This document shows, piece after piece, positions 1 through 32,079 of a stretch of 32,079 bases of DNA. Location of the stretch: IMG/VR virus record IMGVR_UViG_3300007234_000017, positions 1-32,079 of that record, one strand, 5' to 3'. A program made the position numbers and the translations under genes. This stretch comes from a virus. The notes below the pieces were generated by a model that saw nothing but the letters and a program-made list of their open reading frames with translations, did not search any database and was not told where the DNA came from. How positions within the stretch are numbered: the stretch's first letter is position 1; each line of letters starts with the position of its first letter.

Positions 1-70
1 GTTCCGCGTCACCGGCGCCGGGCGGGAGTTTCTGGCGCTCTTGCATCACATGGAAACCCACGGCCGCACG
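1..70. repeat. Terminal direct repeat, left copy
   Basis: These 70 bases are identical to 32010-32079. The reading frame that leaves the right end continues without a break from base 71, so the repeat marks the overlap of a circular assembly, or a short terminal redundancy, rather than two functional repeats. The non-redundant circle would be 32,009 bp. Confidence 0.95.
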
Positions 71-100
71 CCGGCCGCAACCGAGGAGGCCCCGCAATGA
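1..100 (+). CDS. C-terminal end of the gene that crosses the junction
   Basis: This is the tail of the gene that starts at 31066. The frame here begins at base 2 and ends at the TGA at 98-100. Bases 71-97 add nine codons to what is visible at the right end, giving a complete protein of 347 residues. The stop overlaps the ATG of the next gene as ATGA (97-100), the coupling used through most of this genome. No function is recognised; see the entry at 31066 for the description of the domains. Confidence 0.85.
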   Translation, partial: FRVTGAGREFLALLHHMETHGRTPAATEEAPQ

Positions 101-351
101 ACGTCCTTCACTTCCCGTATACGATCCGGACCGCCGTCGCCGGCGCGCCGGTCGCCCTCGCCCGGCTCGCGATCACCCGCCGCGCGGCCGAGCTCCTGGT
201 CCGCCAGGAGGTCGCACGGGTCGGCGACGAGCCGGTCGAGGTCACGCTCGAGGAGCGCGGTCCGGACGGCCGCCTCGTCGCCGTGACGCGCCGGCGCCTG
301 AATTGCACCGGCCCGGAAGATCACCAGGCGCTCGCCTCTTGTGTCTTATGA
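97..351 (+). CDS. Hypothetical protein, 84 aa
   Basis: This small basic protein is coupled to the upstream gene by an ATGA overlap at 97-100, which supports the start. It begins MNVLHFPYTI, has an Arg/Ala-rich middle, and then a strand-like stretch (VEVTLEERGPDGRLVAVTRRRL). It contains two cysteines near the C-terminus (CTGPEDHQALASC) and no membrane segment or signal peptide. I do not recognise the family. Third codon positions are nearly all G or C, as in the neighbours, which argues that it is coding. It is the penultimate gene of the rightward arm and is followed by a 62-base gap holding a large palindrome. Confidence 0.7.
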   Translation: MNVLHFPYTIRTAVAGAPVALARLAITRRAAELLVRQEVARVGDEPVEVTLEERGPDGRLVAVTRRRLNCTGPEDHQALASCVL

Positions 352-360
352 GGTAAGTCA

Positions 361-390
361 CTAGATGTTCGTTGTACAACGATCTTCTAG
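361..390. promoter_or_regulatory. 30-bp near-perfect palindrome before the zinc-finger gene
   Basis: The 30 bases form two 15-base arms with only two mismatches and no central loop. The middle is the perfect 12-mer CGTTGTACAACG (370-381). It lies between the stop at 351 and the ATG at 414. A dimeric repressor operator is the simplest reading. The central 15-mer recurs in variant form at 8163, 19169 and 26411. Confidence 0.6.
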
Positions 391-413
391 AACGGCCTCG
401 GAGACCGAACCCC

Positions 414-917
414 ATGCAAACCGCTACCACCGCCCCCGCGAACCATCCGGCCCAAGCCCCGAAGATCCTGCGGGTCTGCCAGGAATGCGGCGCCGACTTC
501 CGGACCTTCCGGGTCGACGCCGTGTTCTGCTCGCGGACGTGCTCGACGAATTGGACGAACCGGGAGAAGCGCCGGGCGGTCGAACTCTATCGCCTGGCGA
601 TGGAGCACCGGCGGTCACGCGGGCGCGGTCACGTTCAATTCGGCGATATCACCGGCCTCCTCGACCGTTTCATCGCCGAGGACCGGGAGCGCGAGCGCGG
701 GAACGGAGGGCTTTGGGAGCCGAAGGCTCGCAAGGTGCGCGAGGTCATGTACAAGGGGAAGGTCGTCGGCACCGTCGAGGACGTCGGCGGCGAATGGTAC
801 TGGCGCGCGCAGGCGCCCGGCGCGAAGCGGGACACCAGCCGCCGGCACCGGCATTCTCCGGCCTCGGCCGTCCCGGTCCGCTACCTTGTGAACCGCAAGC
901 CGGTTTTCGCGGACTAG
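414..917 (+). CDS. Zinc-finger protein of unknown role, 167 aa
   Basis: I chose the ATG at 414, preceded by GGAG, over an upstream TTG at 372 that would place the palindrome inside the gene. Residues 22-43 carry C-x2-C-x13-C-x3-C (CQECG then FCSRTC), followed by a basic helix with NREKRRAVELYRLAMEHRR. This resembles the short 'rfCSdxCr...RgaelY' zinc-binding proteins often seen in phages and prophages of high-GC Proteobacteria. Their function is not established; nucleic-acid binding is a guess from the metal site and basic helix. The middle (residues 90-140) looks like a small beta-rich domain (YKGKVVGTVEDVGGEWYW). It is the last gene of the rightward arm and ends just before a bidirectional terminator. 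Confidence 0.75.
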   Translation: MQTATTAPANHPAQAPKILRVCQECGADFRTFRVDAVFCSRTCSTNWTNREKRRAVELYRLAMEHRRSRGRGHVQFGDITGLLDRFIAEDRERERGNGGLWEPKARKVREVMYKGKVVGTVEDVGGEWYWRAQAPGAKRDTSRRHRHSPASAVPVRYLVNRKPVFAD

Positions 918-947
918 AACGTCTGGCGTCAGAACGCATAAGACAAT

Positions 948-973
948 GGCCGCCGAGGAGCTTCCCGGCGGCC
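948..973. terminator. Bidirectional hairpin terminator between converging arms
   Basis: Arms GGCCGCCG (948-955) and CGGCGGCC (966-973) pair perfectly, and an inner GGA/TCC extends the stem. It sits between the end of the rightward arm (917) and the end of the leftward operon (996). On the minus strand it is followed by TTGTCTTAT, on the plus strand by GTTGCCGTTT, so it could stop transcription from both sides. Confidence 0.7.
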
Positions 974-995
974 GTTGCCGTTTGGAGCTCCCCCG

Positions 996-1388
996 TTAGA
1001 GCTCCCGCCAGGCCCGCCACCCGCCGAGACGGACGCCGGCGTAGAACAGCCAGCGCCGGGCGCGCGGGACGCCGAGCTCGCGCATCGCCTCGAGGAACAC
1101 CCGGTCGGCCGCGCGCCGCGTGAGGCCGGGATACGCCTCGGCCGAGGCCCGGACGTAGAGGTAATCATGAACGACGGCCGCCGGCAGTTGGCCGCCGTCG
1201 ACCCGGTAGGCGAGCCGGGCGAGACCAGGGAGCGAGGTTAGATCGGTCGTGAAGCCGGCCGGGACCGAGATCCAGCCGAGGGCGGCCGAGTGAAACCCGA
1301 ACGGCTCGAGGAGCGACCAGGTCCTCGAGCCCGACCACTCGAGCCGGAGGCGGCCGGAGAACCGCCTCCGGTCCGGGCGGGAGCCCAT
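996..1388 (-). CDS. DUF1353 family protein, 130 aa
   Basis: The protein carries the DUF1353 signature: VPAGFTTDLTSLP (residues 42-54), the AAVVHDYLY motif (70-78), then R-x2-AD and a C-terminal AMRELGVPRARRWLFYAGVRLGG helix region. The length matches the family. DUF1353 is widespread in tailed phages and often sits near lysis or late genes; its biochemical activity is, to my knowledge, not settled. The start is the ATG at 1388, one base after the stop of the upstream gene (TGA then C then ATG), which implies translational coupling. A longer in-frame start at 1457 would overlap the upstream gene and is disfavoured. It is the last gene of the leftward operon. Confidence 0.85.
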   Translation of the reverse strand: MGSRPDRRRFSGRLRLEWSGSRTWSLLEPFGFHSAALGWISVPAGFTTDLTSLPGLARLAYRVDGGQLPAAVVHDYLYVRASAEAYPGLTRRAADRVFLEAMRELGVPRARRWLFYAGVRLGGWRAWREL

Positions 1389-1389
1389 G

Positions 1390-1542
1390 TCAGCCGCCGG
1401 CGAACGCCGAGGCCGCGACCCGCCAGAGTGCCGCAAGCCAGTCCGGGAACACCACACCGAAGGCGCCGGCGATCGACACCAGGCCGGCGCCGACGCCCGA
1501 CCACACCGCCGGCCGGCGATACCAGGCGCGCGGCGCGGTCAC
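1390..1542 (-). CDS. Small membrane protein, holin-like, 50 aa
   Basis: The frame starts with a GTG that overlaps the TGA of the lipoprotein gene (GTGA, 1539-1542). The N-terminus is basic (MTAPRAWYRR), followed by one hydrophobic stretch from about residue 13 to 38 (VWSGVGAGLVSIAGAFGVVF and onward). This is the topology of a small class III-like holin or another one-pass membrane protein. Its place beside a lipoprotein, a lysozyme-like protein and a membrane coiled-coil protein supports a lysis role, but no sequence family is recognised. Holin is therefore an inference from size, topology and context. Confidence 0.65.
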   Translation of the reverse strand: MTAPRAWYRRPAVWSGVGAGLVSIAGAFGVVFPDWLAALWRVAASAFAGG

Positions 1543-1763
1543 TTCGCGCCGCCGCAGTTGAGGAGCGGCAGGCCGTCCGACACGTCGTCGCGGATCTTCT
1601 GTTTCGCCTCCTCGGCGACGCCGTCGCAGTAGAGGGCGCGGCCGGTCAGGACGACACCGGAGGCGAGCGCCAGGGTCGCCGGGTCGCACGCCGCGACCGA
1701 GCTCGCCACCAGGCCGAGCGCGATCGCCGCGCCGAGCCGGGAGGCCCGTCGGTTCCGCTTCAT
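1539..1763 (-). CDS. Small lipoprotein, 74 aa, possible outer-membrane lysis partner
   Basis: The N-terminus is a lipoprotein signal: basic MKRNRRASR, hydrophobic LGAAIALGLVASS, then the lipobox VAAC with Cys26 as the lipidation site. Asp27 follows the Cys, the classical inner-membrane retention signal in E. coli, although the rule varies among hosts. The mature part has two further cysteines (YCDG, LNCGG) that could form a disulfide. The ribosome binding site GGGAG lies 8 bases before the ATG. An Rz1-like o-spanin role is possible from context, but the mature part is not proline-rich as Rz1 usually is. Downstream it is coupled to the 50-aa membrane protein by GTGA. Confidence 0.75.
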   Translation of the reverse strand: MKRNRRASRLGAAIALGLVASSVAACDPATLALASGVVLTGRALYCDGVAEEAKQKIRDDVSDGLPLLNCGGAK

Positions 1764-1891
1764 GTTGAATTCTCCCATCCGAGGACCGGCGCCAGGCGCG
1801 CGCCGGAGCGCCCCGGCGCCACGCCGGCGCCGAGCTCGAGGACGGCCAGGCCGAGGACCTGGCCGTCGATCCGGTAGAGGCGGAAAGCGGT
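1760..1891 (-). other. Open in-frame extension after the amber stop of the lysozyme-like gene
   Basis: Reading on in the same frame after the TAG at 1892-1894 gives 43 sense codons (beginning TAFRLYRIDGQVLGLAVLEL) ending in a TGA that overlaps the lipoprotein ATG as ATGA. Third positions are almost all G or C until the last few codons, as in the real genes, and the spacing to the next gene is the one used by the true cistrons here. There is no ATG in it; one GTG occurs at codon 24. It could be a readthrough extension, a recent nonsense mutation, or a short separate gene with an odd start. Confidence 0.4.
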
Positions 1892-2407
1892 CTAGGCCGC
1901 CTCGCGGTAGAAAGGCGCCACCAGGCGCCGCCAGTCCGCGAGCCATTTCTCGACGGTCCCGGCGCCGGCGGCCGTGTTCCAATGGTCCTTCCAATAGCGC
2001 GCCAGGCCGACCAGGTCGTCGGCCGCCGGGAGCGGCGCCGGGACGCGGTAGTACAGCAGCCGGGCAAGCGCCGTCTGATAGACCAGGTCGCCGGCGAGAC
2101 GGACCTCGAGAGCGGCCGGCGCCGGCGCCAGGTAGGCGCCCAAGCGATCGCGCCAGGCCGGCCGGTAGGCGAGCCAGGAGCGCGCGAAATCGTCGACTAC
2201 CCACGGCTCGATCTGATAGATCCCGCGCGCCACGCCAGGCCGGCCGCCGGCCGCGTTCTGCCGGAGCTCGCCGAGTAGGCTCTCATGCGCGGCCGTGCCG
2301 ACGAGGAGGCGCTCGGCCGCCGGCGAGGCGAGGCCGAGGTCGGCCAGGACGGGACGGAGCACGTCGCGGACCAGGTCGTCGGTCGCGATCCCGACATGCC
2401 GGCTCAT
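1892..2407 (-). CDS. Lysozyme-like (transglycosylase-type) protein, probable endolysin, 171 aa
   Basis: The protein has the layout of a phage muralytic enzyme with a lysozyme-like fold: a candidate catalytic Glu42 in TAAHESLLGELRQ, followed by the GIYQIEP motif (62-68), equivalent to the GxxQ/G motif after the catalytic Glu. A later helix reads DLVGLARYWKDHWNTAAGAGTVEKW. This matches a family of phage proteins that I know only as hypothetical or peptidoglycan-binding-like, so the enzyme role is inferred from the motif and from its position in a lysis-like group. It has no signal peptide, so export would need a holin. The start is coupled to the upstream gene by ATGA (2404-2407). The gene ends with an amber codon followed by open frame; see the entry at 1760-1891. 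Confidence 0.65.
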   Translation of the reverse strand: MSRHVGIATDDLVRDVLRPVLADLGLASPAAERLLVGTAAHESLLGELRQNAAGGRPGVARGIYQIEPWVVDDFARSWLAYRPAWRDRLGAYLAPAPAALEVRLAGDLVYQTALARLLYYRVPAPLPAADDLVGLARYWKDHWNTAAGAGTVEKWLADWRRLVAPFYREAA

Positions 2408-2763
2408 GACGGCCGCCCCCGGACGCCCTCGAGGACGCGGTCGAGGCGCTCGGTTAGCCGGCCGATCTCGGTCGCGATCCGGTCGACGGCCGCTTGCACC
2501 GCGCCGGCGGTCGCAAACCGCTCGGCCGAGGACACCCGCCAGGCGTCGAGGGCGGCGTCGACCTCCCGGATCTCGTTCCGGAGCTCCCGGCGGACCGCGT
2601 CGAGCTCGGCGTGACGCGCCGCGCGCTCGGCCTCCTGGCGCTCATGGAGCATCCGGACCGCGTTGCGGCGCCTGTTGTCGAGCTCCCGGAGCCACCACGC
2701 CACCGCGCCGATTGCCGGCAACGCGAGCCAGCGAAGAACCTCCCACCAGGCGTCAAAGGTCAA
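2404..2763 (-). CDS. Membrane-anchored coiled-coil protein, i-spanin-like or holin-like, 119 aa
   Basis: The start is a TTG at 2761-2763, supported by GGGAGGG a few bases upstream. One hydrophobic segment lies at about residues 9-25 (VLRWLALPAIGAVAWWL). The rest is a long charged amphipathic helix with coiled-coil character (EAERAARHAELDAVRRELRN, then IGRLTERLDRVLEGVR). A single N-terminal anchor followed by a periplasmic-type coiled coil is the topology of i-spanins, and its place next to the endolysin-like gene and near a lipoprotein fits. No family is recognised with certainty. A DUF2730-type phage protein is the alternative. Confidence 0.6.
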   Translation of the reverse strand: MTFDAWWEVLRWLALPAIGAVAWWLRELDNRRRNAVRMLHERQEAERAARHAELDAVRRELRNEIREVDAALDAWRVSSAERFATAGAVQAAVDRIATEIGRLTERLDRVLEGVRGRPS

Positions 2764-2783
2764 AGCACCCTCCCAAACGACAA

Positions 2784-2803
2784 CGGCCGCCCGGAGGCGG
2801 CCG
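2784..2803 (-). terminator. Intercistronic hairpin, possible partial terminator
   Basis: CGGCCGCC (2784-2791) and GGCGGCCG (2796-2803) form a perfect 8-bp stem with a four-base loop. On the minus strand it follows the stop at 2833 and is followed by TTGTCGTTT before the ribosome binding site of the next gene. It closely resembles the hairpins at 948 and 23210, so it may set relative expression of the lysis group. Confidence 0.55.
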
Positions 2804-2832
2804 ACAATGGCGAATGCGCGCGAGCTGGAGGA

Positions 2833-3468
2833 CTAGGCCGGCGCCGGCCAGGTGACGACGGCGGCCGCGCGCATGGCCGCCAGGTAGCCGGAGAGATCGG
2901 CGCCGGCGTCCCCGGCATAGGCGGCCATCGCCGCGTCATGCTCGAGCGCGATCGCCGCCTCGACCTGGTCCGAATGCGCGCGCACCGGGACGACCTGGTC
3001 GCGCCAAACCGCCTCTATCGCGTCGGCCTCGGCGATCTCGGCCGGCGAAGCGGTCGCCTGGACGATCTTACGGAGAAGCTCGACGCCGCGAGCCGTCAAG
3101 TTGCGTTGCTTCCACTCCGGCAGGCGCGCCAGGATCTCGGCACCGGCCGCCGCCTTGACCGCCGCCACCAGGCGGTCGCGCTCGACCGACCAGGCGGCGA
3201 CCAGGCCGGCGCCGACGAGCGGCGACCTGGTGGTCTCGTAGACCTCGCCGGCCACCCGGTCCAACCACGGTCCGACCTCGACGACCACGGAGCCGAACTC
3301 GTCGGCGTGGCGGCCGATCGCATAGACCCCGAAGCGGTCCCGAGCATCGCCGGCGGACATCCCGCCGGCGAGCGGCGATGTCGGCGCGATCAGAGCGGCG
3401 AAGCGGCCCGTCTCGACAACCTCGCCGGCGACCACCCTCGCGCATTTGGTTCCAGAAAACACGGTCAT
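2833..3468 (-). CDS. Tail-fibre-region accessory protein, 211 aa
   Basis: The start ATG at 3468 has AGGAGG nine bases upstream. The N-terminal half is beta-rich with no recognised domain. The C-terminal half contains the motif LPEWKQRNLTARGVELLRKI (residues 118-137) and then an IEAVWRDQVVPVRAHSDQVE helix. This pattern of 'yPeWKQrNmtARavEL' followed by an 'IRahSN' helix is common at the C-terminus of phage tail-fibre or tail-fibre-assembly proteins. It stands directly downstream of two fibre-like genes, which fits. The precise role (structural tip or chaperone) cannot be fixed from sequence. Confidence 0.6.
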   Translation of the reverse strand: MTVFSGTKCARVVAGEVVETGRFAALIAPTSPLAGGMSAGDARDRFGVYAIGRHADEFGSVVVEVGPWLDRVAGEVYETTRSPLVGAGLVAAWSVERDRLVAAVKAAAGAEILARLPEWKQRNLTARGVELLRKIVQATASPAEIAEADAIEAVWRDQVVPVRAHSDQVEAAIALEHDAAMAAYAGDAGADLSGYLAAMRAAAVVTWPAPA

Positions 3469-3484
3469 ATCTCGCCGCCTCCTA

Positions 3485-4207
3485 TCATTCGGCCAGGATG
3501 CTGTCAGGCACGTTCAAGGTCGCGCCGGTCGAAACCGCCACGCCCTTGTAGATGCGGATATCCGCCACATAAGCGTTGATCTTTGAGCCGCCCTGAATGT
3601 GACCGATCGAGACCCGGTTAGCGTTCTGGTAGACGGTCCCGGAAAAGGCCACGGTGGCGACAAGCGAGCCGTCACGATACGAGCGAATATTCGAGCCATC
3701 GTAGGTCAGCGCGAAATGGTGAAACGCCGTATTGTCAGATGCCCCGATGCTTCCATTCGCCGCCCAGCCGCTCCCCGTCGTCGAGACGTAGAACAGCAGA
3801 TTGCCGCCGTCCGCATAGCCGACGAGCATTGAATACGAGTCCGTGCCGGCGCCGAATTGCAGAACACTCGAACTTCCCGCCGCCGTGATCCGGCGATGAA
3901 AAAACATGACCGACCAAGAACCGGAGCCAAGCTGGAAATCGGTCGTGACCGGCGCCAATATCTGTTGGTTGCCGGAGCCAGGGAACGACGCGGCGCCTCC
4001 GTAGAACTTCTGGACGCTGGTTTGCCACGATGCCGCGCCACCATCGGTCAAGGTTTTCGGGTTAGGCGAGTAGTCGGTCACGTCGAGCGCCCCGCCGCCG
4101 CCGTCCGTCAACGGCAACAGCAGAACCGCGTTGTCGCGGTTTGGGTCAGGATTGAGGCGCACGCCGCCCGCGACGAACATTCCGAATGACACCGCGCCGA
4201 TCGGCAT
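3485..4207 (-). CDS. LamG/concanavalin-like tail protein, likely receptor-binding fibre, 240 aa
   Basis: The start is the ATG at 4207 with GGGAGGG six bases upstream; a longer frame upstream is out of keeping with this site. The protein has a LamG/concanavalin A-like jelly-roll pattern: NAVLLLPLTD, the FPGSGNQQI element, SWSVMFFHRR, FHHFALTYDGSNIRSYRDGS (the typical 'W.HvAvtydg..~yvDG' motif) and VSIGHIQGG...VADIRIYKG. In phage tails such domains usually bind surface glycans. Its codon usage is less strictly GC3 than that of the neighbours, with longer AT-richer runs, consistent with exchange of the host-recognition module, although I have not measured this. Downstream comes the accessory protein at 2833-3468. 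Confidence 0.75.
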   Translation of the reverse strand: MPIGAVSFGMFVAGGVRLNPDPNRDNAVLLLPLTDGGGGALDVTDYSPNPKTLTDGGAASWQTSVQKFYGGAASFPGSGNQQILAPVTTDFQLGSGSWSVMFFHRRITAAGSSSVLQFGAGTDSYSMLVGYADGGNLLFYVSTTGSGWAANGSIGASDNTAFHHFALTYDGSNIRSYRDGSLVATVAFSGTVYQNANRVSIGHIQGGSKINAYVADIRIYKGVAVSTGATLNVPDSILAE

Positions 4208-4221
4208 TCCACGCCCTCCCG

Positions 4222-5091
4222 TTAAGCGAAATCTTGCCCGACCACACGGCCGAGCCACGTCGCCCCCTGGTCGAGCGTGAGAAAGACCAGCACATCGGAG
4301 GCCCCCGCCGTCGACGTGATCGTCGGCGGCGTGCCGCCCTCCCATGCGACCGACGCCGGCCATGTCACGGTTCGGCTGCCGGTGCCGTCCTGGGTCAACG
4401 ACAGGAAGAACGAACTCGCCCGGAACGCCGTCGCCGAGTGACCGGAAAAGGTCAGGGTCGCGTTTGCCGTCAGCGTCAGATCGAACACCGAGCCGTTGTC
4501 CAGGTTGATCTCGTATGCCGAGCCCGTGTCCGCCGTCACAACGATTTCGGAATAGTCGACGAGCGCGGCGCCGGAGAGCGAGCCGCCGGCGAACGCCGCG
4601 CCGCCGGACAGGGTCGCCAGACCGCCGACCGTCAACGCGCCGGTCATGGCCAAGTTGAGAAGAGCGGAAATCGACTTTCCATTCGCGTCGAGATTGGCCG
4701 ACAGTTGCGGCGCGGCATCGAGCGCGAGCCTGGCGGAATACGCCGCCTCGTAGCCGATCACCCAATCCGTGACCGCCCCCGCACCGTCCGCGAACGTCGC
4801 CTCGATCGCGAGCGCGGTCCCGGAAAAGGACGCGACCGTGCCGACGAAGAACTTAGACGGATCGGCGGCCGAGGAGCCCCGGACCGTCGCGCCGACCGTC
4901 AACGGCCGCTCGGTCGCGGTCTGGTCCGTCGTGAAGGCGAGCGCCCCGGTCGCCGGCGCGACCGAGCTCGAGGACGTGACGGCCATGCCCTCGAGCGCGC
5001 TCGTGGTCGCCGTCAACTGCGCCATAACGCTATTCCATAGCTCGTACCAATCGTCGCCCTTTGCGACCGTGAAACCGGAGAAATTCGTCAT
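4222..5091 (-). CDS. Tail fibre / tip protein, 289 aa
   Basis: The ATG at 5091 is preceded by GAGGAGG with an 8-base spacer. The N-terminus (NFSGFTVAKGDDWYELWNSVMAQLTATT) looks like the conserved particle-attachment end of fibre proteins. The middle contains a repetitive strand-rich stretch (LSANLDANGKSISALLNLAM, then GALTVGGLATLSGGAAFAGG) typical of trimeric fibre shafts. The C-terminal domain (FDLTLTANATLTFSGHSATA, then FFLSLTQDGTGSRTVTWPAS) resembles the small beta-sandwich often found at phage fibre tips. It lacks an enzyme motif. Position between the tail-tip gene and the LamG protein supports a structural fibre. Confidence 0.7.
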   Translation of the reverse strand: MTNFSGFTVAKGDDWYELWNSVMAQLTATTSALEGMAVTSSSSVAPATGALAFTTDQTATERPLTVGATVRGSSAADPSKFFVGTVASFSGTALAIEATFADGAGAVTDWVIGYEAAYSARLALDAAPQLSANLDANGKSISALLNLAMTGALTVGGLATLSGGAAFAGGSLSGAALVDYSEIVVTADTGSAYEINLDNGSVFDLTLTANATLTFSGHSATAFRASSFFLSLTQDGTGSRTVTWPASVAWEGGTPPTITSTAGASDVLVFLTLDQGATWLGRVVGQDFA

Positions 5092-5104
5092 TGCGGAGAC
5101 CTCC

Positions 5105-5974
5105 TCAAACGAGCCCGTCGATCGTCATCGAAACCTCGGCCCGGTCGGGCGCGCGGAACCTGGTCGGCGTGTAGCTCGATACGAGCCCGTAGATCGTCGA
5201 GCGGTAGAAGGTCGAGGCCGAGCCGGCCGGGTCGACCGAGACCAGGATCGGCCGTTGCCGGCCGACCTGGCGCTTAAGGGTCGGGATGACCGTCAACGCC
5301 TCCGAGCGCGAGAGCGCCGGGAACGTGACGCGCATCCGAGGCGTGATAGCCCGTGCCGTGACGATCATGCCGCCGCCATCGGTCCGCCGCTGGTCGGACG
5401 GGTCGACCTCGTCGAGCTCGTAGCCGAACGCGACGTCGCGCTCGAGCACCGTCGCGCCGCCCGCCATCAGGACGCCGGCCTCGAAAGCGCCGATCGCCGA
5501 GCTCGGGTCGTTGAAGGTCAACCGGAGATATCTCCCGGAGTAGACCGCGCCGAGGCGCTCGACCGCGAGCGCGACGAAGACGCCGAGCTCCTCCGGGTCG
5601 ACATAGCCGCCGAAATACTTTCCGAACCCGCCCTCGCCGAGCCCGTAGACCGGCGGCCAGAGCTCGACCGCCGCCGGCGACGTGTAGACCGGCGCCGCGA
5701 ACGCCGCGTCGCCGTCCTCGGCGATCTCGGCCTCGACCGTCGCGTCGAGCGAGCCGTTGTGTCCGACGACCGCGAAAGTGTCGATGTCGACGGTCTCGCC
5801 GAAATCGACCGTGATCGTCTCGGCGGTCGCGGTCGCCGCGCGCCAGCGCACACCCGGCCGGAAGTCGAGGATGTTCGCGGCCGGCATCCCGGCGACCGCC
5901 GAGCTCGCCGTGACGGTCACGCCGGAGCGGTGCACGAAATCCCGATCGCCGAGAATCAAATGGTTCGCGGTCAT
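5105..5974 (-). CDS. Tail tip protein with discoidin-like domain, 289 aa
   Basis: The start ATG overlaps the stop of the preceding gene (ATGA, 5971-5974). The N-terminal half reads like a galactose-binding/F5-8 type C fold: AANILDFRPGVRWRA, ETITVDFGETVDIDTFAVVGHN, and later GRYLRLTFND, the usual 'W.s.....~~i.idLg.~~~i..v.l.g~n' pattern. Similar proteins occur next to the tape measure in alphaproteobacterial siphophages and are annotated as tail proteins. A carbohydrate or particle-contact role is inferred. The C-terminal half (ITPRMRVTFPALSRSEALTV onward) is a second beta-rich domain without a known family. Confidence 0.7.
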   Translation of the reverse strand: MTANHLILGDRDFVHRSGVTVTASSAVAGMPAANILDFRPGVRWRAATATAETITVDFGETVDIDTFAVVGHNGSLDATVEAEIAEDGDAAFAAPVYTSPAAVELWPPVYGLGEGGFGKYFGGYVDPEELGVFVALAVERLGAVYSGRYLRLTFNDPSSAIGAFEAGVLMAGGATVLERDVAFGYELDEVDPSDQRRTDGGGMIVTARAITPRMRVTFPALSRSEALTVIPTLKRQVGRQRPILVSVDPAGSASTFYRSTIYGLVSSYTPTRFRAPDRAEVSMTIDGLV

Positions 5975-7515
5975 GCCGTGAGGACCTCCAATTGCGTGAC
6001 GCCGGCCTGGCGCTCGGCGTAGCCGGCGACCCGCGCGGCGACGCCGGCGGAAATGCCGTAGTCCGGATGCGCGAGCCATACCTCGTCGCCGATCGCGAGG
6101 ACGCCGAACCCGACGTCGGTCTCGCAGGACCAGGCCGCCAGGTCGGCCAGGAGCGGGAGGAGGTCGTCTGCGATCGCCTCGGCATCGGCCTCCTCGTAAC
6201 ACCAGGTCGCGACCTCGAGCGGTTGCGCGCGCAAGTGAGCGGCCGCGATCGCGGACATGAGCGCGGCATCGGTCGGGAGCGCGACCAGGTTCGGCGTCGA
6301 CCAGGTCAAGCGATCCGCCGCCGTGACACTGTCGGCGAGCTCGTCGGCGGCCTGGACCTGGCCGAGTATCCGGTATTGCGCGCGGATCTCGCTCGGCGGG
6401 ATACCGAGGCGGCGACGACCGAGCGAGCCCTCGGCGATCCGGTAATCGGTTATCACCGCCCGGACGACCGCGTCGGTCGAGGCGGTCGCGGTCGGCGCCT
6501 TGAACACGCCGAGAGAGAACAGGCCGGCGCGCGTAAACACCCAATAGCCGCCGGCGCCGGCGATCAGCGCGTCGAGGATCTGGGCGATCGTCACGCTCGA
6601 GGTCCCGGTCGCGTAGCCGACCACGCCGGCGCGATCGGCCGCGAGCGCGGTAAAGGCCGCCGTGTCGAGCTCGGCAGGGTCCGCCAGCCCGGCATAGTCG
6701 GTAACGATCAACCGAACCACGTCCGCCAGGTCGTCAGCCCAGGCGCCGCCCGGCGCCGCCCCCTTGACGTCGACCGTCACCGCGCCGACCGGCGAGTCGC
6801 CGAGGACGATCCGGCCGACCGAAAGGTCCGCGAAGTAGGACCCGGAGGGCGGCGGATTGGAGCCGCTCGAGGAGAGTGCTACGCCATTGTCCCGGACCGC
6901 GAGGATCGCCTCGATCGGCCCGTCGTGGATATCCAGGACCAGGTTCGCCGGGTCGACCATGATCGCCGGCGCGTTGTCGACCCGGCCGAAGACAAGCGGC
7001 CGAGGCCGGTTCTTGAGCTCGGCCGTCCCGTCCGTCCCGCCGGCCCCGCCATAGGTCGAGGTCTGGATCGGCCGGCGGAAGTCCTCGGCGCGGTCGTGAA
7101 ACCGCAGGACCAGGCTCGACGGCCCGGCCTGGTCGAGATCGGCGACCGTCCCGGAGGCGACGACCTCGCGATCGGCGAACGCCGCCCCGGCCGCCAGGCG
7201 CTCGAGCGTGAAGGCGCGCCCGTCCCATGCGTAGCCGAGGAGGGCCGCCAAGGTCCCGTTATCGCGCCATTGCTGCGGGATACCGATCGAGACCGACCCG
7301 CTCCCCGGAAGCGACGGCCCGCCGAACGCCCCCGGCGCGAACGCTTGGCGCTCGCAGGCGTAGCCCTCGACAACCCCCTCGAAAGTCACGCTCGCCGGCG
7401 TGTCGGTCGGACCGGTCCGGTAATCCGAGGTCGCGAGATAGACCGGGACCGTATCGGCCTCGCCGAGATCGTATGGCTCGACCGTGAGGAGGAGGACGTC
7501 GATCGCAGAGATCAT
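5971..7515 (-). CDS. Tail tip/hub structural protein, 514 aa
   Basis: The gene is coupled to the tape measure by ATGA (7512-7515) and to the next tail gene by ATGA (5971-5974). The N-terminal part is beta-rich (EPYDLGEADTVPVYLATSDY, then TFEGVVEGYACERQAF). Several central elements repeat a strand-turn-strand pattern (PRPLVFGRVDNAPAIMVDP), and the C-terminus includes FGVLAIGDEVWLAHPDYGIS, a pattern seen in baseplate/tail-hub proteins. Immediate position after the tape measure is where distal tail and hub proteins lie in siphophages. I recognise it as a member of the tail proteins found in related siphophages but cannot say whether it is the distal tail ring or the hub. Confidence 0.7.
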   Translation of the reverse strand: MISAIDVLLLTVEPYDLGEADTVPVYLATSDYRTGPTDTPASVTFEGVVEGYACERQAFAPGAFGGPSLPGSGSVSIGIPQQWRDNGTLAALLGYAWDGRAFTLERLAAGAAFADREVVASGTVADLDQAGPSSLVLRFHDRAEDFRRPIQTSTYGGAGGTDGTAELKNRPRPLVFGRVDNAPAIMVDPANLVLDIHDGPIEAILAVRDNGVALSSSGSNPPPSGSYFADLSVGRIVLGDSPVGAVTVDVKGAAPGGAWADDLADVVRLIVTDYAGLADPAELDTAAFTALAADRAGVVGYATGTSSVTIAQILDALIAGAGGYWVFTRAGLFSLGVFKAPTATASTDAVVRAVITDYRIAEGSLGRRRLGIPPSEIRAQYRILGQVQAADELADSVTAADRLTWSTPNLVALPTDAALMSAIAAAHLRAQPLEVATWCYEEADAEAIADDLLPLLADLAAWSCETDVGFGVLAIGDEVWLAHPDYGISAGVAARVAGYAERQAGVTQLEVLTA

Positions 7516-10500
7516 GGCGTCACCGCCCGGAACGCGAACCCGGAGCCCTGGCGGCCGACCACCAGGCCCCGCAGGAAGCCGAGGAGGTCACGGGTCGCCG
7601 AGGTCGCGGCGCGTTGCCCGGCGACGAGCTCGGCCAGGAGCTCGGCCACGCCGGCGCCCCCGGCGGCCGCCTCCCGGAGAATGCTCGCGGTCTGGCTCGC
7701 GTTGTACACGCGCGACCGGCCCGTCGCCTCGAGCTCCGGCCCGCGCTCACCGACGATCCGCAGGCCGCCCGTATGATCGCCGCCCTCGGCATAGCCGGTT
7801 ATCGAGCGGATCACCGCGTCGACGATCGGATCGGCCTGGCGCCTGGCCGCCGCCTGGCCTTCGCCGAAACCGGAGATCGGCTCGAGGCCGAGCGAGATAA
7901 GGCGCTCATTAATCGCCGCGTTGACCGCCGGGTCCCGGCCGAGATCGAACCCGGCCGCGTTCGTGTATTGCCCGTCGCCGAGGCGCCGGAGCCCGGCGAC
8001 CGAGCTCGCGGCAGAGACCGCGCTCGAGGATCTCGGCGCGACCGCCTCGAGCGCGGTCGCGAGATCCTCGCGAATGCCCCGGAGCTCGTCGAGCGACGCC
8101 CGCGCGATCGCCAGGTCGTCGGCGAACGCATCCTCGAGACCGGCGAGCCCGGCGTCTACCTGGTTGTACAACGATTGATATTGCGGCCCGCTCGCGTAGA
8201 CGTCGCGGCCGAGCTCGAGAACGGTACGCGCCAGGTCTCGGGCGCGGCCTGCGGCCTCCTCGTCGCCGCCGAGCCCGGCGGCCGACGCCTCGGAGAACAA
8301 CCGGAGCGCCTCGTCGAGACTTGCGGTCGGCGAGAGCGGCGAGAGCGAGCGGTCGATCCGGAGGCCCTGGCGGGTCTGGCGGATCGAGGCGACCAACTGG
8401 TCGAGCGAGCGGGTCGAGCCCTCGAGGGCGGCGATCTCGTCGTCGCGGGCGGCGATCGCCTCGTTGATCCGAGCGGCCTCCTCCTGGCGCGCGGCGGCCG
8501 CGACCTGGATCTCGAACAGCGTGTCGACGAGACCGAGATCGCCGCCGACCGCGACCGCCTGGTCGCGCAAACTTTCATAGTTGGTGACGAGCGCCTCGAC
8601 GACCTGCGAGGCCGGCGAGAGGAGAGACCGGATCTGCCCGGCCAGGTCCTCGTTAAAGCCCGTCCGCATGGTCTCGCGGAACGTGTCGCGCGCCTTGTCG
8701 AGCTTGTCGTCGACCTGGTCGGCCTCGAGACCGAGAGCCTCGACCGCGCCCCGGAGGTTGTCGATCGACGCGAGGCCGCTCTCGAGCTTGAGCTCGTAGC
8801 CCTCGAGCGGCGTGCTATCGACCGACGCCAGGCCGAGGAGCTCGTCGACATAGCGAGAGATCGCGTCCATTCCCTCGCTCATCAATGCCGGGTCGCCGAA
8901 GTCGCGGACGACCGGGCGATTGGCCGACGCCTGGACCTGGTCGGCGTACCGCTCGATTGCCTCGGCGGCGTCCCGCACGCCGGAGACGACCGCGCCGGTC
9001 GCCGCGTTGAAGAACTCGATAGTCTGCAACCCCTCGTCGCCGACCACTCGCCGGCGGAACGTCTGGCCGTCAATCGTGAAACCGCTCTCGCCGCCGTCGC
9101 GGCTGTCGTACTGGATACGCGCCGACGACGTGTCGATCCGAGCCGCCTCGCCCTCGCGGTCGACCGCCCCGAAATATCGCTCGAGGTTCGCGACGAAGTC
9201 TTCGACCGTCTTCTCCTGAGCGGCCCCGGCGTCCTCGGCCGAGCGGCCGAGCTCGTAAAGCTGCAACGCCGCCGCATCGCCGGCGCGAGACATCCGGGCG
9301 GTTGCGTCCTCGAAAGCGACCGCGAAGTCGAGCGCCTCGCCGACCGCCTCGGCGTCCGCCCCGCCATCACGCTCGAGGCGGCCGAGCACGGCCCGGAGGA
9401 CCCCCTCGGTCGCCGTCGAGATCCCGTCGACGAGGCCGCGCTCGAGCGCGTCGAGGATCGAGCGATAGACGAAGTCGCCGACCGCCTCCTCGGCCGTGGC
9501 AAAGCGACGGAGATCCGGCGACCGCCCGCTCCGGCGATCGCCCTCGGTCAAGCCCGGCGAGGAGATCGCGCTCGCATACTCGCCGCTCTCATAGCCGACC
9601 TCGCCCCCGAAGGCCCCCGGCCGCAGGGTCGCCCCCAGGCTCTCGAGGAACTGATTGACGAAATCCGAGACGCCATCGGCGAGCTTCTGAGCGTCCTCGA
9701 CCGCCGCGTTGTTATCGGCCCCGACCGCCCGCACGCCGAGCCGATCGTCGTCGACGTTGAAGGTCGCGCCGAGCGCCGGCCCGCTCGTCTTCCCCGGACC
9801 GAATATCTGCGTTGCCAGGAGCGCCAGGCCGGCGACCGCGATCGCGATCGGCCCGGCCGCAGCCGCAAACCCGGCTTGCGCCAAGGCCCCGCTTGCGACC
9901 TGGCTCGCGACCGCGCCGCCGGCCCCGCCCGGACCCAGGCCGCCCGTGAGGAGCCCGGCGGGACCGAGGCCGGCCTGTACACCGAAGAACGACCCGAGAG
10001 CGTTCCCGAGGGAGGGCGCGATCTGAGCGAGCGAGCTCGTCAGCGTGTTCCCGAGGCCGGTAATCGAGGAGACCAGGTTCGACGCACCGCTCGACAAGAG
10101 CGAGCCGAGCGGGTTGCCGGAGAACAAGCCGTCGAGAAGGAAGTTGCTCCCTTGCGATATGCCGAGGTTCAACAGACCCCGGCCGAGGTCGCCGAACCCG
10201 CCGCCGACCCCGCCAGTCCCCGACGCGATCAGGTCGACCCCGGACCGCAGCAGGCCGGCGGCGTCGAACTGCGGGACCCGGACATTCGCCGCCGTGCGCG
10301 AGGCGTTGGCGACGGAGAGCTCGTAGGCGCGGACCGTCGAGATCGCGTCGGAATACACGCGCTCGGCCTGGCGGACCTTCTCGGCGTGCTGGTCCTGGCT
10401 CAGGACGCCGAGCTCGAGCGCCAGGTCGAGGTCGAGGAGCGTCTCGTTATAGGCGCGGGTCGCCGCCGACGTGCGGTCGGTCGCGTCCTCGAGGCGGACC

Positions 10501-12005
10501 AGGCGCTCGCGGAGGGTCCGTTTCTGGTCGGCCAGGCGCTCGACCGCCTCCGCCGCCGCCTCGTCGGCCTCTGTCGCCTTTTTGGTCGCCTTGGTCGACG
10601 CCTCGAGCTTCTCGATCTTCTCGTCATAGTGCCGATTGATCTCGGCCAGGGTCTCGACCCGAAGCTCCTCGCTCGCCTGCATGGTGTCGAGGAGGCGGGT
10701 CGCCTCGGCGATCTTCTCGGCGCGCTCGGCCTCGATCTTCGCCGCCTGGTCGAGCTCGCCCCGGAGCTCGGCCAAGGCCGCCCGCGCCCGATCGAAGCCG
10801 GCCGCGCCCGTGTCGCCAGCGAGCGCCAGGTCCCAATCGAACGCCGCCTCGGCCGCCTGGCGCGCCGCCTCGCCGAGCGCCTTGATCTCCTCGGCCAAGG
10901 CTCGCGCGGTCGAGGTCATGCGCGCGCGGATCGCCCCCGCGACCGCGTCGCCGGCGCGCGCGGCAGCACCCTCGGCGCTCTTGTCGAACGCCTCGAGGTC
11001 GGCCTCGACCCGCTCGAGCTCGGCGAGGAGCTCCTCGCGGCTCCGCCCCGCCGTCTCGGTCGCCTCGCCGAAATAGCGGGCGATCGCCTGGCCGAGCTCG
11101 GAATGCTCCGAACCAATAAACCGGACCTTGGCGAAGAAATCGGCCAGCGCCTCCGACGCCTCGGCGGCGATCGGCGCCAGGCGCAACAGAACGCGGTTGA
11201 CATTCATTTCGACAACCCGCCCGAACGTGTCGAGCGCGTCGCGCGCCCGCTCGGCGTCGCGGACCACTTGCTCGTCAAGCACCAGGCCGAGCTCGGCGGC
11301 ACGGTCGCGGAGGTCCTGGACAGCCTCGGCCCCCTTGCCGAACAGATTGACCAAGCCCGCGCCCTCCTGGTCGAACGCCTTGACGGCGATCCGAAGGCGC
11401 TCGGCCTCGTCGGTCGTCGACGCCATGACGTCGGCCAGGTCCGCCAAGACGTCGAGGTTGTCGCGCGTCGAGCCGTCGGCGTTGCGGAGCGAGATCCCGT
11501 ATTGCTCGAGCGTGCCCTTGAGCTCGCCGGTCCCCTGGACCGCCTCGGCCATCCGCCGCGTAAACCGCTGAATGCCGGTATCGAGGTTGTTCGCGGCGAC
11601 GCCGGACCGCTCGGCCGCGAAACGGAGCTCTTGAAGCGCCGAGGTCGAGACACCGATCCGGTCGGCGAACTTGCCAAGCTGGTCGGCTTGCGTAACCGCC
11701 TGGTTGAACTGGCGGAAGGCGACGACGGCGCCGCCGATACCGGCCGCCGCCGCCAGGCCGGCCGGACCGAGCGCCGAGAGCACCGGCGCCAGCGCCCCGG
11801 CGCGGCTCGCGAAACCGTCGATCCGGCCGCGGACCTGGCCGACCGCCGCCGAGAGCGTCAACAGCCCCCGGCTTGCCGGCCTGGTGGCGTTCTCGATCGA
11901 CTGGACAGCGGTCCGGCCGCGCGACCCGAAACGCTCGAGCGCCTGTACCGCGACGTCGGCGTCCTTGACCGAGAGCCGGATCAATAGGGAGCGTTCACCC
12001 GCCAC
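7512..12005 (-). CDS. Tape measure protein, 1497 aa
   Basis: This is the longest gene, located between the tail chaperones and the tip genes, as in lambda-like phages. The start is a GTG at 12005. It is largely helical with long coiled-coil runs (residues about 300-560 and 1080-1250). Hydrophobic segments at about 77-97 (GPAGLAAAAGIGGAVVAF) and 705-735 (AAAAGPIAIAVAGLALLA) are of the kind thought to enter the host membrane. The C-terminus has the typical GGLRIVGERGPELEATG motif of tape measures. By the usual rule of about 1.5 angstrom per residue, it predicts a tail of roughly 220 nm. The start overlaps the end of the frameshifted chaperone frame (11995). Confidence 0.93.
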   Translation of the reverse strand: MAGERSLLIRLSVKDADVAVQALERFGSRGRTAVQSIENATRPASRGLLTLSAAVGQVRGRIDGFASRAGALAPVLSALGPAGLAAAAGIGGAVVAFRQFNQAVTQADQLGKFADRIGVSTSALQELRFAAERSGVAANNLDTGIQRFTRRMAEAVQGTGELKGTLEQYGISLRNADGSTRDNLDVLADLADVMASTTDEAERLRIAVKAFDQEGAGLVNLFGKGAEAVQDLRDRAAELGLVLDEQVVRDAERARDALDTFGRVVEMNVNRVLLRLAPIAAEASEALADFFAKVRFIGSEHSELGQAIARYFGEATETAGRSREELLAELERVEADLEAFDKSAEGAAARAGDAVAGAIRARMTSTARALAEEIKALGEAARQAAEAAFDWDLALAGDTGAAGFDRARAALAELRGELDQAAKIEAERAEKIAEATRLLDTMQASEELRVETLAEINRHYDEKIEKLEASTKATKKATEADEAAAEAVERLADQKRTLRERLVRLEDATDRTSAATRAYNETLLDLDLALELGVLSQDQHAEKVRQAERVYSDAISTVRAYELSVANASRTAANVRVPQFDAAGLLRSGVDLIASGTGGVGGGFGDLGRGLLNLGISQGSNFLLDGLFSGNPLGSLLSSGASNLVSSITGLGNTLTSSLAQIAPSLGNALGSFFGVQAGLGPAGLLTGGLGPGGAGGAVASQVASGALAQAGFAAAAGPIAIAVAGLALLATQIFGPGKTSGPALGATFNVDDDRLGVRAVGADNNAAVEDAQKLADGVSDFVNQFLESLGATLRPGAFGGEVGYESGEYASAISSPGLTEGDRRSGRSPDLRRFATAEEAVGDFVYRSILDALERGLVDGISTATEGVLRAVLGRLERDGGADAEAVGEALDFAVAFEDATARMSRAGDAAALQLYELGRSAEDAGAAQEKTVEDFVANLERYFGAVDREGEAARIDTSSARIQYDSRDGGESGFTIDGQTFRRRVVGDEGLQTIEFFNAATGAVVSGVRDAAEAIERYADQVQASANRPVVRDFGDPALMSEGMDAISRYVDELLGLASVDSTPLEGYELKLESGLASIDNLRGAVEALGLEADQVDDKLDKARDTFRETMRTGFNEDLAGQIRSLLSPASQVVEALVTNYESLRDQAVAVGGDLGLVDTLFEIQVAAAARQEEAARINEAIAARDDEIAALEGSTRSLDQLVASIRQTRQGLRIDRSLSPLSPTASLDEALRLFSEASAAGLGGDEEAAGRARDLARTVLELGRDVYASGPQYQSLYNQVDAGLAGLEDAFADDLAIARASLDELRGIREDLATALEAVAPRSSSAVSAASSVAGLRRLGDGQYTNAAGFDLGRDPAVNAAINERLISLGLEPISGFGEGQAAARRQADPIVDAVIRSITGYAEGGDHTGGLRIVGERGPELEATGRSRVYNASQTASILREAAAGGAGVAELLAELVAGQRAATSATRDLLGFLRGLVVGRQGSGFAFRAVTP

Positions 12006-12971
12006 GTCTCGCCCTCTCCCTTTCCCGGCGCGCCTCGTCGAGGCGCGCCCATGTCACGTCAGCCAGGCCGAACCAGTTGACCAGGTAGGCCGGTTGATCC
12101 AGGAGGCCGCCGGCAAGCGGCATCACAACGCCGCCGCCGCCGTGCCCCCGTTGTCGTTGCCAGAGCCGGAGGATCAGCCGGGTCTGGTCGTCGACCAGGT
12201 AACGCGGATGGACCCGGAGCCTCAGCGGCTCGCCGGGTCGGTCGCAGTCCGGGACGTCCGGGAACTCCCACCCTTGCCCTTCCGGCGCCGGTCGGTTTGG
12301 CGTCCACTCTTCGCCGACGCCGTCGAAGGCGGCCGGGTCGAAGGACCAGACGACGGCGACGTCGAGTTTTTTTTGGCGACCCCGCGCGGCCGGTCGAGGT
12401 CGGCGATCCGCCGCGCCAGGAACACCAGGTCGCCGAACGGGATGCACTCGACCGAGGCGCGCGAGAGCACGACGGCGCCGTCCTCGAGCGTCTCGGTCTC
12501 GGCGACCAGGTCCTCGCCGGTCTCGGCGTCGACCAGGTTCCGCCAGCCCTTCACGAAGGCCCGCACCCGGTCGAGCGTCATCAATTCATCGGCGCGCACG
12601 CTTTGCGCTTCCATTTCCCGAAACGGCGGCCAGGACTTGCGCGCCGCGAGCTTGAGGGTCGCGAGCCGCCCCCGGTCCTCGACCGAGAGCCGGCCGCCGC
12701 CCTGGGTTTCGACCACGGCCCGCGCCAGGATCATTCGCGCGGCGGCGCGATCCTCGTCGCCGGCGACAATCGCCTCGAGGCCGTTGGCGAGCTCGCCGAG
12801 GAGCTCGAACGGACCATAAGCGAGGCCGTGCTCGCGGTTGAAGCGATCGCGGAAGGCGACCGAGGAGTAATAGGTCGGCCGCTCGACCTGGTAGGCGACT
12901 TGCGCCGCCGGGTCGACGCCCTGTTGACCCGGCGCCGGTATCCAAACCGACGCATCCTTGAGCACGTCCAT
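11995..12971 (-). CDS. Tail assembly chaperone, long frameshifted form (gpGT-like), about 325 aa
   Basis: A -1 shift on the A8 run at 12367-12374 joins the first 201 residues of the 249-aa frame, one further Lys, and 123 residues of the frame that ends at 11995. The second frame has no start of its own at a sensible place; its conserved-looking part begins just after the slip (LDVAVVWSFDPAAFDG) and ends with a basic helix (LDEARRERERARR). In lambda and many siphophages the T domain of gpGT recruits the tail tube protein to the tape measure, and this gene pair sits at exactly that position. The joining product is inferred from the slippery site and gene order. Confidence 0.8.
12222..12971 (-). 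CDS. Tail assembly chaperone, short form (gpG-like), 249 aa
   Basis: The ATG at 12971 has GGAGG with an 8-base spacer. Residues 1-200 look folded and mostly helical (VAFRDRFNREHGLAYGPFEL, GRLATLKLAARKSWPPF, FGDLVFLARRIADLD). After residue 200 the sequence turns into a low-complexity Ser/Thr/Lys/Arg tail (TRPPSTASAKSGRQTDRRRK), which is what out-of-frame translation of the overlapping T frame would look like. The abundant short form is expected to coat the tape measure during tail assembly. It lies between the tail tube gene and the tape measure gene, the invariant place for these chaperones. The start motif MDVLKDASVW and a Lys-rich end at the slip site are visible. Confidence 0.8.
   Translation of the reverse strand: MDVLKDASVWIPAPGQQGVDPAAQVAYQVERPTYYSSVAFRDRFNREHGLAYGPFELLGELANGLEAIVAGDEDRAAARMILARAVVETQGGGRLSVEDRGRLATLKLAARKSWPPFREMEAQSVRADELMTLDRVRAFVKGWRNLVDAETGEDLVAETETLEDGAVVLSRASVECIPFGDLVFLARRIADLDRPRGVAKKNSTSPSSGPSTRPPSTASAKSGRQTDRRRKGKGGSSRTSRTATDPASR
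12366..12374 (-). promoter_or_regulatory. Programmed -1 ribosomal frameshift site
   Basis: In the zero frame the codons are GCC AAA AAA AAC, which contains the canonical slippery heptamer A-AAA-AAC. Nine bases downstream GCCGTCG (12351-12357) can pair with CGACGGC (12319-12325), a possible stimulatory stem. Gene order and the disordered zero-frame tail support programmed shifting rather than a sequencing error. Confidence 0.78.
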
Positions 12972-13002
12972 TGCTGCAACCTCCGAGGACTGGACAAACG
13001 AA

Positions 13003-13031
13003 ACCCGCCCCCGGCCAGGCCGGAGGCGGGT
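13003..13031 (-). terminator. Intrinsic terminator after the tail tube gene
   Basis: Twelve-base arms at 13003-13014 and 13020-13031 pair with one mismatch around a five-base loop. On the minus strand the stem is followed by TTTCGTTTG. It lies just after the stop of the tail tube gene (13055), where reduced readthrough would keep the tube protein in excess over chaperones and tape measure. Confidence 0.7.
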
Positions 13032-13054
13032 CGAGGACCTGGCGCCAAGCGGCG

Positions 13055-14215
13055 TCAGGAGTAGGAGATATAAGCGCCGGTATCCTGGCCCGCCGCGTCG
13101 AAGTCGAGGCCCTCATGCAGAAAGCCCCGGTTGTCGACCTCGCTCGAGCCGACGAACCGCGCCGCCGGGACATAGAGCGAGATCACCCCGCCGTCGCCGG
13201 TCCCGAAGCGGACCCAGAGCTCTTTGGTCGTCCCGGCCGACACGTCCGCAAAAGCGTTGCGGGTCGCGACGAGCGCCATACGCGGGTTGATCCGCCCGGA
13301 GATCCGCCGCCGGATGATCGAGGCGACGTCGTACCCGTAGGCGGTCGAGGGCGCGTCGGCGAGCTCGAGCTCGTTCCCGAAGTCGAGCGAGAGCTCCGAA
13401 AACTCGATCTGGTTCCCGTCGAGATAGGCGTCCGTCAGGACCAGGACCGGCGGCGAGATCCCGTCATAGGTCGCCGCCCCCGGATCGGCGACGTCGGTCG
13501 GCGCGACCATCTGGCCACGGAGCCCGAAGGTAAACCGGCCCGGCCGGCGGACCGGGAGAGCGAGTTGCAGGGTCGACGCACCGCCGAGCACCTTGCGGAG
13601 CCGATGGTTTGCGCCGCTCGCGGAGTTGTGCGCGTAGGCGTAGGCGGTCAGGGTCTCGAGGCCGCTCGAGGCCGGGACATAGGTCGCGGCCGCGTGAATG
13701 GTGTATGCGACCCCGGTCCCGGCCGCCCCGGAGAGAGCCGGATAGACCTCGACCGAGTCACCCGCCGCGTTGCTCGCGGTAATCACCCGGTCCTCGCCGT
13801 CCACCGTAATCAGGTGGCCGACATAGTCGTTATTGGCCGCGACCTGCCCGGCCGCCAGGTTGACCGAGGTTGCGGTCGAGCCCGCGAGCGTGACGTCGGT
13901 CTCGTCGGCCGCGAGCAGGGTTTGCGCCAGGCCGGAGCCCCGCAGGAGCGGACCGACCTCCGGCGCCTGGCCGCCGGTCCCGGAGCCCTTGAGGAGCACC
14001 GTCGCGGACAGGCTCGCCGAGCCGCCGCCGGTAACCCGCGTCGAGCGATCGAGGCCGCCGGTCTTTTCGTTGGTATCCTCGAGCTCCCAATCGTCGGAGA
14101 CCGTGACCTCCTCGGCGGCGATCGCGTCGGTCCCGACCACCGGGACCGCGTCGGTCCCGGCCGTGGTCTCGACCTTGGCAAGCAAGGTCATATTCTGTGT
14201 GCGGAAAGTGGACAT
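13055..14215 (-). CDS. Major tail tube protein, 386 aa
   Basis: The ATG at 14215 has AGGAGG with a 7-base spacer, a strong site as expected for an abundant protein. The start (STFRTQNMTLLAKVETTAGT) and the beta-rich body with repeated glycine turns resemble siphophage tail tube proteins that begin with 'LLakeEtt.GtDa.Pt'. Internal features include an Ig-like or tube beta-sandwich region (LETLTAYAYAHNSASGANHR) and a C-terminal half ending in EGLDFDAAGQDTGAYISYS. Position before the frameshifted chaperone and the terminator at 13003-13031 agree with this assignment. It forms the hexameric rings of the tail. Confidence 0.82.
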   Translation of the reverse strand: MSTFRTQNMTLLAKVETTAGTDAVPVVGTDAIAAEEVTVSDDWELEDTNEKTGGLDRSTRVTGGGSASLSATVLLKGSGTGGQAPEVGPLLRGSGLAQTLLAADETDVTLAGSTATSVNLAAGQVAANNDYVGHLITVDGEDRVITASNAAGDSVEVYPALSGAAGTGVAYTIHAAATYVPASSGLETLTAYAYAHNSASGANHRLRKVLGGASTLQLALPVRRPGRFTFGLRGQMVAPTDVADPGAATYDGISPPVLVLTDAYLDGNQIEFSELSLDFGNELELADAPSTAYGYDVASIIRRRISGRINPRMALVATRNAFADVSAGTTKELWVRFGTGDGGVISLYVPAARFVGSSEVDNRGFLHEGLDFDAAGQDTGAYISYS

Positions 14216-14233
14216 CCTCGATCCTCCTGTCGA

Positions 14234-14467
14234 TTAACCGGCGAGCGCCGGAGCTTTGCCCGCGCGGCCGCGCGGACGCCTGGCCGACGCGCCCGCGTCG
14301 GATTTCGTCGGCGCCTCGTCGATCGAGCGACCCTCGACCTCGCCGGCCCTGGTCGAGCGCCGGGCGCTCTCCCGCGCCTCGGCGCGCGAGGCGATGACCG
14401 AGCCGCCGCCCTTGCGGACGATCGGCGTCGGCCGACCCGCTGTGTCTCTCATTGCCGCCCTCCTCAT
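14234..14467 (-). CDS. Hypothetical small basic protein, 77 aa
   Basis: The ATG at 14467 overlaps the stop of the upstream tail gene as ATGA (14464-14467), the coupling pattern of this operon, which supports translation. The protein is rich in Arg, Ala and Ser (SRAEARESARRSTRAGEVEG, ASARRPRGRAGKA) and looks largely disordered; there are no cysteines, membrane segments or known domain. It sits between the tail terminator-like gene and the tail tube gene. A role in tail assembly is possible from position only. Confidence 0.6.
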   Translation of the reverse strand: MRRAAMRDTAGRPTPIVRKGGGSVIASRAEARESARRSTRAGEVEGRSIDEAPTKSDAGASARRPRGRAGKAPALAG

Positions 14468-14925
14468 GACGTTGCGTAAGGATCGAACTCCGCCGTCTGG
14501 TAGACGACGACATATTCGAGCGTGAAAGCCGCAAACGCCCTTGCCTTGGCATGGCGGCCGATCTCCGGCGTCGTCATGGCGAGCTCTTTGACGTCCCAGG
14601 CGAACCCGTCGACCGTGAGGCCGGCCGCATCCGGGCGCATGGCGAGGCGTATCCGCGCCGCGACCTCGGCGACCGCCGCACCCAGGAGAGCGCCGGTTGC
14701 CGCCGTCACGAACGCCTCGACCTCGAGGCCGAGCTCGCGGCTCAATCCGCCGCTGTCGCCGTCGACGACCTCCTCGCCGCCATCGAAGAGGACCAGCGCC
14801 GGGACCTCGCCCTCCTCGATCGGCACGAACCGATTGCGCTCGAAGGCGTAGCCGAGGCCGGTCGCGACCGCCTCGATCCGGGTCGCGATCCTCGAGACGA
14901 TCTCCTCACGGACAGGCGTCGGCAT
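14464..14925 (-). CDS. Tail terminator-like protein, 153 aa
   Basis: The ATG at 14925 lies three bases after the stop of the tail completion gene. The size and pattern fit the tail terminator (lambda gpU-like) group: an N-terminal helix (REEIVSRIATRIEAVATGL), the segment PALVLFDGGEEV, a central VEAFVTAATGALLGAAVAEVAARI helix, and a C-terminal strand (AFAAFTLEYVVVYQT) with the usual 'f.i.Y.t...dP' ending. These proteins cap the finished tail and join it to the head. The assignment rests on length, pattern and position between the completion protein and the tube protein. Confidence 0.65.
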   Translation of the reverse strand: MPTPVREEIVSRIATRIEAVATGLGYAFERNRFVPIEEGEVPALVLFDGGEEVVDGDSGGLSRELGLEVEAFVTAATGALLGAAVAEVAARIRLAMRPDAAGLTVDGFAWDVKELAMTTPEIGRHAKARAFAAFTLEYVVVYQTAEFDPYATS

Positions 14926-14928
14926 GGT

Positions 14929-15546
14929 CTAGGCCCTTTCCAGCGTCTCGAGCTCGTCGATAAAGCGGCGATAGAACTCCTGGTCGGCCGAGCGGACGAC
15001 CGCGTCGAATGAAAGCGAGCGCGCAATCCGGATACGCTTCACCAGGACCGCGACCAGGATCGAGCGGGTCCGGGTCTGGCGGACGATGTAGATCCGTTTT
15101 CCGTCCGAGCTCTTGACGAGCCGAACTCCCTTGTCCTCGGCCGTCACCCGGTAGCCGCGCGCTCGAGGCCCGCGCTTGCCGCGCTTCTCGATCGGCACAT
15201 AGAGCCAGCCGCCGCGCGTCGGTTGCAGCGTCGCGCCCTCGACATACGGGAGGAGGTAGTCGACGAAGCCCGCGCCCCGCCCCCTCCCGAATTTCGAGAA
15301 CACCAGGCCCGCGCCCTTGAACGAGCCGTCGTCGTAGACCTTGGAACGGATCGCGTTCCCGATCCGGCGGCCGCCGCCGGAGACCTTGCCCGAGCCCGCG
15401 AAACGCCGGTTGACCGCGTCGCGGGCGGCCAACTGGACCGACCGCGTCGTTTTGCCGATCGCGTTCCGGCGCGCCTTGGCGATCCGCTCGGCATCGGCCC
15501 GGAGGGTCGCCTCGAGGTTGCCGGAGAGTGCCGCCTCGAGCCTCAC
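14929..15546 (-). CDS. Tail completion / minor tail protein (gpZ-like, DUF6441-like), 205 aa
   Basis: The start is the GTG at 15546, which overlaps the stop of the FII-like gene (GTGA, 15543-15546); a longer upstream start at 15573 is less likely. The sequence has an N-terminal helix (RLEAALSGNLEATLRADAER), a basic middle (ARRNAIGKTTRSVQLAARDA), the GNAIRSKVY element, and FSKFGRGRGAGFVDYLLPYVEGATL. It then runs through GGWLYVPIE to a C-terminal helix ending in FYRRFIDELETLERA. This is the pattern of the DUF6441/gpZ-like proteins found between FII-like connectors and tail terminators, thought to help join or complete the tail. Confidence 0.7.
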   Translation of the reverse strand: MRLEAALSGNLEATLRADAERIAKARRNAIGKTTRSVQLAARDAVNRRFAGSGKVSGGGRRIGNAIRSKVYDDGSFKGAGLVFSKFGRGRGAGFVDYLLPYVEGATLQPTRGGWLYVPIEKRGKRGPRARGYRVTAEDKGVRLVKSSDGKRIYIVRQTRTRSILVAVLVKRIRIARSLSFDAVVRSADQEFYRRFIDELETLERA

Positions 15547-15860
15547 GCCGAAACGCTCGCCTCGACCGTCCACACCGAGCGCGAGACGTCGAGGGTCGCC
15601 GACTGGACGACCAGGACCTCGCCCTCGGCCGTGACCAGGTCGCCCCGGACCGGCTCGGCGACCTCGCTCCGGCGGACCACGAACACCCGCGTATCAGCGT
15701 TAATCCCCAGGCTCCCGAGCTCGAGGGTCTCGACCGGGCGGTCGAGGATGATCGAGACGGTCGAGCCGCCGCCGCCGGCCGCCGGCGCGTAGGACGCCGA
15801 GACCGCGAAGTCGTCGGCGGCGAACATGCCGGCCAGGTCGTCGGCGTTCTCGACCGCCAC
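15543..15860 (-). CDS. Head-tail joining protein (FII-like), 105 aa
   Basis: The protein starts at a GTG at 15860 with GAGG eight bases upstream. After a short helix it has the beta-barrel pattern of lambda gpFII: FAVSASYAPAAGGGGSTVSI, then LDRPVETLELG, FVVRRSEVAEPVRGDLVTAE and VLVVQSATLDVSRSVWTVEA. FII binds the connector and provides the site for the tail. Its length (105) is close to lambda FII (117). It lies right after the capsid genes and before the tail completion gene, as in other siphophages. An internal Met at residue 12 (MFAADDF) is an alternative start. Confidence 0.78.
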   Translation of the reverse strand: MAVENADDLAGMFAADDFAVSASYAPAAGGGGSTVSIILDRPVETLELGSLGINADTRVFVVRRSEVAEPVRGDLVTAEGEVLVVQSATLDVSRSVWTVEASVSA

Positions 15861-15863
15861 CGA

Positions 15864-16070
15864 TCAGCCCTCGGAATTGTCGCCGGCCGGGCGCTCGCCC
15901 TTACCGGCGGTCGGACGCTTGACCTTCTCGACATTGGCCCGCCCGCAGGCGACGAGCTCGGCCCCGAGGCCCTCCGGGACGCGGAAGGCGTCACCGACCG
16001 ACATGCTCTTACCGGCCACGCGGATACCGCGAGCCGCGTAGAGCTCGACCATCTTTGGCGCTTTCGCCAT
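15864..16070 (-). CDS. Small head protein of unknown role, 68 aa
   Basis: The ATG at 16070 is preceded by CGGAGGAG, a strong ribosome binding site. The protein reads KMVELYAARGIRVAGKSMSV, then GDAFRVPEGLGAELVACGRANVEKV, a compact strand-helix pattern with a hydrophilic tail. Proteins of this kind ('vel.A.rgi...G....Gd.~.v....a..Lia.grA') are common between capsid and head-tail joining genes in phages with this gene order and are usually hypothetical. No enzyme motif. It follows the hairpin at 16146-16173, so it may be expressed less than the capsid. Confidence 0.7.
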   Translation of the reverse strand: MAKAPKMVELYAARGIRVAGKSMSVGDAFRVPEGLGAELVACGRANVEKVKRPTAGKGERPAGDNSEG

Positions 16071-16145
16071 CTGTCTGCACTCCTCCGATTAGGATTGTCT
16101 CTTGCCTGGGAACCGCCCGGCCGGGATGCACGTCCGAGGGATAGG

Positions 16146-16173
16146 CGGCCGGAGCGGTCGCCCGCTCCGGCCG
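16146..16173 (-). terminator. Perfect 12-bp hairpin after the capsid gene
   Basis: CGGCCGGAGCGG (16146-16157) and CCGCTCCGGCCG (16162-16173) pair perfectly around the loop TCGC. It starts eight bases after the capsid stop codon at 16181. There is no T-run on the minus side, so it may act as an mRNA-stabilising or partial terminator hairpin that raises capsid expression over downstream genes. Confidence 0.6.
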
Positions 16174-16180
16174 GAGATCG

Positions 16181-17545
16181 TCAGGTCGTAAGCATGTCCT
16201 GCATCGCCGAGAACGAGGCGACATGACGGGCGCCGACGTCGACGTCCTGGAAGGCGCGGACGACCAGGCCGCCGCGATCGCCGAGCGTGAACGGGTCCGT
16301 GGTCATGTCGACGACCCCCCACTCGCCAATTACCAGATCGGACCAGTTGCCGAAGATCGCCGCCGAGCACACCGCACCCGACGTGCCCTTGACGAGATTC
16401 GACGGGACCTGGCTCGAGGCGTAGGCCGAATACCCGTTGACCTCGCCGACGCCCGGCATACCGGCCATGTTGCCCCACACCATGCGTTGATCGGTCCCGA
16501 CAACGGTCGTCTTAAGCTTGCCGCGCGCCGCCGGCGTCGTCAGGTACGCGAGCGTACCCTCGTCGGCATTGGCGACCGCGACGTCGGTCTCGAGCTCGAC
16601 CATATGCGCATAGGTCGGCGCCGAGCCATTCGTACCGCCGGCAACGTCGCCGATGCCGGTCATGTTTAACAGGCCCTCCGGCTCGCCGCCGGAGCCCGCC
16701 CCGTTGATCGCCGCCGCGTCGATCGCCCGCGCGATGACCTCGACGAGATCGTTGCGGACCATCGCCTCGGCGTCCGGCGAGGACTGGATCAGCAGCCGCC
16801 GCGAGAGGTCGACCCGGCCGGCGACCGTGTTCGGCGAGAGCGTCAACTGTGCCGTCGTCGGCGTGCTCTCGGTCACGTCGGTTGCCTCGGTAGCGAGCCA
16901 GTAGGCGGTTGCACCGGCGGCGAGCTTGGGAATATCGACGTCGCCCACCAGGCCGGAGAGCACGCGGGCGCCGAGCCGGCGGACCATCATGCGCGACCGA
17001 AGCGCGTCGATGAACGAGCCGGCCAGGTGATCGGTCCCGACCATTTCGGCGCCGGTCCCGGCACCGCCGGCGGTCAGGTCACGCGAGGCGCCCGCCCCCG
17101 GCAGGACCCGGAAACCGGCCGACCGCATGACGTCGTATGGCAGGAAGAACCCGCGCGCCTCGCGGCCGGTCGAGCGGCGGATCTGGTCGGCGACCGCCTC
17201 GATCGCGTCGCGCTCGAGCTCGGCCCCCCGCCAGTCCCGCGCGGCGTGCGCCCGGAGCGCCCGGAACAGCGAGAACGAAGCGACCTCACGGTCCGTCATG
17301 CCGATCTGGCTCGCCGGGACCTCGATCTCGGCACCGTCGCCGAGCGCCTCGAGGAGCACGCCCCGGAAAGCCGCCAGGGTCTCGCCGCGCGCGATCGCCG
17401 CGTCGGCCAGGTCGCGGCGGTTGAGCCGCACGCCGAGGGCGAGGATCTCGCCGACCTCGGCATTGCGGGCGGCGATCGCGTCCGCGACCGAACGATCGCC
17501 GGCCGCCGCCGTGGTGGTGGTGGTAGTCGTGGTCTGCCCGGCCAT
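16181..17545 (-). CDS. Possible separate major capsid protein from an internal start, 454 aa
   Basis: Inside the fusion gene, codon 206 is an ATG preceded by AGGAGG (17554-17559) with an 8-base spacer, the best ribosome binding site arrangement possible. The coding sequence around it encodes a disordered linker (REEGAAMAGQ), so nothing in the protein demands that purine-rich stretch. Translation from here would give the delta region and coat domain without protease. Capsid is needed in several hundred copies and protease in few, so a nested start would solve the stoichiometry, as nested genes do in lambda C/Nu3. This is an inference from the site; I cannot show that it is used. Confidence 0.55.
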   Translation of the reverse strand: MAGQTTTTTTTTAAAGDRSVADAIAARNAEVGEILALGVRLNRRDLADAAIARGETLAAFRGVLLEALGDGAEIEVPASQIGMTDREVASFSLFRALRAHAARDWRGAELERDAIEAVADQIRRSTGREARGFFLPYDVMRSAGFRVLPGAGASRDLTAGGAGTGAEMVGTDHLAGSFIDALRSRMMVRRLGARVLSGLVGDVDIPKLAAGATAYWLATEATDVTESTPTTAQLTLSPNTVAGRVDLSRRLLIQSSPDAEAMVRNDLVEVIARAIDAAAINGAGSGGEPEGLLNMTGIGDVAGGTNGSAPTYAHMVELETDVAVANADEGTLAYLTTPAARGKLKTTVVGTDQRMVWGNMAGMPGVGEVNGYSAYASSQVPSNLVKGTSGAVCSAAIFGNWSDLVIGEWGVVDMTTDPFTLGDRGGLVVRAFQDVDVGARHVASFSAMQDMLTT

Positions 17546-18160
17546 CGCCGCGCCCTCCTCTCGGTTGCTGTCGTCGTCAGTCTCGGCGCCGGCGTCACCG
17601 GAGCCGCTAGTCTCGTCGGCCGGAAGCCCCAGGACGGGGACCTCCGGGACGCCCTGGTCGCCCGACCGCCCGATCCCGACCGTGACATCGGCCGGGACGG
17701 AGACGATCGAGACCTCGATCGGCGACCACCGGGTCGCGCGATAGATCACCACCTCGTCGGCCTCGCTCTCGAGGCGGATTTCGTGGAAGCGGAAATTCAG
17801 CGAGACGCCGGTCCGGATACCGTCGACGACGTCGCGAAAGACCTCCTCGCCGAGCGGCGAGCGGGAGAACCTGGCGACCGCCCGGCCGACCCCGCCGGCG
17901 ATCCTCACGCTCTCGATCCGGCCGATCTGGCGGGTCCGGTCATGGTCGAGGAGGAGCGGCAGGACCCCGCGCTCGAACCGCTCGAGATCGATTTCGCCGT
18001 CGCCGTGGCCGAGGATCACGAACTCGCCCGGCCAGTCCTCGACCGGCGTCTCGCTCGAGAACGCGAGCTCGACCGTCCGCGCCTCCTCCTCGATCGTCTC
18101 GCGCGTGAAACTCGCCGCGCGAGACCCGACTCCCGGAAGGGTCTGCCTAATGGTGCTCAT
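16181..18160 (-). CDS. Fused prohead protease and HK97-type major capsid protein, 659 aa
   Basis: The ATG overlaps the portal stop (ATGA, 18157-18160). Residues 1-165 are an S78/HK97-type prohead protease: LLLDHD with His73, RTGVSLNF with Ser120, and RWSPIEVSIVSVPAD with Glu149, matching the His-Ser-Glu pattern of this family. A flexible linker follows (ETDDDSNREEG) and a run of eight Thr. Residues about 222-300 are a helical delta/scaffold-like region (IAARNAEVGEILALGVRLNR). Residues 300-659 are the HK97-fold coat domain, with the typical IDAAAINGAGSGGEPEGLLN near the middle. Protease-capsid fusions occur in other phages and are not unique to this one. An internal start at 17545 could supply free capsid; see its own entry. 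Confidence 0.92.
   Translation of the reverse strand: MSTIRQTLPGVGSRAASFTRETIEEEARTVELAFSSETPVEDWPGEFVILGHGDGEIDLERFERGVLPLLLDHDRTRQIGRIESVRIAGGVGRAVARFSRSPLGEEVFRDVVDGIRTGVSLNFRFHEIRLESEADEVVIYRATRWSPIEVSIVSVPADVTVGIGRSGDQGVPEVPVLGLPADETSGSGDAGAETDDDSNREEGAAMAGQTTTTTTTTAAAGDRSVADAIAARNAEVGEILALGVRLNRRDLADAAIARGETLAAFRGVLLEALGDGAEIEVPASQIGMTDREVASFSLFRALRAHAARDWRGAELERDAIEAVADQIRRSTGREARGFFLPYDVMRSAGFRVLPGAGASRDLTAGGAGTGAEMVGTDHLAGSFIDALRSRMMVRRLGARVLSGLVGDVDIPKLAAGATAYWLATEATDVTESTPTTAQLTLSPNTVAGRVDLSRRLLIQSSPDAEAMVRNDLVEVIARAIDAAAINGAGSGGEPEGLLNMTGIGDVAGGTNGSAPTYAHMVELETDVAVANADEGTLAYLTTPAARGKLKTTVVGTDQRMVWGNMAGMPGVGEVNGYSAYASSQVPSNLVKGTSGAVCSAAIFGNWSDLVIGEWGVVDMTTDPFTLGDRGGLVVRAFQDVDVGARHVASFSAMQDMLTT
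17554..17559 (-). promoter_or_regulatory. Strong Shine-Dalgarno inside the protease-capsid gene
   Basis: The minus strand reads AGGAGG, full complementarity to the 16S anti-SD core, eight bases before an in-frame ATG at 17545. It falls in the linker between protease and capsid. Confidence 0.65.
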
Positions 18161-19707
18161 TGCCCTTTGTCCTCCTCAGTTGCGGCCGCGACCGCGACCA
18201 GGTCGACGGAGGCCGGCTGATATCGGCGCGGCCCGCCCTCCTCCTCGGCGAGCTCGGCGGCGATCTCGGCAAAGTCGGCGCCGCGCTCCTCGGCGACCCG
18301 TTGCCGCGAAGTGAGGCCGAGCTCGATCTCTTTCTCCTTAGCGGCGATCTCCTTGAGCGGGTCCACCCACGCCCAGCCTCGCGGCATGAACACCCGCGAG
18401 ACGCGGGCGAGGTCCGCCGTCTTAAGCGGCAGGCGCCCCGCCAGGCTCGCGGCCTCGAGCCAGGCGCCGACCAGGTCGTCGAGGCCCTCGATAACGAGCG
18501 CCTGGAAATCCGCCCATTGGTCGCGGTCGCCGAGGACGCCTTGACGGATCGACGAGTAGTTGACGCCCTCGAGGTCGCCGGCAAACTCGGCATAGGAGAC
18601 GCCGAGGCCGGCGGCCGCGCCGCGCAACATGGTTTTCGTGAACGCCGGATATTGCGACGTCGGGTGTTGCGGATCGAACGGAGTGAATTGCGCGCCATCC
18701 GGCAGGATGCCGAACTCGCCCGGCTGCACGCTGAAAACGAGGTCGCCGTCGCGGTTGCGAGCACCGGCCGCCGGCCCGCCCTCGCCCTCGAGATCGGCCT
18801 CCTCGCCGCCCCACTCCTCCGGCACGCCGCCGGTAAAGAAACCCATTTTCGACGCCGCCGTCCGGGCGGCCACGAGCTCGGCTTGTTCATACTCGCCGAA
18901 CTGCCGCAGCCGCTTGCCGGTCGGATTAAACCAGGGAACCCCCCGGACCTGGCCCGGCTCCTCCTGGTCGAAGATATGGACGATCCCGGAGGCCGGGACC
19001 CGGACCCGGCGGCGAACGCTCGCGGGCGCGACCGGCGCATCCGGATGCGCGACCAGCAGGTAATAAGCGACCGGCCGAGACCGACCGTCGATCTCCACCC
19101 CCATAATCACCCGGTTCCCGTCCTCGAGCCGGCGCGTGTATTCAGCGTCAAGAAGGACCGGGTCGATCGGTTGTACAGCGAACCCCCACGGCCCGGCCTC
19201 GCGCCCGAAAACCTTGCGCGCGAGGAACTCACCGTCGCGGACCAGGCCGACGACGATCGCGCGTTGCAGCCCGCGCCAGGAGAGCAGGCCGTCGAGCGTG
19301 ACGCCGCCGCCGGCGAGGCCGCGTTTCGACCAGGCCGCGAACTCGGCCGCCAGGACCGCGAGGACCTGGTCGTCGAGCCCGACGAACCGGGTCCGGATGC
19401 CGGCGCGGCCGAGCACGCCGGCGCGAACCCGTTTCAGGAAGCCGCGCGCATAGTCCTCGTTCCGCGCCAGGTCGCGCGAGCGCGCCTGCATCACCCGCAG
19501 GCCGTCTCGCAGGACCGCGTTCGGATCGCGGTTGACGGTCGTCCAATTAGCCCAGGCGTTCGAAGCACCCGCCATCTGGTAGGACCGCAGGCCGAGGCCG
19601 CGACCGACCGCGACCGCCGGCGAGGTATTCAGGACCGCCGAGATCACCCGCGCGAGCACGCCGGGCCCCGACGCCTCCGGCCGGCGGCCGTTGCCCGCCC
19701 GCGCCAT
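18157..19707 (-). CDS. Portal protein, lambda gpB family, 516 aa
   Basis: The protein matches the Phage_portal_2 (lambda B) family: N-terminal LRSYQMAGASNAWANWTTVN, the region DLARNEDYARGFLKRVRAGV, FAVQPIDPVLLDAEYTRRLE, then MGVEIDGRSRPVAYYLL and VPASGIVHIFDQEEPGQVRG, followed by VPWFNPTGKRLRQFGEYEQA. These are the conserved blocks of the stem and wing. Twelve copies form the ring through which DNA is pumped. Its length is close to lambda gpB (533). The start overlaps the stop of the upstream gene by one base (TAATG, 19705-19709). Its C-terminus is charged and flexible. Confidence 0.93.
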   Translation of the reverse strand: MARAGNGRRPEASGPGVLARVISAVLNTSPAVAVGRGLGLRSYQMAGASNAWANWTTVNRDPNAVLRDGLRVMQARSRDLARNEDYARGFLKRVRAGVLGRAGIRTRFVGLDDQVLAVLAAEFAAWSKRGLAGGGVTLDGLLSWRGLQRAIVVGLVRDGEFLARKVFGREAGPWGFAVQPIDPVLLDAEYTRRLEDGNRVIMGVEIDGRSRPVAYYLLVAHPDAPVAPASVRRRVRVPASGIVHIFDQEEPGQVRGVPWFNPTGKRLRQFGEYEQAELVAARTAASKMGFFTGGVPEEWGGEEADLEGEGGPAAGARNRDGDLVFSVQPGEFGILPDGAQFTPFDPQHPTSQYPAFTKTMLRGAAAGLGVSYAEFAGDLEGVNYSSIRQGVLGDRDQWADFQALVIEGLDDLVGAWLEAASLAGRLPLKTADLARVSRVFMPRGWAWVDPLKEIAAKEKEIELGLTSRQRVAEERGADFAEIAAELAEEEGGPRRYQPASVDLVAVAAATEEDKGQ

Positions 19708-20249
19708 TAGCCGAGCCTCGCCAGGATGCGGCGGCGACCGCCGAGACCGCGCCGCATCCGAGCGGCCGTTTCTTCGCCGTCGACCCGATCGCGATAGTAG
19801 TCGCGGAGTTTCAGGAGGTCGGCGATCGGCGTCCGAACCAGCTTGCGGCCGGCAAGCTCATAACTCTCCTGGTCCTTTGTCGCGCGGCCCTCGATCACCG
19901 CCTCGACCGCCTCGAGCGTGCGGCGCGCGTGCGAGCGGAGATCGGCCGCCGCCGCGACGTTCGGGTCGAGCCGGATATGACCGCGCGAAACCTCGTATCG
20001 CTCGGCCCCGCTCGCGACGGTCGCGACCCACTCGTAACCGCCGGCGACCCAGGACGCCGTCGTCGCGGCGGCCACCGTGACCAGGTGATCCGAGCCCGAC
20101 GCGGCGGCGTCGAAGGTGTAGCGGTTGGCCGCGCTCAACAGGTTGTAAGTGAGGACCCAGGTCGGCGCCGGATAGTCGGCGAACGACCGCGAGAACGCGA
20201 GAGTATCGCCGGCGCGATGCCGGAGCGGCTCGATCGTCGGAACGGTCAT
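19707..20249 (-). CDS. Head-tail connector-like protein with gpW-like C-terminus, 180 aa
   Basis: The ATG overlaps the terminase stop (ATGA, 20246-20249). The N-terminal 85 residues form a beta-sandwich-like domain (RHRAGDTLAFSRSFADYPAP, WVLTYNLLSAANRYTF, GYEWVATVASGAERYEVSRG). The C-terminal part is helical (SHARRTLEAVEAVIEGRATK, then DQESYELAGRKLVRTPIADL and LKLRDYYRDRVDGEE), and resembles gpW, the small protein that stabilises packaged DNA and prepares the portal for the tail. Two-part proteins of this kind lie between GpA-type terminases and portal genes in many phages. The order terminase, gpW-like, portal is that of lambda (A, W, B). Confidence 0.7.
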   Translation of the reverse strand: MTVPTIEPLRHRAGDTLAFSRSFADYPAPTWVLTYNLLSAANRYTFDAAASGSDHLVTVAAATTASWVAGGYEWVATVASGAERYEVSRGHIRLDPNVAAAADLRSHARRTLEAVEAVIEGRATKDQESYELAGRKLVRTPIADLLKLRDYYRDRVDGEETAARMRRGLGGRRRILARLG

Positions 20250-22414
20250 AGGCTCCCCACTTTCCAGGACCCGGAGGAACGACCCGGCCGGCGGCCAGGC
20301 CGGCGGACACGCGGCGCGGCCGCGACCGGCCGATCGGCGGCGACTGGCGCGGCGACGGCCTGGTCGTCCGCCTGGTCGTCGGCCTGGTCGTCGGCCTGGT
20401 CGCGCGCCTGGTCGTCGGCCTGGTCGGCGGCCGGAGCCGCCTCGGCGATCGAGACCGGCCGGCAGAACCACGGGAGCGAGCGCCAGGTATGCGCCCGGAG
20501 CTTGTGCGCCACGGCGGCCGCGTAGGCGGCGAGGTCGAGGGTCTCGTTTGCGCCCGACCGCTCCCACTTGCCGGCGACCTTGCGCTCGGCCGTGAGCTCG
20601 GCGAACACCGCCGCCGGCACGTCGAGCGGGAACCGGATCGAGGTCGGACCGTCGTCGGCACGGGCGAGCCGGCGATGGACGATCGCCTTGAGCTCAGAGA
20701 CGTTGAGAATATGAAGGTCGACGACCTGGCGGACGCCGCGCTCGACCCGGTCGATCGGCGACACCCGGACGAGCGGACCGCTCGACGTGTTCGCGCCTTT
20801 CACCAGAACCAGGCGCCGGCGGTCGATCGGCGGCCGGCCGTCCCGCTTGGAACCGGCGACGCCCCGCAGGAACCAGGAATATGCGGACGCCGTGACCCCG
20901 TCGAGGCCGCCGCTATCGACCGCGACGACCGCGATCGGAAGCGCCCGCGACGGATCGCCGGCGAGCGGATAGCGCGCGCCGAGGACCCGGCGAAACAGAA
21001 CATCCCATTGCTCCGGGCGCTCGGCCGGGCGGATATCGGTCCGCCCGTCCTCCTCCTGGCGGATCGCGAAGCGGTCGACGATCGCCGAGGACTGGCGGCG
21101 ATCGAACCCGGAGACCAGGACCTCGAAACGGTCGGCCTGGACGTCGACGGTCGCGACCAGGTAGTCGACCCCGGCCGGCACCGTACCGAGCCGGTAGGCC
21201 GACGCCTCGGCGCGCTCCTCGAGATCCTCGGCGGCGATCGGCCGGTCGCCGGCCGTGATATCGACATACGGGAACCCGTAGTCGGTATTGACGACGGTCC
21301 GGAGCGCCTGGTCGTCGGCGCGCTCGGCGAACCGGATCTCAGCTTTCCGGTAGGCGAACGCGAGCTCGCCCCAGGAGGCGAAGTTGCTCGCGATCCCACA
21401 AAACCACCAGGACCGCACCCGACCCGGCCGGCGCTCGCCCGCAAGCTCGCCGGCGGCCGAGATCGACACGCCCTCCGGGAGCCAGACGCCGGCGTCATTC
21501 ATCGCCGCTTTCGCGCGCTCCTCGAGCGCCGCGCCGCAATGCGGGCATATGAGGACGACCGCCCCGCGCGCCTCCTCCGGCGAGCACCCGGCCGGCCAAT
21601 GCAGCCCCGCAAACCCGCCCGACGCGCGCGGCGGGACGTTGAGCGGCCGGCGGTCGAGATCGAACCCGGCGGCGAAGAACTCGCCACACTCGCCGCACGG
21701 CCAATGCCAGAGCCGGCGATCGCCCTCGAGATAGAGCGGCATGATGCCGGAGAGCGTAAGGCGCTTGGGCGAGGAGGTTACGAACACCCGGCCATTCGAC
21801 CCGAACGTCTTTGTCCGTTGCCGGGCGAGCTCGACGATATCGCCCTCGGTCCCGATCGCGTCGGCCATGCTGTCGCGCTCGTCGATCAGCACGACCGGGA
21901 CCGGCCGGCTCGAGACCTGGCTCGAGGTCGGCCAGGCGAGCGTGACAATCGAGCCGTTCCGAAAGACTTTTTGATAGGCCGTGTCGTCGGAGCGCGCGGC
22001 GCCGAGCTCGTCCGCGAGCACCGGCGACGGCCGGAGGAGCTTTTCGTCGATCCGGCGGTCGGCGAAATCGCGGGCGAGATCCTTCGTCGGCTCAAACACC
22101 AGGAGGTCGGCCGGGCGGACCTTCGCGGCGTGACCGATCGCGTTGAGGATGACCTCGGTCTTACCGAATTGTGACGGCCCGACCAGGACCGCCAGGTCGA
22201 CCGCCCGGTCCGCGACCGCGTCCATTGGCTCGACCAGGTAGGGCGCGAGCTCGTTGCGCCACGGCCCGACGTAGCTCCCTCGGTTGTTAAGCCGGCGATA
22301 GCGCGCGGCCGCCTCAGAGACGGTCATCCTCGCGCGCCGCAGGCCGGCGACCGCCGCCTCGACCACGCGCTCCGGACGCGCGAACCCGCCGAGCTTTTCG
22401 ACCGCCAGGCTCAT
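20246..22414 (-). CDS. Terminase large subunit, GpA family, 722 aa
   Basis: The packaging ATPase/nuclease is recognised by VGPSQFGKTE (residues 78-87, the adenine-linked Walker A of GpA proteins), VVLIDERD (174-181, Walker B with the catalytic acid pair), and FVTSSP (211-216, coupling motif). A zinc-ribbon-like pair of CxxC motifs follows (WPCGECGEFF and LICPHCG). The nuclease half has VATVDVQADRFEVLVSGFD and VAVDSGGLDGVT with candidate metal-binding Asp residues. The C-terminal 70 residues are a low-complexity tail with tandem DDQA repeats and a basic end (RVRRPGRRPGRSS). The start overlaps the small subunit (ATGA). GpA terminases usually cut at cos sites. Confidence 0.94.
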   Translation of the reverse strand: MSLAVEKLGGFARPERVVEAAVAGLRRARMTVSEAAARYRRLNNRGSYVGPWRNELAPYLVEPMDAVADRAVDLAVLVGPSQFGKTEVILNAIGHAAKVRPADLLVFEPTKDLARDFADRRIDEKLLRPSPVLADELGAARSDDTAYQKVFRNGSIVTLAWPTSSQVSSRPVPVVLIDERDSMADAIGTEGDIVELARQRTKTFGSNGRVFVTSSPKRLTLSGIMPLYLEGDRRLWHWPCGECGEFFAAGFDLDRRPLNVPPRASGGFAGLHWPAGCSPEEARGAVVLICPHCGAALEERAKAAMNDAGVWLPEGVSISAAGELAGERRPGRVRSWWFCGIASNFASWGELAFAYRKAEIRFAERADDQALRTVVNTDYGFPYVDITAGDRPIAAEDLEERAEASAYRLGTVPAGVDYLVATVDVQADRFEVLVSGFDRRQSSAIVDRFAIRQEEDGRTDIRPAERPEQWDVLFRRVLGARYPLAGDPSRALPIAVVAVDSGGLDGVTASAYSWFLRGVAGSKRDGRPPIDRRRLVLVKGANTSSGPLVRVSPIDRVERGVRQVVDLHILNVSELKAIVHRRLARADDGPTSIRFPLDVPAAVFAELTAERKVAGKWERSGANETLDLAAYAAAVAHKLRAHTWRSLPWFCRPVSIAEAAPAADQADDQARDQADDQADDQADDQAVAAPVAADRPVAAAPRVRRPGRRPGRSSGSWKVGSL
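20359..20430. repeat. Tandem 12-bp repeat in the terminase C-terminus
   Basis: CCTGGTCG recurs every 12 bases at 20359, 20371, 20383, 20395, 20407 and 20419. On the coding (minus) strand each unit encodes DDQA or a close variant. It is in frame, so copy number can change without breaking the gene. Confidence 0.85.
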
Positions 22415-23004
22415 TCGCCGCCCCCGGTCGCCTCGACGACCTGGTCGGCCAGGTCGTTAAGCGCCTCGTCGAGATCGTCCGCCAGGACGCCGACGAGCTC
22501 CGGCGCCAGGCCGTGACGCCGGGCGAGCTCGTCCGGGATAGCGCGGACCTGGTCGGCGAACGTCCGCATGGCGACCGTGAGCACCGCCGCCAGGTCGTCG
22601 ACCCGGACCAGGCGCCCGCGCGCGAGCTCGACCGCGACGAGCTCGCGTTGTGCCGCCGCGTGCTCGCGGATTTGCTTCGCGGACAGGACGCCGCCGCCCT
22701 CGCCCTCCGGCCGGATCATGTCCTCGCCGAAAATCTCGAGCGCAAGTTGATCGTCGCTTACACGCTTGCGCCGGCGCTCGTCCTCGGCCCGCTCGAGCTC
22801 GGCCTCGCGCCAGGCCGCCACCGCCCGAAGGGAGAACTTGTAAGGAACCCCGTTCGAACCGCCCTCGAGGACCGGGCATTCGCGGACGATCCACTCCCGC
22901 ACGGTCGGAACCGACACGCTGAAAAAGCGCGCGGTCTCGGTCAGGTTCCGGACGTCTTCGACGTCCGCACCCGCCGGCGCGTCATTTTCTTGCGTGAGAG
23001 CCAT
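22411..23004 (-). CDS. Terminase small subunit, Nu1-like, 197 aa
   Basis: The N-terminal third is a MerR/Nu1-type winged helix: NLTETARFFSVSVPTVREWI (recognition helix SVPTVREWI) followed by GVPYKFSLRAVAAWREAE, the wing and following helix. The middle is a charged helix (AEDERRRKRVSDDQLALEIF), and the C-terminal part (RTFADQVRAIPDELARRHGL) is the assembly/large-subunit-binding region. Such proteins bind the packaging site and load the large subunit. The ATG at 23004 has only a weak ribosome binding site (GGCGG), which is odd for an operon head. It is the first gene after a 291-base non-coding stretch and is coupled to the large subunit by ATGA. Confidence 0.88.
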   Translation of the reverse strand: MALTQENDAPAGADVEDVRNLTETARFFSVSVPTVREWIVRECPVLEGGSNGVPYKFSLRAVAAWREAELERAEDERRRKRVSDDQLALEIFGEDMIRPEGEGGGVLSAKQIREHAAAQRELVAVELARGRLVRVDDLAAVLTVAMRTFADQVRAIPDELARRHGLAPELVGVLADDLDEALNDLADQVVEATGGGE

Positions 23005-23045
23005 AAGCCAGCCGACCGCCCATCATAAACAAGAGCAAAAACCGA

Positions 23046-23062
23046 GGGTTTCTGCGGGTTTC
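23046..23062. repeat. Direct repeat GGGTTTC, ten bases apart
   Basis: GGGTTTC occurs at 23046-23052 and 23056-23062, one helical turn apart, about 45 bases upstream of the terminase small-subunit start. A protein binding two adjacent sites on one face (regulator or terminase) is possible. The rest of this gap up to the terminator holds no open reading frame that I would support. Confidence 0.4.
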
Positions 23063-23132
23063 CCGAACATTCACTTAATGCGCTGCCGCCCCGCATATCG
23101 CCAGGACCCCCAGGGAGGACCCGCGACCGGCC

Positions 23133-23186
23133 GGGCGAGGAAAGCGAGGCCGGCGACTGGCACGGCGCCGGCCCCGCCCCTCGCCC
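23133..23186 (-). other. Nested-stem element upstream of the terminase genes (candidate cos/pac or leader RNA)
   Basis: An outer stem GGGCGAGG/CCTCGCCC (23133-23140 with 23179-23186) encloses an inner stem GGCCGGCG/CGCCGGCC (23148-23155 with 23166-23173). Internal loops are 7 and 5 bases and the apical loop is ten bases. Both stems are perfect. It lies between the terminator at 23210 and the terminase small-subunit gene, the usual place for packaging sites; an RNA role is also possible. Confidence 0.5.
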
Positions 23187-23209
23187 TCGGAGGCGTCCCC
23201 GAAAGGAAA

Positions 23210-23237
23210 CGGCCGCCCCGGAGGTCCGAGGCGGCCG
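23210..23237 (-). terminator. Intrinsic terminator before the late genes
   Basis: Twelve-base arms (23210-23221 and 23226-23237) pair with one mismatch around AGGT. On the minus strand the stem is followed by TTTCCTTTC. It lies 59 bases after the stop of the upstream gene and would separate the replication genes from the packaging genes unless antiterminated. Confidence 0.72.
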
Positions 23238-23295
23238 CTTGCGGTTCCATTTCAGGTTCCGGAAAGGTGTCAAACGATTTTCGTTGCGTCAAGAG

Positions 23296-24039
23296 TTATG
23301 ACACCAGACGTCCGCGACCCCTAGATGTTGCGGTCGGGAGCTCGTAACGCCGGGAGCCCGCGCCGGCCGGCGGCCGATTGCGCCAATGCACCGCGCCAGC
23401 CCTCGAGGCGTGGTCCGGGTACGCCTGGGCCGGCGGCTCGAACCGGCGCTCGAGCTCGTCGACCTCCCACGGCTCGCACGGCCGAAGCGGCGCCGACGGC
23501 CCGACCACCGACCAGCGCCGGAGCCGCGCCGAGGCGAGCACGGTCGCCGCGATCACCAGGCCGCCGCGCCAGACGGACCAGGTCGCCCGCGCGCGGCGGA
23601 TCTCCTCGGCAGTAACCTCCTCGACCAGGTGGCAATATCGCGGGAGCTCGTTACGCGAGCGGTCGTATCCCGGCGAGAGCGCCGGCCGGTCGCGGTCGTC
23701 GAGGCGTGGACCGAGACGCGGGACCGCGCCGACCATCGGGTCGGGACGCGAGCCGAGGCGGCCGTGATAGATCACCAGCGAGCGCGCCATCGGCTCGAGG
23801 CCGGAGATCACCCCCCACACGACGAGCGCGTCCTGGTCGCTCCTCGCGCCAGCGAGCCAGGCGTGGCGCCCGCCGTCGATAAGCACGCCGCCGCGCGCGC
23901 CGAACGCCGCGACGCTCGCGGCGTTGCTCCCGCCACCGACGAGGAGGCTCTCGACCGAGGCGCCCCGGTCGGCCGCCTCGTCGAGGAGAGACCACGTTAC
24001 GAGCCGCTCGACGTCAATCGTGCGACGCTCCTCGGTCAT
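23296..24039 (-). CDS. Hypothetical protein, 247 aa
   Basis: The ATG at 24039 overlaps the stop of the upstream gene (ATGA, 24036-24039), so I reject the much longer in-frame start at 24387. The N-terminus is helical (RRTIDVERLVTWSLLDEAAD) followed by a glycine-rich strand region (LLVGGGSNAASVAAFGARGG). The middle has WGVISGLEPMARSLVIYHGR, and the second half VTAEEIRRARATWSVWRGGL. It ends with a Pro/Arg-rich tail. No domain is recognised. As the last gene before the terminator it could be a late-gene regulator, but that is position only. Confidence 0.65.
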   Translation of the reverse strand: MTEERRTIDVERLVTWSLLDEAADRGASVESLLVGGGSNAASVAAFGARGGVLIDGGRHAWLAGARSDQDALVVWGVISGLEPMARSLVIYHGRLGSRPDPMVGAVPRLGPRLDDRDRPALSPGYDRSRNELPRYCHLVEEVTAEEIRRARATWSVWRGGLVIAATVLASARLRRWSVVGPSAPLRPCEPWEVDELERRFEPPAQAYPDHASRAGAVHWRNRPPAGAGSRRYELPTATSRGRGRLVS

Positions 24040-24653
24040 ACGGCCGCCCTCCGGCGCGCGAGCTCGGCGTCCCGCCTGGCGCGGACCTGCGGGTCGTCCG
24101 CGTCCCACAAGAACCATAACCGGGCGAGGTACGGGTCGGCCGCCATGCTCGCGCCCGGCACAACCCGCCCGTCCGGGAGCTCGACCTCGAGGAGCCGGAA
24201 CGCCTGCGGGTTCGGCGACCAGGCCGGATACATCACCAGCATTCTCGCCAGCGGATAGGGTCGCGCCGGCGGTCGCGGGAGCGGCCGGCGTCCACACTTG
24301 CCGACGCACGTCGGCCGCTCGCCGTCCGGACCAGGCCGGCACCGGCACTCGTGGTTGTAGTCGGTCGTCGATTGCCGCGCCTTCCATAGCGCCGGATCGT
24401 GCGGCCCGACGCGGAAAACCTCGAGAGCCGAGATCGGCCCCGCATAGGCCCGCTCCGGATCGACGGTCGGGTCGGCAGGCTCGAGGAACCCGGCGAACAG
24501 AGAGCCGAACCGCTCGACCAGGCGGCGCGCCTCGGAGAGCGGCGCGTCGGCCCTGGCGAACCGGTTGCGGAATGTCGCCGGCCGTCCATCGTCATGCGCG
24601 GCGTGACAGATGACACTTTGCCCGCGCGCGTTTGTTTGTGTGTGTTTTCCCAC
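24036..24653 (-). CDS. Hypothetical Cys-rich protein next to the repeat block, 205 aa
   Basis: The start is a GTG at 24653 with GGAGG seven bases upstream. The protein contains a cysteine cluster at residues 101-120 (HECRC then CVGKC), that is H-x-C-x-C-x10-C-x3-C, which could bind zinc. The N-terminal half contains LSEARRLVERFGSLFAGFLE; the C-terminal half contains LEVELPDGRVVPGASMAADP and LARLWFLWDADDPQVRARRD. I do not recognise the family. It is the first gene downstream of the AAGTGT repeat block, so it may be controlled by, or act on, that block. It is coupled to the following unknown gene by ATGA. Confidence 0.65.
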   Translation of the reverse strand: MGKHTQTNARGQSVICHAAHDDGRPATFRNRFARADAPLSEARRLVERFGSLFAGFLEPADPTVDPERAYAGPISALEVFRVGPHDPALWKARQSTTDYNHECRCRPGPDGERPTCVGKCGRRPLPRPPARPYPLARMLVMYPAWSPNPQAFRLLEVELPDGRVVPGASMAADPYLARLWFLWDADDPQVRARRDAELARRRAAV

Positions 24654-24836
24654 CTCTTACCCTCCGTTTTCCAACCTCTAAAAGATGCAAGTGTAGTAAG
24701 TGTGCGCAGCGCCGATTGCCCTTCTATTTCAATGTCTAACCAAACACACTTTGCGACTGACAAATACGTATTCGAAAGTGTGCGCACACACTTCAAAGTG
24801 TACGGCCGTACACTTTGAAGGATGAAAAGTGTGCGC
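24613..24836. promoter_or_regulatory. AAGTGT repeat block, candidate replication origin
   Basis: Nine copies of AAGTGT or its complement lie at 24613, 24689, 24698, 24746, 24776, 24788, 24796, 24810 and 24827. Three read AAGTGTGCGC in full (24698, 24776, 24827). Two copies form a perfect inverted pair with a 4-base centre (24776-24793). The stretch is clearly AT-richer than its surroundings. It directly follows the helicase gene and lacks coding potential, as iteron-type origins do. Confidence 0.6.
24791..24820. repeat. Perfect 30-bp palindrome inside the repeat block
   Basis: The 30 bases are identical to their reverse complement, with GGCC at the centre and TTTGAAG at the end. It contains two of the AAGTGT repeats in inverted orientation. 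A cruciform, a dimer-binding site or a transcript hairpin for the end of the helicase mRNA are all possible. Confidence 0.85.
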
Positions 24837-24838
24837 TC

Positions 24839-26524
24839 TCAAAACCTCGTCTCGCCGGAGTCTGCCATCACCTCGGCCGCCTCGACCTCGGAGACCTCGC
24901 CGACTTCAATCTCGCCCTTGGCCGGCTCCTGGACCTCGAACGCCTCGCCGCCCGCGACGTCCATCCTTTCTGGCAACTCGCGCGAGCTCAGGAGCTCGAG
25001 GCCGACCACGACCCGCACCGACCGCCCCCGGATAGTGACCGGCTGGACTTTGTGGCCCATCGTGGCGAGCGTCCGCGATAGACGGGTTTTCGACCACTTG
25101 CGGCCGCCCTCATTCCAGGCATTGAACGCCCGGAGGATTCCGTCGGTCGTGGTCGAGCGTTGCCGCGCCCCCGGCAAGGCTTCAAGGCGGCGACACCGCT
25201 CCTCGAGGAACTGCTCGAGCGGGTTCTGTTCCGTCCGGTAGCTCGAGAGGGTCGCGACCGTCGAGGCCGGCGTCGTAAAGCGCCCCTGCTGCCGGTAGAG
25301 CCGGCGCGCGCCCTCGACCGACCAGGCGACAATGCCGTCGATCTCGGCGTCGAGCTCGGCGTCGAAATCAATCGCGCCGAGCCCGGCCTCCTCCTTAAAC
25401 ACCCTGTCCATGGTGACGATGAGGAGGCGATTAAACGTCGCCTCCGATCTGTCAGAGATCGCGGGGAGTGTGTTAGTCGCGATGACGAATTTAACGGTCG
25501 GCGTGTAGGTATAGACCGGCAGATACTTTTGATCGACGAGTATCGGCTCCTCGGTCGAGACCATAGTCTTAAACGCGCCGTCTTTGATTAGCGCGCCGTC
25601 CGGGAGCTCCGAAATCACATTCAACGCCATTCCGACAATCATCGCCCGCTTTGTCGCGTCGTCGAGACTGTCAAGGTCGAGTGAACACTTGTTCTCCCGC
25701 CCGACTACCTTTTGAAGCGCCTCGAGGATTCGAGACTTTCCGGTATTGCTGGGCCCGTAAATCATCAGCGCCTTTTTATACTTGGCGTGACTCATCAGGA
25801 CATAACCGAAGAACTCTTGAATTGCGGCGACCCGGTCGTCGTCGACCGAGCCGAACCATTGCTCGAGCCGCTCGAGCCAGGTCGGACAGGTCGCGTCCGG
25901 CCGGTAGGCGTGCGGCGTCACCCGCTCGAGATAGTCCTCCGGAACGTGCTCCCGGACGTGGCCGCTATCGAGGTCGAGGACGCCGTTATCGAACGCGATC
26001 TCCCAAGGCTCGACGCGCCCCCACTCGTGACCTGGTCGCATGGCGGCCGCGAGCCAATAGTCGACCATTTCCCGGCGTTGGCTCGAGGTCGTGCCCCCGT
26101 AGTCGAAAGCCAGCGCCAGTTGTTCCGGACGGCCGAGCCGGCGCCAATAGCGGCCGTTCCAGACGAACAGCACGCCGGCCGCGTCGGCGATGAAATGACC
26201 GCCCTCGAGCGCCCGGCGCGCCATGCGGACCGGCTTGTCGGTTTTCGCCGGCGCCGGCTTGGCCGCCTGGTCCGGCTTGCCGCCGCGCTCCTCGGCCTGC
26301 CCGCCGTCGTCGGGAGCCGGCCCGTCGGCGCCGCCGAGCTCGCGCTCGTATGCCTTGGCCTCGGCCTCCATATCGGCCGCCGCGTCCTCGACCGAGGCCG
26401 CGACCGCGTCCGTTGTACAGCGATCAGCGTAAGAGCCCGGAGGCGGGTCGCCCCCGTCGCCCCGGTACGGAGAGCCCTCGAGCTCCTCGGCGCGCCGTCG
26501 CCGCTTGTCGTCGTCGCTTGTCAT
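24839..26524 (-). CDS. D5-like SF3 helicase (phage/plasmid primase C-terminal family), 561 aa
   Basis: The ATG at 26524 overlaps the primase stop (ATGA), so I reject the longer start at 26635. Residues 1-100 are an acidic, low-complexity region. Residues 105-245 match a D5_N domain (FIADAAGVLFVWNGRYWRRL, WEIAFDNGVLDLDSG). The SF3 motor follows: Walker A GPSNTGKS (257-264), the acidic motif in ALNVISELPDG (300-310), and motif C ending in VIATNTLP (347-354) plus Arg finger-like region SEATFNRLLIV. The C-terminus (residues 460-561) has a winged-helix-like segment (TTTDGILRAFNAWNEGG) and an acidic tail. Such proteins melt origins and unwind the fork as rings. Next to it lie the primase and the candidate origin. 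Confidence 0.9.
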   Translation of the reverse strand: MTSDDDKRRRRAEELEGSPYRGDGGDPPPGSYADRCTTDAVAASVEDAAADMEAEAKAYERELGGADGPAPDDGGQAEERGGKPDQAAKPAPAKTDKPVRMARRALEGGHFIADAAGVLFVWNGRYWRRLGRPEQLALAFDYGGTTSSQRREMVDYWLAAAMRPGHEWGRVEPWEIAFDNGVLDLDSGHVREHVPEDYLERVTPHAYRPDATCPTWLERLEQWFGSVDDDRVAAIQEFFGYVLMSHAKYKKALMIYGPSNTGKSRILEALQKVVGRENKCSLDLDSLDDATKRAMIVGMALNVISELPDGALIKDGAFKTMVSTEEPILVDQKYLPVYTYTPTVKFVIATNTLPAISDRSEATFNRLLIVTMDRVFKEEAGLGAIDFDAELDAEIDGIVAWSVEGARRLYRQQGRFTTPASTVATLSSYRTEQNPLEQFLEERCRRLEALPGARQRSTTTDGILRAFNAWNEGGRKWSKTRLSRTLATMGHKVQPVTIRGRSVRVVVGLELLSSRELPERMDVAGGEAFEVQEPAKGEIEVGEVSEVEAAEVMADSGETRF

Positions 26525-27570
26525 GTCACTCCGTGCGGGTCGTTTTTCTTTGTCACCAGGTCGAGCCAGTCGACGCCGACCTCGGCCGGCATTCGCCAGG
26601 CCGCCTTGACGCCGAAACTCCGGAACCGGTCGCAAGCCGCCCGCGCCATGCGCGCGCCGGTCCCGCTCCGGTCGTTATCCGCGTAGATTTCGACCCGCTC
26701 CGGCCGCCAGGTCGGCAGGAACGTGAGCCGCACCAGTTGACCGGCCGAGATCGCGGCCCACACCGTCGGCGTGCGGCCGGCGGCCGCAAGCGCGTGGCGG
26801 ACCGCGAGCGCGGTCTCGACCCCCTCGGCGAGCGCCAGGACCCGGCCGAGCGGCGCCAGGCGGACTGCGCCGGCGCCGGGCGAGCCGTGCAATTTCTTGA
26901 CCTGGTCGGCCGGCATAATCGACGCCTTGACCACGTCGCCGCCGACGAGCTCCTCGAGATAGATCCGATGCACGGTTTGCAGGCGGCCGCCCGGCTCTTG
27001 CACGCCGGCGACGAGCGCCGGAAGGCGCGCCGAGCGGGTCCGCTCCTCCTCGCCCTCCGTCCACCGCGCGCCGAGCGCCGCGTGAAACCGGAGCGACGGC
27101 GGGAACGGCCCGACCAGGCCCCGGCCCTCGAGGTATCGCTCGGCCGGCGTGCCGTCGATAGGTTGCGCCTCGCGCCATATCGCGCGCGCCTGGTCGATCT
27201 TTTTCTCCTGGTCGCGGGCAATTTGCCGCGCCCGCGCCGCCTCGGCCCGGCGCCAGGCCGCCGCCGCCTCGGTATCGACGCCGCGCTCGACCTCGCCGCC
27301 GAGGCGCCGGACCGCCTCGGTAAAGGTCACGCCGTCAAATTCGACGATCCAGCTAATCGGGTCCCAATGCTTCCCGCACCCGAAACAATGCGCGAACCGC
27401 TTGTCAGGTATGACGTGAAACGACCGCCCGCCGTGCTCCGGACAGGTGCCTTTAAACTCGGCGCCCTGGCGCTTTAGGTCCGGGACCTGGCGGGACACGC
27501 GCGCGAGAAAGTCGTCCTCCCGCTTTAGGCGGTCGATCTCGGCCTCAGAGAGCCGCGCCGCCACCGTCAC
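26521..27570 (-). CDS. DNA primase with CHC2 zinc finger and Toprim domain, 349 aa
   Basis: The start is the GTG at 27570, overlapping the upstream stop (GTGA, 27567-27570). Residues 43-65 carry the zinc finger C-x2-H-x15-C-x2-C (TCPEHGGRS then HCFGCGKHWDP), which reads template DNA. The Toprim catalytic core has ALAEGVETALAV with Glu249 and VEIYADNDRSG with Asp298 and Asp300, the metal-binding set. The region between (residues 140-205) matches the small phage primases of Proteobacteria (FPPSLRFHAALGARW). It makes RNA primers for the fork opened by the helicase encoded next to it. No phage DNA polymerase is present, so the host polymerase would extend. Confidence 0.9.
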   Translation of the reverse strand: MTVAARLSEAEIDRLKREDDFLARVSRQVPDLKRQGAEFKGTCPEHGGRSFHVIPDKRFAHCFGCGKHWDPISWIVEFDGVTFTEAVRRLGGEVERGVDTEAAAAWRRAEAARARQIARDQEKKIDQARAIWREAQPIDGTPAERYLEGRGLVGPFPPSLRFHAALGARWTEGEEERTRSARLPALVAGVQEPGGRLQTVHRIYLEELVGGDVVKASIMPADQVKKLHGSPGAGAVRLAPLGRVLALAEGVETALAVRHALAAAGRTPTVWAAISAGQLVRLTFLPTWRPERVEIYADNDRSGTGARMARAACDRFRSFGVKAAWRMPAEVGVDWLDLVTKKNDPHGVT

Positions 27571-27974
27571 CCCCGCCGCGAGAGCTCGAGCTCGCGCTCG
27601 AGAGCGGCGAGCGCGGCGTCGGTCAAGCGGACCGTCACCGGCGGAAAGAGCTCGTCGGACCGCGCCGGCCCGGACCGCGCCTCGCCGAGCTCGACCGTCC
27701 CGTCCTGGTGGAACGTCAAAGGACGCCACCGCTCGAAAAGGACGCGCCGGGAGCCGGCAGGCTCGCCGGCGCGTTCAGTTTCCAGGGAGGAGACGCGAGC
27801 GCGACAGGCGCCCGCCTCGGCGACGGGGAGTGCTCCCGCCGGCGAGCTCGTGCCGACCTGGCGCGCGGCCGGGTCGGGAAACAGTCGGTCGAGCCGGAGC
27901 TCGAGAGCGGCCTCGGCCTCGGCGAGATAGGCGAGAGCGCGGTCGAGCTCGAGGAGGACCAGGCCGGAGGTCAC
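27567..27974 (-). CDS. Hypothetical protein, 135 aa
   Basis: The gene starts with a GTG that overlaps the upstream stop (GTGA, 27971-27974) and overlaps the primase start in the same way, so it lies in a fully coupled chain. The N-terminal half is a leucine-rich helix (LVLLELDRALAYLAEAEAAL), the middle carries Pro/Ala-rich linkers, and a strand pair follows (LFERWRPLTFHQDGTVELGE). The C-terminal helix is charged (LTDAALAALERELELSRRG). No family is recognised. Position between a small membrane protein and the primase suggests an early or replication-accessory role. Confidence 0.65.
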   Translation of the reverse strand: MTSGLVLLELDRALAYLAEAEAALELRLDRLFPDPAARQVGTSSPAGALPVAEAGACRARVSSLETERAGEPAGSRRVLFERWRPLTFHQDGTVELGEARSGPARSDELFPPVTVRLTDAALAALERELELSRRG

Positions 27975-28168
27975 GAGAACCAGGCCCGGAATATGGCGAG
28001 CGCGGCGAGGACGACCGCCACGTCGCGCACGAACTCAATCGACACAAGCGCCAGGTAAGAGACAAGGACGCCGGCGGACCGAAGGTCCGCGCCCGCCTCG
28101 TCGGCGGTCAAACCCGGTCTCGGCCTCAGAATACGGCCGCGCGTCCGGCCGCCGCCTTCGTTTTCCAT
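27971..28168 (-). CDS. Small membrane protein, first gene of the leftward operon, 65 aa
   Basis: The ATG at 28168 is preceded by GGGAG with an 8-base spacer; a longer start at 28294 would put the operator and leader structure inside the gene. The N-terminal 30 residues are basic and polar (ENEGGGRTRGRILRPRPGLT). Two hydrophobic stretches follow (about 32-46, VLVSYLALVSIEF, and 50-64, VAVVLAALAIFRAWF), separated by a short charged turn. The function is unknown; early small membrane proteins in phages often act in superinfection exclusion or host takeover, but nothing here proves that. Its expression is likely set by the leader structure at 28192-28243. Confidence 0.6.
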   Translation of the reverse strand: MENEGGGRTRGRILRPRPGLTADEAGADLRSAGVLVSYLALVSIEFVRDVAVVLAALAIFRAWFS

Positions 28169-28191
28169 TTCACGAGCTCCCGCAAACTCGG

Positions 28192-28243
28192 TCCCGCTTG
28201 TGTGAAGGCGGCCGCCGACCAAGCGGGATAAGGTCGGCGGCCG
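28192..28243 (-). ncRNA. Leader RNA structure, candidate H-type pseudoknot
   Basis: On the minus strand a perfect 12-bp stem (28232-28243 with 28209-28220) has an 11-base loop. Eight loop bases plus the adjacent stem G (28220-28228) are complementary to 28192-28200 just downstream (TCCCGCTTG with CAAGCGGGA). Loop lengths of 3 and 8 bases allow an H-type fold. The 3' end lies about 11 bases before the ribosome binding site of the first leftward gene. There is no T-run, so it is not a standard terminator. Confidence 0.55.
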
Positions 28244-28270
28244 GGTCACAACGCCCGGAGAAGGCGTATT

Positions 28271-28291
28271 GTGTGGTTCGTCGAACCACAC
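28271..28291. promoter_or_regulatory. Operator palindrome in the divergent control region
   Basis: GTGTGGTTCG and CGAACCACAC flank a single central T, a perfect inverted repeat with 10-base arms. It lies just downstream of the candidate leftward -10 box and upstream of the HTH regulator gene, where a repressor would block both promoters. Confidence 0.75.
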
Positions 28292-28298
28292 CACAAGA

Positions 28299-28328
28299 TG
28301 TAGACCTGTTTCGTCGACCTTGTGTCAA
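28299..28328 (-). promoter_or_regulatory. Candidate sigma70 promoter for the leftward operon
   Basis: On the minus strand a perfect TTGACA (28323-28328) is separated by 18 bases from TCTACA (28299-28304). Transcription would begin near 28292, at the edge of the operator palindrome, and the leader would contain the pseudoknot candidate. Confidence 0.55.
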
Positions 28329-28398
28329 TGTTTGTTTTTACATACTCTCCCTGGTGCGCGATGCGGGTCGCGGCGGTCACAACCTCGGAGCACGACCA

Positions 28399-28902
28399 AT
28401 GACACTCGACGACTATCTCGACAAAGCGAAGGCCCGGCAGAACCTTCAGTCGGACCGCGAGCTATCCACTCGGCTTGGCGCCGTAGCGACACACGTAAAT
28501 CAATATCGACGGTTCAATTCCCTGCCGTCGGTCGAACGGATGATTAGGATTGCCGAGCTCGCCGGCGAGCCGGTCGAGGTCGCCGTGATGGACTTGCTTA
28601 TCTGGAAAAGCCCGGAGGACAGCCCGGCGACCCTTCAGGTCCTTACCCGGATGCGCGCCGCGATGGTAAAAATGTTCCGCGCCGCCGCTCCCGCCCTCGC
28701 CGTCCTGGCGGCCGTCCTGGTCGGGTTTTCGAGCATCGACGCCAAGGCGCTCGAGCTCGGCCGGACCCTCGAGCGGGCGGTCGCGGCGGAACGCCAGGCG
28801 AACAGCCCGGCCCGGCACGCTCCCGGACTGTATATTATGGGAAATATCCGGCGGGTCCTGGCGGCGCTTTTCATGCCGCAGGCCGCCGGAAACCCGGCGT
28901 GA
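28399..28902 (+). CDS. HTH regulator with C-terminal membrane segment (DUF3693-like), 167 aa
   Basis: The ATG at 28399 has GGAG with an 8-base spacer; a longer start at 28198 is rejected because it would cover the operator. Residues 1-67 are a Cro/C1-type HTH like DUF3693 proteins (LDDYLDKAKARQNLQSDREL, then STRLGAVATHVNQYRRFNSL with the recognition helix). Residues about 95-112 form a hydrophobic segment (AAAPALAVLAAVLVGFSS), and near the end lies LYIMGNIRRVLAALF. DUF3693 proteins with a C-terminal membrane segment are best known in filamentous phages and some tailed phages. It is the first gene of the rightward arm and faces the operator at 28271, so it is the likely repressor or Cro-like switch. 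Confidence 0.7.
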   Translation: MTLDDYLDKAKARQNLQSDRELSTRLGAVATHVNQYRRFNSLPSVERMIRIAELAGEPVEVAVMDLLIWKSPEDSPATLQVLTRMRAAMVKMFRAAAPALAVLAAVLVGFSSIDAKALELGRTLERAVAAERQANSPARHAPGLYIMGNIRRVLAALFMPQAAGNPA

Positions 28903-28973
28903 AGAGCAACCATTAACCTCAATGGTTAATGCCTTCAAAAGACTCAATTTCCGTAAATAACACTGGTTGCTCT
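28903..28973. promoter_or_regulatory. AT-rich dyads between the regulator and the second rightward gene
   Basis: CATTAACC (28911-28918) and GGTTAATG (28924-28931) form a perfect dyad. AGAGCAACCA (28903-28912) is repeated inverted as TGGTTGCTCT (28964-28973). The 209-base gap to the next start at 29112 is AT-richer than the rest at its left end. An operator or promoter for the second half of the arm is likely; no clear -35/-10 pair is seen. Confidence 0.5.
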
Positions 28974-29111
28974 GGTATGCAGACCATTCCATTCTTGCGG
29001 CTCCGGACGCCGCGAAACAGCCGCAAACCGACCGCCCGGAGCCTCCTCGGCGGCCGGCGCTTTTCTTCCGAGCCCGGCGCCTCCTCGATAATTGAGCCCG
29101 GAGCGCCGGCG

Positions 29112-29765
29112 ATGAGCCTGTTTGCGCTACTGTTCCCGCTTGCCCGCGACGCCGAGCCCGACCGCCTGCGCGCGCTCGCCGGACAGCTACGCCGCGACGC
29201 CGACCGCCTCGAGAGCGCGGCCCGCGAGCGCGAGCGCGACATCGCCGAACGCTCCGCGCGCGGCGAGCGCCGAGCCCGGCGCCAGGCCGCATTGCAGGAG
29301 CTCAGAGACCTGGCGCGCTCGGTCGACCGCCGCGTCCTCGAGCGCCGGGTCGCCGCCGTCGCCGCGCGCCACGGCCTCGATGCCGAGGCCCTCCTCGGCG
29401 CCTGGCAAGCGGACCGGCGCCGGCGGACCCGCACCGAACGCGCGGCCCGCGACGCCGAAATCATGCGGCTCCTCGGCCTCGGATACCGCGACGCCGAAAT
29501 CGCCGAGGCGGTCGGCCTCGCCGCCGACACCGTCAACCGGATCTCGAGACGCCACCGCGCCGAGGCCGACGCCGCCGGCCGCAACGGTCTCGCCCGGCTC
29601 GCCCGCGCGTTCGCCCCGGCCGATCACACCTATCGCCCGGCCCTCGGCCGCCAGGGAGCCGGAAAGATCGCCGCCGGCGCACGGGTTTCGGGAAAACCCA
29701 CACTTGCCCCCAATCCCGCCCCCGATGCAGCGCCCAGCTCGGCCGGCGAGGACAACGCCCCATGA
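29112..29765 (+). CDS. HTH protein with coiled-coil N-terminus, 217 aa
   Basis: I chose the ATG at 29112, preceded by GGAG with an 8-base spacer, over ATG 28929, which would start inside the dyad. Residues 12-80 form a highly charged Arg/Glu/Ala helix with coiled-coil character (DRLRALAGQLRRDADRLESA). Residues 115-148 are a helix-turn-helix (EIMRLLGLGYRDAEIAEAVG then LAADTVNRISRRH), like those in resolvases and sigma-type regulators. The C-terminal 50 residues are Pro/Ala-rich and flexible. A DNA-binding role is likely; the target is unknown. It is coupled to the next gene by ATGA (29762-29765). Confidence 0.75.
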   Translation: MSLFALLFPLARDAEPDRLRALAGQLRRDADRLESAARERERDIAERSARGERRARRQAALQELRDLARSVDRRVLERRVAAVAARHGLDAEALLGAWQADRRRRTRTERAARDAEIMRLLGLGYRDAEIAEAVGLAADTVNRISRRHRAEADAAGRNGLARLARAFAPADHTYRPALGRQGAGKIAAGARVSGKPTLAPNPAPDAAPSSAGEDNAP

Positions 29766-29947
29766 TCGCGCCCCGGATCGCGCCCCGGACCCTTTGGCTC
29801 GAGCGCGACCTCGAGACCGGCGAGAGCCGGCTCTCCTGGCGCCACCCGGAGGACCCGCAACCGCCCGCCCGCGACCACGCCGCCGAGCGCCGTATCGCCG
29901 CCATGAACCGCAACCGCCGCCAGACACGGGAGCCCGCGCCCGCATGA
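29762..29947 (+). CDS. Hypothetical small protein, 61 aa
   Basis: The gene is locked between neighbours by ATGA overlaps at both ends (29762-29765 and 29944-29947), which is the main support that it is real. The protein begins MIAPRIAPRTLWLERDLETG (an imperfect IAPR repeat), then SRLSWRHPEDPQP and an Arg-rich helix (AAERRIAAMNRNRRQ). It is basic and without cysteine or membrane segment. I recognise no family and can offer no function. Confidence 0.6.
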   Translation: MIAPRIAPRTLWLERDLETGESRLSWRHPEDPQPPARDHAAERRIAAMNRNRRQTREPAPA

Positions 29948-30324
29948 CGACCGACCCCTTTACCGACCGCCTCGGCGCCCTCCTCGCCGCCGAGGCCGCC
30001 GACCCGGCCAAGCGCCGCAACCTCGCCACCGTCGAGCGGGTCGCCGAGGCGGTCGCCGCCATCCTCGAGCGCGAGGCCGGCGAACTCGCGGCCGCGCCCG
30101 CTTTCGACGGAACGGCCCCCTGGTCGCTCGCCACGCGCGGCGCGTTCGAGGCAATCGCGGCCCTCGCGGTCGCCGATTGCGAGACCGCCGGCGAGCTTTG
30201 GGCGGCCCGCGCCGCCATGATCGACGCCCTCGACCGCGCCCTTATCAGGGTCGGGCGAACCCTTCCCACAGCCGAACGGGCGAGATCCGGCCGGCACAAC
30301 CCCAGGAAGCCCGCACATGCTTAA
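29944..30324 (+). CDS. Hypothetical helical protein, 126 aa
   Basis: The start overlaps the previous stop (ATGA). The protein is almost wholly alpha-helical in pattern: LGALLAAEAADPAKRRNLAT, VAEAVAAILEREAGEL, WSLATRGAFEAIAALAVADC and ELWAARAAMIDALDRALIRV. It has one Cys and a basic tail (AERARSGRHNPRKPAHA). No known domain. It overlaps the next gene by eight bases. A small four-helix regulator or partner protein is one possibility, offered only from its shape. Confidence 0.6.
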   Translation: MTTDPFTDRLGALLAAEAADPAKRRNLATVERVAEAVAAILEREAGELAAAPAFDGTAPWSLATRGAFEAIAALAVADCETAGELWAARAAMIDALDRALIRVGRTLPTAERARSGRHNPRKPAHA

Positions 30325-30823
30325 ATTGAGGTCCGAATTTCACGAGCTCGGCGCCGCAATCCGCGACCTTTCGCACGTCGAGCGGCCGGTCGGCGCGGTC
30401 CCAACCCGAGTTAGCCGTCTCGTCGAGGTCGTCGGGAAGGTTATCCAGGTCGTCGAGGCCGAGCTCGCCGAGACCCGCGCCCGCGTCGCCGTCCTCGAGG
30501 GTCGCGCGAGCACCGGAGAGGCCGCGACCGTGCTCGCATTGTCTAGTGTCGTAACGCGCCCGACGATCACGCCGGAGAGCCGCGCCGGCGGCCTGCCGGT
30601 CAACCCGGATCACGCCGAGCTCGAGGCGTTCGCCCGGCTCCTCGCCCTCCGGCGGCCGTTCGCCCTCGAGATCGGTCTCGACCGGTTCCAATGCTCGCCC
30701 GTGAACTTGCTGCCGGTCACGCCGACCGGCGACGACGCCGGCCCGGCGTTCCACGCCCGGAGCCTCGCCGAGGCCGTCGACGCTTACGGCGCATGGGCGA
30801 ACACCGGGAAGGCCGCCGAGTGA
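30317..30823 (+). CDS. Hypothetical protein with central coiled coil, 168 aa
   Basis: The start ATG lies within the end of the preceding gene (8-base overlap). The first 70 residues are helical and amphipathic (FHELGAAIRDLSHVERPVGA, then VSRLVEVVGKVIQVVEAELA and ETRARVAVLEGRA), suggesting oligomerisation by a coiled coil. The second half contains LEAFARLLALRRPFALEIGL, then FQCSPVNLLPVTPTGDDAGP and a terminal helix. No family is recognised. Its last 31 bases lie in the first copy of the 55-bp tandem duplication, so its stop codon and the start of the next gene are both present twice in the sequence. Confidence 0.6.
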   Translation: MLKLRSEFHELGAAIRDLSHVERPVGAVPTRVSRLVEVVGKVIQVVEAELAETRARVAVLEGRASTGEAATVLALSSVVTRPTITPESRAGGLPVNPDHAELEAFARLLALRRPFALEIGLDRFQCSPVNLLPVTPTGDDAGPAFHARSLAEAVDAYGAWANTGKAAE

Positions 30824-30909
30824 TGCGGCTCGAGATCCTCGACCGCGATGGGCGAACACCGGGAAGGCCGCCGAGTGATGCGGCTCGAGATCCTCGACCG
30901 CGATGGGCG
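30793..30909. repeat. Exact 55-bp tandem duplication across a gene junction
   Basis: The unit 30793-30847 is repeated without any difference at 30848-30902, followed by the first seven bases again. It contains the stop of the upstream gene, the TGATG junction and the start of the next gene. Because 55 is not a multiple of three, the two copies of the start read in different frames. Confidence 0.9.
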
Positions 30910-31069
30910 CGTCGCCGTCGGTTACGGCCTCCCGCCCTCGACCCGGCTCGCGCGCGCCGCCGAGCTCGCCCGCCCCTACTTCGAAACCCACCGGATCGAC
31001 CCGCCGCTCGCCGGATACCGCGTCCTCGACGCCGCCGGCCGGGTCCTGGCCGAGGAGCCCCGCCCATGA
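30878..31069 (+). CDS. Hypothetical small protein, 63 aa
   Basis: I use the ATG at 30878 (second copy of the duplicated junction). The protein reads MRLEILDRDGRVAVGYGLPP, then STRLARAAELARPYFETHRI and a strand pair GYRVLDAAGRVLAEEPRP. It looks like a complete, small alpha/beta protein with a conditional repeat of 'LDrDGR' and 'LDAAGRVL'. An in-frame ATG at 30848 would add ten residues. The stop overlaps the next start (ATGA, 31066-31069). Before the duplication this gene would have started one base inside the previous stop (TGATG). No function is recognised. Confidence 0.65.
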   Translation: MRLEILDRDGRVAVGYGLPPSTRLARAAELARPYFETHRIDPPLAGYRVLDAAGRVLAEEPRP

Positions 31070-32079
31070 CGACCCCCCGAAAACCCCCCGAAAATCCCCC
31101 GAAAACCGAAAACCCCGCCAGTAACACCTTGGAAAATCACGGGTCGACGGTCGTAAACCTTCACGAGGCCCGGCACACTTTCCGGCTTCCCATGCTCCGG
31201 CCCGGCCTCGCCGCTTTGCAATCCTACCTGGCCGAGATCGACCGCCCGCCGTCGGTTGCGGGCGATGCGCTACACGTCACGGCCCGGCGCGCCGCGACGG
31301 TCATGTTCGATATTGCCGCGAACCACGCGGCGAGCTCGGCCGACGACCTGGCCGACCTCGGCGACGACGTGGTCGAGCTCGCGCTCGAGACCCTCCGGCT
31401 CGCGAACGCTATCGACGGCCTCGACCTCGAGGCCGCGCTCGAGCGCCGGGTCTATCTCGAGGCCGAAGTCGCCCGCGCCGAAGGACGGCGGCCGCCGGCG
31501 CCCGATTGGCTCGCCGAGGAGGCCGAGCCCGAGGCGCCCGAGCCGAAGCCGGAGGAGCCGCCGGCGGTCGAGCGGCGCGCGTATCTGGTCGAGGGTCTGG
31601 CGCTCGAGCTCCTCCGCTCGCTCGCGCCGGCGCCGCATGGCAAAGCGCGCGCGCCCATGACCGAGGCCGAGCTCGCGGTCCTCGACCAGCTCGAGGCGCT
31701 CGGCCTGGTGGCGAGGTTCCGCGAGGACCGCGACGACCGCGAGCTCTCCGGGCGGACGCATTACGGGGAGGCGTTTCTCGAGACCCTCGACGCTATCGCC
31801 CGGATCGACCCGGCGCCGGTATCGCCCCGCCGGGTCGGCGGTCTCGCCGTCCACATGCTGCGCCAGGTCGCCGGGTTTGGCGCGGACGGATATCCGCGCC
31901 GGCTCCTCGAGGGAAACCGCTTAGAGGCGGTCGTCGCTCTATTCGAGCTCGGCCTCGTCGCGACGCACGAGGAGCGCCGCACGGCCGGCGACGCGGTCGA
32001 CCCGCGCCGGTTCCGCGTCACCGGCGCCGGGCGGGAGTTTCTGGCGCTCTTGCATCACATGGAAACCCACGGCCGCACG
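31066..32079 (+). CDS. Unknown protein with two winged-helix-like C-terminal units (runs across the junction), 347 aa in full
   Basis: The ATG overlaps the upstream stop and the frame stays open to the right end, then continues at 71-100. The N-terminus is a Pro/Lys/Glu-rich stretch encoded by an 11-bp tandem repeat. Residues about 45-150 are helical (VMFDIAANHAASSADDLADL, LDLEAALERRVYLEAEVARA), followed by a Pro/Glu-rich linker. Two similar units close the protein: ELAVLDQLEALGLVARFRED...GRTHYGEAFLETL and RLEAVVALFELGLVATHEER...RFRVTGAGREFLALL. Each has the 'helix, L-x2-LGLV, beta-turn, TxxGxxFL' order of winged-helix domains. DNA binding is possible. I recognise no family. Confidence 0.7.
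   Translation, partial: MTTPRKPPENPPKTENPASNTLENHGSTVVNLHEARHTFRLPMLRPGLAALQSYLAEIDRPPSVAGDALHVTARRAATVMFDIAANHAASSADDLADLGDDVVELALETLRLANAIDGLDLEAALERRVYLEAEVARAEGRRPPAPDWLAEEAEPEAPEPKPEEPPAVERRAYLVEGLALELLRSLAPAPHGKARAPMTEAELAVLDQLEALGLVARFREDRDDRELSGRTHYGEAFLETLDAIARIDPAPVSPRRVGGLAVHMLRQVAGFGADGYPRRLLEGNRLEAVVALFELGLVATHEERRTAGDAVDPRRFRVTGAGREFLALLHHMETHGRT
31073..31112. repeat. 11-bp tandem repeat at the start of a gene
   Basis: CCCCCCGAAAA occurs at 31073-31083 and 31084-31094, then with one change at 31095-31105, and as a partial CCGAAAA at 31106-31112. It starts seven bases after the A of the start codon. Gain or loss of one unit would shift the reading frame. Confidence 0.85.
32010..32079. 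repeat. Terminal direct repeat, right copy
   Basis: Identical over 70 bases to 1-70; it defines the overlap by which the window closes to a circle. Confidence 0.95.

Follow-up and report, generated by a model that had tools for sequence, protein, structure and literature searches.

The leader of the leftward early operon carries a 52-nt element on the minus strand (28192-28243) whose geometry fits an H-type pseudoknot, the formation of which is predicted from complementarity. Coordinates refer to the window, that is, the whole 32,079-nt stretch of the IMG/VR record IMGVR_UViG_3300007234_000017. The reading that we prefer, at a probability of roughly 0.38, is that of a bistable structured 5'-UTR element, known from a single sequence, that may tune translation initiation of the first early gene. 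It is favoured because of the complementarity within the element, its rarity against chance, its position in a non-coding leader and the near-equal computed energies of its states. The features of the locus are compiled in Table 1.

Table 1 Features of the leftward leader and its surroundings (coordinates of the window)
Feature	Position	Strand	Description
First leftward gene	27971..28168	minus	ATG 28168; 65 aa with a hydrophobic C-terminal half; coding log-odds of +0.23 per codon
Codons 4-8	28145..28158	minus	AAGG CGGCGGCCGG; can pair with the S1 5' arm (28244-28230) in an alternative fold
Small 7-bp hairpin	28173..28190	minus	takes in part of the Shine-Dalgarno sequence GGGAG
S2 3' strand	28192..28200	minus	CAAGCGGGA; complement of the loop
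L3	28201..28208	minus	CCTTCACA
S1 3' arm	28209..28220	minus	GGTCGGCGGCCG
11-nt loop	28221..28231	minus	TTATCCCGCTT; L1 = 28231-28229, S2 5' strand = 28228-28221
S1 5' arm	28232..28243	minus	CGGCCGCCGACC; perfect 12-bp inverted repeat with 28209-28220
Predicted hairpin	28251..28267	minus	ACGCCU-UCUCC-GGGCGU; upstream of S1
Six TTGTG/CACAA half-sites	28198..28382	alternating	28198 (+), 28247 (-), 28269 (+), 28292 (-), 28320 (+), 28378 (-)
Near-perfect palindrome	28269..28296	plus	TTGTGTGGTTCGTCGAACCACACcACAA; probable operator; hairpin in RNA too
Divergent regulator gene	28399..28902	plus	PHROG 638, transcriptional regulator, E 4e-12; coding log-odds +0.18

Re-reading of the minus strand reproduced the perfect 12-bp stem of the initial annotation with its exact coordinates. 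Its second observation, that eight loop bases and the next stem base match a 9-base stretch downstream, is likewise borne out, as these bases are perfectly complementary to 28200-28192. Read together with the stem base G28220, the loop segment TCCCGCTT gives the exact reverse complement of CAAGCGGGA, i.e. (C)AAGCGGGA, so that the complement comprises eight bases of the loop and nine when G28220 is counted. Two partitions of the element are possible. With 12 bp in S1 and 8 bp in S2, L1 has 3 nt, L3 has 9 nt and L2 is 0; with 11 bp in S1 and 9 bp in S2, L1 has 4 nt and L3 has 8 nt. By complementarity and geometry, 28192-28243 thus combines the features of an H-type pseudoknot: a pairing between loop and downstream sequence, two helices and short crossing loops. 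An L3 of 8-9 nt that spans 12 bp is tight, which counts against the pseudoknot. Between the element and the ATG at 28168 there are 23 nt.

Codon statistics served to assess the coding capacity of the leader; the model was trained on six large genes of the phage, and its scores are log-odds per codon. The region 28294-28169 scores as non-coding in all three frames (-0.33, -0.42 and -0.44 per codon). An in-frame N-terminal extension of the first gene to GTG 28294, in which the hairpin would be coding, was ruled out by its log-odds of -0.33 versus +0.23 for the gene itself. A 39-codon frame that runs from GTG 28289 to a TGA located 1-3 nt before the ATG has neither a Shine-Dalgarno sequence nor a coding signal. 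The location of the S1/S2 element in a non-coding leader is therefore supported by codon statistics. The Shine-Dalgarno sequence GGGAG (28181-28177) follows directly downstream of the element, 8 nt before the ATG. The unpaired probability of 28179-28173 is low with or without the pseudoknot. Upstream of the leader, a TTGACA at 28328-28323 (in minus-strand order) suggests the promoter of the leftward mRNA; no full sigma-70 consensus promoter scored on either strand. Of the earlier placement of the element between promoter/operator and ribosome binding site, the non-coding leader and the downstream Shine-Dalgarno sequence are supported; the promoter is suggested. The 65-aa product of the first gene has no Pfam match, the longer reading 27971-28294 has no PHROG match, and the 135-aa product of the second leftward gene has no match in Pfam or PHROGs. 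These two genes are followed by those of a CHC2/Toprim primase, a D5-like helicase, a terminase and a portal protein.

The arrangement is rare in shuffled as well as in real sequences. With thresholds of at least 9 bp for S1 and at least 8 bp for S2, dinucleotide shuffles of the whole window yielded an expectation of 0.033 such arrangements per window in a first run and 0.02 with tighter geometry, versus the one observed. When S1 was kept fixed and the loop and the downstream strand were shuffled, a complement of at least 8 bases arose in 0.145% of the trials. As a control, loci of related phages and prophages totalling 3.17 Mb returned one weaker case (S1 of at least 9 bp, S2 of at least 7 bp). 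With relaxed loops and the related phage and prophage DNA extended to 3.95 Mb, the search found a sole other locus with S1 of at least 11 bp, S2 of at least 8 bp and L2 = 0. The pseudoknot-like sequence of that locus appears to be within or next to a coding frame. Hairpins of at least 10 bp are enriched in the window, with 15 versus 2.9 in shuffles, and because of this excess S1 alone is less remarkable. The pseudoknot-capable arrangement as a whole is unlikely to have arisen by chance and is probably non-random.

The nested fold of 28300-28160 has a computed energy of -65.3 kcal/mol (z-score -4.25). The pseudoknotted leader reaches -68.3 kcal/mol, i.e. about 3 kcal/mol in favour of the knot, in a home-made H-type energy model that combines Turner stacks with an initiation penalty of 9 kcal/mol and contains neither coaxial stacking nor loop entropies. 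This advantage is gone at a penalty of 12 kcal/mol. Energies no better than those of shuffled sequences had been named beforehand as the outcome that would speak against the element; they are better, as none of 300 shuffles gains as much energy from a pseudoknot. The proposal that an H-type pseudoknot is possible is thus upheld by a workable geometry and by preference in the simple energy model. In the nested minimum-energy fold, UCACA of L3 is able to pair with UGUGA (28250-28246) and lengthens S1; the extended stem and the pseudoknot should therefore be mutually exclusive.

A further alternative, in which the 5' arm of S1 pairs with codons 4-8 of the first gene, appears when the transcript is extended into the coding region. 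The probability of S1 is 0.998 for a transcript ending at 28165, 0.0004 at 28140, 0.93 at 28100 and 0.02 at 28000. In the model, the balance between the S1 state and the codon-paired state is thus dependent on the transcript end, and from this loss and return of S1 the two states appear nearly isoenergetic. At 28140, where S1 is gone, S2 is computed as a plain nested hairpin with a probability of 0.97. When the coding stretch was shuffled, S1 was lost (probability of at most 0.1) in 4 of 300 cases for a 26-nt stretch and in 9 of 300 for a 46-nt stretch, which is modest evidence that the computed alternative is not accidental. On the other hand, words similar to GGTCGGCGGCCG occur 97 times at up to two mismatches in this genome of 70% GC, and because they are so common the pairing of the 5' arm with the codons may be incidental. 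The initial annotation had suggested that the element could switch if its downstream strand paired elsewhere. A switch as such receives some support; the alternative partner, codons 4-8, belongs to the 5' arm of the stem and not to the downstream strand.

Under the preferred reading of a bistable leader, the leftward early mRNA would be made from the upstream promoter. During transcription the 12-bp stem would form first, and the loop would then pair with 28200-28192 to give the H-type pseudoknot. If formed in the cell, this pseudoknot would end 10 nt before the Shine-Dalgarno sequence and leave the first codons free, presumably the ON state. In the putative OFF state, the 5' arm of S1 would pair with codons 4-8, at +11 to +24 counted from the A of the ATG, and the pairing between loop and downstream strand would be kept as an ordinary hairpin. 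This alternative helix would fall within the footprint of an initiating ribosome or at its margin, and an OFF state is inferred for this reason. The two states would then differ in translation, an effect that is perhaps passed on to the following genes through gene overlap; a protein, an antisense RNA or the ribosome might shift the balance between them. The Shine-Dalgarno sequence is partly paired in both states, and the pseudoknot therefore does not visibly free it. In its specific form, a phage riboregulator of a type unrelated to the T4 gene 32 operator, translatable with a co-transcriptional pseudoknot and off with the 5' arm on codons 4-8, the proposal is doubtful. If true, it would add a second, architecturally different phage leader pseudoknot that controls translation, a hint that such control is more common. 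It would also provide a compact RNA switch for testing; as it stands, one sequence has yielded a well-defined and cheaply testable candidate.

The main rival, at least for part of the inverted repeats, is a DNA operator region, in which the repeats would bind the divergent regulator or another DNA-binding protein at the early promoter and the RNA structure would be a by-product. TTGTG/CACAA half-sites occur six times with alternating orientation within 185 bp, versus a mean of 0.65 in local shuffles, none of 2000 of which reaches six; the cluster shows DNA-level signals in the region as well. Two of the half-sites frame the palindrome at 28269-28296, whose perfect core TTGTG-N-CACAA has one match in the window and none in 100 shuffles, and two others frame S1 on both sides (TTGTGA/TCACACAA). 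Together with the regulator-like gene that begins at 28399, the cluster and the palindrome probably represent a repressor operator region between divergent early genes, as predicted from sequence. The motif accounts for the palindrome and the flanks, but not for the GC-rich 12-bp arms or the complement of the loop. Moreover, TCCCGCTTG is no commoner in the window than expected by chance, GGTCGGCGGCCG-like words are spread through the GC-rich genome rather than concentrated at the element, and the suggested promoter is located well upstream of S1. As an explanation of the element, the operator is on balance unlikely. Somewhat less likely still is a plain leader hairpin that needs no pseudoknot, either because S1 with its UGUGA/UCACA extension protects the mRNA or slows it, or because S1 alternates with the S2 hairpin plus the helix of 5' arm and codons, so that S1 and S2 never occur together. 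Nested folds already give both helices as alternatives, S1 is extended in the minimum-energy structure, and most 5'-UTR hairpins need no pseudoknot. However, S1 and S2 are spatially compatible, and for a leader end at 28165 the simple model ranks the combined state lowest as long as the penalty stays below 12 kcal/mol.

Chance, by which a long stem and an eight-base complement would have arisen in a 70% GC genome without selection, is improbable. In its favour, the window is one among many searched by eye, the expectation is 0.02-0.03 per window, and long hairpins are abundant here; the combination of rarity with placement in a short leader argues against it. Very improbable is a role of the stem-loop in replication, as DNA or RNA; it could, for example, serve the CHC2 primase of the phage as a single-strand initiation or priming site. 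The genes of this primase and of the D5-like helicase are part of the same operon, and the primase gene starts about 0.5 kb downstream, but the surroundings of the element showed no array of repeated sites, and a hairpin that serves for priming does not require a complement of its loop.

The element was also compared with known RNA families. At the gathering score Rfam gave no match, and at E<=10 it gave only four sub-threshold sRNA matches (best E 0.14), in agreement with the earlier view that the element falls outside any known family. A stimulatory pseudoknot for -1 frameshifting, which calls for a slippery heptamer 5-9 nt upstream within a coding frame, was rejected, since the upstream GCGTTGTGACC contains no X XXY YYZ slippery heptamer and the region is non-coding. 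An intrinsic terminator or attenuator was dismissed as well: the T-run is absent after the stem, as noted initially, and there is no terminator-like site at the element. For the accompanying idea of antitermination control of the early operon, no evidence was found.

Among described systems, the gene 32 operator of T4, T2 and RB69 is similar in that an H-type pseudoknot is located at the 5' end of a phage mRNA, upstream of the Shine-Dalgarno sequence (PMC535899, PMC3014915). The T4 pseudoknot comprises about 28 nt, lies about 67 nt upstream of the AUG, is followed by an unstructured A+U-rich region of UUAAA repeats and regulates the gene of a single-strand-binding protein (PMC535899, PMC3014915). 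The element described here, in contrast, has 52 nt, a far longer S1, a GC-rich hairpinned downstream region and a gene for a 65-aa hydrophobic protein. Assignment to the T4 type was rejected, as this protein without Pfam match is not a single-strand-binding protein and CCGAGTTTGCGGGAGCTCGTGAA, which is located between pseudoknot and AUG and is partly hairpinned, does not consist of UUAAA repeats. Translation of repZ of the IncI-alpha plasmid ColIb-P9 depends on a pseudoknot upstream of the ribosome binding site (PMC8383071), a dependence like that proposed here for the ON state. For repA of IncB and IncL/M plasmids, pseudoknots upstream of the ribosome binding site are described in references listed in PMC10724649. 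Unlike the element here, these plasmid systems use antisense RNA and control a replication initiator, and membership in the IncI/IncB/IncL/M family was rejected for want of an Rfam match. Their rep pseudoknots are coupled to a translated leader peptide, whereas here a consensus scan, in itself weak evidence, found no antisense promoter and no leader peptide with a Shine-Dalgarno sequence was found. At the start of E. coli rpsO, a pseudoknot and an alternative hairpin fold are in equilibrium; this pseudoknot contains the ribosome binding site, and the protein encoded by the gene stabilises it. The rpsO (S15) operator is named as a pseudoknot in PMC3014915. It shares with the element the pair of pseudoknot and alternative fold at the start of a gene; the element differs in its location upstream of the Shine-Dalgarno sequence and is without a known RNA-binding protein. 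By analogy, it would work most like ColIb-P9 repZ and resembles T4 gene 32 in position, but it is a member of neither family.

Searches of the collections by DNA, protein, alignment or exact pattern found no other sequence that carries the leader. With megablast and blastn against phages and plasmids, the sole match was 40 nt in a Methylobacterium record, outside the element. None of the IMG/VR relatives found by primase, helicase, terminase, regulator or alignments has the leader, nor does any relative from a terminase-alignment search of genomes. Among 23 exact pattern matches to S2 in IMG/VR none has the 12-bp S1, and the pattern of loop plus closing base pairs has no match there. The closest terminase relative (100%) belongs to another contig of the same phage, which ends before the leader is reached, and the next (42%) is without a leader match. 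Other phages reach at most about 42% identity in the terminase and about 40% in the primase. Synechococcus phage MinM1 shares the gene order, with its leader, compared by eye, filled by unrelated sequence. Its early genes are arranged as primase, helicase-position gene, terminase and portal, as in the window, and the product of the helicase-position gene has no pairwise similarity to the helicase of the window.

Bases 1-70 and 32010-32079, the two ends of the window, are identical. The contig IMGVR_UViG_3300025630_000055 starts at position 31113, continues to the end of the window and contains the terminase region as well. The window has the appearance of a single phage genome of about 32.0 kb that was assembled completely and closed into a circle. 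A perfect tandem duplication (30793-30909), consisting of 2.1 copies of a 55-bp unit, lies where two small rightward reading frames meet; it may be recent or an assembly effect. A perfect 13-bp palindromic hairpin, CTTCAAAGTGTAC-GGCC-GTACACTTTGAAG, is located just after the helicase gene (24791-24820). At the end of the regulator gene, a low-GC island (28905-28990) contains a hairpin (CATTAACC..GGTTAATG) and the repeated GAGCAACC/GGTTGCTC; it is a possible terminator, attachment site or origin.
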